The notes under the pieces were generated by a model, which had not been told where the DNA came from, did no database searches, and saw only the letters and a list, made by a program, of their open reading frames with translations. DNA of 64,000 bases from Planctomycetales bacterium (GTDB taxonomy: Bacteria; Planctomycetota; Planctomycetia; Planctomycetales; Planctomycetaceae): contig JAPLOA010000092.1 in the NCBI GenBank assembly GCA_026400835.1, forward strand, positions 1 to 64,000. The letters run 5' to 3'. Below, piece by piece: positions 1-64,000 of this stretch. Made by a program: the position numbers and the translations under genes. Numbering within the stretch: position 1 is the first letter of the stretch; each line of letters starts with the position of its first letter.

Positions 1-415
1 ACCCAACCTCCCTGTTGTAAAAATTCCCTCCAGAATCAATCTTTCAGGAATCCGTCGTGGTAAAAATTGCAATCAACTCAAGCGTCCAACGCTCGATATG
101 AACATACCGCAATAGATGTGCCTAAACCTAAGGCTGAAGCCTGGGGCTACATGCTGCCGCAGCTCCGCTGCGAAACACAGCGCGAAACAACGGACCAAAA
201 CGTGCTCAATCCGAGGCGATGTCACCCCCGATTTGTGTCACCCCAGGCTTGTCCCCATGGAGCAATGATCTCACCCAGATTCGAAGATTTTTCCGTGATG
301 TCACGCCAATGAGGAGCTTGTCTTCGCAGGACGATGATCAACACCGAATTCCCTTAAGTCCACGCCATTCCGGTGAACCCGGTGGCGATACTTGCAAGAC
401 AGCAACAACTCCGCG
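1..415. other. Non-coding stretch with REP-like hairpins
   Basis: I see no convincing gene before the panB stop codon. Two short inverted repeats stand out: AGGCT/AGCCT around 131-142, and CGCAGC-tcc-GCTGCG at 158-172. The second shares the core GCTCCGC with hairpins at 4628-4640, 39071 and 42487, so it may be a degenerate member of the same palindromic repeat family. The overlapping short frames here have no recognisable protein features. Confidence 0.4.
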
Positions 416-1219
416 TTAATGATGCGAGTGTTGCTCATCCGGGAACTGGCCGTTCTGTACTTCCTGAATGTAGCCGCGAACGGCACTCAGGGCATTGTTG
501 CGAAGGTCGCCGAATTGTTTCAGGAAGCGAGGCTTGAAGCCGGGATTCAGCCCCAGCATGTCCGGGCCCACCAGAACCTGACCGCTGCAGCGAGCACCGG
601 CACCGATACCGATCGTCGGAATGCTGAGCGCTTCCGTGATGCGGCCGGCGATGTCTTCGGGCACAAGCTCGAGCACGATTGAGAAGGCTCCGGCATCTTC
701 CGCGGCGCGGGCATCATCGAGCAGTCGCTGTTCATCGCGCTGGATCTTGCCCATGCCGCCGAGCTGACGAACTGCCTGCGGTCGCATGCCGATATGAGCC
801 ATCACCGGAATCTCAGCGCGACCAATTCCTCGAATCGTTTCGGACTGGATCGCTCCACCTTCCAGTTTAATCGCATCGGCGCCGGTTTCTTTCATGATGC
901 GTCCGGCATTCTCCACCGCCTGCTGGGGACTCACCTGATACGACATAAAAGGCATGTCCACAATCACAAGCGCTCTCTGCACAGCGCGAGCGACCAGTTC
1001 GCCGTGATAAATCATCTGATCGAGAGTCACGGGGAGCGTCGTCGATTTGCCTTGCACCACCATTGCCAGGCTGTCACCAACAAGAATGCTGTCGACTCCG
1101 GCCTCATCCATGATTCCTGCCCAGAGGTAATCATAAGCCGTCAGCATTGTCAGCTTTTGGCCTCGTTCCGCCGCTTCGCGAAATGCTGGCACCGTCATTT
1201 TGCGGGTGGGTGTCTTCAT
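416..1219 (-). CDS. panB: 3-methyl-2-oxobutanoate hydroxymethyltransferase
   Basis: PanB transfers a hydroxymethyl group from 5,10-methylene-tetrahydrofolate to 2-oxoisovalerate, giving ketopantoate, the first committed step of pantothenate and CoA synthesis in the cytoplasm. The 267-residue length is normal for the family. Visible family motifs are TAYDY near residue 27, VGDS with the Mg-binding Asp49, VDMPF with Asp88, and AIKLEGG with Lys118 and Glu120. GIGAG near residue 200 is also typical. The ATG at 1219 has only a weak ribosome binding site, but the protein N-terminus fits the family. It lies downstream of the pilus genes on the same strand, separated by about 380 bp of apparently non-coding DNA, so it is probably not part of that operon. 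No panC or panD is in the window. Confidence 0.95.
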   Translation of the reverse strand: MKTPTRKMTVPAFREAAERGQKLTMLTAYDYLWAGIMDEAGVDSILVGDSLAMVVQGKSTTLPVTLDQMIYHGELVARAVQRALVIVDMPFMSYQVSPQQAVENAGRIMKETGADAIKLEGGAIQSETIRGIGRAEIPVMAHIGMRPQAVRQLGGMGKIQRDEQRLLDDARAAEDAGAFSIVLELVPEDIAGRITEALSIPTIGIGAGARCSGQVLVGPDMLGLNPGFKPRFLKQFGDLRNNALSAVRGYIQEVQNGQFPDEQHSHH

Positions 1220-1603
1220 GAGATTCCGATAGTTCTGCGTTTCATCAAAGTGTTTCTTCGGCGACTTGTCGGAGTTGGCGGAAGAAGCGTCACGGAGTCA
1301 GGACACTTCGAATCAAGGGGTGTTCACGACACGCCGTAAATTCGACAAGGTAATTCCTAAGAATGATGGACAGTTCGCTGCCATCATACGTAGTCGAGGC
1401 GCGGGCGTATTCGAATGTTCCGGCAGCCTCGCTGATTTTCTCAGGAGTTTGCATCACTCTGATGTGGCAGCGGTGAAAAGACGCAGTCGCCTGCGGCTTG
1501 CCGTTAAACGATTCCCGCAGACTACGCCTCAGCGTCGATGCGGCCACCACATCGGCAAGCAATTGCTGTAGGTTGCGTCCTCGATTGATCGTTCAGCCAG
1601 CCA
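1220..1603. other. Intergenic stretch between cpaE and panB with one repeat copy
   Basis: No supported gene. A 90-codon frame on the minus strand (1290-1562) has no recognisable motif and crosses a repeat, so I leave it out. The segment 1481-1509 matches 28 of 29 bases at 47263-47291, the right half of a 68-bp palindromic element. It therefore looks like a half-copy of a dispersed repeat. Confidence 0.5.
1481..1509. repeat. Half-copy of a dispersed palindromic element
   Basis: This 29-base segment differs at one base from 47263-47291, the right arm and adjoining loop of the inverted repeat at 47226-47293. The core GCGGCTTGCCGTTAAAC is common to both. No left arm is visible here. Confidence 0.7.
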
Positions 1604-2818
1604 TCAATTCCCTCGGCCTGCAAACAACCCAAAGAGACCACTCTTCTTTTTCGGAGCTTCGTCTTCCTTCTTTGGTCCGGGTTCCCCGGAACTCAGTTGT
1701 CGAACCATATCATTGATGCTGCGAGTCAGTCGAGCTTTCGGAGCGAACTGACACAGCGGTGCGCCGGTATTGCGAGCACCGACCATGGTGGCGTAGTCGT
1801 TGGGAAGCTGCCAAAAAACGCTGCGTCCGATGGTTTCCAAAGCTTTCGTCAGACTAATGTCTGCATCTTCCAGCCCCATTCGGTTCACAACGATTTCAAC
1901 CTTCTCCTTGATCGCCGGGAAGTTATCCAGAAACTGAGTAATGCGAACAACGTTTCTGAGGCAGGACAAGTCCAGCTGAGTTACCAGCAGCACTTTGTCT
2001 GACACTTCCATCGCTGACAGATCGAGTTTGCCGAACGATTTGCTCACATCAACAATCAGATGCGAAAACGTCGCTTTCAGCAGGGCGAGAATTCTTCGCA
2101 GATCATCCGGCTTTATCGCATCGCCTGTTTCCAGCTCAACAGGACGAGGCAGCAAATACACGCCGCAGTCGTGTCGAGTCAACGAGCGTTTGAGCAGGCC
2201 GTAGTCCAGACGGGAAATATTGTCCGCCACATCACGAATCGTATACTCGGGAATGATATCGAGCCAGACGTCGGCGTCACCCAATGTCAGATCCAGGTCG
2301 ATGATCACAGGCGAGTTGCCGGGATCCTGAGCCAGTGATGCGGCTGCGTTAACAACCAGAGCAGTGCTGCCAACACCACCACCAACACCCGCGACGGAAA
2401 TAATCTTACCGACACGGCCGGCCCCTTCGCCGGACGAACCACCCATGGATACGCGAATTCTGTCGAGGGCTGCGATGAAATCATCCAGCAACAGCGGCAT
2501 GTTCAGGAATTCACGAGCCCCATTTCGCATAGCCTGCAAAATCAGGCTGCCTTCGGTTGAGCTGCTCACGACCAAAACAGCGCAGTTCGTGACAGCGCGG
2601 GAAACTTCGCCCACCAGTTGAATGGCTCGTGCGTGATTGGAGTCGATATTGACCAGCGCGATGTCGGGCTGAGTCTGCCGAACCACGTCCATGAAAAACT
2701 CATAGCGGGAACATTCGGCTTCCAGCCAGACTGTGTCCACACCCAGCAGCATCGTTTTGAGCGAGTTGCGTGAGCGTTCATCCGGATCTACCGTCGCCAG
2801 TCGCAATACGCTTTTCAT
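1604..2818 (-). CDS. cpaE: Tad pilus assembly ATPase-like protein CpaE/TadZ
   Basis: This is a 404-residue member of the CpaE/TadZ family, which helps place the Tad secretion machine at the cell pole. Residues 1-125 resemble a response-regulator receiver fold, and residues about 135-390 are a MinD/ParA-type domain. The Walker A region is SVAGVGGGVGSTAL (141-154): both lysines expected in the deviant Walker A of MinD are missing, while the later acidic motif DLDLTLGDADVW is kept. Atypical P-loops are known in TadZ proteins, so ATP hydrolysis may be weak or absent. The frame is open to 2896, but ATG at 2818 (MKSVLRLATVDP) begins the receiver-like fold and follows GAGAAG, so it is preferred. It is the last pilus gene on this strand, 95 bp after cpaC. 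Confidence 0.88.
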   Translation of the reverse strand: MKSVLRLATVDPDERSRNSLKTMLLGVDTVWLEAECSRYEFFMDVVRQTQPDIALVNIDSNHARAIQLVGEVSRAVTNCAVLVVSSSTEGSLILQAMRNGAREFLNMPLLLDDFIAALDRIRVSMGGSSGEGAGRVGKIISVAGVGGGVGSTALVVNAAASLAQDPGNSPVIIDLDLTLGDADVWLDIIPEYTIRDVADNISRLDYGLLKRSLTRHDCGVYLLPRPVELETGDAIKPDDLRRILALLKATFSHLIVDVSKSFGKLDLSAMEVSDKVLLVTQLDLSCLRNVVRITQFLDNFPAIKEKVEIVVNRMGLEDADISLTKALETIGRSVFWQLPNDYATMVGARNTGAPLCQFAPKARLTRSINDMVRQLSSGEPGPKKEDEAPKKKSGLFGLFAGRGN

Positions 2819-2913
2819 AGGACTTCTCAGCTTTGCACAGATGAACCAGGGGACCCAGTCAGGAGGCAGGCCTCCCGACTCACACATCAGCACCATTAAC
2901 GCATGATCAACAA

Positions 2914-4557
2914 CTAACGCATTGTTGGAGAGATCAAACCTGAACTGGCTGACCGAGCAGGACTTTTCTTTGCGGCAGGCGGAGTTGCTTTTCCTGCTGC
3001 AGGAACTCGTGAAGAACTGGCCGGGATCGCGCTAGTCTGCTTCTCCGACGAACTCACGTTTGGTGAACCGGAAGGATTCAGCTTCGCCTGTCCCGGAACG
3101 CAGTCCGCACCTGACTGGCAGTTTGGACAGTTTGGATCCTGGCAATGTCCGCCCACTCCAATCATGCCTCCCTGACACTGCTGGCATTCATCTCCCACTT
3201 TGGGAACTTCCAGCAGGCCGTGGAAGAAGAGTTCACGGTCAACCGGTGTATCGGTAAATGTTCCAGGACCACCCGATGGCACCTCGCCGGCCTGCATAGG
3301 AGCGACATATTCCGGCGTCACCAGAATCACGAGTTCTGTCTCTGATTCATTGTTGTTTTTACGACTGAACGCGGCGCCAACGTAGGGTAATTCACCGAAG
3401 AAGGGAACTTTCTGCGACGAGCTGTTCTCGCGACGTGACACGAGTCCCGCAATCACCAGTGCCTCGCCGAAGTTCATTTCGACTTGAGTGTTCGCGCTGT
3501 TTGTTTTGAACGCACTCGTCGTTGTGCCGTTGATGGTCACGGAATTCGCGAAGTCTCGGTCGCGAATAATGGTCTCGACTTCAAGCCGAACGCGGCCATT
3601 GCCCAGGATATAGGGGACCGCATTCATTTGAATCCCGAACTCGCGGAATTCAACACCCGTTGCCCCAAGGCCAGCAGCAACAGGAACCGGCATTTCACCA
3701 CCACTCAGAAAGTTGGCCGGTCGGCCATTGTGAGTCACGATCATCGGTGTGATGTGAGACTTCAGCAGTCCTTCGTCCAGCATTGCCTGCACGAATCCAT
3801 TGAAGACACTATTCGGGCGAGTCAAGCCATACGAAACGGTTGTACTTCCAAAACCTGAGTAGTTGATAGAGTTTCCCGCTCCACTGGATGACAGCGTGCT
3901 GATTGGCGTGATGGGGCCAGGTGTGCTGACGAGGAACCCATCTGCTCGAACCAGCCCGAAGTTCATACCCAGCTGTCTGAACTTGGTTCGCTGGACCTCG
4001 AGGACCGTACACTTCAGCAGGACCTGCTGCACACCACCGGTTTTCATGTGGTTCAACACATCTGCATAGAATTGCTCGGCAATGGCCTGGATTTCACTGA
4101 TGTTCTCCGGCTTGGAGACCCAACCGTCCAGACGAACCGCCGTGTCGCTGATTTCTTCAACGGCAATGGAGTCGTTCGGGTAAAGTCGGCGAATGAAAGA
4201 TTCCAGATGTCGCACGTCTCCGCGAACAAGGACCTCGACGGAGTAATTCTGATCGTTTTCATCAACGATCGTAATCATCGTCACACCGGCCTTCAACGCA
4301 AAAATGCGGAACTGGTGCGGGTTACCGTCGACTGTCTGGACAGTGATGATCTCTTCATCGAAATCCATCACCTTCTTAATTCGAGCAGAGTGCTGAATGA
4401 AGGTTGAGAATTGCTCGAAGAGAGAAATCTCGTTGCGGTTTTCTCTGATGATGTAGACCGGAGCTGTACCCTCCGACTGACCAATGCCCTGTGGCAGGCC
4501 GGTCAGAAAGCAGATCAGAACAGTCAACGTAGCCGCAAAAAGTCGAATCGAAAGCAT
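2914..4557 (-). CDS. cpaC: Tad/Flp pilus outer-membrane secretin CpaC/RcpA
   Basis: This protein should form the outer-membrane pore through which the Flp pilus leaves the cell. The 547 residues start with a signal peptide (about 1-26). A pilus-assembly N-terminal domain follows (about 32-110), then a BON-like segment containing VRLDGWVSKPENI (about 140-175), then the secretin domain (about 180-420), including EVQRTKFRQLGMNFG and the late EALVIAGLVSRR and VPFFGELPYVGAAF motifs. The C-terminal 120 residues are unusual: they contain six cysteines in a short stretch (ECQQC, GHC, PNCPNC, ADC) followed by a Ser/Ala/Pro/Lys-rich tail. The cysteines could bind metal or form disulfides; that is inference. 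The gene lies between cpaB and cpaE on the same strand. Confidence 0.93.
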   Translation of the reverse strand: MLSIRLFAATLTVLICFLTGLPQGIGQSEGTAPVYIIRENRNEISLFEQFSTFIQHSARIKKVMDFDEEIITVQTVDGNPHQFRIFALKAGVTMITIVDENDQNYSVEVLVRGDVRHLESFIRRLYPNDSIAVEEISDTAVRLDGWVSKPENISEIQAIAEQFYADVLNHMKTGGVQQVLLKCTVLEVQRTKFRQLGMNFGLVRADGFLVSTPGPITPISTLSSSGAGNSINYSGFGSTTVSYGLTRPNSVFNGFVQAMLDEGLLKSHITPMIVTHNGRPANFLSGGEMPVPVAAGLGATGVEFREFGIQMNAVPYILGNGRVRLEVETIIRDRDFANSVTINGTTTSAFKTNSANTQVEMNFGEALVIAGLVSRRENSSSQKVPFFGELPYVGAAFSRKNNNESETELVILVTPEYVAPMQAGEVPSGGPGTFTDTPVDRELFFHGLLEVPKVGDECQQCQGGMIGVGGHCQDPNCPNCQSGADCVPGQAKLNPSGSPNVSSSEKQTSAIPASSSRVPAAGKATPPAAKKSPARSASSGLISPTMR

Positions 4558-4582
4558 CCCTGCACCCCCTAAAGGCTGAAGA

Positions 4583-4612
4583 GCGACGTTTCGCTAAGCA
4601 GCGAAACGTCGC
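4583..4612 (-). repeat. 13-bp perfect hairpin in the cpaB-cpaC spacer
   Basis: GCGACGTTTCGCT at 4583-4595 is exactly complementary to 4600-4612, with a four-base loop. It lies in the 150-bp gap between cpaB and cpaC, just upstream of cpaC. There is no T-run on either strand, so it is not a classical intrinsic terminator. It could stabilise the downstream message, attenuate expression, or be a repeat copy. A second small hairpin, CGCGC-tcc-GCGCG, follows at 4628-4640. Confidence 0.75.
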
Positions 4613-4707
4613 ATCCCCAACTCATAACGCGCTCCGCGCGATCGCAACCCGAACGTTCCACATTCAGGTGTTCAAGCACCCGAATGCCCCAATTCCGTTT
4701 GAGCCGA

Positions 4708-5775
4708 TCAGTTTGACTTCAACATATCCCAGATGTTCCAGCTGCCCGAAGGCGTGCCGGACTTATTCTTATCAGCATCGGCCAATCGAATGACTTCCAG
4801 ACGCCGTTCATCACCTTCATAAATTTCAATGGTCCAGGTATTCTCGTCGCGGATCGCCTCGATCTCTGCAACTCGAATTGATCCACCTGGATCATTTGTC
4901 TGAATCGTTCCCATCTCCAGATCAAGAAGTTCATTGATTGACGCGGGCTCTTCAACGGGCTCCGTTTTCTCAGGGGCAGAAGCAGTTTCCAGTGACGGCA
5001 GGATGTTTCCTGCATCTTCTGTTTTCTGTTCAGTCCGAGCATCCATAACCGACGGAGCATTCAGGTTCGAACCCAGGAATGAGCTGGTCAGAAACTCCTG
5101 AGAGATTTCTGCTTTACCCTTTACCCCGGCTCCGCCTCTGGCTCTCATCATTGTGGACAATGTGCCAATCTTTGCGGCCAGAATCACTGCTTTTCCCTGA
5201 TCGGGCGTCACCAGCAGACTGATGTTCTTGGCCTGAGCTTCACCCTCCTTGTCGACGCCATAAACCCGATTGTCAACCGCGAAGACTTCCACGAATTCCA
5301 GAACTGTGATCGTCTTCTGAACACTTTGTCTACTGGCGTTCTCTTCCGAAAACGTCAGCAGCAGATCAATCTTGTTACCCGGCAACAGCATTCCACTGAA
5401 GGAAGTCGTTGCATCCACAGGAATTGGCACTGCTGCCATCCCTTCAGGAATACTGGCTTCAGCCCCGCGGCTTTCTGTCAGCTTCTCTTTCAGAATCCAG
5501 TCACCAGGCATGACAGGAACTTTAAGGAAACGTTCCGAAATATCTTTGATATCTGTAACAGCCCCTTCCGGGACCGAAGTCACAGCAATCTCCACGAACC
5601 TGGTGTTCATCTCATCCAGCGGAACCCCCGGATTGATGGCACTGATCGCGCTCAACACCTGAACTGTCTCGACCCCTTCGACCGGCTTTTGACTGATCAC
5701 CTTCTTGACACCCAGCATGGTGACAAGACCGCAGCCGACCGCAACGATGAGCAGAACTAACGATTGATTCTTCAT
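4708..5775 (-). CDS. cpaB: Flp pilus assembly protein CpaB/RcpC
   Basis: CpaB/RcpC proteins act in the periplasm with the secretin during Flp pilus assembly. The 355 residues begin with one membrane anchor (about 6-24, LVLLIVAVGCGLVTMLGV). A SAF-like domain follows (about 40-105), with MPGDWILKEKL, then the RcpC domain with PEGMAAVPIPVDA and LLPGNKIDLLLTF (about 110-220). The C-terminal 120 residues are acidic and low in complexity, ending in a short Trp-rich tail. ATG at 5775 is chosen over the upstream frame to 5838 because it gives a proper N-terminal anchor and follows AGGAGA. This start overlaps the stop of an upstream 104-codon frame as ATGA. Confidence 0.92.
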   Translation of the reverse strand: MKNQSLVLLIVAVGCGLVTMLGVKKVISQKPVEGVETVQVLSAISAINPGVPLDEMNTRFVEIAVTSVPEGAVTDIKDISERFLKVPVMPGDWILKEKLTESRGAEASIPEGMAAVPIPVDATTSFSGMLLPGNKIDLLLTFSEENASRQSVQKTITVLEFVEVFAVDNRVYGVDKEGEAQAKNISLLVTPDQGKAVILAAKIGTLSTMMRARGGAGVKGKAEISQEFLTSSFLGSNLNAPSVMDARTEQKTEDAGNILPSLETASAPEKTEPVEEPASINELLDLEMGTIQTNDPGGSIRVAEIEAIRDENTWTIEIYEGDERRLEVIRLADADKNKSGTPSGSWNIWDMLKSN

Positions 5776-6086
5776 GATGGAGTCCGTCTCCTGGTTGACA
5801 TCTTCAGCATCGAACCTGCATCTTTCAGCAGAAGCCACTTCTTTTCAGTAGTGGCCTGCAAAATCTGCAGAGAGTTCAAATGCGGCGCAGTCAATCCACA
5901 CCCCACCTGCATCATCATCGGCAGACAGGAAAACTCTGCTTCACCTAATGCTGACGGGATTGCTAATCTCTGCGATGTCCCGCAGTTCTCCAAATCACGG
6001 AGCTGCGAGTCTCCGACGACGAAACACTCGCTGTCGGCGATGACTTCAGGAATTTCCTGGCAGCCATCATTTTTCACTTTGAACAC
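5772..6086 (-). CDS. Possible small ORF between cpaA and cpaB
   Basis: I do not recognise this frame. It would encode 104 residues from a GTG start, with no clear signal peptide or membrane segment and four cysteines. It is listed because it fills the gap between the prepilin peptidase gene (35 bp away) and cpaB, and its stop overlaps the cpaB start as ATGA, a usual sign of translational coupling. Against it, there is no clear ribosome binding site, the composition is not distinctive, and no family motif is visible. The overlap could be chance. Confidence 0.3.
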   Translation of the reverse strand: MFKVKNDGCQEIPEVIADSECFVVGDSQLRDLENCGTSQRLAIPSALGEAEFSCLPMMMQVGCGLTAPHLNSLQILQATTEKKWLLLKDAGSMLKMSTRRRTPS

Positions 6087-6120
6087 AGTACCGACTCACG
6101 TCGTGAATCGGCAGAAATTT

Positions 6121-6672
6121 CTAAATCATGCCGCTGTAGACGAAGTAGCCAATTGTGCCGATGCAGATTGGAATGCCATAAGGCAGCAGCATCATGCGAG
6201 GCTTACGCTCCGCCGCAATTTTTGAGAGTTCGTAAGGATTCCTGATCACCATCCACTCACTGAGGATCAGCAGGAAATTCTCATAGTGATGCTTCATGCT
6301 CTTGTCCCACAGCACCATGATGACAGCCATCAAAGCTCCGACCACGACGGAGACCGCAAAGGCGGCGAGAGTAATCTCCCAGCCCAGCCATGCACCGATC
6401 CCGGCCATCAACTTAACGTCTCCTGCGCCCATCCCACCAACAGCGTACAGCGGCATCAGTGTCAGCAGTCCAACACACATTCCCAGTAATCCGGCACCCA
6501 GTCCACCGAGGCCACCGATACAGGTTGAATAAACCAGACCTGCCAGAACCATCGGGAACGTGATCCAGTTCGGAACTTTCAGTTCACGACCATCGATCCA
6601 GGCAGCAAGAATCAGAATTGCGGAGACGGCCTTGATATGCCAGTTCTGCAGAAGGTACTCAGAAAGTTCCAT
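6121..6672 (-). CDS. cpaA: Prepilin peptidase, A24 family (CpaA/TadV)
   Basis: This membrane aspartyl protease should cut the leader peptides of the Flp pilins. The 183-residue length fits the short TadV/CpaA type, which lacks the N-terminal methylase domain of PilD. Both catalytic aspartates are visible: Asp27 in AWIDGRELKVPN and Asp85 in GGMGAGDVKLMAG, the family's GxGD motif. About five or six hydrophobic segments are present. A charged insert of about 40 residues (RNPYELSKIAAERKPR) precedes the last helix, which carries the usual PYGIPI sequence. It is downstream of flp1 and upstream of cpaB on the same strand. Confidence 0.95.
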   Translation of the reverse strand: MELSEYLLQNWHIKAVSAILILAAWIDGRELKVPNWITFPMVLAGLVYSTCIGGLGGLGAGLLGMCVGLLTLMPLYAVGGMGAGDVKLMAGIGAWLGWEITLAAFAVSVVVGALMAVIMVLWDKSMKHHYENFLLILSEWMVIRNPYELSKIAAERKPRMMLLPYGIPICIGTIGYFVYSGMI

Positions 6673-6756
6673 GTCAATAACTCCGGAGCAAATTGCGGTT
6701 ATGAGTTGAGTCAGAGCGAAGAGGATCGCTCTGTTGGCCAGTTCGGGAGGCTCGAA

Positions 6757-6870
6757 CTAAGCACGGGCTGACGATGTCAGCGTAAATAACAAAAAGTAAA
6801 CAGCCATGACGACAACGGCGGTGCCCTGAATCAGATCTTCAGGATTCAATTCGATCCAATATGGAATCAT
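6757..6870 (-). CDS. Possible 37-residue single-pass membrane peptide
   Basis: The frame reads MIPYWIELNPEDLIQ, then a hydrophobic stretch (TAVVVMAVYFLLFTLT), then ends SSARA. That is a plausible one-helix membrane protein lying in the 280-bp gap between flp1 and the prepilin peptidase gene. I recognise no family. The ribosome binding site is poor, and short hydrophobic frames can occur by chance, so this is a candidate only. Confidence 0.35.
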   Translation of the reverse strand: MIPYWIELNPEDLIQGTAVVVMAVYFLLFTLTSSARA

Positions 6871-6951
6871 GGAACGACTTTCAGAATCAGCAAGGTTTGG
6901 ATCAGGACATCGATTGTCAGAAAAACACCAGAACAACGACCAGAATCATGA

Positions 6952-7128
6952 CTAAGATAAGGCGTTCTTGACCTTATTGAATTTGGCGTTGGCGTTGCTG
7001 CCCACTGCAGACACAGAGGCCAGACACACGATAACGATCAAGGCCAGCATAACCGCGTACTCAACGGCAGTTGGGCCGTCTTCAGATACGAGGAAATTGC
7101 GAACGCTTCGCAGAATCGACTTCTTCAT
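6952..7128 (-). CDS. flp: Flp-type pilin (copy 1)
   Basis: This 58-residue pilin is the structural subunit of a Tad pilus. After a short basic leader, the sequence SEDGPTAVEYAVMLALI holds the cleavage and processing signature: a Gly followed after four residues by Glu-Tyr (Gly18, Glu23, Tyr24). A single hydrophobic helix and a short tail, SNANAKFNKVKNALS, follow. ATG at 7128 follows GAGGAA at good spacing. The core from FLVSEDG to FNKV is almost identical to the second copy at 7431-7604, and the DNA is also nearly identical there. That points to recent duplication or gene conversion. It has its own promoter at 7202-7229. Confidence 0.95.
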   Translation of the reverse strand: MKKSILRSVRNFLVSEDGPTAVEYAVMLALIVIVCLASVSAVGSNANAKFNKVKNALS

Positions 7129-7201
7129 TTCAGAGTTCCTCAGGGCAAAGATGTTGCAGCGAGTTAGTATTTCAGGGGGGACGTATCCACTTCTGCAATA
7201 G

Positions 7202-7229
7202 AACCTAGGTCACGCCCCGGGGACGTCAA
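7202..7229 (-). promoter_or_regulatory. Promoter of flp copy 1
   Basis: Read on the minus strand, TTGACG (7229-7224) is followed after 16 bp by TAGGTT (7207-7202). The 12-mer GTGACCTAGGTT, which includes the -10-like hexamer, is repeated exactly at 7780-7769 upstream of the second pilin gene, with the same 16-bp spacing to a TTGACA. The predicted leader is about 65-70 nt. The -10 matches the consensus at only three positions, so an activator or another sigma factor may be involved. Confidence 0.65.
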
Positions 7230-7324
7230 GAAGGACTTGAGGAATTTGCAGGATTCGTCTGTTTCGAGTTTTTTTGGCATCGTTCGTGGCTCTGAAGAAG
7301 CAGGCAGACAACTGATCGCCAAGC

Positions 7325-7358
7325 AAAAAAAAAGGATGCGAATCACTGACTCGCATCC
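7325..7358 (-). terminator. Intrinsic terminator after flp copy 2
   Basis: On the minus strand, GGATGCGA and TCGCATCC form an 8-bp stem with a 9-base loop, followed by nine T residues. It lies about 70 bp after the stop of the second pilin gene and before the promoter of the first. Transcription of copy 2 should therefore mostly end here. Confidence 0.9.
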
Positions 7359-7430
7359 CTTCACTCTTCGTCTTAAGCGAAGTGTACCCGAATGCCACAT
7401 TGTGACATCCGACACTCCGGCTGATTCAGC

Positions 7431-7604
7431 TTATGACAGGTAGCTTGATACCTTGTTGAATCGTGCGTTTGCGTTGCTGCCCACTGCAGATACAGAGGCC
7501 AGACACACGACAACGATCAAGGCCAGCATAACCGCGTATTCAACTGCGGTTGGGCCGTCTTCAGATACCAGGAACTTCTTAACGCTGTTTGCAAACTTCG
7601 TCAT
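7431..7604 (-). CDS. flp: Flp-type pilin (copy 2)
   Basis: A 57-residue Flp pilin with the same leader, processing signature (GPTAVEYA) and hydrophobic helix as copy 1. Differences are confined mainly to the first ten residues (MTKFANSVKK) and the last six. The frame is open to 7703, but ATG at 7604 follows AAGGG at good spacing and gives a normal pilin leader. It is flanked upstream by its own promoter (7769-7796) with a leader of about 160 nt, and downstream by a strong terminator. It therefore looks like a separate one-gene unit, as expected for a subunit needed in large amounts. Confidence 0.95.
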   Translation of the reverse strand: MTKFANSVKKFLVSEDGPTAVEYAVMLALIVVVCLASVSAVGSNANARFNKVSSYLS

Positions 7605-7768
7605 TGTAAAACCCTTCACGTTGGAGCCCGAATCCGGGCAGGTGACGTCACGGCGGAGTGCTACCCGCCAACACATAAGTACTCTGCCACGCAGAGTTAA
7701 CACTTCAGTAAATCAGCGAATGGTTGACCGCTGAGCCGTTGCGATGATTAGTCATTCACAACACGGAA

Positions 7769-7796
7769 AACCTAGGTCACAATTCCTGCGTGTCAA
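7769..7796 (-). promoter_or_regulatory. Promoter of flp copy 2
   Basis: On the minus strand, TTGACA (7796-7791) and TAGGTT (7774-7769) are 16 bp apart. The downstream half sits inside GTGACCTAGGTT, identical to the copy upstream of flp 1. The -35 overlaps the last codons of the preceding glycosyltransferase gene. The leader also contains the palindrome GTGACGTCAC around 7642-7651, a possible operator. Confidence 0.65.
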
Positions 7797-9412
7797 AACT
7801 TTTTCCGCGGTATTGAATTTCGTCGGCTGATCCGGAACCTCTCTTCAGGCGCGGAGACATTGCTTGAAGTGGCGTCTCCCTCACTGCGAACAGCAATCGG
7901 AAGCCGATACTGAACAATGGTATCGGCGATTTTGCTGACCGAGAAAATGCCCGGATACTTTAGTCCCGGCTGCTTTTGATCTGCATAAGGAACTACGTAG
8001 AACTCCGACCGTTGTTTGAGCGTCTCCAGAGTTTGCATCCTGTACTCGGGATACCATTTCTCGATCCGTCGGCCAGCATCTCGCTGCACAATTCGTAATG
8101 CGGAATCCTGCGACAGATCCGAATCATTGAAGTCTGCAAGCCGATATTCTGCAGCAAGCTCTGGATAGTGATGCTTCAGCGGCATCCACACAATTCGGTC
8201 TTCAAAGATGATAGTCGCGTCATCAGGACAATTGCGAAGCTGCTGCAGCAAACTGACCTGGTAACGTTGTTCATTGTTCCACTGCTGGCCGTAACCAAAT
8301 ACCGCGTAGCTGAATCCTGCAAGGCTCAGCACCATCATGGTGTGCTGTATTTTTCGATGCGCCTGATGCAGTAATGTGGCAAAGACAGGTGCCAGCCCGA
8401 ACACTCCGACAATGGCGTATCTCGCCACCAGCGATGGCTGAAGGACCCAGGCGACGAATACGATGACGAGCGGCATCAATGCCAGACTCGCGCAGGGCAA
8501 AAGCTCCGTTGATTTCTCCGGCAGTGATCGGAATATCTTTTCCGCCATCGTTTTTCGAGCCAGCATCACCCCGGCAACAGCGGCTGCCGAGCAAAGCAGG
8601 ATTTGCCAGGCCGGAAACATATAATTCAGGAATTGCAGGCTGTCTGAAACAGTGGCCGATGAAATCCATGTGGGACGACTGATCGCGGCCTTTTGTCCAT
8701 ACAGAAACGGAAGACAGGCACATACACCGGTGATCCCACTGGCCAGCATGACCAGAGCTTGCGCGTAACCGCGTTCATCAGCATGCTGACGAATCACAAG
8801 CGGCAGAGCGACGAGACCCAGTGACAGGATTCCAAACCAATGACTCGTCGCCGTGAGCAGCGATAGTCCGGCAATCAGCAGCCATTGCAGACGACGCTTT
8901 GCGCTGGATTCCGGATTCCACTGGAGCACGCAACAGAGCCAGACAACACAGGAACACCAAAATCCGTAGAACCGGATCTCCGTAGATTGATGGATAATCA
9001 GCGGATGTGAAGCAGTCAACACCACCGCAGCAAGACTGACTTTCCAGTCAAAGAGACGAGCGAGGATCAGATAAAGTCCCGCCATTGCGGATAGCATCCA
9101 CAACGCCGACAGGATTCTCAGAAACTTTTCACTTTGCGGGCCGGCAACGCTGCTGATCGCGCGAGTCACCAGGAACCATGATGGTGGATTGAAATCGGCT
9201 CCGTCGGCCAGCGCCATCATGGCGTGTGAGGTGCTGTTGTCAGTGACAATCAACCACGAATGGATTTCATCCATCCAGAGTTTGCGAGTCATCAACAGTG
9301 TGCCATTGCTCAACGCGGCCGCTGCAATCAGCAGAAATACTACCAGCCCCATGCCTCGCATTCGAGCTTTGTATTGTTCCGCTTCCTGAAAGGCTGCTTC
9401 AGACTGTGGCAC
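7793..9412 (-). CDS. Multi-pass membrane glycosyltransferase, GT39/ArnT-like
   Basis: The 539 residues contain a first helix at about 22-40, then a loop with WMDEIHSW (Asp48-Glu49), then about ten further helices. An acidic pair in the first extracytoplasmic loop is the catalytic signature of GT-C transferases (PMT, ArnT and PglB relatives), which use polyprenyl-phosphate sugars. About 150 C-terminal residues are soluble. The substrate cannot be told from sequence. The frame is open to 9472, but its first 20 codons overlap a terminator of the upstream gene. GTG at 9412 follows GGAG at 8-bp spacing and is preferred. The next gene upstream is another GT-C-like protein. Confidence 0.75.
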   Translation of the reverse strand: MPQSEAAFQEAEQYKARMRGMGLVVFLLIAAAALSNGTLLMTRKLWMDEIHSWLIVTDNSTSHAMMALADGADFNPPSWFLVTRAISSVAGPQSEKFLRILSALWMLSAMAGLYLILARLFDWKVSLAAVVLTASHPLIIHQSTEIRFYGFWCSCVVWLCCVLQWNPESSAKRRLQWLLIAGLSLLTATSHWFGILSLGLVALPLVIRQHADERGYAQALVMLASGITGVCACLPFLYGQKAAISRPTWISSATVSDSLQFLNYMFPAWQILLCSAAAVAGVMLARKTMAEKIFRSLPEKSTELLPCASLALMPLVIVFVAWVLQPSLVARYAIVGVFGLAPVFATLLHQAHRKIQHTMMVLSLAGFSYAVFGYGQQWNNEQRYQVSLLQQLRNCPDDATIIFEDRIVWMPLKHHYPELAAEYRLADFNDSDLSQDSALRIVQRDAGRRIEKWYPEYRMQTLETLKQRSEFYVVPYADQKQPGLKYPGIFSVSKIADTIVQYRLPIAVRSEGDATSSNVSAPEERFRISRRNSIPRKKF

Positions 9413-9428
9413 GATGAGTTCTCCGATA

Positions 9429-9466
9429 CAAAAAAGGCGCCGGATAAAACCCCGTATCCGCCTGCC
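9429..9466 (-). terminator. Intrinsic terminator after the TPR/GT-C gene
   Basis: On the minus strand, CGGATA pairs with TATCCG across an 8-base loop, with further partial GC pairing outside, and is followed by a T-run of six. It sits about 100 bp past the stop at 9564, just before the chosen GTG start of the next gene. Confidence 0.6.
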
Positions 9467-9563
9467 ATGCATTTTCTATGGCTTCACTCCCCACGGGCGA
9501 CAATGTTGCCTCTGCGATGTTTTTCATCGGCAGGATGTGCCGAAAATCGGGACGTTGCTCTGC

Positions 9564-11006
9564 TCACGCGCCATGTTTCAGGGAGTTGTCGGCGGTAGCC
9601 TGCTTTGTTGTCAGTTCTCTTTCCCAATCCACCGCAAACTGCTGCATTCGTTCAAAGTCCAGTTCATCGGGCCTGCACTCCCTCAAGGCACGAGTCATGA
9701 CATCAAGTGCGTCTGCCAGACGACCCTGATCGTAAAGGGTGACCGCGTATTGAATCCTCAGGAGAGGCATGTCAGGGTATTGGGAAAGTGCGTGTGTCCA
9801 GAGCGACTCCGGGCCGGACCAGACGGTCTGATGCTGCTGAGTCAGAAACATGCAGCTCGTGATGACGACGAATCCCAGCGCCCCTTTCGTGGAATTGCTG
9901 ATCAGGTCCAGCAGATATCGCAAAGGAGAATCAGCAACCTGCAGCAATTGTTCGACAACAGACACCGTCATCGCGAATACGATGATGCTGGGCAGGTAGA
10001 GATATCGATCGTTCATCAAAGTGGTGATGCGAAAGAAATTCAGCATCGGAAACAGCAGCAGAAAAAAGCTGCAGGCTCCCAGTATCCACAGTGGATGCGT
10101 CCGACGAATTTTCCAAAGCCCGAGCCCAACAACGACCCAGCCCGCGATTCCGATCAGCACCTGCGGCCAGATTCCGGATGTCGGTGGATCGTACATTACG
10201 CAGAGATCTGTCGGACAAAACAGCATCGCCATGTACTGCCATAGAATAGTGACATCGACAGCCAGAATGTGCAGCAGTCCCAGACTCATATGTCCACGGA
10301 CGCCACCCAGAACGGAATTCTGAGCACCCGTAGTCAGCATTAACAACAGCAGTGACATAAAGCCCGGGATAACCTGACGCGGCAATGCCTCGGCGATCGA
10401 TTTCCTGCGCACCAATACATCATAAAGCAACATGATCGGAGGCAGCACGACCGCATGCGCTTTCGAGAACAACGCCAGTGCGAGCAGGAAAATGTAACGG
10501 CCTTCGTCTCGTGAAGTTGGCTGGGGCTTCATTCTCGCCAGCATCGCTCCCAGCATCAACATCGAACACAATAATCCCTTCCGCGACGAGATCCACACTA
10601 CACTTTCGATCTGCACGGGATGCACAAGAAACAATGCCGCAGTGATCCAGCCAACAAAGGTGCTCCCCGACAATCGACGAATCAGCAGGAAGACAAGAAC
10701 TCCGTTGATCGCATGCAGCAGAATGTTAGTAATATGGTAGCCGGCCGGGTTCAATCCCCAGAGAGTGTGTTCAACGAGGAATGAAAAAATCGTCAGCGGG
10801 GCATAGTTGCGAGTGACAACTTCTGTGGCGATGCCCTTCAGATTCTGCCAGGACCACCCCTTGATCAGTTCATTGTGTTCGAGATAAGCGGGATCGTCCC
10901 AGTTGACGAAGTCGAAACTGGCCGATGGCCAGAAGACCACCATCCCCAGGACGACCAGAACGCTGCTCTGCCACCATGTGCGATGGCGATTAAGCAGATC
11001 GGACAT
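9564..11006 (-). CDS. Membrane glycosyltransferase-like protein with C-terminal TPR segment
   Basis: This is a 480-residue integral membrane protein with roughly ten helices. The motif NWDDPAYLEHNELI after the first helix is the acidic loop seen in GT-C proteins of the TMTC/O-mannosyltransferase-like group. A short soluble C-terminus (about 420-480, starting SLWTHALSQYPDMPLLRIQYAVTL) reads as a tetratricopeptide-type helix pair. Such proteins are common in planctomycetes and probably glycosylate exported material; the substrate is unknown. The frame extends to 11105, but ATG at 11006 (MSDLLNRHRTWW) gives a normal N-terminus just before helix 1. Upstream is a divergent gap of about 390 bp. Confidence 0.7.
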   Translation of the reverse strand: MSDLLNRHRTWWQSSVLVVLGMVVFWPSASFDFVNWDDPAYLEHNELIKGWSWQNLKGIATEVVTRNYAPLTIFSFLVEHTLWGLNPAGYHITNILLHAINGVLVFLLIRRLSGSTFVGWITAALFLVHPVQIESVVWISSRKGLLCSMLMLGAMLARMKPQPTSRDEGRYIFLLALALFSKAHAVVLPPIMLLYDVLVRRKSIAEALPRQVIPGFMSLLLLMLTTGAQNSVLGGVRGHMSLGLLHILAVDVTILWQYMAMLFCPTDLCVMYDPPTSGIWPQVLIGIAGWVVVGLGLWKIRRTHPLWILGACSFFLLLFPMLNFFRITTLMNDRYLYLPSIIVFAMTVSVVEQLLQVADSPLRYLLDLISNSTKGALGFVVITSCMFLTQQHQTVWSGPESLWTHALSQYPDMPLLRIQYAVTLYDQGRLADALDVMTRALRECRPDELDFERMQQFAVDWERELTTKQATADNSLKHGA

Positions 11007-11394
11007 GGCAGGATACCTCGGGCGACAAGAAGACAAATCAAACCAACGAGAAAAGTGCGGACGCAACTTCACCTGTGTAGCTTCTGCAGGAACTCTGCCA
11101 CACAAACTCGCCGCAGACGTTGCCTTTTTGCAACACGGCAGAGTTTCTCATGCCTTCGGTGCTTATGAGAACGACATAATCGACAGGATCAGTTTATCTG
11201 TACCGTCACAGGCCATGGAAAACCGGATAGACCTCAAAACTCGCAAGGCGGTCTTACCATTGAGTTCTTCTTTTGGTTCCGCTTGCGCTGTTTTTTCCGC
11301 GCGGGTGATTTTTCGGAGCTAGTCTCCATCACCATTGTTTCTGATCAGACCCTCCATGCGCGCGTCCGGCGTGACAGACCAAGGTTTCCCCAGC
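11007..11394. other. Divergent intergenic region
   Basis: It lies between the minus-strand GT-C gene and the plus-strand MFS/spermidine-synthase gene and should hold both promoters. I see no convincing promoter hexamers, no small gene and no tRNA. A T/C-rich stretch (11260-11320) precedes the plus-strand gene. Confidence 0.4.
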
Positions 11395-13467
11395 ATGTTG
11401 CCAGCTCCTGTTTCCGGAAATCGTTCCCTGTTGTTTGCCATTACGGTATTCACCAGTGCTTTTCTGCTATTTCAGGTCCAGCCACTGCTGGCAAAGTTTA
11501 TTTTGCCGTGGTTCGGGGGCACACCGGCTGTCTGGACGATGTGCATGCTGGTCTTTCAGTTGCTGTTGTTCGGTGGCTACGCTTACGCTCATTTGTTGTC
11601 GTCACTGAAAAGCGTTTCTCGTCAAGCCTGTATTCACGCCACTCTGCTGGCCGTCGCTGTGTTTTCACTGCCCATAATTCCTGATGTGGCCTGGAAGCCT
11701 ATGGGAGATGAAACGCCTTCTCTGCGAATCACGCTGCTGCTGCTGGCGACTGTCGGTATGCCCTACTTTCTATTGTCAGCGACCGGTCCCTTGTTGCAGC
11801 AGTGGTTCAGTCGAGCCTGTACCGGCGTTTCTCCCTATCGGCTTTATGCATTGTCCAACATCGGCTCACTGCTGGCTCTGGTGTCCTACCCGTTTTTGTT
11901 TGAACCAATGTTTTCGTCAACAATGCAGGCCGGACTCTGGTCTGCCTTATTTGTTGTCTTCGCATTGTCGTGTCTGCTCTGCGGCTGGACCACTGCGATT
12001 CGAAGCCAGTCGGATTTGCCAACCGACACAGTGACAGATTCGCGTCAGGAAGAGACCGCTCCTTCTTATGCACGCTGGTTTATTCTCGCCATGCTGCCGT
12101 CCGTGATGCTGCTCGCGACGACAAACGAGGTTTGCATGGACATTGCAGTGGTCCCATTCCTGTGGATCATTCCTTTGACTTTGTACCTGCTGAGTTTCAT
12201 TCTGACATTTGAATCGGATCGATTTTATAACCGCAGGATCATGACTCTGATCACTACAGCCAGTCTGGTCGCCACAATCCTGATGATGGCTGTCGGAACC
12301 TCGTTTGGTGTCGTTCTGCAGATCATCGCCTTCTTCGTGAATCTGTTTTTGATCTGCATGCTGTGTCACGGTGAACTGGTTCAGTTGAAGCCAAATCCGC
12401 GCCGCCTGACTTCGTTCTATCTGACGATCTCGGCCGGTGGTGCTGCGGGTGGATTATTTGTTGGCCTGCTGGCTCCCATGATCTTTAACAGCTACTGCGA
12501 ATTACCTTTGGGGATCTTCTCCTGCCTGCTGATTTGTGCCGGAACATGGCTTCGGAGTGACCCGCAGTTTCAGAAACTTGTGCCGCCCGCAACAACTCTG
12601 AAGTTCGGTGCCGGACTCATCCTGGCAATGACGCTGTATATGGCTCTTTTTACCCGGCCGTCTTCATCGACCAGAGTGATTGAACGAAATTTTTACGGTG
12701 TTCTGCGAGTTGACGATGTCGTCGAAGCTGCAACGCAACGACTTTCTCGCGACATGGTTCACGGGCGAGTTGTTCATGGTCGTCAGTTTCTTGACGAAGC
12801 CGGACGACGCCAGCCCGCTACCTATTACTCACTCAGCTCCGGTGCGGGTCGTGTCCTCGCACAGCCGAAGCTTCATGAGAATTCAGCAGAAGGTCGTCGA
12901 ATTGGTGTCGTTGGTCTGGGAGCTGGGACACTGGCCGTCTACGGTCGCCCCGGCGATCAAATGCGGTTCTATGAGATCAATCCCGACGTGATCGATCTCG
13001 CCTGGGAACACTTTACGTTTCTGGAAGACTGCGAAGCGGAAGTCAAAGTTTTGCCCGGCGACGCACGACTCGTGCTGGAGCAGGAACCCAATCAGCAGTT
13101 CGATGTGTTGGTCCTGGATGCATTCTCCGGTGATGCGATTCCGGTCCATTTACTGACAACCGAAGCCATGCAGATCTATTCTCGCCATCTGAGTCAGGAC
13201 GGAGTTCTCGCGGTCCATATTTCGAATTCGTACTTCGACCTCGAGCCAGTCGTCAGAGCACTGGGAAATGAATTCGGCCTTAGTGCCCGTGTTCAGGCCT
13301 GCGAACGAGGTGTCGATGGTGGTGTTGCTCTGGAATCAGTCTGGATGCTCCTCTGCCGCGAACCTGCCGTGCTGACCAAAGCATTGGGCCCGGCTGGCAC
13401 TACGGTCAATTCCCGGACTGTGCTGTGGACTGACGACCGGAATAACCTGCTGAACGTGCTGCGATAA
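11395..13467 (+). CDS. Membrane protein fused to a spermidine-synthase-like domain
   Basis: The first 430 or so of 690 residues form about ten to twelve hydrophobic segments resembling an MFS-like membrane domain (FQVQPLLAKFILPWFGGTPAVW is a family hallmark). The C-terminal 250 residues are a Rossmann methyltransferase fold of the spermidine synthase class. They show IGVVGLGAGTLAVYG (SAM-type glycine motif), YEINPDVIDLA, and VLDAFSGDAIPVHLLT at the position of the polyamine synthase active-site loop. Fused proteins of this kind are common in planctomycetes and proteobacteria, but their reaction is not established. ATG at 11395 is chosen because AAGG precedes it; ATG at 11356 is possible. It ends 7 bp from a convergent gene. 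Confidence 0.8.
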   Translation: MLPAPVSGNRSLLFAITVFTSAFLLFQVQPLLAKFILPWFGGTPAVWTMCMLVFQLLLFGGYAYAHLLSSLKSVSRQACIHATLLAVAVFSLPIIPDVAWKPMGDETPSLRITLLLLATVGMPYFLLSATGPLLQQWFSRACTGVSPYRLYALSNIGSLLALVSYPFLFEPMFSSTMQAGLWSALFVVFALSCLLCGWTTAIRSQSDLPTDTVTDSRQEETAPSYARWFILAMLPSVMLLATTNEVCMDIAVVPFLWIIPLTLYLLSFILTFESDRFYNRRIMTLITTASLVATILMMAVGTSFGVVLQIIAFFVNLFLICMLCHGELVQLKPNPRRLTSFYLTISAGGAAGGLFVGLLAPMIFNSYCELPLGIFSCLLICAGTWLRSDPQFQKLVPPATTLKFGAGLILAMTLYMALFTRPSSSTRVIERNFYGVLRVDDVVEAATQRLSRDMVHGRVVHGRQFLDEAGRRQPATYYSLSSGAGRVLAQPKLHENSAEGRRIGVVGLGAGTLAVYGRPGDQMRFYEINPDVIDLAWEHFTFLEDCEAEVKVLPGDARLVLEQEPNQQFDVLVLDAFSGDAIPVHLLTTEAMQIYSRHLSQDGVLAVHISNSYFDLEPVVRALGNEFGLSARVQACERGVDGGVALESVWMLLCREPAVLTKALGPAGTTVNSRTVLWTDDRNNLLNVLR

Positions 13468-13474
13468 GTTTCTT

Positions 13475-14503
13475 TTATTTTTTGCCCAGCAGACGATCGA
13501 GCGAATCAGAGGTCTGATGGATCAGAGCTTCCGGATGATGCATGTACGGATGGAAATACTCGAATGTCAGATATCCTTCGTAACCAACGTGGCTGAACGC
13601 CTGCATGACGGCCGGCCAGTTTGTGGTGCCGTCCAATAAGGGGCGAAATGCTTCGAGCGAATGATCAGTACTCTTCTTCGAGTACTCTTTCAGGTGCACA
13701 TTCCGTATGCGCTGACCCAGCATGGGAATCCAGTGCTCGGGAAACTGATACTCCATGATATTGCCCGTATCGAAGTGCACGTTCACGTGCTTGCTCTTGA
13801 AATGATCCACGAATGCGATCATCTCAAACGGTGACAGCAGATAGCCATTGAAGAAAATGTTCTCGATGTTCATCGAGATATCCAGTTTCTCGGCCAGCGG
13901 CAGCAGCTTCTTGATCGCTTCTTTCGCTCGTTTGTCACAGACATCGTTCGGTGTCGGATCATGGTCGGCTCTCCACGGCATATGCACAGCCCCGGGAACG
14001 ACCAGCAGATTCTTCGTGCCAAGATCATGAGCCGCCTGAGTCATCAAAGCGGCCAGCTCCATGCCTCGAGCTCTCTCTGCCGGATCATTACTGGTCAGCG
14101 GGTAAGGCCAGAAGAGGAATGAGCAAAGCCCGCTGATCGCAATGCCGATCTCTTCCGCCATTTTGCGAATCTCAGTGAACTCTTTCGTCCCGGACTTCGG
14201 TGACAGATCACTGTCCAGATCATAATTGAGCTCAATGCCATCGAACCCCGCGTCCTTTGCGAGCTGCAAACATTGTCGCAGAGTCATCTTGCCGGGATAC
14301 GGAAATGCCCAAAGATTAATCGACTTTTTCATGGTGAAACGTGGTGGCATCGCGGTCGCATCGACCTGCTGGCCAACAACCGTCGATGCTGACGCTGATC
14401 CCACAGCGCCGGTTAACATCGTTGCTCCGAATCCGGCATAAGCCAGCAACTGTCTTCGATCGAGCGATGTATCCTGCGTACCACGACTATTCGATGACGT
14501 CAT
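13475..14503 (-). CDS. Exported sugar phosphate isomerase/epimerase-like TIM barrel
   Basis: A 342-residue protein of the AP endonuclease family 2 / xylose isomerase-like superfamily. The N-terminus has a twin-arginine signal (DRRQLLAYAGFGATM, then a hydrophobic stretch ending SASA), so export by Tat is likely. The barrel shows typical strand motifs: GFDGIELNYD, LLVVPGAVHM, MNIENIFFNG, HVNVHFDTGNI, IRNVHLKEY and GYLTFEY, with His, Glu and Asp residues fit to bind a divalent metal. The exact sugar is unknown. ATG at 14503 is preferred over the start at 14566. A similar protein is encoded at 46228-47169. Confidence 0.82.
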   Translation of the reverse strand: MTSSNSRGTQDTSLDRRQLLAYAGFGATMLTGAVGSASASTVVGQQVDATAMPPRFTMKKSINLWAFPYPGKMTLRQCLQLAKDAGFDGIELNYDLDSDLSPKSGTKEFTEIRKMAEEIGIAISGLCSFLFWPYPLTSNDPAERARGMELAALMTQAAHDLGTKNLLVVPGAVHMPWRADHDPTPNDVCDKRAKEAIKKLLPLAEKLDISMNIENIFFNGYLLSPFEMIAFVDHFKSKHVNVHFDTGNIMEYQFPEHWIPMLGQRIRNVHLKEYSKKSTDHSLEAFRPLLDGTTNWPAVMQAFSHVGYEGYLTFEYFHPYMHHPEALIHQTSDSLDRLLGKK

Positions 14504-14906
14504 GTGATCAATCCTGATCCGTTTGAGTTGGAGATCCTCTGGAAAAGAGTCTCGCCGGTTCATCATGCCAAATGTGTACTCTAGGTATTTGATCAGGGAG
14601 ATTCACGCAATCAACGAATGGCCACACTATTTTTGGGTTGGACCGCGTTATTCAGTGATTTGACTCCCAACTCCAGTTTCTCGCGCGAACTCGGATTCGA
14701 CGCCAATTCGAACCCAGTCAGATGGGCACGAGATCGCCCCCTGTGACCGGATCGAAACTATCCACGGCATTTCGATTCCCCGGGGAAAAATGGTTCGGTA
14801 TCCTGTAGCAACCGTATTCTGGCTGATTTTGCTTTTCCCGACGCGAAACCACCGGAATGGCAGTCCCTGACCCTGCGCCGTTTTTTTCGTCCCGCCGAGT
14901 GAATCC
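14504..14906. other. Divergent intergenic region
   Basis: About 400 bp between the TIM-barrel gene (minus) and the DUF1549 gene (plus). No gene, strong promoter match or repeat is evident. Confidence 0.35.
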
Positions 14907-17399
14907 ATGAAACGTTTTTCTGCGATCGCCGTCTGCTGTGTTCTGACAAGTAGTTTTGCTCAGCCACTATTGCTGGCCGAGGACTTCGTGCGGCTTCTGC
15001 CGGCGGAAGTGACACTCAATGGCATTGAAGCCGCACATAGTGTGATCGCCGAACGGTTTGCTGGCGATGAAGCGGTTGGACCGGTCGATGGAGCCATCAA
15101 GCTCGTCAGTGACAACCCGGGAGTTGTCAGAATTGACGGTCTGAAGCTGATTCCGGTCAGTGATGGTACCGCTGTTGTTCGGCTGGAAGGAGCAGCTGGC
15201 GACTCGACGACGCAGAAAGTTACAGTCACCGGAATGACTCAGCCGTTCTCATGGTCGTTTCGAAATCATGTCGAACCTGTATTGGCTCGCCAGGGTTGTA
15301 ACTCCGGCGCCTGCCACGGCGCACTTGCTGGCAAGGGTGGTTTTCGGCTTTCCTTGCGAGGATACGATCCGGATCGTGACTATTTCACAATCGTCGAACA
15401 ACAGCTTGGTCGTCGAGTCGAGTTGGCCGAACCCGCTACCAGTCTGTTGCTGACGAAACCCACCATGGCGATTCCTCACAAAGGCGGCTTAAAGCTTCAG
15501 CCTGAGTCGTGGCATTATCGAGTCGTCGCGGAATGGATCGCTGCAGGAGCCCCGGCTCCCTCAGAGAGTGATGCTCGCATTGAAAAGCTTGAGATTCTTC
15601 CGGAGCGTACGACTCTCAAAGCAGGGCTCGTTCAGCCCCTGCTGGTTCGTGCCTGGTATACAGACGGTCGAGTCGAAGACGTGACTCAGTTGGCCAAGTT
15701 TACGTCTTCCAATGAAGCCGTTTCTTCCGTCGATGAAAATGGCAACATTACTGTGATCGGCCCTGGCGAAGGCGCAATTACAGCGTGGTTCTCCAGCAAG
15801 ATCGTGATTGCTCGCGTCACCGTGCCGTTCGAACAGACCATCGAACCATCAGAGTTTACAGCGGCAGGTCGTCGAAATTTTATTGATGAACTGGTTCTGC
15901 AACAGTTGCAACGACTGAATCTCAAGCCATCGCCTCGTTCATCTGATGAAGTGTTTGTGCGGCGAGTTTACGTGGACACAATCGGGACTCTGCCGACGGC
16001 CGATGAAGTTCGGAGTTTTCTCGCCGACGCAACTCCGGATAAACGTGATAAGCTGATTGAATCTTTGCTGGAACGGCCTGAATACGTGGATTATTGGACC
16101 TATCGCTGGTCTGATCTTCTGCTGCTGAACGGTACAGAACTGCGTCCCGACGCCATCAAGGCGTATTACAAGTGGGTCCATGACAGAGTCCAATCCAACA
16201 CACCGTGGGATCAGTTGGTGCGTGAACTGATTACTTCAAAGGGTTCGAGTTTCGAAAACGGAGCGACGAACTTTTACGCTCTGCATCAGGCTCCCGAAGA
16301 CATGGCTGAAAATGTGAGCCAGGCGTTTCTGGGGCTTTCCATTGGTTGTGCAAAGTGCCACAACCATCCTCTGGAAAAATGGACCAACGATCAATACTAC
16401 TCGTTCGCAAACCTGTTTTCTCGCGTCCGCGCGAAGGGCTGGGGCGGTGATCCTCGCAATGGTGATGGATTGAGAACTCTGGTTACGGCGACGTCGGGTG
16501 ACCTGGTTCAGCCTCGCACCGGTAAGCCACAACCTCCGACGCCGCTCGATAGTGAATCGATTCCGCTGGACAGTCAGATCGATCGGCGAGAAGTCGCGGC
16601 GGAGTGGCTGACATCTCCGGATAACCAGATGTTTTCGCGATCAGTCACGAATCGAGTCTGGAAGAACTTTTTTGGAGTGGGGCTTGTTGAGCAGGTCGAC
16701 GATATGAGAGCCTCAAACCCTGCCAGCAACGAAGAGTTGCTGGCCACTGCCGCGAAGTATCTTGTCGCTGAGAAGTACAATCTGAAATCATTGGTCCGCA
16801 CAATTCTGCAGTCGGAGGCCTATCAGCGCAGTAGTCAGACTTTGCCGGAGAATGCTGGCGACTCTCGCCACTATTCACGCTACTTTCCACGCCGCCTTCT
16901 GGCTGAGGTTCTTCTTGATGGGGTCTCGCAGGTTACTGATGTGCCAACAGAGTTCAACAAGATTGTTTACCCCGGTGCTGATGTTAAGCCGACCGATGCT
17001 TATGCCAGGGGGACTCGAGCGATCCAACTGCATGACTCGGCTGTTGAGTCGTACTTCCTGCAGACGTTTGGTCGCAACCAGCGACGGATCACTTGTGAAT
17101 GTGAACGTTCTGACGAACCCAGCATGGTTCAGGTGCTGCACATTTCCAATGGCAGGACTGTGAACGAGAAACTGGCCGTTCCCGAGAACCGGCTGGCTCG
17201 CTGGCTGACTGAGAAAAAATCGGACAAGGAATTGATCGAAGAAGTCTTCCTGACTTCTCTGGCCAGACTGCCGCGACAGCACGAATTGGATGAGATCTCA
17301 GCGGTGCTTGCGGCCGCCAGTGCGGAAGAACGTCGAATCGTGCTGGAAGACGTGGTCTGGGGAATCGTGAGCAGCCGAGAATTCCTCTTCAATCACTGA
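14907..17399 (+). CDS. Large DUF1549/DUF1553 protein with Ig-like and cytochrome-like segments
   Basis: This is an 830-residue exported planctomycete protein. A signal peptide (about 1-25) is followed by a beta-rich Ig-like stretch, then a segment with Cys131, Cys136 and His137, a CX4CH variant of a haem motif, and GKGGFRLSLRGYDPDRDY. A second bacterial Ig-like (BIG2) domain follows (about 230-310), then DUF1549 (about 325-530) with a true CxxCH (Cys481, Cys484, His485, in CAKCHNHPLEKWT), and DUF1553 (about 560-800). Covalent haem at the CxxCH is plausible; at the CX4CH it is uncertain. The function of this family is unknown. It has no adjacent DUF1501 partner, unlike the pair at 55307-58987. 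Confidence 0.9.
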   Translation: MKRFSAIAVCCVLTSSFAQPLLLAEDFVRLLPAEVTLNGIEAAHSVIAERFAGDEAVGPVDGAIKLVSDNPGVVRIDGLKLIPVSDGTAVVRLEGAAGDSTTQKVTVTGMTQPFSWSFRNHVEPVLARQGCNSGACHGALAGKGGFRLSLRGYDPDRDYFTIVEQQLGRRVELAEPATSLLLTKPTMAIPHKGGLKLQPESWHYRVVAEWIAAGAPAPSESDARIEKLEILPERTTLKAGLVQPLLVRAWYTDGRVEDVTQLAKFTSSNEAVSSVDENGNITVIGPGEGAITAWFSSKIVIARVTVPFEQTIEPSEFTAAGRRNFIDELVLQQLQRLNLKPSPRSSDEVFVRRVYVDTIGTLPTADEVRSFLADATPDKRDKLIESLLERPEYVDYWTYRWSDLLLLNGTELRPDAIKAYYKWVHDRVQSNTPWDQLVRELITSKGSSFENGATNFYALHQAPEDMAENVSQAFLGLSIGCAKCHNHPLEKWTNDQYYSFANLFSRVRAKGWGGDPRNGDGLRTLVTATSGDLVQPRTGKPQPPTPLDSESIPLDSQIDRREVAAEWLTSPDNQMFSRSVTNRVWKNFFGVGLVEQVDDMRASNPASNEELLATAAKYLVAEKYNLKSLVRTILQSEAYQRSSQTLPENAGDSRHYSRYFPRRLLAEVLLDGVSQVTDVPTEFNKIVYPGADVKPTDAYARGTRAIQLHDSAVESYFLQTFGRNQRRITCECERSDEPSMVQVLHISNGRTVNEKLAVPENRLARWLTEKKSDKELIEEVFLTSLARLPRQHELDEISAVLAAASAEERRIVLEDVVWGIVSSREFLFNH

Positions 17400-17702
17400 T
17401 GGAAATTCGTGCACTGATGCACAAGGGTACGACAGGGAGTCGCTTGCTTCGGCAGGAAGTTAAGAAATATGAATCCCGTGTTTTCCTTGTGCGGATGGAA
17501 ATAGTTGGGCAGACTGCGGCTGAGAGTCCCCTGGAACCTTCCAAACTGACGTTTCGGAGCATGAAACGGCCTGCGTTTTGCGGTATGGTTTACGCCCTGC
17601 GGGTCAATCGCTCCGATCCACCCGTCCGGGCAGCGACGGCTGTTTGAAAAAACACGCCCCGGAATTCATCGAGACGTATTAACCCACGAGCCTCTACTAC
17701 AA
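17400..17702. other. Intergenic region upstream of glutamine synthetase
   Basis: An 82-codon frame starts inside the preceding stop (TGATG) but has no recognisable features, so I do not call it. This region should carry the glnA promoter. TATGGT around 17583 with a weak upstream hexamer is the best candidate, but it is not convincing. I see no recognisable riboswitch. Confidence 0.35.
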
Positions 17703-19124
17703 ATGTCCGAAACTCAACTCTCTCCTCGTGAAGTTCTTGCTCTATGTCGTCAGTGCGAGATCCGAGCTATCGACCTTCGCTTCACAGACTTCTGCGGGTC
17801 TCAGCGACACTTCACGATTCCTGCCGACCAACTGACTGAAGAAAGTTTTGAGCAGGGCTTTTCCTTTGATGGATCGTCCATGCGCGGCTGGCAGGCGATT
17901 CATGAAAGCGACATGCTGGTTGTTCCGGAATCTCAGACTTGTTTCGTCGACCCGTTCATGAAGTCGACGCTGGCAATGCTGTGCAATGTGAAGGATCCGG
18001 TCACGCATCAGACCTATCCTCGCGATCCTCGTAACATCGCACGCAAAGCCGAGAACTACATGCTCTCAACCGGCATCGCTGACAAAGCGTTGTTTGGTGC
18101 GGAGGCCGAATTCTTCGTGTTTGACAGTGTTCGCTTTGATCAGCGTGAGTATGAAGGCTATTACCACATCGACAGCATCGAAGGACAGTGGAACCGCGGG
18201 GTTGCTCAGAACGGTCGCGGCAATCAGATTCGCCATCGCGAAGGCTATCTGCCGATGCCACCGTTTGACACGCTGCAGGATCTGCGCACCGACATCATGA
18301 TGATGCTGGAAGACAGCGGAATTCGCACAGACGGACAGCACCATGAGGTCGCCACTGGCGGGCAATGCGAAGTTGATTTACGAAGTGATACGCTGGTTCG
18401 CATGTCCGATAAGCTTGTGCGACTGAAGTATATCGTTCGCAACGTCGCTCATCGTCATGGCAAGACAGCCACGTTTATGCCCAAGCCGATCTGGAACGAT
18501 AACGGCTCCGGACTGCATATGACGCTGTCTCTATGGAAGGACGATCACGCGTTGTTTGCGGGCAGCGGGTACGGTGGCCTCAGCGAAACGGCGATGTTTG
18601 CTATCGGAGGACTTCTGAAGCATGCGCCGGCACTGCTTGCGTTCTGCTGTCCGACGACGAACAGCTATAAGCGATTAACGCCGGGGTTTGAAGCTCCCGT
18701 CAACTTGTCATACAGCTATCGAAATCGTTCAGCAGCAATTCGAATTCCAGCAAACTCCGGGCAGGAATCGCGCCGCCGCTTTGAATTCCGTTGTCCGGAT
18801 TCGGCGTGTAATCCCTATCTCGCGATGTCCGCCATTCTGATGGCGATGATTGACGGGATTCAGAATCGAGTCTCCCCTGGGCGACCTCAGGACAAGGATC
18901 TTTACGATCTGGCTCCGGAAGAACGGGCTGGCCTCGTTTGTACACCGTCTTCTCTGGAAGCCGCGCTGGATGCTCTGGAAAAGAGTCCTGATTTCCTGTT
19001 GCGCGGCGATGTGTTTACGCCTGACGTCATCGAACGCTGGATTCAGCACAAACGGGATAACGAGGTCAAAGCGATTAATCAACGACCGCATCCATATGAG
19101 TTTTCGCTGTATTTTGACTGCTGA
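17703..19124 (+). CDS. glnA: Type I glutamine synthetase
   Basis: It makes glutamine from glutamate, ammonia and ATP. The 473 residues match the bacterial GSI length. Visible landmarks are the N-terminal latch FSFDGSSMRGW, GAEAEFFVFD and EVATGGQCEVD (metal-binding glutamates), NDNGSGLHM (His and ammonia region), and RSAAIRIP with the following arginine-rich loop. KDLYDLAPEE contains Tyr401, equivalent to the adenylylated tyrosine of the GSI-beta class, so control by adenylyl transfer is possible. The usual MHCHQSLW reads LHMTLSLW here, a mild divergence next to the ATP site. ATG at 17703 gives the family N-terminus. The next gene has its own promoter. Confidence 0.95.
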   Translation: MSETQLSPREVLALCRQCEIRAIDLRFTDFCGSQRHFTIPADQLTEESFEQGFSFDGSSMRGWQAIHESDMLVVPESQTCFVDPFMKSTLAMLCNVKDPVTHQTYPRDPRNIARKAENYMLSTGIADKALFGAEAEFFVFDSVRFDQREYEGYYHIDSIEGQWNRGVAQNGRGNQIRHREGYLPMPPFDTLQDLRTDIMMMLEDSGIRTDGQHHEVATGGQCEVDLRSDTLVRMSDKLVRLKYIVRNVAHRHGKTATFMPKPIWNDNGSGLHMTLSLWKDDHALFAGSGYGGLSETAMFAIGGLLKHAPALLAFCCPTTNSYKRLTPGFEAPVNLSYSYRNRSAAIRIPANSGQESRRRFEFRCPDSACNPYLAMSAILMAMIDGIQNRVSPGRPQDKDLYDLAPEERAGLVCTPSSLEAALDALEKSPDFLLRGDVFTPDVIERWIQHKRDNEVKAINQRPHPYEFSLYFDC

Positions 19125-19159
19125 ACACCGCCGGAACACCTAATTCACTGACCAATCTT

Positions 19160-19187
19160 TTGCATTCGCCTGAGGGGTGACTATACT
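19160..19187 (+). promoter_or_regulatory. Sigma-70-type promoter upstream of the Bax-inhibitor gene
   Basis: TTGCAT at 19160-19165 and TATACT at 19182-19187 are 16 bp apart, close to consensus at both boxes. It lies about 100 bp before the ATG at 19287 and just after glnA. Confidence 0.55.
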
Positions 19188-19286
19188 TGTATCGAGTGTT
19201 CGATCTGCGTGAATGTTGCCAGCGTCGGTCGGTGCTCGGTGCAAGGTTAAAAAAGACAGTATCGCCTTCTCAGGAGAAGCCGTCCT

Positions 19287-20006
19287 ATGAGTTCGCCTTA
19301 TCAGAACTATGATTCTTACGAGGCTCCTCGAGACATGTTCGTCGTCGACGCGCAGTTGAGTGAGCGATTGGGCTTTCTTCGTCGCGTCTACGGTCACGTC
19401 TTTGGCGCGATTGTATTGATGATTGGCATCGAGACGTTGCTGTTCACAACAGGCATGAACCTCAAACTCATGGCCTTGATGGGACAGTCGTGGTGGATCA
19501 GCCTTCTGGTCTTTATGGTCGTCTCATGGCTGGCGGAACGTCTGGCCTATAGCGGCGCCTCTGCAATAACTCAGTATGCAGGGCTGGGGTTGTTCGTGGG
19601 TCTGCAATCGCTGATCACTGCTCCAGTTCTTACCATTGCCACGATGACGAATCCGAATCTGATTGGTCAGGCAGCATTCGTTACTCTCCTGATCACCGGA
19701 TCACTGACTCTGTTTGTTGTGCTGTCCAGGTCAGATTTTTCGTTCATGCGGAACGCATTGTTTCTGGCGGGCCTTGGTCTGTTTGCGATCAGCATTGCAT
19801 CCGCGATCTTCGGCTTTAGCCTCGGTCTGGGATTTTCGGTCGGGGTTGTCGTGCTGATGTGCGGCTACATTCTGTATGAGACATCTCTGATCATGCACCA
19901 TCTTCCGACAACAGCCCACGTTGCGGGAGCACTGATGATTTTTGGATCGATCGCCGTTCTTTTCCGCCAGATCCTTTTCATTCTGTTGAAGCTGAACGAC
20001 GACTAA
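19287..20006 (+). CDS. Bax inhibitor-1 / YccA family membrane protein
   Basis: A 239-residue protein with seven hydrophobic segments and the family's N-terminal layout: a soluble stretch of about 25 residues ending LRRVYGHVFGAIV. The charged segments between helices (LSRSDFSFMR, YETSLIMHHLP) and the short hydrophilic C-terminus (LKLNDD) fit the BI-1 group, whose bacterial members act as pH-sensitive calcium-leak channels or bind the FtsH protease. Which applies here is not known. AGGAG precedes the ATG by 10 bp. A promoter lies upstream and a strong terminator downstream, so it is probably transcribed alone. Confidence 0.88.
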   Translation: MSSPYQNYDSYEAPRDMFVVDAQLSERLGFLRRVYGHVFGAIVLMIGIETLLFTTGMNLKLMALMGQSWWISLLVFMVVSWLAERLAYSGASAITQYAGLGLFVGLQSLITAPVLTIATMTNPNLIGQAAFVTLLITGSLTLFVVLSRSDFSFMRNALFLAGLGLFAISIASAIFGFSLGLGFSVGVVVLMCGYILYETSLIMHHLPTTAHVAGALMIFGSIAVLFRQILFILLKLNDD

Positions 20007-20090
20007 TGGGTGATGCTTCGGAAATGCTCGGCCTTTTGCAGGGTCCTGAACAAGGACCAGTGTTCTGATTCATTGGCTGACGTAGCTTTC

Positions 20091-20130
20091 AGAGCCCTCA
20101 CCGATCAACCTGGTGTGGGCTCTTTTCGTT
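20091..20130 (+). terminator. Intrinsic terminator after the Bax-inhibitor gene
   Basis: AGAGCCC at 20091-20097 pairs with GGGCTCT at 20117-20123. After one T-T mismatch the stem continues with CACC/GGTG around a 9-base loop. TTTTCGTTTC follows. A smaller hairpin, GGTCCT/AGGACC, lies at about 20042-20058. Confidence 0.9.
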
Positions 20131-20156
20131 TCTGAAGGATTGTGGCGGAATCCATC

Positions 20157-21848
20157 ATGCCAGTCTCTGAAAACGATCAGCAGGCCATGCTCGATTACTC
20201 TCTGCAGTTAAGCAGTACAATGCCTGACAGCAGTCGAGGGGCATTGGGACTTCTTGCCAGTGAAGCCATTCGCGTCATCGGCGAATTATCGCACGTTTCC
20301 CATGCACACCTGCTGATCATCAAATCTCGCAATCGATCAAAACCTGTGGCAACATCGTGCGCAGAATGGTCTGCTTCCGGGAGCCTGCCCGTTGGAGCGG
20401 CACTACAGGAAGTCCCGATTCCATTTTTCGGCGAAATTGCCTTGAAGTACCTGCAGCAGGGCAACTCTTTCTTTACAGCGTTTGATGAGCGAAACAATGC
20501 CTGCAGCAAACTGGTCTCCGGCCTGCTCCGCGAGCTGAATCTGACCAGTTACGAGATGATCCCCGTGATTTCAACGGGACAACTGACCGCAATTATCGGG
20601 CTGGCTCATAACGGCAATAGTGAATTCCTCTGCGATCAGACGCGACGACTGATTCAGTTGACCGGCGGCGTCCTGATGCAATCGGTACTCTTTGCACGCC
20701 GCGAACGAAAACGACGTCGCAGCCACATTCAGTGGAAACGCGTTGCCAATGGAGCTTGTGATTTCGCTCTGCGAGTTAACATGCAGGGAGAAATTATTCG
20801 GGCGCTCCCCTTCCGGCAAACCAATCCTCCGAATGTGAAGGGGCTGCTGCTTTCGGAGTTTGTTTCTCCGGGGTCTGCCGATGCTATTCGTGACATGATT
20901 CGTGATGCCTCAGAAATGACTGAGCCGCGATCGCTGCAGATCTTCGGCATCAACTCCCTCGGACGTCCATGTTCGTATGCTGTGCGAATCGAACCGCCCG
21001 CGCACAAATCGCGATCTTGCCTCGTAACCTTGTACCTGACAAACAACGATCTCGAACGTGCACACGAAGCGGAACTCTGTGATCTTCGCTCCCAGCTGAG
21101 CCGAGCGGCAAGACTAAGCATCCTGGGTAACATTGCCACGGAGTTTGCTCACCAACTGGCCCAGCCGCTTCAAGCCATCTCCAATCACGTATTCACGATT
21201 TTATCGCGAGTCAAAAAGAACGAATCTCCGGAATCGTTTCTGAAGTGCGTTGAGGCAGTAGAAACCAGTGCTAACCATGCCGGTGATATTATCAGGAGCC
21301 TTCGAGATTTCCTGACGAATCGCTGCGTTCCAATCGCCCCGGTTCGCCTCACCAAAATGATCACACACGCGGTCGCGATGGTCGAAGTTCAGATGGATCG
21401 ATTTGGAACAATTATCAATGTACGTGATCCGGAAGAATTGCTGCACCCAAGGCATGGTCAGGACGTTTACGTCGATGAGGTCCAGACGACTCATGTCCTG
21501 ATCAATCTCCTGGTAAACGCGATGGAAGCGTGCTCCGATGCGGAAATCCTGAACCCGGAGATTACCATCACAGCCAAACTGGATGCTTCCCGGAAGAATG
21601 CGATTGTGGAAGTATCTGACAACGGTCCGGGCATTCTGCTGAAGAATCCCGATGGCGTGTTTGATCGCTTCTTTACCACAAAATCAGAAGGCTTTGGTAT
21701 AGGCCTGGCCATCTGTCGCGACGTGATTGAACGTCAACATGGCAGCATTCATGCTGACAACAATCCCGACAAGGGATGCCGTTTCTGGTTTACCCTGCCT
21801 CTGGGACCGACCGAAACTGAACTCGATGAGTCATCGACAAGCCATTGA
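20157..21848 (+). CDS. Soluble sensor histidine kinase
   Basis: A 563-residue protein without membrane segments. Residues about 1-180 look like a GAF sensor domain and about 185-300 like a PAS domain. A HisKA dimerisation helix follows with the phospho-accepting His332 in EFAHQLAQPLQAI, a form typical of FixL/NtrB-type kinases. The ATPase domain shows the N box HVLINLLVNAMEA, G1 DNGPGI, the F box FDRFFTTK and G2 GFGIGLAICRDV. It should sense a cytoplasmic signal and phosphorylate a response regulator, but none is encoded nearby. ATG at 20157 is preferred over GTG at 20142, whose ribosome binding site is too close. Its 3' end overlaps the convergent gene by 18 bp. Confidence 0.9.
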   Translation: MPVSENDQQAMLDYSLQLSSTMPDSSRGALGLLASEAIRVIGELSHVSHAHLLIIKSRNRSKPVATSCAEWSASGSLPVGAALQEVPIPFFGEIALKYLQQGNSFFTAFDERNNACSKLVSGLLRELNLTSYEMIPVISTGQLTAIIGLAHNGNSEFLCDQTRRLIQLTGGVLMQSVLFARRERKRRRSHIQWKRVANGACDFALRVNMQGEIIRALPFRQTNPPNVKGLLLSEFVSPGSADAIRDMIRDASEMTEPRSLQIFGINSLGRPCSYAVRIEPPAHKSRSCLVTLYLTNNDLERAHEAELCDLRSQLSRAARLSILGNIATEFAHQLAQPLQAISNHVFTILSRVKKNESPESFLKCVEAVETSANHAGDIIRSLRDFLTNRCVPIAPVRLTKMITHAVAMVEVQMDRFGTIINVRDPEELLHPRHGQDVYVDEVQTTHVLINLLVNAMEACSDAEILNPEITITAKLDASRKNAIVEVSDNGPGILLKNPDGVFDRFFTTKSEGFGIGLAICRDVIERQHGSIHADNNPDKGCRFWFTLPLGPTETELDESSTSH

Positions 21849-22403
21849 CGGCGTTATTGCTCGGCGACTCAGATGCTGTCTGATTTCTCGAACAAAGTCA
21901 TCGAATGCCTCGTTCGAATTGAATGCTCTGCGTGGCAAGATAATGGCCGAAATTGACGTAACGTAGATGAAGCAATACTCTGACGTCACGCGGATTTGAT
22001 CGGTCGCTTCCCAGCCATACGTTGAGAGACTTGAAGGACGTTGAACACTGATCGAATCGTCGTTCAATGTGAGTAAGCAGTTTCCGAGCAATGAGCCGGT
22101 TGATCCTTCATTCAACATTCTTCGTATCAAGCGTGCCTGTCTGCGCTTCCACGCAAATGGGGCGTAAAAGAACAGGACCGGCGGTACCGCAAAAAACCAT
22201 CTCAACTGGGTCAGACTATCCAGATAGCCGCGGTCATTTCTCTGCACCAGCAACGGCGTCAGCAGTAACGCAGAAATCATGAACAGCGGGATCACAATTC
22301 GTGACACAAGAAGTCTGCGGCGCAGTTCCGGGGAATGTTTGTGGTGGAAGTGATTGAACTCCACAAAATCATCCGCAGTGAGTTCATACTGAATCGCAGT
22401 CAT
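21831..22403 (-). CDS. YcxB-like membrane protein
   Basis: 190 residues with an N-terminal soluble segment, two hydrophobic helices (about 33-52 and 68-85), and a C-terminal beta-rich part reading WEATDQIRVTSEYCFIYVTSISAIILPRRAF. That pattern matches the YcxB-like C-terminal domain, which has no established function. Its ATG overlaps the stop of the upstream coiled-coil gene as ATGA, so the two are probably translated together. Its end overlaps the convergent histidine kinase gene by 18 bp. Confidence 0.75.
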   Translation of the reverse strand: MTAIQYELTADDFVEFNHFHHKHSPELRRRLLVSRIVIPLFMISALLLTPLLVQRNDRGYLDSLTQLRWFFAVPPVLFFYAPFAWKRRQARLIRRMLNEGSTGSLLGNCLLTLNDDSISVQRPSSLSTYGWEATDQIRVTSEYCFIYVTSISAIILPRRAFNSNEAFDDFVREIRQHLSRRAITPSMACR

Positions 22404-23911
22404 GGAGTTTTCGTCTCAGCGGGAACCTGCCCATCACGCAGTTCTTCCTGCACAGCATCAGCCTCACGGCCCTGAGGTCGGATCATTTCGAAGTATCTTC
22501 GAATGGTCTGACGATGCCCCAATGGGATAGACTCAGATTCTAACGCGGATTCACTGAGTGCTTCATACTGCCCGGCTTTTTCACGATACTGACGAACCGA
22601 CTCCTGCTCTTCCATCTCGCCAGTGATCGTCTCTTTGTCGACATCTCCCTGACCTGAATCCTGCCCGGTCAGCTTCAGCTCATTGCCCGTCTTCTGCAAG
22701 GCCGTCTTGTTTCCGGCCATACCTGTAGAACCTTTTCCCGCCTTGTTACCGCCCTTCCGGCTTCCCTGAGCCAGGTTGCGACTTTCACTTTCACACTGAG
22801 CTTTGCATTCACCAAGGAATTGACTTTGCTTCTTCAGCAGGTCTGATAACTCCTGTTTCTTTCCCTGCTGCTCACATTCTTCCGCCAGAGCTTTGGCACC
22901 TTCTTCAAACTGCTCTTTGTCACCGTTGGAAAGTCCCTTGGTCATCTTGTCGAGACTCTTCTGGATATCTTTTGTCTGATTATGCTCGCCCGCTTTCTGT
23001 TGAGCCTGTTCCAGTTTCTCTTTGACAGCTTTCTCTGTCTTGCGGTCCAGTTGCGGCTTTGTCATCTGAGATAGCTCTTCCGCTGCCTTCTGCATGTCGC
23101 CCTTCGACAAAGCAGCACCAGCTGCGGCAGCAGGCTCGGCCAGTGCCAGGGCTTCGCCAATCTCCCTGAGCTGTGATTCGACAGCCGAATCGCTTAACTG
23201 CTGCTGCATTTCCTGAAGAGACGCTTCCATCTCCGATAGTTTTGCCAATGCCTCTTTCGGAGTTGTGCCTGGAGCAGCCAGAACTTTGAGTTGCTGGTTC
23301 ATCTCCTCCAGCATCTTGACGAGTTCCGCGTCTTTATGCTGCTCCTGAAACTCCTTCAGTTCTTCCAGACTCTCCGAAGCCTGAACAGCCTGCTCCGCGA
23401 CGACTTCATTCGCCGTTACAGAAGCTTGCAGAATCTCGCGAGGAGCAGCCAGGAATCCGAGCAAAAACACAAAGACGGCTCCCACGACTGCAACGTTCCA
23501 CGACGGAGGAGCTTTGACAGGCAGAATCTTCTGCAGGTCCACAGATGCCAGATGCGCAGCAGCATCTTCAATCTGAAGTCTGCGAACAGTATCTTCACCA
23601 GGAGCATCGAGGAACTGTAGTGCGGTTTGAATTCGATCCTTCAGGTGACAGGTGCTGTCGATGAACCTTGCCGCCGTAACCAATGAACATGATCGCAGGA
23701 ACGCAAATCCGATGGCGCCAAACACCGGCAAGGCGATGGCCACAAGAATCCAGATCCATGAAAACGCGCCGTGGCTCATGATTCGCAGGATCGCCAATAC
23801 GCAGCCAGCACCGGCTCCGCACAAAAGTCCAGTGGCAGCACATTGCCAAAGCCACTGTTGCTGCTGATGCTGCCTGACAGCCTGCAATTGTTGTTCAAAC
23901 TTATGCTTCAC
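22400..23911 (-). CDS. Membrane-anchored coiled-coil protein
   Basis: I do not recognise a named family with certainty. The 503 residues start with two membrane helices (about 22-43 and 51-72). A soluble segment follows, then a third helix (about 137-156), then about 340 residues rich in Glu, Gln, Lys and Ala with long predicted coiled coils. The C-terminus ends in a conserved-looking block, SIPLGHRQTIRRYFEMIRP. The general plan resembles DUF4175-like proteins found beside BatA/MoxR clusters, but that is a guess from layout. GTG at 23911 is chosen because AAGGG precedes it by 7 bp; the longer frame to 24127 adds residues with no family character. Coupled by ATGA to the YcxB-like gene. Confidence 0.65.
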   Translation of the reverse strand: MKHKFEQQLQAVRQHQQQQWLWQCAATGLLCGAGAGCVLAILRIMSHGAFSWIWILVAIALPVFGAIGFAFLRSCSLVTAARFIDSTCHLKDRIQTALQFLDAPGEDTVRRLQIEDAAAHLASVDLQKILPVKAPPSWNVAVVGAVFVFLLGFLAAPREILQASVTANEVVAEQAVQASESLEELKEFQEQHKDAELVKMLEEMNQQLKVLAAPGTTPKEALAKLSEMEASLQEMQQQLSDSAVESQLREIGEALALAEPAAAAGAALSKGDMQKAAEELSQMTKPQLDRKTEKAVKEKLEQAQQKAGEHNQTKDIQKSLDKMTKGLSNGDKEQFEEGAKALAEECEQQGKKQELSDLLKKQSQFLGECKAQCESESRNLAQGSRKGGNKAGKGSTGMAGNKTALQKTGNELKLTGQDSGQGDVDKETITGEMEEQESVRQYREKAGQYEALSESALESESIPLGHRQTIRRYFEMIRPQGREADAVQEELRDGQVPAETKTP

Positions 23912-24345
23912 AAAATTACCCTTGAAGCCCTGAAAGATTCCCTGAGGGCGCTGTCGAAGAATCGATTTCCAGACCCCGAGTCGGTGGCAGGGGATGTACT
24001 CTACGAGAATCATGACTCTACGACTGAGAACGGTCCAGCGACAGACAGAAATTGAACGTCTTTCCACGTTCATCGCATGCAAATTCCATTCAAACTCGCC
24101 CCGCGAGCAGCGTGTTGATTGAATCATGCATTCGTGTTGCGATTAGCGGCCAGCCAAAGGCGAAGTTGGACAACGCCGCCGGCGGCTTCGCCGCTGAATC
24201 ATAAAATCAACAGCCCGTTTCGAGATGTTGAGACCACTTTCGCGAACAGACGCAGGGGAAAACCGTTTCGCCCCGAGAGTAGATTTGCTTACAATCGGCA
24301 ACCCTCCTCGATATTACCCCCGCCGCCATTCACCGGATCCTGCAC
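23912..24345. other. Divergent intergenic region
   Basis: About 430 bp between the coiled-coil gene and the DUF1549 gene. One GC-rich inverted repeat is visible (GGCGAAG around 24159 and CTTCGCC around 24186, with GCCGCCGGCGGC between), possibly another repeat remnant. No gene is seen. Confidence 0.35.
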
Positions 24346-26025
24346 ATGCCCGTTACCGATGGCTCTGCTCGCAGCTTCAGAACAAACACCGTCCTGATGG
24401 TCGTGTTCCTGTCATGTGCTGTTGTTTTTGTGGGTGAAACAGCGAACGCTGCGGAAGACCTGCTGCCGCAGGAAACGGAGATTGTTACCGCCATCAATCA
24501 TTACGTATCAGCCCACCTGGCGAAAAACGGTGTGAACCCCGTTGCTCCTGCTGACGACGCGACGTTACTCAGGAGGACAATGCTGGATCTGGCCGGACGA
24601 ATTCCTCACGCATTAGAGCGAGATTGGTTTCTTTCTTTGCCTGAAGCCGATCGAAGACGCATGCTGGTTGATCGTCTGATGCAATCTCCGGATTTTGATT
24701 TTCATCATCGCAACTGGCTCGACGAATCACTGTTACCCAATCAACCCTACAACGATGAGTTTCGCAACTATCTTCTGACTGCAGTTCAGGGACGCCATTC
24801 GTGGGATACGATCTTTCGGGAGTTGATGAAAGCCGGCGTCGCTGAGGGCCCGGAGAAAGGAGCCGCACAGTTCCTGAAGAGCCGAGTTCGCGAACTGGAT
24901 GATCTGACCAATGATACTGCGATCCTGTTCTTCGGCGTCAACATCAGTTGTGCGAAGTGCCACGATCATCCGCTTGTCACCGACTGGAAACAGGATCACT
25001 TTTATGGCATGCAGGCTTTCTTTCAGAGAACCTATCAGACTCGCAAAGTGAGTGCTCTGGCAGAACGTCCGTTCGGGGAAGTCAAATTCACAACGACGAG
25101 CGGCGAAGAGAAGAAAGCCGCGTTTATGTTTCTGACGGGCGATCAGGTTACTGATCGAACGCCGGAGTTTCCGGCGGAGGAACGTAAGTCACTGGAAGAA
25201 CGCATTCGAAAGCTCGAACAGGAAGATGTGGAAGCAGAGATTGTGGTTCCCGAATTTCGGCCTCGTGATGAACTGGTCGAAGTTGCACTGCGTGACAGCA
25301 AAGACCGTTTCTTTGCGCGGAACATCGTGAACCGTGTATGGGCTCGGCTGCTGGGGACGGGACTTGTCGATCCGCTCGATCAGATGCACAGCGGCAATCC
25401 GTCGAGCCACCCGGAATTGCTGGCGTGGCTTGCGAATGATCTTGTCAGTCACGGCTATGACCTGCGGCGACTGATTCAGGGGATTGTACTCAGTGAGGCT
25501 TATGCGCGATCCAGCGAGTGGGCTCAGCCATCGGAGCAACCTGCCGCCAACCTTTTTGCCGTAGCCAAGACTCGCCCGCTAACACCTCGACAACTGGCTG
25601 CGTCTTTACATGTGTCTGTCAGAAATCCGGAGCAATGGCCCGCGATCGATGCCACGGACGAATGGATCAAACGCCGCACGGACCTCGAGAATCAGGCGAA
25701 CGGCTGGGTTCGAGAATTCGAACAGCCCGGCGACAACTTTCAGGTGGCTGTCGATGAAGCTCTGTTCTTCAGCAACAGTCAGCGAATTCAGAATGAAATG
25801 CTGAGAGATTCAGACGATCGGCTGTTGGGAGCACTCAGGAAAGGCGAGAACCAGAATCAGGCGATCGAAGTATTATGGCTCACAGTTCTCGGGCGTGTTC
25901 CGCAGGTGGATGAGATCACCTCGGCCAACAATTGGCTTGATCGAATCCCGGACAAGAAAAACGAATCGCGAACTCAGTTGCTCTGGGCGCTGCTCGCCGG
26001 ACCCGAGTTCCGCTTCAATCACTGA
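24346..26025 (+). CDS. DUF1549/DUF1553 protein, short form
   Basis: 559 residues with an N-terminal hydrophobic export signal (about 14-34, ending NAA). The DUF1549 part (about 45-240) includes CAKCHDHP (Cys202, Cys205, His206), a CxxCH motif that could bind haem. DUF1553 follows (about 300-550), with NRVWARLLGTGLVDPLDQMHSGNPSSHPELL. Unlike the proteins at 14907 and 56663, it lacks the CX4CH segment and the Ig-like domain. The function is unknown. It has no neighbouring DUF1501 gene and ends facing the terminator and palindrome that follow gltD. Confidence 0.88.
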   Translation: MPVTDGSARSFRTNTVLMVVFLSCAVVFVGETANAAEDLLPQETEIVTAINHYVSAHLAKNGVNPVAPADDATLLRRTMLDLAGRIPHALERDWFLSLPEADRRRMLVDRLMQSPDFDFHHRNWLDESLLPNQPYNDEFRNYLLTAVQGRHSWDTIFRELMKAGVAEGPEKGAAQFLKSRVRELDDLTNDTAILFFGVNISCAKCHDHPLVTDWKQDHFYGMQAFFQRTYQTRKVSALAERPFGEVKFTTTSGEEKKAAFMFLTGDQVTDRTPEFPAEERKSLEERIRKLEQEDVEAEIVVPEFRPRDELVEVALRDSKDRFFARNIVNRVWARLLGTGLVDPLDQMHSGNPSSHPELLAWLANDLVSHGYDLRRLIQGIVLSEAYARSSEWAQPSEQPAANLFAVAKTRPLTPRQLAASLHVSVRNPEQWPAIDATDEWIKRRTDLENQANGWVREFEQPGDNFQVAVDEALFFSNSQRIQNEMLRDSDDRLLGALRKGENQNQAIEVLWLTVLGRVPQVDEITSANNWLDRIPDKKNESRTQLLWALLAGPEFRFNH

Positions 26026-26052
26026 TAGCCGTCTTGCTCCTGCATCAAAAAG

Positions 26053-26082
26053 AAAGCCCGGCGATGAAATCAACCGGGCTTC
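26053..26082 (-). terminator. Intrinsic terminator downstream of gltD
   Basis: AAGCCCGG and CCGGGCTT form an 8-bp stem around a 12-base loop. On the minus strand the T-rich tail TTTCTTTTTG follows, so it best serves gltD; the plus-strand tail is weaker. Confidence 0.75.
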
Positions 26083-26100
26083 ACTTTGAATCCTGTCGGA

Positions 26101-26180
26101 CTCAGAAAAGGGGTCAGGAACCAATAGTGCGCAGCACCCTTCGGGCCATTTGGCTATTGGTTCCTGACCCCTTTTCTGAG
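26101..26180. repeat. 80-bp palindrome with 27-bp perfect arms
   Basis: The segment 26101-26127 is exactly complementary to 26154-26180, with a 26-base loop. Each arm holds GGGGTCAGGAACC. This resembles the small palindromic (REP/MITE-like) elements mobilised in trans by IS200/Y1-type REP transposases. It lies between the end of gltD and its terminator. Confidence 0.85.
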
Positions 26181-26193
26181 CCATAACACAGCC

Positions 26194-27693
26194 CTATGGC
26201 AGATCGGTCGTCCCCATCAGGAAACGATCGACTTCCCGAGCGGCTCCGCGACCTTCGTTGATCGCCCATACGACAAGGCTTTGACCGCGACGGCAGTCCC
26301 CGGCAACGAAGACCTTTGCGTTGCTGGTGGTGTACCGTTCATGCTCGGCGTCCAGCCAGCTCATGCCTCCACGGCCTTCCTTAATCTTCACACCAAGCTG
26401 ATCAGCAACCGGGTGTTCCGGACCAAGGAACCCAAGTGCCAGGAAGACCAGATCAGCCGGATACTCTTTTTCAGTGCCCGGGATCGGTACAAATGGCGGA
26501 CCACCTTCGGTCATAACCTGCCAGTCAACTTCGATCGTCTTCACGGCCTTCACGTTGCCATGGCCGTCGTCCACAAATTCTGCTGTCTGAATGCAGAACT
26601 CACGAGGATCGTCGCCAAACTTTGCAGCGGCCTCTTCATGACCGTAATCAACGCGGAAGACTCGTGGCCACTGAGGCCATGGATTGTTAGGTGCTCTTTG
26701 AAGAGACGGCTTTTCAACGATCTCGAAATTGACCAGCGACTTGCAGCCGTGACGCAGCGAAGTGCCCAGACAGTCGTTTCCGGTGTCACCGCCACCGATC
26801 ACGACGACGTTCTTGTCCTTCGCATTGATAAAGTTGCCATCGCTCAGCTTGCTGTCCAGAAGGCTCCGAGTGTTTGGACGCAGGAAGTCCATGGCATAAT
26901 GGACTCCCTTCAGATTGCGGCCGGGAATAGGCAGGTCACGAGGTCGAGTTGATCCGGTTGCCAGCACGATCGCATCGAAATCTTCCAGCAGTTGCGATGC
27001 TGGCACATCTTTGCCAACCGATGTGTTGGTGAAGAAGGTAATGCCTTCCTGCTCCATGATGCGAACTCGACGAGCGACAACTTCCTGCTTGTCGAGTTTC
27101 ATGTTCGGAATGCCGTACATCAACAAACCACCGACACGATCATCTCGTTCGTACACGGTGACCCAATGGCCGGCTTTGTTAAGCTGGGCAGCGGCAGCAA
27201 GTCCTGCAGGGCCGGATCCAACAACAGCAATCTTCCTGCCCGTGCGAACCTGAGGTGGCTCAGGAATAACCCAGCCCTTCTCAAAGGCATGATCGATAAT
27301 CGAACACTCAATGTTCTTAATCGTAACGGCTGGTTCGATCACGCTCAGGCAGCAGGACCCTTCACAAGGAGCCGGACAAACGCGACCGGTGAACTCCGGG
27401 AAGTTGTTCGTCTTGTGCAATCGGTCCAGTGCATCGCGCCAGCGTCCCTGATAGACGAGATCGTTCCATTCCGGAATCAGGTTGTTGACCGGGCAGCCTG
27501 AGGCCATATTGGCCATCATGTCACCGGTATGACAAAACGGAACGCCACAGTCCATGCAGCGAGCGCCCTGTGTTTTCAGAGCAGACTCTGGCATGTGTTC
27601 GTGAAACTCATTCCAGTCCAGAATTCGCAGCAACGGATCTCGGTCTGCGGGAACCTGGCGAGCAAACTCCTTGAAGCCGGTCGGCTTACCCAT
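26194..27693 (-). CDS. gltD: Glutamate synthase small subunit (NADPH)
   Basis: GltD passes electrons from NADPH through FAD and iron-sulfur clusters to the large GOGAT subunit, which makes glutamate from glutamine and 2-oxoglutarate. The 499 residues include cysteines for the clusters (Cys46, Cys49, Cys54, Cys67 and Cys106, Cys110, Cys114) in [18 protein letters not shown] and [10 protein letters not shown]. An FAD site [12 protein letters not shown] (about 156-167) and an NADPH site [12 protein letters not shown] (about 290) follow. No gltB is in the window, so the subunits are encoded apart or this one serves another partner; related proteins act as electron donors in other complexes. The ribosome binding site is weak. 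Confidence 0.93.
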
Positions 27694-28154
27694 GACTCAT
27701 TACTTTCGGTGCAATATCGTTCTTCAGGAATCCGGACCCGATCACAGCCTGCACGGCAGACAGCGGGATGCGCGTACATCGAACCGGGACGTTGGAAGTG
27801 ACATGATAAAACTCAGACACGGCTGCATTCGAGCGAATGACGGTCGGACGTCTGAATTCCCGCGAATTTCAGAGAATAGACAGCGTATCCTGCCGAAAAA
27901 TACCGTCTGCCCGGGGCCTAAACCCGCGTCGGCCCGCGGAATCAGCCGCTCAGAGGGCGGCGCTATTCGATGAGTGGCCGTTTTCGGGTTGCCCATGAAC
28001 TGGAAATACAACCGGCGAGACGCGAAGAAATCAGAGCAACCATGGCTTATGGCCGGCGACAGCCTTTGCCAGCATCTTCCAGATGGATCAGAATTCCGCC
28101 GTTCTTCTTCGATATGACGCGAGAAGGAACTCAAAAAGAATCCTTCGTTTCGAA
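27694..28154. other. Intergenic region between aceF and gltD
   Basis: About 460 bp. A 130-codon minus-strand frame (27742-28134) and overlapping plus-strand frames lack any recognisable features and I judge them spurious. No tRNA or clear terminator is seen. The gltD promoter must lie here, but I cannot point to it. Confidence 0.4.
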
Positions 28155-29822
28155 TCAGAATAGCTCAAAAAAGTTCGTCAAACTGCCAGAGAGCTTCACG
28201 ATAAAGCGAGCTGCATCCGCCCCGTTTACCGCACGGTGGTCGTAGGACAGCGAGAGCGGAAGCATCAGGCGTTCCACAACCTGACCTTCTTCCAGCACCA
28301 GTTGATTAATCCCGCGTGACATCCCGAGGATCGCCACTTCCGGATAATTTACAATCGGCGTAAACGCAGTCCCGCCGATGCCGCCAAGGTTTGTGATCGT
28401 GAAAGAGCCGCCCTGCATTTCTTCCGTTTTGAGTTTACGATCGCGGGCTCGACCGGCGATGTCTGTCAATTCCGCCGCCACTTGAAGTACGTTCTTCTGG
28501 TCACAATTACGAATGACCGGAACAACAAGACCGTTCGGCGTGTCGACGGCGACACCGATGTGATAATACTGTTTCAGAACCAGTTCACCGGTCACCATGT
28601 CGACGCTGGAATTGAAGTTCGGGTAAGCCTTCAATGCTCCAACAACGGCTTTGATCATGATGGCTGTCATCGTGATCTTCGGTGAGTTCGGGTTCGCCTT
28701 CACGTAACGCTTGCGAGCCGACTCCAGCTCAGTGATGTCAGCCAGATCGTGCTGAGTGACGTGAGGAATCGTGACCCACGCGTTGCTCAGATTCGCCGCA
28801 GAGACGCGGAAGATCTTGCTCATCGCGACTTTTTCAACCGGACCGAACTTACTGAAGTCCGGAAGCGGTTGAGCCTGCACGACTCCAAATCCAGGAGCCC
28901 CCGCGGCGGATGTCGCTGCTGGTTGAGCCATTCGGTCGCGTACAAAGGCTTCAACGTCTTCGATCGTGACTCGACCACCAGCCGCAGAACCCTTCACAAG
29001 TTTCAGATTGACGCCCAGCTTGCGAGCCAGTCGTCGAGTCGCCGGGCCTGCCGCTGCCGGCGGTCCATCGGATTTTGATCCTGTCACGGCTGCAGTTGGA
29101 GCAGAAGGCGCTGCCGCTTTAGGTGCCGGAGCGGTCGCCTGCGTCGTAGCAGCCGGTGCTACTGCCGTCGGCGCTGCCGGTGCCGGGGCCGAAGACTTTG
29201 CCGCCGGAGCACTTGCACTGGACGTCGCATTAATTGAAAGCAGTAACTCACCAATCGGGATGCTCATTCCCGGCTTCACATGCACCGCAGTAATTGTCCC
29301 GGCATGCGGACAAGTGATCTCGGCCACCGCCTTATCGGTTTCAACTTCGCAAACCACGGCACCACTGGCGATCGTATCGCCAACCTTCACTGCAACCGAT
29401 GCGACGTCGACCTTTGTCACACCTTCAGACACTTCCGGTAAGCGGAAATCCACTGGACCGGACGCCACCGACGCAGCGGCCGGCGCGCTTGCCGTTGGAA
29501 CTGGTGCGACAGCAACTGGTCCTGGTGCAGAAGTTGTGGCGGCTGGTGCTGGCTTTGCTGCGGGAGCCGCCGGAGCTGAAGTTCCGCTGGTCTCCATCAG
29601 CAGGATCGGCTGACCCACATTGATCTTGTCTCCGGACTTGATCAGGACCTTCGTGATCGTGCCCGCATGCGGACACGCGATCTCCGCAACGGCCTTGTCC
29701 GTTTCGACTTCGCAAATGATCGCGCCGGACGCAATGACATCCCCTTCTTTGACTCGCACTTCTGCGACATCAACCGAGGTGACTCCTTCGGACACTTCCG
29801 GCAGTTTGAATTCGAGAGACAT
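28155..29822 (-). CDS. aceF: Pyruvate dehydrogenase E2, dihydrolipoamide acetyltransferase
   Basis: E2 moves acetyl groups from E1 to CoA on swinging lipoyl arms and forms the core of the complex. The 555 residues hold two lipoyl domains (about 3-76 and 124-197), each with the lipoylated lysine in EVETDKAVAEI (Lys43 and Lys164). Ala/Pro-rich linkers separate them from a peripheral subunit-binding domain (about 257-295, TRRLARKLGVNLKLVKG). The catalytic domain (about 325-555) ends in SYDHRAVNGADAARF with active-site His529. It follows aceE on the same strand, with 153 bp between that hold an inverted repeat. No lipoamide dehydrogenase gene is nearby. Confidence 0.95.
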   Translation of the reverse strand: MSLEFKLPEVSEGVTSVDVAEVRVKEGDVIASGAIICEVETDKAVAEIACPHAGTITKVLIKSGDKINVGQPILLMETSGTSAPAAPAAKPAPAATTSAPGPVAVAPVPTASAPAAASVASGPVDFRLPEVSEGVTKVDVASVAVKVGDTIASGAVVCEVETDKAVAEITCPHAGTITAVHVKPGMSIPIGELLLSINATSSASAPAAKSSAPAPAAPTAVAPAATTQATAPAPKAAAPSAPTAAVTGSKSDGPPAAAGPATRRLARKLGVNLKLVKGSAAGGRVTIEDVEAFVRDRMAQPAATSAAGAPGFGVVQAQPLPDFSKFGPVEKVAMSKIFRVSAANLSNAWVTIPHVTQHDLADITELESARKRYVKANPNSPKITMTAIMIKAVVGALKAYPNFNSSVDMVTGELVLKQYYHIGVAVDTPNGLVVPVIRNCDQKNVLQVAAELTDIAGRARDRKLKTEEMQGGSFTITNLGGIGGTAFTPIVNYPEVAILGMSRGINQLVLEEGQVVERLMLPLSLSYDHRAVNGADAARFIVKLSGSLTNFFELF

Positions 29823-29828
29823 AGGTCA

Positions 29829-29972
29829 GGGTTTTCGGTTTTCGGTTTTCAGTTTTCGGAAGGGCATTTTCGCAGTATTCGGCGCTCAGTGTTCTGGCTC
29901 TCGGGCTCGGCAGATGATCCGATTTGATCCTCTGGCAGTTGCCCGAAAACCGAACACTGAAAACCGAAAACC
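29829..29972. repeat. Imperfect inverted repeat of TTTTCGG units between aceE and aceF
   Basis: Three or four units of the form GGTTTTC(G/A) at 29829-29860 face their complement (CCGAAAACCGAAC... GAAAACCGAAAACC) at about 29942-29971. The arms are roughly 30 bases and imperfect, around an 80-bp centre. This could be an intergenic repeat or a structured RNA that adjusts the ratio of E1 to E2. Confidence 0.6.
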
Positions 29973-29975
29973 TAA

Positions 29976-32675
29976 TTAAGCATTCAACGGATTGATCTTC
30001 TCCGCGTCAATTTCGAGTTGCTTCAGAACATCAGGCAGCTTCGATGCATCGAACGCGCCCATGCGAGCGAGGCCTCGCAGAGTTGCATAGGTTGTGCATT
30101 CGGCATCGATCTGGAAGTGACGACGAAGTTCCGGACGAGTTTCGCTGCGTCCAAAACCGTCTGTTCCCAGCACGATGTACTCGCCCGGAATCCACTCACG
30201 GATCTGATCGGCCACAAGTCGTACGTTATCGCTTGTTGAGATAAACGGACCTGTGACGCCATCCAGCACCTGTTCAAGGTAGCTGTGTTTCGCAGGCTGA
30301 CCCGGATGCAGATCGTTCCAGTGCTGACAATCCATCGCGTCGCGACGCAACTCGTTGTAACTGGTGACGCTCCACACGTCGCAACCGATGTTGTACTTGT
30401 CCTTCAGAATCTGCTGAGCCCTGATGGCTTCTCGCAGAATCGTGCCGCTGCCAAACAACTGCGGACGATGACGCTGCCCGTCGCCGCTGTCGGTTGAGCT
30501 GTGTCGATACATACCTCGTATGATGCCGTCGATCACGTCGCCACGATCCGGGATTGCAGGCTGGATGTAGTCTTCGTTGTAGACAGAAAGATAGTAGAAG
30601 ATCTCTTCGCCGTCCCCGTACATTCGCTGCAGACCATGCTGCACAATCACTGCCAGCTCAAAGCCGAACGCAGGATCATATGAACGAATGGTCGGAACGG
30701 TTGAGGCCATCAACTGGCTGTGACCGTCTTCGTGCTGCAGGCCTTCGCCATTCAGCGTTGTTCGGCCAGAGGTTCCTCCGCAAAGGAAACCCTTGCAGCG
30801 AGTATCCGCCGCGCACCAGATCAAGTCGCCGACTCGCTGGAAGCCGAACATCGAATAGTAAACGTAAAACGGAATCATGTTCATTCCGAGATTCGCATAC
30901 GCAGAACCAGCTGCGATGAAGGAACTCATCGCACCGGCTTCGTTGATGCCTTCTTCGAGAAGCTGGCCGTTCTTGGCTTCACGGTAGTAAATAGCGTTCT
31001 TCGCATCCACTGGCTCGTAGAGCTGACCCTTGCTCGAATAAATTCCGCACTGGGAGAACAAGTCTTCCATCCCGAACGTTCGGGCTTCGTCCGGAATGAT
31101 CGGAACGATGCGTTTACCCACGCCCTTGTGTTTGATCAAACCACGAAGAATCTGACCGAGTGCACCAGTCGTTGAACCCGGAGCATCACTGCCTGGCAGC
31201 AAACCCTTTGCCTGAAATGCTTTGTCAGCAAGGGCCGGTACCTCAACAGGATCCGGCACCACAGTTCGCGACGGCACAAAACCACCGAGAGCCGCTCTTT
31301 TCTGGCGCAGATACGCCATTTCCGGGCTATCCTCAGCAGGCTTGTAGTACGGAAGCTTCTCCAGTTCGGCATCGCTGATCGGCAGATTGAAGCGAGTTCG
31401 GAAGGCTCGCAACGGCGCCATCTCGACGTTCTTCGAGTTGTGAGCTTTGTTCTGCCCTTCTCCCGCATCGCCAAGACCGTAGCCCTTGACCGTCTTCGCA
31501 AGAATCACAGTCGGAGCCCCCTTGTGATTAACGGCAGCGTGATACGCGGCGTAAACCTTTTCCGGATCGTGACCACCCCGACGGATGTTCTGCATCACAT
31601 CGTCCGAAAGGTGCTCAACCATCTTCAGCACTTCCGGATCCGCACCGAAGAAGTGCTGGCGGATGTAGGCACCATCAGACACGGTGTACTTCTGGTACTG
31701 GCCGTCAACGACTTCGCCCATGCGTTTGACGAGTCTGCCGTTTTCGTCCTTATCAAGCAACGGATCCCAGTCCGTTCCCCAGACGACTTTAATCACATTC
31801 CATCCCGCGCCTCGGAAGGCGGCTTCAAGTTCCTGAATGATCTTGCCGTTGCCGCGAACCGGCCCATCAAGTCGCTGCAGGTTGCAGTTGATGACCCAGG
31901 TCAGGTTGTCGAGATTTTCGCGAGATGCCAAAGTCAGAGCGCCCAGTGATTCCGGCTCGTCACATTCGCCATCGCCAAGATACGCCCAAACGCGTGACCT
32001 GGAAGTATCAACCAAACCACGATGTTCCATGTATCGCAGGAATCGCGCGTGGTAGATCGAACAGATTGGACCGAGACCCATCGATACCGTTGGAAACTGC
32101 CAGAACGTCGGCATCAACCATGGATGCGGATAGCTGGACAGGCCAGTGCCAGCCGGAAGTTCGCGTCGGAAGTTATCGAGATGCTCTTCCGTCAGACGAC
32201 CTTCAAGGAACGCGCGGGAGTACATCCCTGGTGACGCGTGTCCCTGAAAATAAACCATGTCGCCGGTGTGATCGGCTGTGCGAGCATGGAAGAAGTGATT
32301 CTGTGCCACTTCGTACAATGTCGCCGACGATGCAAACGTCGAAATATGACCGCCGACCCCGCCACCTCTTTGATAGGCGCGAACAACCATGGCCATTGCG
32401 TTCCAGCGAACGTAGCTCTTGATGCGACGTTCCATTTCCCGATTGCCCGGGAACTTCACCTGATCGGTGTGATGAATCGTGTTGATATACGGAGTGTTAG
32501 CGGTGAAAGGCAGTTTCACGCCGCGAGCGTATGCACGCTCCTGAAGACAGACCAGCAGGGCTTTCAGATGATCTTCACCGTATCGATGGAGGATGTCTTC
32601 CAAAGACTCGTACCATTCATCGAGTTCTTCAGGAGCAATCCCCGAAACCTGACCTTGAAATGCCTGATCCGACAT
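29976..32675 (-). CDS. aceE: Pyruvate dehydrogenase E1, homodimeric type
   Basis: E1 decarboxylates pyruvate with thiamine diphosphate and loads acetyl onto the lipoyl arms of E2. The 899-residue single chain is the AceE type rather than the alpha/beta type. Landmarks include GGHISTFASSATLYEV, YFQGHASPGMYSRAF, the TPP-binding motif AYLGDGECDEPESLG (about 232-246) continuing to NCNLQRLDGPV, and HGLQRMYGDGEEIFYY in the C-terminal half. The ATG at 32675 follows GGGGAAG at good spacing. It is the first gene of the aceE-aceF unit. A palindrome about 120 bp upstream may be an operator. Confidence 0.96.
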   Translation of the reverse strand: MSDQAFQGQVSGIAPEELDEWYESLEDILHRYGEDHLKALLVCLQERAYARGVKLPFTANTPYINTIHHTDQVKFPGNREMERRIKSYVRWNAMAMVVRAYQRGGGVGGHISTFASSATLYEVAQNHFFHARTADHTGDMVYFQGHASPGMYSRAFLEGRLTEEHLDNFRRELPAGTGLSSYPHPWLMPTFWQFPTVSMGLGPICSIYHARFLRYMEHRGLVDTSRSRVWAYLGDGECDEPESLGALTLASRENLDNLTWVINCNLQRLDGPVRGNGKIIQELEAAFRGAGWNVIKVVWGTDWDPLLDKDENGRLVKRMGEVVDGQYQKYTVSDGAYIRQHFFGADPEVLKMVEHLSDDVMQNIRRGGHDPEKVYAAYHAAVNHKGAPTVILAKTVKGYGLGDAGEGQNKAHNSKNVEMAPLRAFRTRFNLPISDAELEKLPYYKPAEDSPEMAYLRQKRAALGGFVPSRTVVPDPVEVPALADKAFQAKGLLPGSDAPGSTTGALGQILRGLIKHKGVGKRIVPIIPDEARTFGMEDLFSQCGIYSSKGQLYEPVDAKNAIYYREAKNGQLLEEGINEAGAMSSFIAAGSAYANLGMNMIPFYVYYSMFGFQRVGDLIWCAADTRCKGFLCGGTSGRTTLNGEGLQHEDGHSQLMASTVPTIRSYDPAFGFELAVIVQHGLQRMYGDGEEIFYYLSVYNEDYIQPAIPDRGDVIDGIIRGMYRHSSTDSGDGQRHRPQLFGSGTILREAIRAQQILKDKYNIGCDVWSVTSYNELRRDAMDCQHWNDLHPGQPAKHSYLEQVLDGVTGPFISTSDNVRLVADQIREWIPGEYIVLGTDGFGRSETRPELRRHFQIDAECTTYATLRGLARMGAFDASKLPDVLKQLEIDAEKINPLNA

Positions 32676-32994
32676 TCGCTTCCCCAGAGATAATTTCAGC
32701 CAACAGGAGCAATGAAAGGTTTTGAACCGGGACCGTCACGGAGGCTTCGGCCACGCCAGAACACCATCCGCATGGGGGAAACCCATGCCAGTTTCGACAT
32801 TGACGATTATGTCGAATATCCGGACGCAGGTTCTGTAATCACAAATCGTCAATCTGTTCTCAAACCGTGCAGGGCACGGAGTTTTCACAGATTCTGGACG
32901 GACAGCAAACGCCGTCCGGCAGGAAATGCTCCTTGCGGGGCAACCTGCCCAAATTTACCAAAGCGGCGGATTGTAGGTTTCTGGTCCCCTCCAT
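32676..32994. other. Region upstream of aceE
   Basis: About 320 bp with no supported gene; it should carry the aceE promoter. The main feature is the inverted repeat at 32793-32816. On the minus strand, TTGACG near 32850 and CATAAT near 32807 resemble promoter boxes but are not properly spaced to each other. Confidence 0.4.
32793..32816. promoter_or_regulatory. Inverted repeat TTCGACAT-N8-ATGTCGAA upstream of aceE
   Basis: The two 8-bp half-sites are exact and their centres are 16 bp apart, the geometry of a dimeric repressor site. It lies about 120 bp before the aceE start and nowhere else that I noticed. The regulator is not known. Confidence 0.45.
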
Positions 32995-33741
32995 TCAATC
33001 CGGCTTCGGCACGGTCCCCGATTCTCTCGAAGAACGCATGGCAGCGAGCGTTTGGACCTCGGTCAAAAAAGGCTCTCGGAAGCCACCGATCAGGAACAGG
33101 CCATTAAACCGGCCCAATACCGCCAGCGGGTCCTGTCCAGCGAGCTTTGCATACATGGACGCGACGGCGATACAGGTTCCGACGAGAGCCATGGTTAAAA
33201 AACGGGGAAAATTCAGCGAAAACACGGCAAACTCTGAAGCGGCCATCAACCCAATTGCCGTCAGAATGCCCGCAGCCCAGATTCGCCTGTATCTTTGTAC
33301 GGAAGCGCGTGAAATAGACCATTCCACGGTAATCGTTTCCCGCATAAGCAGGCTCAAAATAACGAACGCACCAGTCCCAACGACAATAGTCGACGCGACC
33401 GCGTACTTGATGGTGGTGAAAACCGCTTCGATTCCTGTTCCTGCTTTTACAGGAGGGCCAATTCCTCCGACCTGCGATGAAATCAGGACGACGAACGAAA
33501 GCAGCACAAGAATGTTTCTCGAAACAGTGATCCAGCGGCTGCACCAGCGGAACGTTGAGGTACGCCGAAATAGCGATTCGCGGGTCCCGGTCACGACGCA
33601 GATTTCTGGTAATGAAATCTTTCCATTCCCGGCAATGACCTTGTCGTTGAACAGAAACTCGGTGTCGTCCGCCAACGATACCGGCGACACATCCACAGCC
33701 GGTGCCTCGTAGGGATTTGCTGAACCAGTCGGAAAAGACAT
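32995..33741 (-). CDS. Small membrane protein with NPYEAP N-terminus
   Basis: I recognise no functional family. The 248 residues begin MSFPTGSANPYEAPAVD, an NPY-x-AP opening typical of many planctomycete membrane proteins. A soluble segment follows with ICVVTGTRESLFRRTSTFRWC. Then come four hydrophobic helices (about 68-88, 108-132, 155-178 and 183-203) and a soluble tail. The frame runs on to 33858, but ATG at 33741 gives the NPYEAP start. It is divergent from cutC and has no operon partner. Its stop lies about 320 bp from the aceE start. Confidence 0.65.
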   Translation of the reverse strand: MSFPTGSANPYEAPAVDVSPVSLADDTEFLFNDKVIAGNGKISLPEICVVTGTRESLFRRTSTFRWCSRWITVSRNILVLLSFVVLISSQVGGIGPPVKAGTGIEAVFTTIKYAVASTIVVGTGAFVILSLLMRETITVEWSISRASVQRYRRIWAAGILTAIGLMAASEFAVFSLNFPRFLTMALVGTCIAVASMYAKLAGQDPLAVLGRFNGLFLIGGFREPFLTEVQTLAAMRSSRESGTVPKPD

Positions 33742-33887
33742 AGACCGATCGCCGAAACAAGGACTGTTCCAATTTGCTGCCGACGCCGAAATTGTCGCAG
33801 AGTTCTGCCGAGTGTATTCTCGATGCAGTTTCTTTCGAAGCCTGCAACTCTTTTGCACGCTTCACTTTGGACTGCTGCCGCTGTTTG

Positions 33888-33993
33888 GACTGCTGCAGCC
33901 CGCTGCAGCTTTACGATCCACAGCCTGCTGTGGATAACTTTGAAACCGGAAATAGCTTTCAAACTTGTGGCCCGGCAGCAGGCTGCAGCAGTC
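33888..33993. repeat. Structured inverted repeat in the cutC upstream region
   Basis: GACTGCTGCAGCCcGCTGC at 33888-33906 faces its complement at 33975-33993 with one mismatch. Between them ATCCACAG-cctg-CTGTGGAT at 33916-33935 forms an 8-bp hairpin. A partial extra unit, GGACTGCTGCCGCTG, precedes at 33869-33883. The right arm ends 14 bp before the cutC ATG, so folding would place the ribosome binding site just after a long stem. Confidence 0.7.
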
Positions 33994-34007
33994 TAAAAGG
34001 GCAACCG

Positions 34008-34784
34008 ATGACAACCTCAACTCGCTCACCTCGAAACATCACTGTCGAACTTTGTGTCGGCGGAATCGACGATCTTTTGCTGGCAGCCAGTCGATATGTT
34101 GATCGCATCGAGCTGAACTGCGGGATGGCTGTCGGAGGATTGACGCCCACATCAGCAATAGCCGCTGCGGCGCGAACAATATTCTCCGGGCCGATCATTG
34201 CCATGGTGCGCCCTCGAGAAGGCGGCTTTGTTTACTCCGACGCCGAATTTCGCCTGATGCTGCAGGAAGGTGAAAACCTGCTTGAGAAAGGGATCGATGG
34301 ACTTGCGTCAGGCTTCCTAACGCAGCGTAACCAAATCGACGTTGTTCGATGTGCAGAAGTTCGTCGAGCGTTTCCCAACGCCACTCTCGTTTTCCACAAG
34401 GCTTTCGACTTTGTGCCTGATCGGGAAATTGCTCTAACGCAGCTTATTGATTGCGGCTTCAATCGAATCCTGACAAGCGGCGGTGCAAAGACTGCCGCGG
34501 AAGGAGCCGTTGAACTTTCCAGGCTGCATCAACTGGCACGTGGCCGAATTGCGATCCTGCCGGGCGGAGGAATTCGCGGTGACAATGTCGCCTCGCTGAT
34601 TCGAGCCACTGGTATTCGCGAGATCCATTCAGCGGTCAGAGAAATCGCTTCCGAGATCTCCGCGCAGCCAATATCAATGGGACTCGGCCTGCCTGGCCGC
34701 GACGACTTTTATCATGGTCGCGCTTCGCAGCAAAAGCTGGATGAGTTGCTTCAGGCGATCGAAGATTCTGATCTCAGCCTGTGA
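34008..34784 (+). CDS. cutC: CutC family protein
   Basis: CutC proteins are TIM barrels named for copper tolerance in E. coli, although their enzymatic role is unsettled. The 258 residues carry the family's features: ITVELCVGGIDDLLLAA near the N-terminus, DRIELNCGMAVGGLTPT, MVRPREGGFVY, FHKAFDFVPD, RILTSGGAKTAAEG and ILPGGGIRGDN. The frame is open to 33774, but ATG at 34008 follows AAGGG and begins the conserved sequence. The upstream frame translates through the structured repeat, so it is very likely not coding. Convergent with the next gene, 55 bp away. Confidence 0.93.
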   Translation: MTTSTRSPRNITVELCVGGIDDLLLAASRYVDRIELNCGMAVGGLTPTSAIAAAARTIFSGPIIAMVRPREGGFVYSDAEFRLMLQEGENLLEKGIDGLASGFLTQRNQIDVVRCAEVRRAFPNATLVFHKAFDFVPDREIALTQLIDCGFNRILTSGGAKTAAEGAVELSRLHQLARGRIAILPGGGIRGDNVASLIRATGIREIHSAVREIASEISAQPISMGLGLPGRDDFYHGRASQQKLDELLQAIEDSDLSL

Positions 34785-34839
34785 CTCACCAGGTCTGCAG
34801 AGATGTCCGCGAAACCAGATCCAGCAGTCGCCGAAACCA

Positions 34840-37203
34840 CTACTTCTGCTCGGACTTCTCTGCAGCCGATTTCGCGTTTTGTTCCGCATTGGGGTCCGCA
34901 AAATCCAGCATGTTGGAAGAACTGGCTCGTTTCACTGGCAGAAATAATCGAACCACTGTTCCAGTGGAAGTCGGCTCTACGGTTTGATCATCCAGAGCGA
35001 GTTGACTCAGCGGCGTATCGATGACGCCGATCAGAAGTGCGGTGTTCAGTTGCAGAGCGGTTCCGACTTCGTCGCGGCGAAGATATTCGTTCTTCAGCTT
35101 CACATAATTCTCAGCACCGGCCGACTGATAGAGTGACGTCATCAGCAATATGTCGAACGGATTCGCTCCATTGACATTGTACTCCGACTGGACCTGCGTT
35201 GATGTTGGAGCGTCCGCGTTGGATTTTTTAGGTCCCCCCGCAATAATTCGTGTGCCTCTCAGGAAATCACGAGTTTCGGCAATGCGAAGTCGGCCTGCTT
35301 CTCGAGTCCACTTCTGTCCGGGTTCTATACGGCGGAAATCTTCGTCAGCCTTTTCCGCCGGGAAATAGGCTCGATTACCAAACACAATCACCCAGTCACG
35401 AACAGCACCGGGAAGATGATGTTCAAAACTGCCTTCAAGCAATCCAGTCCCCGGCATCACCAGCTGTGACTCAAACAAAGGCGAATCGCTCGAGCCCGAA
35501 AACGACTCAGCCAAAAACGCCCGGGAGCCATCAGCCATTAACGGCACAGACGTAAATTTCACTTCCCCAAGTTCTGTTCGTCGGCTGGACTGCTGCCCCA
35601 AACCAGCCCCTCCCGGACGATACAATCCACCGTAGACATCCTCGCTGCGGCCATGCCACATCAAGGCTTTCTCACTTACGTTGGTCGAAGCCACTGCGGG
35701 GAGAAAGTCTGTGACTGACACACTTCCATATTGAGACTGTGATGTCGATAAACTGCTCCACGAACGCGTTCGCATAAACTGCCTTGATTCTCCCTGCGAA
35801 ACATCCAGCAGGTGTATCTGACGAACAGTCGCCGCCGCACGCTGACTTCCAGACCACCACAGAGTCAGACCACAGGCCAGCACCAGCATTGACGGAAATG
35901 TCAACCACGTCAGTCGAGGACGTTGCAGCAATCTGACTACCAGAAGATAGTCCAGCGGGCCAATGACGACCAGATAGACCAGCATCATTAACATCGCATG
36001 CCAGCTCGACCAGCGTTCATTCGCCGGGATAGCATCAGCAGCATTTGCCAGTTGAGTTGCAATATCAGTGACTCCGCTGCTGGAGATCCTGCCGCCTCGA
36101 CGCGTCTGTTCGGTGCCCACTTCAAGGATTCTGCCAAACAGCAGAGTTTCATAAAGATCGGAGAGCGACAGCCATCGATCCAATGGCTTGAGATTCAGGT
36201 CGACGGCCAGCATGGTGATTACGCCAGCCCCGGAACTGATTCGAGAGATTAAGGGGCCGTTGATGGAGTTGACAATAACCCGCGGCTGGTCAGCGCCAAG
36301 CCTTACGATAGGGACGTCATAGCGATTTGTCTGAAGCTGGCTGGACCCTGAAACAAAGTTTTGCAGAGCAGTCAGATCCTTACTTGCCAAAAGATTTTGA
36401 TCGATCCCAAACACCGGCTGAAGCCACTGACCAATCGGACTTGTCAGAAACTGAGGCAGGTTTTCTCCGCAACTAACCAGAAGATTTCCCCCGGTCAGCA
36501 CCCATTCTCGAATGGCTTCTGTCTGATTTTCTGACAAGCCATATTCCGTGACAAGCAAAATCGTGTCGACGGAATCAAGACCACGACGCGTCTCCGGGAA
36601 ATCGCTCAGCGCACCAACTCTGAGCAATGACAATTCATCGCGAGTCGATTCATTCACAGCTAATTCTTTATCAAGTTCGCCAAGCCCGGCTGGCGTTCCG
36701 GCCACGAGAACTGTTTGCGAGCGATGACGAAGCAGTTTCAGTTCGGCAACAATCGGAACCGTCAAATCGGATTCGGATCGTTCTGTTTCAGCGGAATTAC
36801 CGATTGCTCGACAAGGCAGTGAATGTTGCCAAAGAATTTTTCCGTCGGCGTCTTCGAGGCGAAGCCGTACCGGACCATCGAGACGGCCGGTCATGAACAC
36901 TCCTCGGATATCGAGGGCTCCAGAGGAATCAGAGACTGCAGCCGCCACTTTGCTTTCGCACTGGTCCCCACGGGCATCGCTGGCGACAACGGTTAGGATA
37001 CATTCGTGCGTTGCTGCCAATCCGTGCACCTGCAGGCGAATGGGAAGCCAATTACCGACTCGCCCCACACCATTGAAGCCCATCGACAACGCGTCAATTG
37101 TCACAGATCCATCGATGGCGGCATCCTCCGCCGCGACCGGCCAGCACCAGACTGACAAAACCAAAAGAATTGCAGTGAATCTCATCAGGAAACCGGGAAA
37201 CAT
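34840..37203 (-). CDS. Exported membrane protein with glutamine amidotransferase-like region
   Basis: A 787-residue protein with a signal peptide or anchor (MFPGFLMRFTAILLVLSVWCWPVAA), a beta-rich extracytoplasmic region, and a GATase1-like segment (DTILLVTEYGLSENQTEAIREWVLTGGNLLVS, cut here by wording only). Two membrane helices follow mid-protein (around HAMLMMLVYLVVIGPLDYLLVV and LTFPSMLVLACGLTLWW), then a soluble part of about 300 residues. Similar proteins often accompany BatA and MoxR genes in planctomycetes, but none is here and the role is unknown. The start is uncertain: ATG at 37185, 37203 or 37230 is possible, and I prefer 37203 because the signal sequence starts there. The longer frame to 37470 overlaps the divergent gene. 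Confidence 0.62.
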   Translation of the reverse strand: MFPGFLMRFTAILLVLSVWCWPVAAEDAAIDGSVTIDALSMGFNGVGRVGNWLPIRLQVHGLAATHECILTVVASDARGDQCESKVAAAVSDSSGALDIRGVFMTGRLDGPVRLRLEDADGKILWQHSLPCRAIGNSAETERSESDLTVPIVAELKLLRHRSQTVLVAGTPAGLGELDKELAVNESTRDELSLLRVGALSDFPETRRGLDSVDTILLVTEYGLSENQTEAIREWVLTGGNLLVSCGENLPQFLTSPIGQWLQPVFGIDQNLLASKDLTALQNFVSGSSQLQTNRYDVPIVRLGADQPRVIVNSINGPLISRISSGAGVITMLAVDLNLKPLDRWLSLSDLYETLLFGRILEVGTEQTRRGGRISSSGVTDIATQLANAADAIPANERWSSWHAMLMMLVYLVVIGPLDYLLVVRLLQRPRLTWLTFPSMLVLACGLTLWWSGSQRAAATVRQIHLLDVSQGESRQFMRTRSWSSLSTSQSQYGSVSVTDFLPAVASTNVSEKALMWHGRSEDVYGGLYRPGGAGLGQQSSRRTELGEVKFTSVPLMADGSRAFLAESFSGSSDSPLFESQLVMPGTGLLEGSFEHHLPGAVRDWVIVFGNRAYFPAEKADEDFRRIEPGQKWTREAGRLRIAETRDFLRGTRIIAGGPKKSNADAPTSTQVQSEYNVNGANPFDILLMTSLYQSAGAENYVKLKNEYLRRDEVGTALQLNTALLIGVIDTPLSQLALDDQTVEPTSTGTVVRLFLPVKRASSSNMLDFADPNAEQNAKSAAEKSEQK

Positions 37204-37451
37204 GGAGGTGGAGGAATGAGGCACGATCATGACTTCTCGAGACGTCTTGTTCAGAAACGGCCGAGTAACAGGGTACCGCAGCTTCTCGCGGAGTACGCTC
37301 AAACCACTGAACTCGGGGGAAAATTCGCGATTATTGAATGTGCGAACCCAGCAACATTCAACCCAAACCGGATTTCCGGCTTGAAGTTGACGATAGATCC
37401 TGATAACACAGTCGTTAGGCGAGGCATGGATTTCGTAACTTGGAGGCTCAA

Positions 37452-38870
37452 ATGTCCAGTTCCAGCCCAATCCTCAACTCGGCGAGCCATCTCGCCTCGA
37501 GCAGGGTCGTTTCGCATTCAACTAACGCTATGGGGCAACTCTTTGGCCCGGAAGCGAATCCGCTACTCCGAATCGGCCGCCGCCGATGGATTCTGCAGGC
37601 TGGTTTGACAGGGGCTGCGGGGCTATCGCTTCCCTTACTGTTGCAGGCAAAGGCTCAAGGCGGTCTTGCCGAAAACAAAAAACGAGCCACGTCGGTCATT
37701 CAGATCTGGCTTTCCGGTGGTCCCAGTCAGATCGACATGTGGGACATGAAGCCGGAAATGAGCCCCGAAATTCGCGGGCCCTTCAAGCCAATTTCTACCT
37801 GCGTGCCGGGCATTGACATCTGTGAGCACATGCCATTGCAGGCGGCCATGATGGACAAGTTTGCCATCATTCGTTCAATGGATGCAGGTGCCAGCAACCA
37901 TACTCCGATTACGTTTCAGGCAGCAAACCCCAAAGCTCAGCGCAGCGAAATTGGTCGGCAGGGTGGCGGTTACCCTTCAATGGGTTCAGTGGCCGCAAAA
38001 TTCAAAGGCCCGAATCGCCCCGGAATGCCTCCGTTCGTCGCGTTGGCGAACAGCATGGTGGCGGATGTTTACGGTGCGGGAGATCTGGGACAACAATACG
38101 AACCGCTCGACGGCATGCGCGTCGATGGCAAGTTTTCGATGCCGAAAGGTGTTGAGGCACCTCGCTTGCAGGATCGCGATTCACTCCGACGCGAACTGGA
38201 TCGCTTTCGTCGCAACCTGGATTCGTCCGTCAGTTTCCAGCAGCAGGACCGTTACACTCAGGAAGCGTATGATCTCGTTCTGGGCGGAGCGGCTCAAAAG
38301 GCTTTCAACCTGGCCGAAGAATCGGACGAGGTTCGCAATCGTTATGGACGCGATTCGTTCGGTGACAAAGCTTTGCTGGCACGTCGCCTTGTTGAATCCG
38401 GTGTCACCTTTGTCACCATGAGCGACGCGTGGGGACATTGGGACCATCACGGCGACGAAGTCCAGTGGGGCGGAATTGCCAAAGGCCTGACGCCAATGCT
38501 GCCTGTGCTTGATCGCGGCATCACAGCTTTGATCGGTGATCTGGATCAGCGCGGACTGCTGGAAACGACTCTTGTGATCGTGATCGGTGAGTTCGGTCGC
38601 AGTCCGGTGATGACAAAAACCGCCGGACGAGATCACTGGCCGGGCGTCATGTCATTCCTGATGGCCGGTGGCGGTACCAAGGGCGGTCAGGTGATCGGTG
38701 CGACCGATCGTCGAGGTGGCTCGATTCACGAACGACCGCTGGGACCCGGCGATCTGGCGGCGACAGTCTTCAGCCATCTTGGAATTGATCCCGGGGGTCA
38801 TTGGGTCAATCCGGCTGGTCGCCCAACTCCGCTGGTTGAGGTCGGGAAGCCAATTTCTGAGCTTGTCTGA
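37452..38870 (+). CDS. DUF1501 protein with twin-arginine leader
   Basis: DUF1501 proteins are sulfatase/alkaline-phosphatase-fold relatives that are abundant and mostly uncharacterised in planctomycetes. The 472 residues contain a basic RRRW leader followed by a hydrophobic stretch (about 42-65), suggesting Tat export. SVIQIWLSGGPSQIDMWDMKPE (about 80-101) is the family's metal-site-like opening; WGHWDHHGDE (about 325), VIVIGEFGRSP (about 372) and GRDHWPGVMSFLMAGGG follow. ATG at 37452 follows GGAGG at good spacing. The usual DUF1549/DUF1553 partner is not adjacent. A divergent gap of about 250 bp separates it from the preceding gene. Confidence 0.9.
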   Translation: MSSSSPILNSASHLASSRVVSHSTNAMGQLFGPEANPLLRIGRRRWILQAGLTGAAGLSLPLLLQAKAQGGLAENKKRATSVIQIWLSGGPSQIDMWDMKPEMSPEIRGPFKPISTCVPGIDICEHMPLQAAMMDKFAIIRSMDAGASNHTPITFQAANPKAQRSEIGRQGGGYPSMGSVAAKFKGPNRPGMPPFVALANSMVADVYGAGDLGQQYEPLDGMRVDGKFSMPKGVEAPRLQDRDSLRRELDRFRRNLDSSVSFQQQDRYTQEAYDLVLGGAAQKAFNLAEESDEVRNRYGRDSFGDKALLARRLVESGVTFVTMSDAWGHWDHHGDEVQWGGIAKGLTPMLPVLDRGITALIGDLDQRGLLETTLVIVIGEFGRSPVMTKTAGRDHWPGVMSFLMAGGGTKGGQVIGATDRRGGSIHERPLGPGDLAATVFSHLGIDPGGHWVNPAGRPTPLVEVGKPISELV

Positions 38871-39034
38871 GGGATTTCGCACTCGATTCCCCGCATTTTC
38901 GCTCCCGGCTGCCTGAATATCCGTTGAAGCGTACACCCCGGCTTTGTGTCGAGTGGGAACGCACTTAGAATGCGCGCGGCCCAAACGCTCGCTGTCCTCT
39001 CTCCGATCGTGATCGCCGCGCTATCGCGGAATTC

Positions 39035-39084
39035 CGGTCGGCGGAGTGACGGGCGTACGGTACACCCGTCGCTCCGCCGACGGG
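39035..39084. repeat. REP-like hairpin upstream of metH
   Basis: Arms 39035-39058 and 39061-39084 are complementary at 21 of 24 positions with almost no loop. The core GTCGGCGGAG/CTCCGCCGAC contains GCTCCGC, shared with one of the elements inside metH. The ATG of metH is about 65 bp downstream. The rest of the 38871-39147 gap shows no gene. Confidence 0.7.
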
Positions 39085-39147
39085 ATTTTATTCGGTGCCG
39101 CTTCATCTCAAAAATTCAGATCTCAAATTTCCACCTGACGAATCTCA

Positions 39148-42100
39148 ATGACTCTCAATCGCCCTGATATCCGCGAACTTCTCGAACAACGTATCCTCGT
39201 CATCGACGGCTCGATGGGTGCGTTAATCATGTCGAACAATCCGACCGAAGAAGGTTATCGAGGTGCGAGGTTCAAAGATCACCCGATTGATCTCCGCAAT
39301 GCCACGGACCTGCTCGTGCTGACTCAGCCGGCTCTGATCTCCGGCATCCATCAGCAGTATCTTGATGCTGGTGCGGATATCATCGAGACCGACACGTTCA
39401 ACGCGAACATCGTGTCGATGGAAGAATTCGGACTGGCTCATCTGACCTACGAAATCAACAAGACCGGTTCCGAGCTGGCTCGCGCAGTGGCTGATAAAGA
39501 GACTCTAAGGAACCCGAACAAGCCGAGATACGTTGCGGGGAGTATTGGGCCGACCAAGGTTCAGCTCTCGATGAATGCTGACAAGCCGGGAAGCCGACCG
39601 TTCCAGTTTGATCAGATGGTCGAGTCCTATGCCGAACAGATTCGCGGCCTGATGGATGGTGGCTGCGATTTGCTTCTGCCAGAAACCAGCTTTGACACGC
39701 TCAACATGAAGGCGTGTCTGTTCGCGATCGGGCAAGTATTCGAAGAGAAAGGCCGGGAGATTCCGGTCATGATCTCCGGGACTGTGTTCACCGGCGGAGT
39801 GACTCTGCTGGGCCAGTCTGTCGAAGCCTTCTACGCAGCCGTCGAACATTTTCCGGCACTCAGCATCGGCTTCAACTGCGCGCTGGGGCCGAAGCAGATT
39901 AAGCCGTATCTCGAAACGCTTTCGAACATGGCGACGAAGTACGTGAGCTGCTATCCCAACGCAGGTATGCCGGACGGGATGGGCGGCTTTGATACGAGTG
40001 CTGAAGACTTCGCAGAGATCGTGCGCACTCTGGCGACCGCTGGTTTGCTGAACATCGTCGGTGGCTGCTGCGGAACGACTCCGGCCTACATTCGGGCGGT
40101 CGCGGAAGTGGTCAAAGATATTCCGCCGCGAAAGATTCCACAGGGCAACGGCTGGTCGACATATTCCGGATTCGATTACCTGGCCCTGCGCCCCGAATCG
40201 AACTTCATGAACGTCGGCGAGCGCACAAATGTCGCTGGTTCACGCAAATTCCTGCGACTTGTGCGAGAAGACAAGTTCGACGAAGCGATCAGCATCGCTC
40301 GCGATCAGGTCGAAGGCGGCGCACAGGTGATCGACGTCAACATGGACGAAGGTCTGCTCGACGGGCCTCGCTGCATGGAGAAGTTCCTGTGGCTGCTGCA
40401 CGATGACAATATTCGCGTGCCGATCATGATCGACAGCTCGGACTGGAAAGTTCTGGAAGCCGGCCTGAAGTGCGTTCACGGCAAGAGCATCGTCAACAGT
40501 ATCAGTCTGAAAGAAGGCGAAGCTGAGTTTCTGCACAAAGCGAAGCTGATTCGTCGCTACGGTGCGGCAGTCATCGTGATGGCGTTTGATGAAGTCGGAC
40601 AGGCCGCGACATGCGAAGAAAAAGTTCGTATCTGCAAGCGAGCGTTCAGGCTGCTGACAGAGAAAATCGGTTTTCCGCCGACGGACATTATCTTCGATGC
40701 CAACATTCTGACCGTCGGCACGGGGATGGAGGAGCATTCGAACTACGCGGTGGAATTCATCGAAGCGGTTCGGCAAATCAAGAAGGAATGTCCCGGAGCC
40801 AGGACATCGGGCGGCGTGAGCAACGTGTCGTTCTCCTTCCGAGGCAACGATGTTGTTCGTGAAGCGATGAATGCGGTCTTCCTGTATCACGCGGTGCAGG
40901 CGGGGCTCGACATGGGCATTGTCAATCCGCAGCAGTTGGAAGTGTACGACGAAATCGACAAGGAACTTCTGGTCTACATCGAAGACGTTGTTCTGAATCG
41001 ACGTCCCGATGCGACCGAGCGACTGATTGACTTCGCCGAAAAGGTCAAAGCCAAAGCCAGCGGCAAAGAGAAGGTCGAAGAATGGCGAAGCGGTACCGTT
41101 GAAAAGCGTCTGCAACATGCTCTGTTGAAGGGAATCACCGATTACATCGACGGCGATACGGAGGAAGCTCGGCTGAAGTACGGACGTCCTCTGGATATCA
41201 TTCAGGGTCCGCTGATGGACGGCATGAACGTTGTCGGCGAACTGTTCGGCGCTGGCAAGATGTTTCTGCCTCAGGTCGTGAAGTCCGCGCGAGTGATGAA
41301 GAAATCGGTTGCGTGGCTTGAGCCGTTCATGGAGGCAGAAAAGGCGATCAAAGCAGAAGAAGCCCGGCGAGCGGGGGGCGTCAGCCCCCCGAGTTTTCGC
41401 GGGAATACGGCAGAAACCGAAGGTCAGCTCGGTGGGCTGACACCCACCGCTCGCCTGATCGAAAACGGTTTCTTCACAGGAACTCGTGAAGAAGCCGTTT
41501 TCCTGGCCGAAGCCGCTGAGAAACTGGCCGATCCGAATTCAATGGCGAGCAGCAATCGCGGCACGTTTCTCATCGCCACGGTGAAGGGCGACGTCCACGA
41601 CATCGGTAAGAATATCGTGGCGGTCGTACTCCGCTGTAACAACTTCAAAGTGATCGACCTTGGGGTCATGGTGCCGTGTGAGAGGATTCTGGAAGAAGCG
41701 ATTAAGCACAAGGCCGACATCATCGGACTCAGTGGACTGATCACGCCGTCTCTGGAAGAAATGATCATCGTCGCTCGCACGATGAAGGAGCAGGGTTTCA
41801 CCGTTCCGCTACTCATCGGCGGAGCGACCACCAGTGCAAAGCATACGGCCGTGAAGATTGCTCCTGTGTACGACCAGCCGGTCTTGCATGTGGGCGATGC
41901 GTCACTTTCCGTTGGTGTTGTCGAGGCTCTTCTGGATCCGACACAGAAGGCCGACTATGCGACGAAGAATCTGGAAGCTCAGGCGAAGGCACGAGCGTCC
42001 TTCGATCAGCGTCAGCAGGTCACTTTGATTCCGTATGCGGATGCTCTCACGAAGCGAATGACGATTGACTGGGCGAATTACACGCCGCCAAAGCCGGAGT

Positions 42101-43107
42101 TCATGGGGACTCGAGTGATCGAAGACCTGCCTCTGGAGGAACTGGTTCCGTACATCGACTGGTCTCCGTTCTTCAGCTCATGGCAGTTGATCGGCAAGTA
42201 TCCGAAGATTTTGAACGATGCTGTTGTTGGTGAGGAAGCTCGCAAGCTGTTCGAGGATGCTCAGGCAGAACTACAGCTGATGCTGAAGGACAAGAGCATC
42301 AAAGCTCGCGGCGTCTACGGTTTCTGGCCGGCGAATTCCGATGGTGATGACATCGTGCTGTGGACGGATGAGACTCGGACAAAGGAACTGATGCGGTTCC
42401 CAATGCTGCGTCAGCAATGGGAACGAGTCGGGCAGACTACGTTTCGATCGCTGGCCGACTATGTCGCTCCAATATGTAGCCATCACGCTCCGCGTGATGC
42501 GCCTTCATATAGCCCAACGTCACTCACCGACAACGATAACCCTGCAAGGCTCGTCACGCGGAGCGATGACGGCTACGTTGACTACATCGGCGCTTTTGCC
42601 GTCACCGCCGGCCATGGTTGTGATGAACTCGCGAAAAAGATCGAAGCCGCAGGCGATGATTATCGAGCCATCATGATCAAGGCCCTGGCGGATCGATGTG
42701 CAGAAGCATTCGCGGAGTATCTGCATGCAAAAGTGCGGCGAGAATGGAGCTATGGCAAGTCAGAGACACTGACGAACGATCAGCTGATCGATGAGCAGTA
42801 CGACGGTATTCGTCCGGCGTTTGGCTATCCATCATGTCCGGATCACTTGCCGAAGGGACCGCTCTGGGAATTGCTCGATGCCGAAAAAGCCACTGGCATG
42901 AGTCTCACCAGCAGCTTCGCCATGTGGCCGGCGGCCTCCGTCAGCGGCATGTACTTCAGTCTGCCGGATCGGATGATACAGGGCTCGAAGTATTTTGCTG
43001 TGGATCGCATCAGCAAAGACCAGGTTGAGAATTATGCATCTCGAATGAAGATGACTGTCAAAGACATCGAACGTTGGCTGGCACCGAACTTGGGGTACAA
43101 TCCCTAA
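39148..43107 (+). CDS. metH: Cobalamin-dependent methionine synthase
   Basis: MetH transfers a methyl group from methyl-tetrahydrofolate through cobalamin to homocysteine. All modules are present in 1319 residues: homocysteine domain (about 1-330) with zinc ligands Cys244, Cys307 and Cys308; pterin domain (about 350-620); cobalamin cap (about 650-735); B12 domain (about 795-930) with DVHDIGKN, in which His817 is the cobalt ligand; and the SAM-binding activation domain (about 985-1319) ending RWLAPNLGY. The E. coli protein is about 1227 residues. Two palindromic elements, at 41366-41455 (residues about 740-770) and 42476-42575 (about 1110-1143), are read in frame and account for most of the extra length. 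A nucleotidyltransferase-like gene starts 16 bp after the stop. Confidence 0.95.
41366..41455. repeat. 90-bp REP-doublet element inside metH (first)
   Basis: The ends are 22-bp inverted repeats (41366-41387 and 41434-41455), matching at 20 positions. Each end folds by itself: GGGGGC-gtca-GCCCCC on the left and GGTGGG-ctgaca-CCCACC on the right. This is the layout of two REP units in opposite orientation. The length is exactly 30 codons and the frame stays open, adding a Gly/Pro/Ser-rich stretch ([15 protein letters not shown]) between the cap and B12 domains. Confidence 0.88.
42476..42575. repeat. 100-bp REP-doublet element inside metH (second)
   Basis: The left end GTAGCCATCACGCTCCGCGT (42476-42495) recurs inverted at 42552-42575 with one base inserted and about two substitutions. 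The left end also forms its own hairpin, CATCACGC-tcc-GCGTGATG. It interrupts the activation domain between DYVAP and DYIGAFAV, where E. coli MetH has about six residues, and adds roughly 30 residues without breaking the frame. Its sequence differs from that of the first element. Confidence 0.85.
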
Positions 43108-43123
43108 CATCAGGAGCTTGGAT

Positions 43124-43696
43124 ATGCCCACAGCCGAAAAGGTCTACGCCATGTTGGGAAACGAGAATCTCTGGCAGGCGGCGACCTATTGCCATCAGGT
43201 GCTGGCAGATGCGGAGATTCCTCATTCGGTGTGCGGCGGTGTTGCTGTTTGTCTCCATGGCTATCAGCGAAACACGACCGACGTTGATTTGATTGTCGAG
43301 CGCGAACGTGCGAATGACGTGCGGCAGATTCTTGAGTCCGCTGGTCTTCAATGGGATGGCGTGAACAAGGAGTTTCGCACTGCTGGCGGTATCGCAGTGC
43401 AGTTTCTGATGACAGGTGATCGAGCCGGAGAGGACTCAGAGGTTCGGCTGCCGTCTCCAACGGGCGATCTGAATGTCGAAACCATTGAGGGTCTTCCGGT
43501 ACTTCGCTTGTCGCGGCTGATCGAAATAAAAATTGCCTGCGGTGCCGTGAACGTTCGGCGAATGCACAAGGATTTCGCTGATGTCGTTGAGCTGATAGCG
43601 ATTCGAAAGCTTGATTGCACCTTTGCGAAATACCTGCACAAGTCAGTCCGCGACATTTACCGCAAACTGGTTCAGAATGCGCAGGGTGAGTCGTAG
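43124..43696 (+). CDS. Nucleotidyltransferase-fold protein
   Basis: A 190-residue protein with the core of the minimal nucleotidyltransferase fold: a Gly-Gly motif (VCGGVAVCLHGYQRNTTDVD) followed by Asp-x-Asp (DVDLIV), as in AbiEii/MNT-type proteins. A later Arg/Lys-rich helix (LSRLIEIKIACG) and RRMHKDFADVVELI are also typical of this group. It might act on a nucleic acid or as a toxin-like enzyme, but no antitoxin partner is evident. ATG at 43124 follows AGGAG and lies 16 bp after metH, so it may be co-transcribed. The substrate is unknown. Confidence 0.72.
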   Translation: MPTAEKVYAMLGNENLWQAATYCHQVLADAEIPHSVCGGVAVCLHGYQRNTTDVDLIVERERANDVRQILESAGLQWDGVNKEFRTAGGIAVQFLMTGDRAGEDSEVRLPSPTGDLNVETIEGLPVLRLSRLIEIKIACGAVNVRRMHKDFADVVELIAIRKLDCTFAKYLHKSVRDIYRKLVQNAQGES

Positions 43697-43715
43697 ACGT
43701 CCAGCAAAATTCTCC

Positions 43716-44393
43716 ATGCCGCCTGGCTTGAGCCTCAGTAAAGCAGCGCACGTTCAAATGCCCAACGTATTACCTGACAAGTATCCGGCACCGGGCTGGG
43801 AGAGACAGTTTGACGTGGAAGCAGCCAGAGAGTTGCTTCCTGATGTTGACGAACTGGTCGCTCATCCACGTTATAGAAAAACGCCAGCATTGTGCGGCGA
43901 GAAGTTGTCTCGGGCCGCAAGGTTTGGAATCTATCAGCATCAGCCAGCCTCGACCTTTCCGGCATCCAGAATCCCAGCAGACGAATCAAAGCAGAAATAC
44001 TCTGTCATCCCGAGGACTGAATATCTCGACGTGCTGTGCCGTTGTCGAGATTGCCGACGCTGGTTCATCTTCTTTGCGGAGGAGCAACAATACTGGTTCG
44101 AAGAGTTGCAATTCTTCGTCGACCGATGCTGCGTTCACTGCCCGGAATGTCGACATCTCCGACGTCAACGTCATCGTGAAGAGCAGGAATTCACTTCGCT
44201 GCAAAAAGAGGCTCAACCAACGCCCGGACAGACCCAACGGCTCCTCGAATTGACAATCTCCCTATGGAATCGACGGTTCATTCGGAAGCGGTCCTTACTG
44301 GATTCAACGATCAGGATCGCATCGAAACACGATCCCACCAACATGTTGCTGGATCAGGTGCGAGATTTAAGACGAACCTTGGACGCTGTTTGA
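43716..44393 (+). CDS. Zinc-ribbon protein of unknown function
   Basis: 225 residues. The centre holds LCRCRDCRRWFIFFAEEQQYWFEELQF cut across a longer motif, then CCVHCPECRHLRR. Two CxxC pairs flank an aromatic-rich loop with AEEQQYWFE, which fits the probable zinc-ribbon (zf-trcl) family. The rest is charged and probably helical. ATG at 43716 starts 19 bp after the preceding stop; ATG at 43758 (MPNVLPDKYPAPGWE) is an alternative, and neither has a good ribosome binding site. The longer frame overlaps the upstream gene and is unlikely. No specific function can be given. Confidence 0.6.
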   Translation: MPPGLSLSKAAHVQMPNVLPDKYPAPGWERQFDVEAARELLPDVDELVAHPRYRKTPALCGEKLSRAARFGIYQHQPASTFPASRIPADESKQKYSVIPRTEYLDVLCRCRDCRRWFIFFAEEQQYWFEELQFFVDRCCVHCPECRHLRRQRHREEQEFTSLQKEAQPTPGQTQRLLELTISLWNRRFIRKRSLLDSTIRIASKHDPTNMLLDQVRDLRRTLDAV

Positions 44394-44465
44394 GCATACG
44401 GTTGACCGTCATCATGTCGCTTCGAAATGATCACCAGTAATCAAGCCATCGTCTTGATGCTGCCC

Positions 44466-45896
44466 TCAGGCCAGAATCCCCTGCACAACGTGCCCGTGAA
44501 CATCGGTCAGGCGATAGCGGCGGCCCTGGAACTTGTAGGTGAGCCGCTCGTGATCGATGCCGAGCAGATGCATGATCGTGGCGTGCAGATCATGGATGTG
44601 TAGCCCGTCTGAGGCGATGTTGTAGCCGAACTCACAGGTTTCCCCGTAAACAGATCCGGGTTTGACTCCTCCGCCAGCCATCCAGATGCTGAAGCAGCGA
44701 GGATGATGGTCTCGGCCGAAATTGGGTGACAACCTGCCCTGACAATAGTTGGTTCGTCCAAATTCTCCACCCCAGACAACCAGCGTGTCTTCCAGCAATC
44801 CGCAACGCTTCAGATCTTTCACCAGAGCCGCAGCCGGCTGATCGGTTTCCTTGCACAGTTTCGGCAACGCGCCAGGAAGACCTCCGTGATGATCCCAGTC
44901 CTGGTGATAGAGCTGAATAAATCGGACGCCTCGTTCTGCCAGTCGGCGTGCTTGCAAACAGTTGGCGGCGAATGAGCCCGGAGTTGTTACATCGGGGCCA
45001 TAATCATCCAGCACCGATTTCGGCTCACCAGAAATCTCCGTGGCTTCCGGAACACTGGACTGCATGGAATAAGCCATCTCGTAATGATCGATGCGGTTCT
45101 GAATTTCAGAGTCCGGCGTTTTCGACAGTTGGTGTTCGTGCAGTTCCTTCAGACGATCCAGCAGCAATCGTCGACTCTCGTTACTCACGCCTGCCGGATT
45201 GCCCAGATACAGCACAGGATCTTTGGCCGCTCGAAACTGAACGCCCTGGTGACGCGATGGCAGGAAGCCACTACCCCACAGATGTGAACCCAGCGGCTGC
45301 CCACTTTTATCTTTTGTGATCAACACCACAAACGATGGAAGATTCGCGTTGTCCTGACCCAGACCATAACTGAGCCACGCGCCCATGCTGGGGCGACCGG
45401 CGATCTGAGTTCCGGTTTGCAGAAACGTGACACCGGGGCCATGGTTGATGGCTTCGGTATACATCGAATTCACCACACACAAATCGTCCGCGATCGCTGC
45501 TGTATACGGAAGCTGATCACTGAACCAGGCACCGGCCTGACCGTGTTGAGTAAACTTAAACGGCGATCCGACCAGAGGAATCGAAGACTGATTCCCGGAC
45601 ATCCCGGTCAGACGCTGAGTTCCCCGAACCGAATCCGGTAACTGCTCGCCATTGCGTTGATTCAGAACCGGCTTGTAATCGAGCAGATCGAGTTGCGACG
45701 GAGCACCTGACATAAACATGTAGATGATGCGTTTGGCTTTGGGGGCAAAATGTGGCTCTCCCAGAACGCCTCGGTCCTTCAATTCTGCGGAGGCCGCTTG
45801 AGGCGACAACATGTCGGCTAATGCGAGACTTCCCAGTCCGAGTCCGGATTGCGTGAGGAATTGTCGTCGAGTTTCGATGTCGGGAAAGAAGTGCAT
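44466..45896 (-). CDS. DUF1501 protein with twin-arginine leader
   Basis: 476 residues. TRRQFLTQSGLGLGSLALADM near the N-terminus is a classical Tat signal (RRxFL). The sulfatase-like body opens with IIYMFMSGAPSQLDLLDYKP and includes HQDWDHHGG (about 330), VVWGGEFGRTNYC (about 375) and GRDHHPRCFSIWMAGGGVKPG. The C-terminus HGHVVQGILA is typical of the subgroup often paired with DUF1549/DUF1553 cytochromes, but no such gene is next to it here. Divergent from the TIM-barrel gene, 330 bp away. Confidence 0.9.
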   Translation of the reverse strand: MHFFPDIETRRQFLTQSGLGLGSLALADMLSPQAASAELKDRGVLGEPHFAPKAKRIIYMFMSGAPSQLDLLDYKPVLNQRNGEQLPDSVRGTQRLTGMSGNQSSIPLVGSPFKFTQHGQAGAWFSDQLPYTAAIADDLCVVNSMYTEAINHGPGVTFLQTGTQIAGRPSMGAWLSYGLGQDNANLPSFVVLITKDKSGQPLGSHLWGSGFLPSRHQGVQFRAAKDPVLYLGNPAGVSNESRRLLLDRLKELHEHQLSKTPDSEIQNRIDHYEMAYSMQSSVPEATEISGEPKSVLDDYGPDVTTPGSFAANCLQARRLAERGVRFIQLYHQDWDHHGGLPGALPKLCKETDQPAAALVKDLKRCGLLEDTLVVWGGEFGRTNYCQGRLSPNFGRDHHPRCFSIWMAGGGVKPGSVYGETCEFGYNIASDGLHIHDLHATIMHLLGIDHERLTYKFQGRRYRLTDVHGHVVQGILA

Positions 45897-46227
45897 GGGA
45901 GTTCTCCGACTGTCAAACCGGAATCGATGCCGGATCGTTCCGCAGAATTCAGGATCAGGGCAATTATTCCGCAGCGGTAAGACGGTTCTCCGGGGAAATG
46001 TCCACCAGCGACGGAAACAATGGTCTCGACTCTACCGACTTCAGGCGATTGAGGCTAGCATGGACTCTCTCCGTGGAGGCAACTCTCAGATTCGAACGGT
46101 GAGTTCTCTCGAAATTGACGTCCGTCCTGAACGAGTCAACCGTTTTCCGCGAAAACACCAAGAGCCGCCAACCAACTTTTCAATGATTTCCCAGCTCAAT
46201 CTGCCCTCCTCCTTGAAAGACTTCGCC
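45897..46227. other. Divergent intergenic region
   Basis: Between a DUF1501 gene (minus) and a TIM-barrel gene (plus). The plus frame is open through the whole stretch but has no protein character. No promoter or repeat is evident. Confidence 0.35.
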
Positions 46228-47169
46228 ATGAATGCCGACTTGTTTTCACGCCGAAATTTTCTGCAGTGTTCCGCCGTCGCCGTGGCGGCCGGATCAGTTG
46301 TCAATGGAGCTGCTTCTGCACTGGCTCACCCGATTTCTGCATCGCTGGCTGTCGCTGAAGATGGACTCCGGGGACGTTTGTGGAAGACACTGAAGATCGG
46401 CATGGTCAATGTACCGGGATCACTGACGGACAAGATCAAAGCGGCAAAGGCGGCAGGCTTCGAGGGCATCGAAATGAATGCTCCCGGCATGGATGTTGAA
46501 GAGACCAGGAAGGCGATTGCCGAGAGCGGTTTGCCAGTCGACGGAACGGTAAATTCAACTCACTGGGATGTTCGCCACACAGATCCGAATCCGGAAGTTC
46601 GTGTGAAGGCATTGGAATCGCTGAAGAATGCGATCGTGGATACTCATGCTGTTGGTGGTCATTCCGTTCTGCTGGTTGTTGGCCACGGTAAGGATGGCTC
46701 AGAGGAGGAGATCTGGAAACGATCAATCGACAGTATCGCTCAGGCAGTTCCAGTGGCTGCACAATGGGGCATTCAGATCGTTATTGAAAACGTGTGGAAT
46801 CATTTCCATTACAACCATGAAGGCGATCATACCCAGAACGCTGACAAGTATGTGAAGTTTGTCGACGAGTTAAACTCACCGTGGGTTGGGATGCAGTTTG
46901 ACATCGGCAACCACTGGAAGTACGGCAGCATGGGCGACTGGATTCGCCAACTGGGTAAGCGAGTCTTCAAGTTGGACATCAAAGGCTACAACCGAGCCGA
47001 AGACAAGTGGGCTCGGATTTCTGAAGGCGATATTGATTACGCCGATGTGCGAAAAGCTCTGAAAGAAATTAACTTCTACGGATGGTGTGCTGCCGAAGTC
47101 GGCGGCGGAGATGCCGCTGAACTGAAACGCATCGCCGGTGAAATGGATCAGGTGTTTGGCCTGGTGTAG
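46228..47169 (+). CDS. Exported sugar phosphate isomerase/epimerase-like TIM barrel
   Basis: 313 residues with a Tat signal (FSRRNFLQCSAVAVAAGSVV, hydrophobic to about residue 40) followed by a xylose isomerase-like TIM barrel: GFEGIEMNAPG, VDGTVNSTHWD, SVLLVVGHG, IVIENVWNHF, GMQFDIGNHWKYG, VFKLDIKGY and WCAAEVGGGD. His and Glu residues at the strand ends suit metal binding. The substrate is unknown; a paralogue-like protein is at 13475-14503. The frame is open from 45811, but ATG at 46228 starts right before the Tat motif. Confidence 0.83.
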   Translation: MNADLFSRRNFLQCSAVAVAAGSVVNGAASALAHPISASLAVAEDGLRGRLWKTLKIGMVNVPGSLTDKIKAAKAAGFEGIEMNAPGMDVEETRKAIAESGLPVDGTVNSTHWDVRHTDPNPEVRVKALESLKNAIVDTHAVGGHSVLLVVGHGKDGSEEEIWKRSIDSIAQAVPVAAQWGIQIVIENVWNHFHYNHEGDHTQNADKYVKFVDELNSPWVGMQFDIGNHWKYGSMGDWIRQLGKRVFKLDIKGYNRAEDKWARISEGDIDYADVRKALKEINFYGWCAAEVGGGDAAELKRIAGEMDQVFGLV

Positions 47170-47225
47170 ATGGTTTGATGTGGCAGAGCGCGAGCCGTCA
47201 GTAAGCGGAAGCGTTAGTTCGGATT

Positions 47226-47293
47226 TTGTTTAACGGCAAGCCGCAGGCGACGGTTTTAGCTTACGCAGTCGCCGGCGGCTTGCCGTTAAACAA
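47226..47293. repeat. 68-bp palindromic element
   Basis: Arms 47226-47251 and 47268-47293 are complementary at 25 of 26 positions around a 16-base loop. The core TTTAACGGCAAGCCGC also occurs in the half-copy at 1481-1509. It lies between the TIM-barrel gene and rsmG, in a gap of about 215 bp. Confidence 0.85.
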
Positions 47294-47384
47294 TGTTTTG
47301 GCCGCGTTCCCGACTCACCGAACGGATCGCGCCGTTACTCGTGAGTAACCTGTTTGTTTCTTTAACCTTAGCGAGTGAACTCGG

Positions 47385-48071
47385 TTGACCGAATCTCCTG
47401 TGCCCGACGTAGTTGAATCCTCCAATCCCGAAGCTGATCTGCAACAACTGCTGTCAGTGTTGCAGACCCATGGCCTGATCATTCCTGATGATCAGGCCGT
47501 TTTACTGGCGAAGTATTGTCGCTTGTTGTGGGACTGGAACAGTCGGCTCAACCTGACACGACATACCGACTGGGAAATGTTCGTGACTCGCGATCTGCTG
47601 GATACTCTGGAGCTTTCAAAACACATTCCACCCAGGGCAAAAATTCTGGACGTAGGATCCGGTGGAGGAGTCCCTGGGATTCCGTTAGCCATTCTTCGGT
47701 CAGACATCAGCGTAACGTTGTGCGATTCCGTCGGTAAGAAGGCCATGGCCCTGCAGGATATCGTGAAGTCACTGGGGCTGACGGTGCCAGTTCATGCGGA
47801 TCGAGCAGAATCGATTCTGAAAACTAACCGCTTTCATTTTGTCACAGCCCGAGCAGTGGCTTCGATTGCAAAAATGATTGGCTGGTTTATTCCTTTTTGG
47901 GGAGCGGCCGGAAAACTGCTTCTGATCAAAGGTCCGAAATGGATCGAAGAACGCAACTTAGCCTCAGCCGATGGACTGCTCAAGAAACATTCAGTGGAGC
48001 AGATCGCAGCCTGGTCAACCCCTGGTCGAGATGGCCAGAGTGTGCTGCTGCGAATTAGGAAGAAGCCTTGA
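47385..48071 (+). CDS. rsmG: 16S rRNA (guanine527-N7)-methyltransferase
   Basis: RsmG (GidB) methylates G527 of 16S rRNA using SAM. The 228-residue length is normal. Family features are the N-terminal helix pair ending YCRLLWDWNSRLNLTRHTDWEMF, then RDLLDTLELS, the SAM motif ILDVGSGGGVPGIPLAI (about 85-101), CDSVGKKAMALQDIVKSLGL, and TARAVASIAKMIGWFIPF. The longest frame starts with TTG at 47385; GTG at 47400 is also possible. No gidA/mnmG is adjacent. The gene is flanked on both sides by palindromic elements. Confidence 0.94.
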   Translation: MTESPVPDVVESSNPEADLQQLLSVLQTHGLIIPDDQAVLLAKYCRLLWDWNSRLNLTRHTDWEMFVTRDLLDTLELSKHIPPRAKILDVGSGGGVPGIPLAILRSDISVTLCDSVGKKAMALQDIVKSLGLTVPVHADRAESILKTNRFHFVTARAVASIAKMIGWFIPFWGAAGKLLLIKGPKWIEERNLASADGLLKKHSVEQIAAWSTPGRDGQSVLLRIRKKP

Positions 48072-48089
48072 TCCTTCCCGGTAGTTTTG

Positions 48090-48159
48090 TCGTTTAACCC
48101 GAAGCGATCGGGGAGTTGTTTCCCGTGTTTCCTCCCTGTCGGGTTCGGATTAAACGACG
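48090..48159. repeat. 70-bp palindromic element after rsmG
   Basis: GTCGTTTAACCCGAA (48090-48104) faces TTCGGATTAAACGAC (48145-48159), 14 of 15 paired; CGGGGAG and CTCCCTG pair inside. A related 12-mer, GTCGTTTAATCC, occurs alone at about 60703. It is not followed by a T-run, so it is probably a repeat rather than a terminator. Confidence 0.75.
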
Positions 48160-48230
48160 AAATCCAGAATATGCAGACGTACTGAGATTGATCGAAACAT
48201 TTCGGTATTACATAGAAAACGCGAGAGAGC

Positions 48231-48848
48231 ATGATATCTGCACTGGAACCTGAAGGATCACCCAAATACTGGCCACCGCTGGGACTTCCCGTTGGTAGCG
48301 TGCGAGCTATCCTGACGCTGTTCGTGGTGGCGATTGTGACTGTCAGTGTGGCTCGGGGGCAGGATCTGGACTTGATCTGGACGGAAACTCTGCTGATCGC
48401 ACTGGCTCATTATTTTACCTCACGACGATTTGTTTCGCTGCCTCCGGAAGTGCTCAAGAGGATTCAGGAAGAGGGGCTGATTGAGAAGGAACAGCATCCC
48501 CTGTTTCTTCCTCGACACAGCATTCGACTCCTGATTCTTGCCGCGTTTGTGGGCCTCGGAGTTTTTCTGTATCGACACCATCGCCTGATGGAACCTCGTG
48601 CCGTATCGCTGCTGGGAATTGTCGCCGCGTATGTGCTGGGCGCGATGTTCCGCGGTGTCGGAGCATGGTTTGGCAGTCACACCGGCCATCGGCCATCTTC
48701 GGCATGGGGTGATTTCAAAGCGATTGTTGTTCTGTTGGCCGTGGGGATTGCCGGTGTTCCGGAATTGTTCGAGATGCCTGATTTCCTGCCCGACATGGCC
48801 CATCGGGTCGCGCTGGGGATGATGCTGTTCTACTTTGGCTCGCGATGA
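48231..48848 (+). CDS. Integral membrane protein of unknown function
   Basis: I do not recognise a family. The 205 residues begin with a hydrophilic stretch rich in Pro, then carry about five hydrophobic helices (about 23-41, 49-60, 97-113, 123-140 and 163-180). A charged loop between helices two and three reads SRRFVSLPPEVLKRIQEEGLIEKEQHPLF, broken by no obvious motif. No signal peptide or catalytic motif is visible. It follows rsmG on the same strand but is separated by a 160-bp gap with a palindrome, so it may be transcribed apart. ATG at 48231 is the only clear start. Confidence 0.62.
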   Translation: MISALEPEGSPKYWPPLGLPVGSVRAILTLFVVAIVTVSVARGQDLDLIWTETLLIALAHYFTSRRFVSLPPEVLKRIQEEGLIEKEQHPLFLPRHSIRLLILAAFVGLGVFLYRHHRLMEPRAVSLLGIVAAYVLGAMFRGVGAWFGSHTGHRPSSAWGDFKAIVVLLAVGIAGVPELFEMPDFLPDMAHRVALGMMLFYFGSR

Positions 48849-48900
48849 TTCGGTAGAGCATGGGAAAGCATCTCCCGGATAGATCATCCGGCTTTTGAAT

Positions 48901-50529
48901 TCAACGTGACAGACGCTGCGCATCAGCCGCAAGAGCTTGATCACCGCGAGCGATCACGATGCAGGTTATCGCGGCCGCGGACCCAAACAGGATTGGACTC
49001 TTTTCGGGCATTAAGGCCATTGACACAGCGATACCGGACCAGGCAATCCCGATCCAGCGATACGCCGTCCAGAAATTGCCACTCTTCGCGAACAAGACCA
49101 CAGAAGTTATCGCAGCCCATACACCATAAAACGCGGGGATCATTCGACTCAGATCCTGAGCCAGAAGCAGACGTAAACTGATCATGCTCGCCGCAGCGCC
49201 GATGGCATGGCCGATCCAGATCGACCAGAGTTCTCGCCGTGCGGAGTCAGAAACGAAGTGAATTCTCTGACTCCTGAAAAACACAGCAAAGAGCGGTACG
49301 TAGCCAGCAAAGATTATGCTCCAGATCCAGAACTCCGCCGCCTGTTCATGCATCAGTTTCCATACGATCAGGTTGCTGATCAAAAGGCACGGCGCGACGA
49401 TCATCCACAATAGATTTCGCAGCCCGGGGAAGTACTGGTTCCATCGCGGTCGATTTAGCCACTGAGCCAGCTCGTCGGCAAATTCCTGAGCAGACTGGTG
49501 CCGCAACGCAGGATTCTCCGACATGGATCTCTGACAGATCCTCAGCAGCGCGGGCGGCAGCTTGCCTGATCGGGAGTTAACGGCAACCTGCGCGTCCCTG
49601 AATTCCATTGGCGATCGACCGGTCAGCGTGGCCCACAGAGTTGCTCCCAATGAATAGACATCAGACAAAACGGATCTGACGAGTGCCACTTCCCGCAAAC
49701 CCGCCGGCTGCATCGCGGCGTGCAACAGTTCAGGTGCCATGTACGCCGGTGTTCCAGCAATGTTTTCGGCCGCGGACCCTGCCGGAATCTCATCAGCCTG
49801 CAGGTCAAAACATAGATCAAACTCAGCCAGACCAAAGTCTGTGATCAGCGGACGATTCGTCTCTCGCTCAATCAGGATATTGTGTGGCTTGATGTCTCCA
49901 TGCAAAACACCATGCCGATGCACGGTGTTGACAGCTCGAGCAATCTTCTCCATCACGACAGCAACCTGGTCAGGCGCCAACAGGCCATTGGCTCGAAGAT
50001 CCTGTAAAGAGACTCCTTCAACGAACTGCATCGAGAACCACGGACGCCCGTCGACTTCGCCAACATGGTAAACGGGGACGATGTTTTCATGAGCAACGTA
50101 TGCAGCAAGACGCAGTTCTCGCTCAAATCGATACTGCATCTGCCTGACGGATTCCGGACTGATGTCTGCCAATCGATCGGGCCGAATCACCTTGATCGCA
50201 TCAAGCCTTTGGAGTTTTCTATGAAGAACTCGATAGACGACTCCCATGCCGCCACGGCCGATTTCTTCCAGACTTTCGTACTCGGGCAACTGCGGCGGTG
50301 AATCATCCGCTGCCAACGCGAGGCGTACCGGCGCAGCAAGGAGTTCGATCAGGTTGTAAAGACGATAGTGTTCTGCAACCGCTTCCAGAGTTCGGCCTTC
50401 TGTTCTGTTTTCTCTTCGAGATGAAGGCGCGAGTTCAGACCTTGAGCCACTCTCTGCAAGGCGTTCCAGTTGTGCCAGAGTTTCATCGTCAGCACCATCG
50501 CTTGAGCTTCGGAAGTGGGGACTAGTCAT
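48901..50529 (-). CDS. Membrane-bound Ser/Thr protein kinase, non-RD type
   Basis: 542 residues. After an N-terminal region of about 80 residues, a Hanks-type kinase domain (about 84-355) shows the glycine loop IGRGGMGVVY, Lys113 in AIKVI, HGDIKPHNIL (His210, Asp212, Lys214, Asn217), and Asp231-Phe-Gly. Arg of the HRD motif is replaced by Gly211, so it is a non-RD kinase, usually not controlled by activation-loop phosphorylation. About six helices follow (about 375-540) in place of the usual repeat sensor. Its start overlaps the end of an ECF sigma gene by 8 bp, so the two are translated together; a kinase acting on that sigma factor is the likely reading. Confidence 0.9.
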   Translation of the reverse strand: MTSPHFRSSSDGADDETLAQLERLAESGSRSELAPSSRRENRTEGRTLEAVAEHYRLYNLIELLAAPVRLALAADDSPPQLPEYESLEEIGRGGMGVVYRVLHRKLQRLDAIKVIRPDRLADISPESVRQMQYRFERELRLAAYVAHENIVPVYHVGEVDGRPWFSMQFVEGVSLQDLRANGLLAPDQVAVVMEKIARAVNTVHRHGVLHGDIKPHNILIERETNRPLITDFGLAEFDLCFDLQADEIPAGSAAENIAGTPAYMAPELLHAAMQPAGLREVALVRSVLSDVYSLGATLWATLTGRSPMEFRDAQVAVNSRSGKLPPALLRICQRSMSENPALRHQSAQEFADELAQWLNRPRWNQYFPGLRNLLWMIVAPCLLISNLIVWKLMHEQAAEFWIWSIIFAGYVPLFAVFFRSQRIHFVSDSARRELWSIWIGHAIGAAASMISLRLLLAQDLSRMIPAFYGVWAAITSVVLFAKSGNFWTAYRWIGIAWSGIAVSMALMPEKSPILFGSAAAITCIVIARGDQALAADAQRLSR

Positions 50530-51091
50530 GGCCAGGCTCCTCCAGACAGTGTGCCAGTCGCTGACGTCCCCGATGCAGCAATCCGGCTGCGGCGGATTCG
50601 GATAACTGCATCGCCTCAGCGACTTCCTTCAAAGAAAGCCCTCTCAGATGTTTCATAATCAGCGAGGTGCGCTGGTTATCCGGCAGGGTTTGCAGAGCAC
50701 TTAGCATCAGGCACAATTGCTCATTCCTCTGCAGCACTTCACTGGGAGAGGTTTGCTCGTCAACAAGCATCATTTCCAGTCGACTCCATGACGCTTCGAT
50801 TTCCGATGTCCGCAGGCGTCGGCGAATATCGTTCTTCTGCGTTCGAAGGTGCTTGATCGCGTCCAGCATATTGTGTTGCAGGGCGCTGCGTAGCCACGAG
50901 AAGACGACGGCGGAATTCATCAGCACGAGTTGCTCCGCATTGCAGTGTGCCTCCATCAGTGTTTGCTGAACCAGATCCGAAGCTTCCAGATCACTGCGCA
51001 GGGCTGGTGAAATCATTGCTTCCGCCAGCGTCAACAGCACAGGCCGAAACCGATTCAGAGTGAAAGCGAGATTGGATTCAGAGTCCGTCAC
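50522..51091 (-). CDS. ECF-type RNA polymerase sigma factor
   Basis: 189 residues with sigma region 2 (about 30-90, including LEASDLVQQTLMEAH and FSWLRSALQHNMLDAIKHL) and region 4 (about 130-185, LPDNQRTSLIMKHLRGLSLKEVAEAMQLSES cut at the helix-turn-helix). The order and spacing are those of planctomycete ECF sigma factors linked to Ser/Thr kinases rather than anti-sigma proteins. No anti-sigma gene is adjacent; the kinase gene starts inside this gene's last codons. It should direct transcription of an unknown regulon in response to the kinase. Confidence 0.9.
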   Translation of the reverse strand: MTDSESNLAFTLNRFRPVLLTLAEAMISPALRSDLEASDLVQQTLMEAHCNAEQLVLMNSAVVFSWLRSALQHNMLDAIKHLRTQKNDIRRRLRTSEIEASWSRLEMMLVDEQTSPSEVLQRNEQLCLMLSALQTLPDNQRTSLIMKHLRGLSLKEVAEAMQLSESAAAGLLHRGRQRLAHCLEEPGHD

Positions 51092-51241
51092 ATATGGCCC
51101 ACATAAACAAGGGCGACATCCCCGGGGCCGCCGTGCGCGAAAGATGGAAAAATCCCGGCAAATCCGCGCATAATGTCAGCGCCGTTCTCGCCTTGTAGCA
51201 CAGAAGCAGTTTTTTGACTCTCAATCAGGCGGGTGAAGTTT

Positions 51242-52675
51242 ATGCGAACAACGAATTTTGGCGGCAACATTGAGCTGAATCCGAGGTCTTTTTACACGCC
51301 CCAAACGGAACAGGAGGTGCTCGAAATCCTGGACAGGCACCCGGGGCAGCGGATTCGATGCATCGGCCGCCTTCATTCGTGGAGCAAAGCCATTGAAGCC
51401 AACGATGTTCTGCTGGATCTGCGGCAACTGAATCATGTGAGAACCGCAGATCAGAATCATCAACCCACGGTCGATGTCGGAGCCGGATGTCAGATTAATC
51501 GGCTTTTGTCGGAACTGGAACGCCAGAAGAACTGGACTCTTCCGTCGTTGGGATTGATCACCGAACAATCTGTGGCCGGAGCCGTGTCGACAGCGACTCA
51601 TGGATCCGGACGGAATTCCCTGTGCCATTATGTCATGAGTGTCCGAGTTGCTCGCTACGACACCATAACCGGTCGAGCGACGATCATTGAGATCACCGAA
51701 GGAGAAGCACTTCGCGCGGCAAGATGCTCGCTCGGATGTCTTGGCGTCATTCTCAGTGTGCGAATGCAGTGTCGATCGGCGTATCGTGTCGAAGAAAGCT
51801 TTCACGAGTATTCAGAGCTTTCAGAAGTTGTCGCGGCTGAGGAACAGTTTCCTTTGCAACAGTTCTTCCTTGTTCCGTGGCGATGGAGTTACATGGCACA
51901 ACATCGGCGGGAGTCCTCAAGGAGTCGTTCCGTGACCGCCTGGCTTTATCGATGGTATCGGTTTCTGACGATTGATGTGGCGATGCATCTGCTGATCCTG
52001 CTGCTCGTACGTCTCATTCGAGTGAAGAGTCTGATCCGGCTGATTTTTCGCCGAGTGATCCCGACGTTTGTGGTTCGCGACTGGTCAGTAGTGGATCAAT
52101 CGAGTCCGCAATTAGTCATGGAGCATGAACTGTTTCGACATATCGAGCTTGAACTCTTCGTCACCAGAGACCAACTGGAACCGGCGATGCAGTTTGTGGA
52201 GCAGGTCCTGTGCGTTGCAGGCGGAACAGTCCAGGAAATCGAGAATTCATTTCGCCACAAGCTGTCCCAGGTCGGACTTGAAGAAGATCTTAGTTCGTTG
52301 GCAGGAATCTACTGTCATCATTTCCCGATCTGCATCAGAAAAGTGCTGCTGGATGATGCGTTGATTTCGATGTCCAGTCCACGGGATGTTTCAACGGATG
52401 AACTGGCAAATCTGCCGTGGTACGCGATTACCTTCACCTGCTATGCAAGAGGTAAAGATCGGAACGCTTTTGAGACTGTCGGACGGTTTTTGAGTCGCAG
52501 CATGGCGTCACTGTTTGCGGCTCGCCCACACTGGGGAAAGCTGTGCTATCTCCAGCCGGCAGAACTTCGAAAACTCTACCCCCAGTTTGCCGCTTTTCGA
52601 CAAGTCTGCAAGGAGTACGATCCAAACGGAAACTTCCAGAATGACTGGACGAGACAGTTGCTCGAAGAAGCTTAG
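51242..52675 (+). CDS. FAD-linked oxidase, aldonolactone oxidase-like
   Basis: 477 residues of the VAO/PCMH flavoprotein superfamily. The FAD-binding half shows FYTPQTEQEVLEIL, the phosphate loop RIRCIGRLHSWS, LLDLRQLNHV, VDVGAGCQINRLL, and GAVSTATHGSGRN. The C-terminal half ends HWGKLCYLQPAELRKLYP and YDPNGNFQN, the family's ALO-type ending. A hydrophobic stretch (about 238-262) might touch the membrane. It likely oxidises an aldonolactone or sugar alcohol; the substrate is unknown. ATG at 51242 is preferred over GTG at 51233 because GGTG lies at the right distance. Its end is separated from the next gene's chosen start by 172 bp. Confidence 0.82.
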   Translation: MRTTNFGGNIELNPRSFYTPQTEQEVLEILDRHPGQRIRCIGRLHSWSKAIEANDVLLDLRQLNHVRTADQNHQPTVDVGAGCQINRLLSELERQKNWTLPSLGLITEQSVAGAVSTATHGSGRNSLCHYVMSVRVARYDTITGRATIIEITEGEALRAARCSLGCLGVILSVRMQCRSAYRVEESFHEYSELSEVVAAEEQFPLQQFFLVPWRWSYMAQHRRESSRSRSVTAWLYRWYRFLTIDVAMHLLILLLVRLIRVKSLIRLIFRRVIPTFVVRDWSVVDQSSPQLVMEHELFRHIELELFVTRDQLEPAMQFVEQVLCVAGGTVQEIENSFRHKLSQVGLEEDLSSLAGIYCHHFPICIRKVLLDDALISMSSPRDVSTDELANLPWYAITFTCYARGKDRNAFETVGRFLSRSMASLFAARPHWGKLCYLQPAELRKLYPQFAAFRQVCKEYDPNGNFQNDWTRQLLEEA

Positions 52676-52847
52676 CCAATCGGAACTAAGTCGCTCCATG
52701 GCGCGGTTCGCATCAAAACTCAGTCCGATCGTTCGCCATTTAGATATGAGTGGTTACCATTGCGGCCCCGCTGTTTTACGATCGCCGGTTACTTCCGCCG
52801 ACGATTCTTCGATGTTCGCCATCTGTCTGCCATCAGGAGGTTCCGCG

Positions 52848-55166
52848 ATGTTGTCTGTCCGCACTGCGTTGACGTTGTTTGTGTTCGCTGCAGGAATTTG
52901 TGCTGCTCCGCTTTCGGCGCAGGAGGTTGCTGGGCCTTCCGGGACAACGCCATTGACGATTGAAGGTGATCTGGCCTCGCAGATGGTGGACGGAATTGAT
53001 CGGTTTCTGCTGAAAGAGATCGAGACGACCGCAGCAACTCGTGCGGAACGATTCAAGGTCGATACATCATCGCCAGAAGCGTACGAAGCATCTTTGAAGC
53101 CGCATCGAGAAAAACTGGCCAAGTGCCTGGGCATCCGGGATGCTCGCCTGCCATTTGCGGCCCCGGAGATCATCGTCAACGTGGGTGGTGAATCCGTGAT
53201 CGCTCAGTCAGAGAAATTCACGGTGCAGGCCATTCGCTGGCCGGTGCTCAGCGATCCATCGCCACAGGGAAATGGTCTGCCTTCGATCTACGGCGAAGGG
53301 CTTCTGCTGACACCGAAAGGTGAGACCGTAGCAAACGTCATCGTGCTGCCAGATGCGGATCAGACGCCGGAGCAGATGTGCGGTCTTGCTGAAGGTATTG
53401 CTGAAGAATCACAGGTTGCTCGTCATCTTGCAGAAGCTGGCTGCCGCGTTGTGGTACCAGCGCTGATGAGTCGTCATCGCGAAAAGCGTTTGGGGCGGGC
53501 GGATGTGACGAGTCGCGAATTCCTGCACCGGTCCGCCTTTGAACTGGGGCGAACTCTTGCAGGTTACGAAGTGCAGATGTCGCTGAGCATCGTTGACTGG
53601 TTCGCCGCGTCTTCTCCGAAAACTCCGGTCGGCATTTACGGCTACGGTGAAGGTGGCATGCTGGCCTTGTTCGCCGGTGGCCTGGACACTCGCATCAACG
53701 TGACCTGTGTCAGTGGATTTGTCACACCTCGGGAGAAATCATGGGAAGAACCGATCGAGCGAAACTTCTTTGGGCTGCTGAGTGATTTCGGGTTCCAGGA
53801 ACTTGCGATGCTTGTGGCCCCTCGTGGCCTGAAGCTTGAAATGGCGCCGATACCGGAAGTCGTACTCGCCGGAAACGGCGGCGCGCCGGCATTGTTGTCG
53901 AATAAGCAATTTGACAAGAGCGAGAATCAGCGGGTCGTTGAGGAATTGTTTGCTCGTATCGAGCCTTTGAAGGCTCCATTTACGGTGCTTTTTCCAATCA
54001 ATGGAAACGTAGCGTTGGGTGACGGCTATGATAGCTTTGTCAAAGCGCTGACCCCAACAGCTCCTTCAATTGAAGACCTGACAAAGCTGTCAGTCTCTGA
54101 AAAGGAAACCAGGCCGGATCCGGCAATTCGTGAAACAACTCTTTTCCGTCAAATCGACCGCCATAATCAGGCGCTGCTTCGCGAGAGTCATTTTGTTCGC
54201 AAGGACTTCATGTCGAAGCTCGATATGACATCCGTTGAAGCGTACGAAAAATCTGTCGAGCAGTATCGTGAGATCTTCCGCAAAGAGGTGATCGGCGAAT
54301 TTGAACAGCCGTTGCTGCCATTCAATGCTCGCTCACGAAAGTCCTGGGACACCGAAAAATGGACGGGCCACGAAGTTGTTCTGGATGTGTTCCCGGATGT
54401 GTTTGCGTATGGCGTGCTGTTGTTGCCAAAAGACCTGAAGCCCGGAGAAAAGCGTCCGGTTGTCGTATGCCAGCACGGTCTTGAAGGTCGCCCGGTAGAC
54501 GTCTTCCTGGGAGATCACCCGGCCTATCATGACTTTGCCGCGAAGCTTTGCGAACAGGGGTTCATCACATTCTCACCGCAGAATCCTTACATCTTTCAGG
54601 ATCGATTCCGCACGCTGCAACGGAAAGCCCAACCGCTCGGAAAAACTCTGTTCTCCATCATCGTGCCTCAGCATCAGCAGATCGTAAACTGGTTGAAGAC
54701 GCAGCCGAATGTAGATGGTGATCGAATCGCGTTCTACGGCCTGAGCTATGGTGGAAAATCGGCGATGAGAATTCCGGCTCTGGTAACCGACTACTGCCTT
54801 TCAATCTGCTCGGCTGACTTCAATGAATGGGTTCTGAAGAACGCCAGCACTCGCGAGAACTTCAGTTACATGTGGACGGGCGAGTACGAAATCTTCGAAT
54901 GGGATCTGGGCAGCACATTCAACTATGCGGAAATGGCGGCTCTGATCTGTCCTCGTCCGTTTATGGTGGAGCGTGGCCACTTTGATGGCGTTGGCGAAGA
55001 TCACTGGGTCGCTTTTGAATACGCCAAAATCCGCCACCTGTACTCCGCTCAACTGAAGATCGGCGACAAAACCGAGATCGAATGGTTCGTCGGTCCTCAT
55101 ACGATCAACGGTCAGGGAACCTACAAGTTCCTGCAGAAGCATCTGGGGCACACGCCGAAACCGTAA
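52848..55166 (+). CDS. Exported tandem alpha/beta hydrolase
   Basis: 772 residues with a signal peptide (MLSVRTALTLFVFAAGICAA, cleaved near SAQ). Two alpha/beta hydrolase domains follow. The first (about 45-390) has the nucleophile elbow as GYGEGG, with Glu268 where a serine is expected, so it is probably inactive. The second (about 430-772) has the intact elbow YGLSYGG (Ser633) and a late His751 in VGPHTING, with Asp candidates in HFDGVGED. It looks like the dienelactone hydrolase/acetyl xylan esterase type; the substrate is unknown. ATG at 52848 follows AGGAGG at 8-bp spacing. The open frame from 52515 overlaps the previous gene and is not credible as its start. Confidence 0.85.
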   Translation: MLSVRTALTLFVFAAGICAAPLSAQEVAGPSGTTPLTIEGDLASQMVDGIDRFLLKEIETTAATRAERFKVDTSSPEAYEASLKPHREKLAKCLGIRDARLPFAAPEIIVNVGGESVIAQSEKFTVQAIRWPVLSDPSPQGNGLPSIYGEGLLLTPKGETVANVIVLPDADQTPEQMCGLAEGIAEESQVARHLAEAGCRVVVPALMSRHREKRLGRADVTSREFLHRSAFELGRTLAGYEVQMSLSIVDWFAASSPKTPVGIYGYGEGGMLALFAGGLDTRINVTCVSGFVTPREKSWEEPIERNFFGLLSDFGFQELAMLVAPRGLKLEMAPIPEVVLAGNGGAPALLSNKQFDKSENQRVVEELFARIEPLKAPFTVLFPINGNVALGDGYDSFVKALTPTAPSIEDLTKLSVSEKETRPDPAIRETTLFRQIDRHNQALLRESHFVRKDFMSKLDMTSVEAYEKSVEQYREIFRKEVIGEFEQPLLPFNARSRKSWDTEKWTGHEVVLDVFPDVFAYGVLLLPKDLKPGEKRPVVVCQHGLEGRPVDVFLGDHPAYHDFAAKLCEQGFITFSPQNPYIFQDRFRTLQRKAQPLGKTLFSIIVPQHQQIVNWLKTQPNVDGDRIAFYGLSYGGKSAMRIPALVTDYCLSICSADFNEWVLKNASTRENFSYMWTGEYEIFEWDLGSTFNYAEMAALICPRPFMVERGHFDGVGEDHWVAFEYAKIRHLYSAQLKIGDKTEIEWFVGPHTINGQGTYKFLQKHLGHTPKP

Positions 55167-55193
55167 ACGGCATCGGCGCCTTCGAGGAAAGCG

Positions 55194-55232
55194 AGCAATG
55201 CTGACTCAGTCACAGAACAGAGTCAGCATTGC
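55194..55232. terminator. Hairpin between convergent hydrolase and DUF1501 genes
   Basis: GCAATGCTGACTC and GAGTCAGCATTGC form a perfect 13-bp stem with a 12-base loop. There is no T-run on either side, but its place between two convergent ends suggests a bidirectional transcription stop. Coordinates are approximate to within a base or two. Confidence 0.6.
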
Positions 55233-55306
55233 CTCCTGTCAGCCACATTCTACTGGCCAGACACCGTAACACTGCATGGGCCAGATACCGTGCTCGAGGC
55301 CTCGTT

Positions 55307-56650
55307 TCACACAAGCTCGGCGATCGGAGTCGGATCACTGACGAGGTGCGCCGGACGTCCCTGAGGACTGTAGAGGATCTTGTTCGGGTCGATCCCCAAT
55401 TTGTGGTAAACCGTCGAAACGAAATTCTCCGGCGAGAGCACTCGGTCCACTGCGGAGAACCCTTTACGATCAGTCGCACCGATCACGGTCCCACCCGGTG
55501 TTCCGCCGCCAGCCATCAATACGGACATTGCATTGGCCCAGTGATCGCGACCTGCCGTTGTGCTTCCAGCCAAAGTCGAGATCTTCGGAGTACGGCCGAA
55601 CTCACCCAGAGCAATCACGAGAGTCGAATCCAGCATGCCTCGCTCTTTGAGATCCTGAATCAACGTGGCGACCGAGTTGTCCCACGACGGCAGACGCTTA
55701 CGCAGAGCACCGAAGATGTCGCTGTGATGATCCCAGCCACCGTCATAAACGGTGATAAAAGGAACCCCCGCATCAACCAGTCGGCGTGCCAGCAAACAAC
55801 GCTGACCAAATCCGTCACGACCGTAGCGATCACGAGTCTCGGGACTTTCCTGACTGATATCAAAGGCTTTCTGAGCTTCCGGCGATGTGACCAGTGTGTG
55901 TCCCTGCTGGAAATACTCATCGAACGCCAGCACCGGATCACCGGCGGCTTCATCATTCAGTCGTACCATGCGGTCCACTTTGGCTCGCAGATCAGTACGA
56001 GAGCCAAATCGGATATCTGTCAGATCACGAGGCAGAGCGACGTCACGCACTTTAAAGTTGGCGCCGTTCGGGTCATCGCCCACAACAAACGGAGCATACC
56101 GTGCTCCCAGAAAATTCGGGCCGCCGGAACGAGACATCTGCGGCATACTGAAATACGACGGCAGCCCGTTATCTCGCCCCAGTTCTTTGGCAACCACTGA
56201 ACCCATGCTCGGATGGAAGCTGACAAACGCACCGCAGCCGACCGGAATTCGAGGTGGTGATCCGGTCATCATGTAGTGATTGCCGGCTCCATGATTGCCC
56301 TGATCATGCCGGATCGAACGAATCATCGCGTAGTCATTCAGGCTGGCAGCCAGCTTGACCATATGCTCAGAATAGCCAACGCCCGGAACGGTCGTGTCGA
56401 TCGAAGAAAACTCTCCACGATACTCCATCGGAGCATCCGGCTTCGGGTCGAATGTTTCAAAGTGAGTCGGACCGCCGTCCATCCAGATCAGAATGCAGCT
56501 TTTGGCTTTTCCAGCGGGAACAAGCCCCCCATGCTGTGATTCAGCGCGAGCCTTCAGGCCGCCGACAAAACTGGTTCCAAGGAAACCTCCCAAACCCAGT
56601 TCCAGCGCGTTACGTCGGCTAATTCCATCACATCGTCTGCGGTTTAACAT
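55307..56650 (-). CDS. DUF1501 protein, partner of the upstream DUF1549 gene
   Basis: 447 residues with a twin-arginine leader (GISRRNALELGLGGFLG). The sulfatase-like body shows SCILIWMDGGPTHFETFDPKP, HDQGNHGAGNHYM, VYDGGWDHHSD, LVIALGEFGRTPKI and GRDHWANAMSVLMAGGG. It starts 12 bp after the stop of the DUF1549/DUF1553 gene, so the two form an operon. This is the standard planctomycete pairing: a cytochrome-like protein plus a DUF1501 protein, both exported, of unknown joint function. It ends facing the tandem hydrolase gene. Confidence 0.93.
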   Translation of the reverse strand: MLNRRRCDGISRRNALELGLGGFLGTSFVGGLKARAESQHGGLVPAGKAKSCILIWMDGGPTHFETFDPKPDAPMEYRGEFSSIDTTVPGVGYSEHMVKLAASLNDYAMIRSIRHDQGNHGAGNHYMMTGSPPRIPVGCGAFVSFHPSMGSVVAKELGRDNGLPSYFSMPQMSRSGGPNFLGARYAPFVVGDDPNGANFKVRDVALPRDLTDIRFGSRTDLRAKVDRMVRLNDEAAGDPVLAFDEYFQQGHTLVTSPEAQKAFDISQESPETRDRYGRDGFGQRCLLARRLVDAGVPFITVYDGGWDHHSDIFGALRKRLPSWDNSVATLIQDLKERGMLDSTLVIALGEFGRTPKISTLAGSTTAGRDHWANAMSVLMAGGGTPGGTVIGATDRKGFSAVDRVLSPENFVSTVYHKLGIDPNKILYSPQGRPAHLVSDPTPIAELV

Positions 56651-56662
56651 TGATGTCGTTCC

Positions 56663-58987
56663 TCAGTCCTGAAACACAAACTCTGCCGAGTTGACCATGG
56701 CCCACATAAGATCTTCAATGACCTGACGGCGGACAGCACCTTCCGCAGACAGCAAATCCACAACAAGCTTTGTTTCATCCGGTGTCGGCTTGCGTCCAAA
56801 GACCCGCGTGTAGAGTTCAACGGAGATCTCTTCACCGGTCTTCGAACTATCCGCCAGACTCTTTGCTGACCCGCTATCACTGCCAATATCACGAAACAGC
56901 TTTTCTGAATTCATCAGGTGCAGACTCTGCACAACTGTGGAGTCACTCATGCGTTCACAGGGAGGATCCTGATTCGGATCCGGACGTCCAAAAGTATCAA
57001 GGAACAGAGAATCTGATCGATGTGTCCACAGTTGCTTGGCGGATGAATCCGGTGGCATCGCATCGAATTCCGCGGGGACTCCTGTCACGACGGTCACAGC
57101 ATCCAGCAGCACTTCGGCACGCAGACGATGACGATAATGGCGAGAATGATTTCGAGTATCGGAAACGTTCGTATCGTTCGGCAGTGAACTCAACTGATAC
57201 ACATGCGAATTCGCGATCACTCGCACTAACTCCGTCAACGAAAACCCGGAATCCCGGAAATGCTCGCCCAAAGCTTTCAACAGAGGGCCATTCGTCGGAG
57301 GGTTGGTCGCGCGAAGGTCGTCAACCGGCTCCACTAGCCCTCTGGCCATTAAGTCCGCCCACACTCGATTGGCCATTGTCTGAGCAAACAAATGATTATT
57401 GGGTGAGGTGATCCATGCAGCAAGAGATTCACGCTGATCCTGACCTTCCACGACAGGCGGCGCTTCCCCGAACAGCGGGCGAGGCTCCATCGTGGCACCC
57501 GTCACCGGATGCGTGACAGCGCCGCGAGTTCCCGTGAAGACAAACTCTTCCGAGCCTGAAATGGGGGCGGATATCCCGGTCCCTTTGCGACCAACTTTAG
57601 AAAAGTAGGCCGCAAAACTATAGAAATCATCCTGGCCCCAAACTTCAAACGGATGATGGTGACACTTGGCACAATCAAGCCGCACGCCTACGAATAACTG
57701 ACTCACCAAAGTGGTGAGTTCTTCAGGTTGCCGTCGGTCACGGAACATCACCACCGAGCCATCGCGGAACGTACCGCCGCGGGCCGTCAAAAGTTCTTTG
57801 ACGAACTGATCCCACGGCTTCCGTTCGTGAAATGACTGCCGAATCCAATGGTCATAATTGAACGTCGCTTTAATACCCACGTGATAGGGATTGGGACGCA
57901 GCAGGTCAGCCCATTTGTTAGCCCAGTGATCGGCGAACTCCGGCTCCAGAAGCAATCGATCAACCAATTTGGCTCGCTTGTCCGGCGCCGTATCGGCCAG
58001 AAACGCATTCACTTCATCCTGAGTCGGGATGCGTCCACAAACGTCTGTGGTGACTCGACGCAGAAAAGTATGATCATCGCAAACGCCGGAAGGCGTAATG
58101 TTCAGTCGCTGCAACTTCTGCCAGACCAGTTCGTCGATAAAGTTATTGCGAGGAAGCACCGCGTAGTCGTCGGCCGGAATTGTTTCAATACGAGGAATCA
58201 TCACATCACAAACAGCGATCTGTCCCATAAACCGAGCCATGATTGCAGCATCACCGGTGATTTCACCCGCAGTAACAACTCCCGTTTCATCAACAGCAGC
58301 AATCGGCGCTTCGTTGGACTGAAAAGCTGTCAGACGGGTAACATCGCGTTCTGTTCCATCGGAATACTTCGCGGTCACAACAATCGCCTGAGTTTGCTTC
58401 GGAGCGAGAACCGCAGAGGCGGGATTCACAACGATCGATTTTAGAACCGGAGCATTCGGAGCTTTGCGAGGCATCCCCTGGCGCATCCAGGTCAGCATCG
58501 TCTGAAACTCAGGACCAGCGACATCGATACGTCGACCACCCCCGTGTGGAATTTTGCCAGCAGGCTTAGCGAGCATCAGACTGTTTTCCGGAGCCCCCGG
58601 GAACACTCTTCGGCCACGACCTTCTTTTGCAATCGCATCGAAATCCTGTTGTGCATCAAAGCCAAGCAGCGACAACTGGAATCCACCCTGACCACGAGCT
58701 TTCCCGTGACATGGGCCGCTGTTGCATCCAAAGCGAGTCAGAATTGGCTGCAGATCGTTTTCAAAATCCACAATCGGTGGTTCATCCGCAATCAGCGACA
58801 TGCCCTGCAAGAAACTGCATAAGCACAACACAACAGCGATCGATGGAAAAGCGGGTAGTCGTGGCACAGTGTTGCTCGACTTGGGAAGGACAAACAGCGG
58901 GGAAGAACAGGAAGGATTACTTCGGGCGCGGCGACGATTGAGGTGTGATCTGAATGGTAGATGCCGCGAACACCGGGCCTCAATCAT
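56663..58987 (-). CDS. Large DUF1549/DUF1553 protein with CX4CH and Ig-like segments
   Basis: 774 residues. A basic N-terminal region is followed by a hydrophobic export signal (about 45-65). The first cysteine motif is Cys88, Cys93, His94 (CX4CH, in FGCNSGPCHGKARGQGG). A BIG2-like Ig domain follows (about 190-265), then DUF1549 (about 280-480) with a normal CxxCH in CAKCHHHPFEVWG, and DUF1553 (about 510-760). It has the same domain order as the protein at 14907. ATG at 58987 is preferred to the TTG at 59023, though GAGG stands rather close to it. Leads a two-gene operon with the DUF1501 gene. Confidence 0.9.
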   Translation of the reverse strand: MIEARCSRHLPFRSHLNRRRARSNPSCSSPLFVLPKSSNTVPRLPAFPSIAVVLCLCSFLQGMSLIADEPPIVDFENDLQPILTRFGCNSGPCHGKARGQGGFQLSLLGFDAQQDFDAIAKEGRGRRVFPGAPENSLMLAKPAGKIPHGGGRRIDVAGPEFQTMLTWMRQGMPRKAPNAPVLKSIVVNPASAVLAPKQTQAIVVTAKYSDGTERDVTRLTAFQSNEAPIAAVDETGVVTAGEITGDAAIMARFMGQIAVCDVMIPRIETIPADDYAVLPRNNFIDELVWQKLQRLNITPSGVCDDHTFLRRVTTDVCGRIPTQDEVNAFLADTAPDKRAKLVDRLLLEPEFADHWANKWADLLRPNPYHVGIKATFNYDHWIRQSFHERKPWDQFVKELLTARGGTFRDGSVVMFRDRRQPEELTTLVSQLFVGVRLDCAKCHHHPFEVWGQDDFYSFAAYFSKVGRKGTGISAPISGSEEFVFTGTRGAVTHPVTGATMEPRPLFGEAPPVVEGQDQRESLAAWITSPNNHLFAQTMANRVWADLMARGLVEPVDDLRATNPPTNGPLLKALGEHFRDSGFSLTELVRVIANSHVYQLSSLPNDTNVSDTRNHSRHYRHRLRAEVLLDAVTVVTGVPAEFDAMPPDSSAKQLWTHRSDSLFLDTFGRPDPNQDPPCERMSDSTVVQSLHLMNSEKLFRDIGSDSGSAKSLADSSKTGEEISVELYTRVFGRKPTPDETKLVVDLLSAEGAVRRQVIEDLMWAMVNSAEFVFQD

Positions 58988-59126
58988 GCCTCGCGCAGAA
59001 TAACCAAATACGGGGCTGTACAAGCTAGCAAATCGTGACCGTTGTTGTCACGCACAAAGCTGCGTGGATCGTGGTTTCGGGGCGATTTTCAACGATCTTT
59101 CTGAGAAGATCGACTTCAGGGGTGAA

Positions 59127-60578
59127 CTATTGCTGACCTGGTGAGAAAAACTCAGTGGTGACTCGACGAACCGGAACCGGAGAATCCACAAATGATCGGA
59201 TGAAGCACCAGCGTGCACCATCAGGAGTTGTTGTGATGCAGAAACTGGTTTCCAAAACGTCCTCGTCATCATTGCCATGCTTTTCTGAAGATTTTATCCC
59301 ACGATCAATGGTAATCCTGAAGAACTCTCCGGAGGAATGAATCACCTGCCATGTTCCGGAAGCAAGATTGCGAGGTAACGGGATGCAGCCAGCTCCACCA
59401 TCGAGAGGAGGTTCCACATTACCGGGTGTTACATCTTCTGCATGCACATCGAGCATGTCGTACTCGCCGGTCTGCAGTAGTTTCACTTCCAACGATTTTT
59501 CGTCTTTAATTGAATCAGCTGTGACTGATTCTGTGGCATTAGAATTTGCGGAGTCGGCTTGTACCACAGATTCTTCTTTGATCGGATCAGCCTGTTGAGG
59601 CAGTTCAGCCTCGGTTGACTCGGCCGCTGGATGTTCATTCTGAGCTGCACCATCGCCGGAGTTGTCGGCCACGGTCCCGTCCGTTGAATTCTCAGCAACT
59701 ACCGCCACAACCGCCGCTGTGACGACTGCCTCGGGGTCAACAACTTCGACAGCGGTCGCCTCTGTCGCGACGTCTTTGTTTAAGGTGGTTTCTTTTACAG
59801 AATTGGCATCGTGGGAGTCCGCTGTGCCTTGCAAAGAAAAATCTTCGGGAGCCGGGACTGATGCAGACTCGACCTCTACGACAGGAGTTTCAGAAGCGGC
59901 GAGTTCGGTGACGGGTGATTCAATCGCGGGCACTACTACCGCCATCTCATCCGATTTGATTTCTATGACTTCTGCGTTGCCACGAACGGGCTCTTCAGCA
60001 TTCTCCTGGTCAAGCTCGCCTTGAACAGACTCACTGGGAACAGACAACTCCGGGGAAGACGCTGCTTCTACTGTCCCGGCTTCCTCGACTGAAGATTCAG
60101 TGATTGAAACCTCTTCAGACTCAGTGATGACCAACTCAGGAACCAGCGGCTCACTTGCCACGGGTTCGGCACTGCCAGCTTTGACAGTTTCCTCAACAGA
60201 AATCGTAACGGCTTCATTGCCGGTGTTTTGAGAAACTGGGCTGTCGTCAGCAACTGGTGTCAGATTCACGACAGAACCTTGAACAGCATTGTTCTGATGA
60301 ATCTGCTCTTCATGACGCTCGATCACAGGCTCATTCTGCCCGGCGCTGTCACTGGCTCGCATGGCGATTCGAACCGATCTCGGCTTTGGCACGGAGAACT
60401 CTGCAGGCGACATGTTCTCCCGCTGAACAGTCTCGACCGATGACATCGGAACCACGGCAACCGGTTTGTTTAAGCGTTTGTTTCCTGCAATCGTCGAGTC
60501 CATCGCCCTCTGGTCGGAATTCCAGATGCCCATAAAGATTGAAGAGAATACCAAAACCATGAAAACTCGAGCGTTCAT
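59127..60578 (-). CDS. Exported acidic, low-complexity protein
   Basis: I recognise no family for the main body. The 483 residues open with a hydrophobic signal or anchor (ARVFMVLVFSSIFMGIW). About 300 residues very rich in Glu, Ser, Val, Ala and Thr follow (SEPLVPELVITESEEVSITE is typical), with few basic residues. The C-terminal 100 residues are different: GAGCIPLPRNLASGTWQVIHS, then SFCITTTPDGARWCFIRSF and VRRVTTEFFSPG, with three cysteines and the look of a small folded beta domain. A disordered acidic linker holding a terminal domain away from the membrane is my reading. ATG at 60578 follows GGGAT. No operon partner. Confidence 0.7.
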   Translation of the reverse strand: MNARVFMVLVFSSIFMGIWNSDQRAMDSTIAGNKRLNKPVAVVPMSSVETVQRENMSPAEFSVPKPRSVRIAMRASDSAGQNEPVIERHEEQIHQNNAVQGSVVNLTPVADDSPVSQNTGNEAVTISVEETVKAGSAEPVASEPLVPELVITESEEVSITESSVEEAGTVEAASSPELSVPSESVQGELDQENAEEPVRGNAEVIEIKSDEMAVVVPAIESPVTELAASETPVVEVESASVPAPEDFSLQGTADSHDANSVKETTLNKDVATEATAVEVVDPEAVVTAAVVAVVAENSTDGTVADNSGDGAAQNEHPAAESTEAELPQQADPIKEESVVQADSANSNATESVTADSIKDEKSLEVKLLQTGEYDMLDVHAEDVTPGNVEPPLDGGAGCIPLPRNLASGTWQVIHSSGEFFRITIDRGIKSSEKHGNDDEDVLETSFCITTTPDGARWCFIRSFVDSPVPVRRVTTEFFSPGQQ

Positions 60579-61172
60579 TGATGAACATCCCAAAACAAGG
60601 GGCAGACCCTTTGGCCACTTATCGAGCCGAGGCTCGAATTCACAAGCACCACCGGAAAAACCGAACCACGAGTGAACACCAATGGCGTGGTCGGTTGACT
60701 TCGTCGTTTAATCCCTGGCGAACAAACCAGTCCGAACAACAATCGTGTTTGTCGGCTCCGAATTAAGCGGAAACTCTTTGAAAGCAGTCAATTAACAAAC
60801 CGTCAGCCGGAACTGCACACCGCAGTAGCTCCAGCAACACAGGCTGGAAGAAAATATCGACGGTAGCGACTGCGAAAGGGCCGGGTTTTCTGACGATCAA
60901 GCAAAGAACGATGGGGGAGCATGGTCGAATCACCACGTTTGCCGCTGTTGCCAGATGTCGCGATTCAGTCACTTCTTACGCGTTGTTCGGGGGCTGCCGA
61001 AACAAAACCTGGAATTCAAACGGTGCTGGCAAACTTCCACGCAAGTTGACGGGAATCGTTCGCAGCGGGTGTCTTGATCCACTGAGAATTCCTGCAGCAG
61101 ACCTGCAATCAGCAATCGCTCTTCGTAAACTCAGCACGCACAGTTGTTTCCTCAGCCAAAAGCAAGATCCTT
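60579..61172. other. Divergent intergenic region
   Basis: About 590 bp between the acidic protein gene and the HemD-like gene. Short frames on both strands (for example 60763-60972 minus) show no recognisable features. The 12-mer GTCGTTTAATCC near 60703 matches the arm of the element at 48090-48159, possibly a remnant. No tRNA or promoter is convincing. Confidence 0.4.
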
Positions 61173-62012
61173 ATGTCAGAAGCCAATCCGTTTGTTGTCT
61201 GCACCTTTGAGAGTCGTCGTGCAGAGGAAATGTGTTCACTGATTTCTCGCCAGGGGTGTCTACCACTGTCTGCGCCATCCATGCGTGAGATTCCGATCGA
61301 GCATAACCCCGAAGCCATCGAAATCATTCAGGGGTTTCTTGCTCAGAAGTTTGACGCCATCATTCTGCTCACAGGCGTCGGCACTGAAGCCCTGTTCGAT
61401 GTTGCTCGATCGCAGGGGTTGTACGATCAGCTTGTCAATGTGCTGACCGAAATTCCGATCATTATTCGTGGCCCAAAACCGGCTGCGGTGCTGAGCAAAG
61501 TCGGCTTGAAGTATGTGGTGCGGGCTCCGGAACCTAATACCTGGCGAGAACTGCTGAACGCAGTCGACGATTCGAAGTTCGAACTTAATGGCAAACGAGT
61601 TGTCGTTCAGGAATATGGCCTGCCGAATATTCGACTGTATAACGAGTTGCAGAACCGAGGCGTGACCGTCACGGCCTGTCCAGTTTATCGCTGGGCCCTG
61701 CCGGAGAACACAGAGCCTCTCGAGTCCGCCATCCGCCAGACAGCCGACGGCAAGGTTGATGCTGTGCTCTTCACAAGTGCTAATCAGGTCAGCAGCGTCT
61801 TAACCGTGGCCGAACGAATCGGCGTGCTCGATCACTTCCGCGCCGCGACTTCAAGCCGCACACTCGTCGTCTCTATTGGTCCGACCTGCAGCGAAGCTCT
61901 GATCGACAACGGCTTCGATGTTCATGCGGAAGCCTCGCCCCCCAAAATGGGCCAGCTCGCCCGAGCCGCCGCTGACGCTTTGAAAGCTCGGAGAGATTCC
62001 CATCGGCCGTGA
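61173..62012 (+). CDS. hemD: Uroporphyrinogen-III synthase-like protein
   Basis: HemD closes and inverts the linear tetrapyrrole hydroxymethylbilane to uroporphyrinogen III, the branch point to haem and cobalamin. The 279 residues show the usual two-lobe pattern with weak sequence conservation: ESRRAEEMCSLISRQGCLPL at the start, FDAIILLTGVGTEALFDV, RGPKPAAVLSKVGL, VVVQEYGLPN, VYRWALPENTEPLESAI, DAVLFTSANQVSSVL, and SIGPTCSEALIDNGFDV near the end, the hallmark of the family. No other haem gene is nearby, so the exact function rests on this pattern. ATG at 61173 has a weak ribosome binding site. Confidence 0.8.
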   Translation: MSEANPFVVCTFESRRAEEMCSLISRQGCLPLSAPSMREIPIEHNPEAIEIIQGFLAQKFDAIILLTGVGTEALFDVARSQGLYDQLVNVLTEIPIIIRGPKPAAVLSKVGLKYVVRAPEPNTWRELLNAVDDSKFELNGKRVVVQEYGLPNIRLYNELQNRGVTVTACPVYRWALPENTEPLESAIRQTADGKVDAVLFTSANQVSSVLTVAERIGVLDHFRAATSSRTLVVSIGPTCSEALIDNGFDVHAEASPPKMGQLARAAADALKARRDSHRP

Positions 62013-62107
62013 AGCTGTCGAACCGGCACGGCATTAAGGAACTGGTCTTGTCCGGAACTTCAGGACAGTCACCGGGACAGTCATCGGAAAGCTTTCGCCG
62101 TTACGCG

Positions 62108-63550
62108 TCAAGGTCGGTGCAGGCGGGCAAACGGTGTGTCTCGCAGCAATACCCAGGTGTCCTTGCTGCCGCCGCCCTGCGATGAATTGACGATCATCGA
62201 TCCCTCTTTCAGAGCCACTCGCGTCAGCCCGCCGGGCAGGACGAACACATCTTCGCCGAACAAAATGAACGGTCGCAGATCGACATGTCTTGGAGCCAAA
62301 CTACGGTTCAGAACCGTCGGCACTGTGGACAATGTCAGCATGGGTTGAGCGATATAGTTGCGAGGATCTTTGCGGATCGACTCCGCACACTGGTCGCGTT
62401 CTGCCTGGCTGGCTTGTGGACCCATGAGGATGCCGTATCCGCCCGATTCATTCGTGGGCTTAACGACCAGCTTATCAAGATTCGAAAGCACATACCTGCA
62501 CTGATCCGGTTCAGAACACAGATACGTTGGCACGTTCTCCAGAATGGCGTTTTCATTCAGATAATACCGAATGATCTCAGGCACATAGCGATAAACGGCC
62601 TTGTCGTCCGCGACTCCGGTTCCGGGAGCATTCGCCAGAGTTACATTGCCACTACGGTAGGCTCGCATAAGGCCAGGAACACCAAGCATGCTGTCAGGAC
62701 GAAATGCTTCGGGGTCGAGAAAGTCGTCATCAATACGGCGATAAATGACGTCGACTCGTTGCGGTCCATGAGTCGTCTTCATCCATACAACATCGCGTCG
62801 GTCGACGAATAAATCAGTCCCGTTGACGAGTTCAATGCCCATCTGCTGAGCAAGAAATGAATGCTCAAAGTATGCCGAGTTATAAACTCCGGGAGTCAGG
62901 ACCACGGCTGTCGGTGTCGAAGAGCTGGCGGACGGTGCTGTTTTCAGCAAAGCATCCAGGAGTCGTTCAGGATAATCTTCAATCGAGGCGATTGTGGATC
63001 CATAGAACACCTCCGGGAGAACTCGCTTCATGATCTCGCGGTTCTCAAGCACATAGCTGACACCGGACGGACAACGCAAATTGTCTTCAAGTACGTAAAT
63101 CGTGCCGTCATGATTGCGAACAAGGTCTGTTCCGACGACATGAGTCCACACGCCGCCAGGCGGCCGAAACCCGATACACTCGGGACGATAAGTCTTGGCG
63201 GATTTCACCAGATCCTCAGGGACAACTCCGTCTTTGAAAATCTGTCCTGCACCGTAAACATCATCCAGAAACAGATTCAATGCGCGGATACGCTGCTTCA
63301 GACCGGCTTCAATTGACGCCCATTCGTCCCAGGAAATAGGGCGTGGAACCACGTCAAACGGCCAGATTTTCTCATTGCCGTCATTATGTCCGTAGACGGC
63401 AAACGTGATTCCCTTCTCCAACAGCTCTTCTTCGGCGTGCCGCTGTCGTTCTGCGAGAACCTCGGCGGAAAGCGACGAGAGGCATTCCGACAGGGCCGGA
63501 TGTCGAGGAGTTCCATCAGAGGTCAAAAGTTCATCAAAAGTGGTTACCAC
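62108..63550 (-). CDS. Circularly permuted ATP-grasp type 2 protein
   Basis: 480 residues matching the DUF404/DUF407-type circularly permuted ATP-grasp family. Landmarks are [116 protein letters not shown], and [18 protein letters not shown] (each quoted in part). The nearly constant partners in other bacteria, an alpha-E protein and a transglutaminase-like protease, are not visible here, though they may lie beyond the window. It is probably a peptide-ligase-type enzyme of unknown product. GTG at 63550 gives a complete N-terminus. Confidence 0.87.
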
Positions 63551-64000
63551 GTCCTCGTATCTTTCTCATTTGGCAGTGGGAATCGCCATCCTGTTGCGGA
63601 AATGGGCACTTCTGTGCTCATGTGCACGGAGTTTAGGCACCTTCCGCTAATAATCACAATAGGCCTGAACAAATCGCAACATCCGTGCCGTCAAATTCAG
63701 ACAGCGGGGGTCATTGATAAGCCGAAGTGAATCGCCGGGTACGAATGACAACCTCCTTCAGCCCGTTCACAGCCGAGCCAGAGACGACCGCTTTTGCCTC
63801 GGCCGCGATCTGCAGTTCGGAACTATACGACCGAGGCAACAGGCCGCAGGTAAGGGCAGCAATGCGAATCGTCAGGCAAATCCGCCAGATCGATACAGAC
63901 ATTAATACTCTGTACAGGTACCATGGTAACAGCGGGCCGGGGTATAGCATTCATCGCCGACAGCAACCTCCCAGCTCGATGCAGACGCATCATGACGATT
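63551..64000. other. Unassigned end of window
   Basis: About 450 bp upstream of the ATP-grasp gene. A 79-codon minus frame (63711-63950) has a hydrophobic stretch but no ribosome binding site or recognised motif, so I do not call it. Nothing else is supported; a gene could start beyond the edge. Confidence 0.35.

Follow-up and report, generated by a model that had tools for sequence, protein, structure and literature searches.

In-frame palindromic doublets of two REP families in the methionine synthase gene of a planctomycete genome

Results

The metH gene and its two inserts

The window, i.e. the whole stretch of 64,000 nucleotides that was analysed, contains a metH gene which was identified as a complete methionine synthase by its NCBIfam and Pfam matches. 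Two palindromic doublets lie in its reading frame, referred to below as insert 1 (family 1) and insert 2 (family 2). The features are the following:

39148..43107, + strand: metH, cobalamin-dependent methionine synthase, 1319 aa (open reading frame; PRK09490 and TIGR02082 over cut-off; five Pfam domains in order)
41101..41322, + strand: cap domain B12-binding_2, residues 652-725 (Pfam), upstream of insert 1
41366..41393, + strand: left REP unit of the family-1 doublet (inverted repeat; 120 family matches in the genome)
41394..41427, + strand: spacer of the family-1 doublet, 34 nt between the arms
41428..41455, - strand: right REP unit of the family-1 doublet, inverted (inverted repeat)
41563..41841, + strand: B12-binding domain, residues 806-898 (Pfam), downstream of insert 1
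42130..43047, + strand: activation domain Met_synt_B12, residues 995-1300 (Pfam), with insert 2 in one loop
42476..42505, + strand: left GTAG-tagged REP unit of family 2, in frame as ...CSHHAPRDA... (RNA fold z -8.2, 0/200 shuffles)
42546..42576, - strand: right REP unit of family 2 (inverted repeat; 43 family pattern matches in the genome, reversed control 0)

The 90-bp element at 41366-41455, described in the initial annotation as a REP doublet in the metH frame, was found to be real, with inverted arms and a fold far beyond that of shuffled sequences (z -6.4 as DNA and -6.6 as RNA, 0 of 200 shuffles being as good in each). The inverted ends had been put at 22 bp; the inverted-repeat analysis resulted in arms of 28 nt each, of which 25/28 positions are paired (89% complementary). 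The self-folding proposed for each end was seen as a hairpin core in each arm, the left one being GGGGGGCGTCAGCCCCCC. With up to 3 mismatches allowed, two occurrences of the core 18-mer were counted in the window, compared with a mean of 0.03 in 100 shuffles. The ends of the family-1 unit are GGCG and CTCG and CGTC lies inside the hairpin, so that neither tag of the GTAG/CGTC superfamily was found at a unit end of the element at 41366. When the sequence of the family-1 consensus unit is read, all three frames are open on one strand and two of the three on the opposite strand, and survival in frame is therefore easy.

The placement between the cap and B12 domains was also correct, with residue 725 as the last of B12-binding_2 and residue 806 as the first of B12-binding. 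The 30 codons said to be added correspond to the approximately 30 residues that are encoded by the element, but the net gain relative to the nearest relatives was 27 codons (90 vs 63 residues between the same anchors). A single doublet had been described in metH, and the second one, at 42476-42576, was overlooked. It is unrelated to family 1, is also in frame and is located in a loop of the activation domain. Its unit begins with GTAGCC at 42476 and thus has the GTAG at the unit end that characterizes the GTAG superfamily.

In the AlphaFold2 model of MetH residues 640-1319 (36 alignment rows), the mean pLDDT was 80.6. The block means of insert 1 were 62, 51 and 59 (residues 740-769), and the pLDDT of insert 2 was below 50 over residues 1112-1140. 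The model has another weak segment at its positions 585-590, which has no relation to the inserts. The alignment of human MTR (9ssp) with the query breaks off after residues 732 and 1111 and continues from 804 and 1142, respectively; both inserts thus fall in gaps of the human alignment. The in-frame palindromes in metH and in other core genes are probably translated as floppy linkers.

Copies of the two families in the genome

The genome is metagenome-derived and comprises 7,578,519 bases in 112 contigs (99.99% complete, 0.82% contamination). The family-1 unit had 120 matches at up to 2 mismatches and the family-2 unit 43 matches at up to 3 mismatches, and no match was obtained with either reversed pattern. 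The coding context was determined around the 100 of the 120 family-1 places that were listed. A looser scan around the listed matches gave 127 family-1 and 46 family-2 units, which were paired by rule into 50 head-to-head doublets (37 of family 1 and 13 of family 2) and 73 single units; the rule misses some doublets, including insert 2 of metH and site A of LeuS. Around the listed matches, 14 of the 50 doublets lay within an ORF that extends 40 codons or more to either side of them, and the other 36 were in no ORF of this kind. Together with the 33 places found in the genome by BLAST with a 108-bp query, this agrees with the several intergenic copies expected in the initial annotation. The units are short, palindromic, dispersed, of high copy number, paired in opposite orientation and mostly extragenic, as are REPs and REPINs. 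An arsenic operon contains a family-1 doublet between its arsD-like and its arsA-like gene (G000:C76:77400-77550).

Ten of the 14 in-ORF doublets were in ORFs with Pfam matches, and no Pfam match was obtained for the three ORFs searched among the four remaining cases. One doublet each was found in a DUF6797/cytochrome protein, ValS, metH, LeuS, an IleS-like synthetase, a 2181-aa TPR protein and a PMT_2 glycosyltransferase, and three rule-paired doublets were found in an 1827-aa ceramidase/DUF7133/cytochrome c protein (G000:C77:56414-61897; L069:915-6398). By inspection, the latter contains five doublets of the two families and a half element, and LeuS contains two in-frame doublets (sites A and B). 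The 1827-aa protein also has a further repeat-like stretch, NFKSQISNLKFEISKD.

Family-1 doublets are read in three reading frames in unrelated proteins. The doublet length was a multiple of 3 in 8 of the 10 Pfam-supported in-ORF cases, compared with 11/36 outside ORFs (around the listed matches). Among 10 ORF pairs flanking non-genic doublets, of which seven were clearly two genes and three had a right-hand ORF without a Pfam match, no gene broken by an out-of-frame element was detected.

These data bear on the alternative that the insert is cut from the RNA or bypassed by the ribosome, as in the case of the mitochondrial byp elements, and that MetH is made without it. The strong hairpins in essential genes and the lack of amino-acid constraint on the inserts would fit such a process. 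However, the in-gene elements were open in the host frame (ORF-based detection being biased to open cases), their lengths favour multiples of 3, the indel in insert 2 is 12 nt, and no broken gene was seen among the flanking pairs, three of which lack a Pfam match on the right. Removal or bypass is accordingly considered very improbable.

At up to 1 mismatch, family-1 matches were obtained in 32 of 120 genomes of the same taxonomic family, with counts of 1-473 and none with the reversed control in any genome; the distribution is therefore patchy. The counts of G083 and G114 were 473 and 176, respectively, compared with 92 in the own genome.

Transposases beside the copies

Nineteen matches to Y1_Tnp (PF01797) were found in the own genome. 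The Y1_Tnp ORF on contig C73 (248 aa) has family-2 doublets on both sides, and its product carries HVH and YISNN motifs and matches the RAYT model with a score of 55.7, under the NCBI cut-off of 80. Three family-1 units follow immediately downstream of the ORF on C27 (189 aa), and a unit with 5 mismatches precedes it; the product of this ORF scored 28.1 bits with IS200 (cut-off 55) and 26.3 bits with RAYT (cut-off 80). Both proteins are above the Pfam cut-off and below the NCBIfam cut-offs for RAYT and IS200. An adjoining RAYT/Y1 transposase, as expected for REPs and REPINs, was found for both families by position only, and on that basis we infer the pairing of the C27 and C73 transposases with their REP families. 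At four loci among the other 17 Y1_Tnp matches, there were family-1 matches only at 5-6 mismatches, or none. On C36, a 240-aa ORF flanked by family-2 doublets was considered as a third RAYT and rejected, as neither Pfam nor NCBIfam gave a match.

In the direction away from its inner end, the family-1 unit has CT-CGGA before the hairpin, which fits the CnGA foot. The class 3 Y motif YV[VI][AENY]EQ is absent from the C27 protein, which has YIERQ.

Insert 1 in related genomes

The MetH alignment comprised 64 rows (loci L072-L135, with three duplicate pairs), and 46 further loci (L136-L181) were left out. Among these rows, the own row alone has this family-1 doublet. The initial annotation predicted relatives that lack the stretch, and 10 of the 11 distinct close relatives with a readable site had a linker of 62-63 residues without insert 1. 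In a tree built from 15 MetH rows after masking of the two linkers, the own row was sister to RE26jul17 (a partial row), which is without insert 1. The linker of G123 (L104), outside the own-like group, is of exactly the own length and has no palindrome; the flank identities are 0.79 and 0.73, and the similarity between its core and the own core is weak, an equally good match being reached by 27 of 1000 shuffles. In L119, which belongs to a different lineage (63% identity), another family-1 doublet with 32-bp perfect arms was found in the same MetH linker. The filled and empty sites differ too much for a target-site duplication, as in MITEs, to be read, and no event of transposition was observed.

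In L092 (the MetH of G048), the cap-B12 linker comprises 133 residues in the aligned span, including a putative winged-helix-type domain recognized by eye. For TH-plancto1 (L138) and G027, a MetH ORF of 1586 aa was noted, which has extra insertions elsewhere in the gene.

Reuse of the same protein sites

Insert 2 is common to the own genome, G101, RE26jul17, UBA72 and G053; relative to the four other copies, the own one lacks 4 codons (12 nt), and the frame is kept. RH20APR16 and G120, which are inside the insert-2 clade, have other inverted repeats at this site. With at least 12 exact bases per arm, 17 inverted repeats were counted in 63 MetH rows (two duplicate pairs among them), compared with 2.2 after codon shuffling; the own family-1 doublet itself fails this arm rule. 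Six of the 17 lie at own residues 755-787, in five loci and with five different arm sequences, and three lie at insert 2 (residue 1113).

Similar patterns were observed in other hosts. At LeuS site A, the own genome, G053 and G081 have a doublet at the same junction and G101 is empty (95% identical, best segment). The own genome and G101 have a doublet at LeuS site B, where G053 and G081 have one unit each. In ValS, the own genome and G120 share a doublet with the same left junction, G123 has a different insert, and G101 (97%, best segments), G113, G121, G124 and G125 are without the doublet. At one site of the 1827-aa protein, family 1 is present in the own genome and family 2 in G053. In related species, different palindromes thus reuse the same protein sites. 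As G101 is empty at LeuS site A and in ValS while distant species are filled, one simple gain is insufficient. The ValS proteins of the own genome (L259) and G120 (L260) also contain an in-frame repeat-like stretch of a third type, SEISNLKSQI and SQISNLKSQI, respectively, near the active-site half, and it resembles a stretch in the C77 protein.

An assembly artefact would be suggested by the occurrence of insert 1 in one genome only, by the 112 contigs and by the tendency of repeats to be misassembled. This explanation is highly improbable, given the completeness and low contamination of the genome and the homologous or analogous in-frame inserts in other assemblies (MetH site 2 in five genomes, LeuS site B in the own genome and G101, and the linker of L119).

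Divergence of the shared inserts

The identities at codon positions 1, 2 and 3 of MetH insert 2 between the own genome and G101 were 30/35, 33/35 and 35/35, and those outside the insert, in the part compared, 353/370, 364/370 and 261/370. The difference at third positions was significant (Fisher p 1.3e-5). With UBA72, the corresponding values were 23/35, 31/35 and 32/35 in the insert and 1167/1260, 1205/1260 and 719/1260 outside. Between G053 and UBA72, 33/39 third positions of insert 2 were identical, compared with 631/1259 in the host gene. The values of LeuS site B between the own genome and G101 were 31/33, 31/33 and 33/33, and those of LeuS outside the site 847/890, 859/890 and 667/890. 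In nine comparisons, which share rows and are not independent, the third-position excess was clear in four (p<=1e-4), moderate in four (p 0.005-0.03) and absent in one short insert (p 0.15). The LeuS comparison of G053 and G081 gave p 0.17 at the fourfold sites of site A and p 0.15 for site B, which makes two of the nine weak. The number of same-width windows elsewhere in the gene that matched the value of the insert was 0-18, and 121 of 993 for the short insert.

In the shared inserts, codon positions 1, 2 and 3 therefore diverge about equally and usually less than the third positions of the host. The plain reading of these sequences is that the peptide of the shared inserts is under no detectable constraint. 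The equal divergence, below that of host third positions, suggests a cause at the DNA level instead of selection on the peptide, i.e. that the insert DNA is younger, homogenised or constrained.

A linker peptide selected for MetH function was considered, as the cap-B12 linker of methionine synthase, in which insert 1 sits, must move during the catalytic cycle. The codon positions of the shared inserts diverge about equally, unlike those of the rest of the gene, and on this evidence a protein function of the insert was rejected. Since, in addition, nearly all of the close relatives (10/11) lack insert 1 and the same family occurs in unrelated proteins in three reading frames, there is very little likelihood that the peptide was selected.

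According to another alternative, the palindrome is a nucleic-acid element under selection, for instance a protein-binding site or an mRNA hairpin that modulates metH translation or stability, the peptide being only incidental. The better conservation of the shared inserts relative to host third positions is in agreement with this, as is the identity of 37 of 39 cells over four comparisons when the fourfold sites in the REP arms alone were taken. On the other hand, the spacers, needless for a hairpin, also appear conserved in the closest pairs, unpaired changes were found in one arm of UBA72, the nearest relatives are without insert 1, and RH20APR16 and G120 have other inverted repeats at site 2. 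The same signal would result if the copies had undergone gene conversion or had spread recently, and the comparisons are non-independent and two of them weak. Selection on the nucleic acid is thus regarded as rather unlikely. Homogenisation at the DNA level or recent spread among relatives is the favoured explanation of the slow divergence, over a function of the peptide.

Discussion

Insert 1 is very probably a REP doublet of the REPIN-like kind, mobilised in trans by an IS200/RAYT-type HuH transposase and tolerated in the MetH linker, and the same applies to insert 2. The doublet would be mobilised as single-stranded DNA by such a transposase acting in trans, as the neighbouring Y1_Tnp genes suggest, and a family-1 copy would have inserted into metH between the cap and B12 domains in the lineage leading to this genome. 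Due to the length that is a multiple of three and the lack of a stop codon, the ribosome is expected to read through insert 1, and MetH would gain a disordered loop which is presumably neutral for the enzyme. An older doublet of the unrelated GTAG family may have been inserted likewise in the loop of the activation domain. More generally, hairpin doublets borne by HuH transposases most likely insert widely, with most of the coding hits being purged and the survivors being multiples of three in disordered loops.

The reuse of sites allows a further, tentative reading, which we hold to be possible but not probable: certain loops and linkers of essential proteins in the planctomycetes studied may be standing docking sites, where unrelated palindrome families are swapped at the same codons and the residents are maintained as DNA and not as peptide. 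The maintenance could be achieved by transposase-linked homogenisation, recent interspecies spread or a function of the hairpin, and a stretch of a core gene would then evolve like non-coding mobile DNA with the frame kept.

The kind of event is known, as in-frame intragenic REP dimers are already described in the main text of PMC3733652 (Di Nocera et al. 2013). There, dimers of 20-30 codons are reported in frame in many proteins of several phyla, so the view of the initial annotation that in-frame palindromic elements are best known from Rickettsia is too narrow. The highest number of intragenic GTAG cases in that text is that of Opitutus terrae, the uvrA gene of which was hit twice, tRNA synthetases are among the hosts, and recB of two Xanthomonas species carries different REPs at about the same site. 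The doublets studied here are alike in their in-frame position in core genes, the double hits, the synthetase hosts and the shared site. They differ from the GTAG/CGTC dimers of that text in that family 1 has no GTAG or CGTC end, two unrelated families occur in one gene, five doublets occur in one protein, and the substitution patterns at shared inserts were measured. In the passages of PMC3733652 on intragenic dimers, no planctomycete gene is named among the cases.

The Rickettsia palindromic elements are similar as selfish palindromes in frame in protein genes, and are from another phylum and of another sequence. In the main text of PMC3733652, RPE-4 and RPE-6 correspond to CGTC repeats, and no dedicated transposase is reported there for CGTC. 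The class 3 TnpA-Y1 transposases with CnGA-foot repeats, which have REP-like copies, are mainly from Planctomycetes, Acidobacteria and Proteobacteria according to PMC6006769. The CGGA of family 1 and the planctomycete occurrence fit this class, but the YIERQ of the C27 protein is not the Y motif listed for it in that text.

Like the REPIN/RAYT systems, the doublets consist of two inverted REP hairpins and a spacer, are dispersed and have RAYT genes beside some copies. They differ by the RAYT score of the C73 protein, which is under the NCBI cut-off, and by their presence in genes, as REPINs are typically extragenic.

Searches of the open-access literature gave no report of in-frame REP doublets in planctomycete genes, of the multi-family reuse of sites or of a codon-position test of inserts. 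The reuse of sites by different palindromes and the near-equal codon-position divergence of the shared inserts look less ordinary than the insertion itself.

If the interpretation is true, essential enzymes would repeatedly receive new linker sequence from transposase-linked palindromes, and a comparison of species at one and the same site would amount to a natural insertion experiment. With the codon-position pattern, it can be tested whether a mobile element is able to hold a piece of a core gene under DNA-level and not protein-level evolution. For the activity of family 1, G083 and G114 are well suited as study genomes. Concerning annotation, planctomycete proteins with in-frame stretches resembling GGVSPP, GGLTPTAR or SHHAPRD may contain REP doublets at these places instead of domains.
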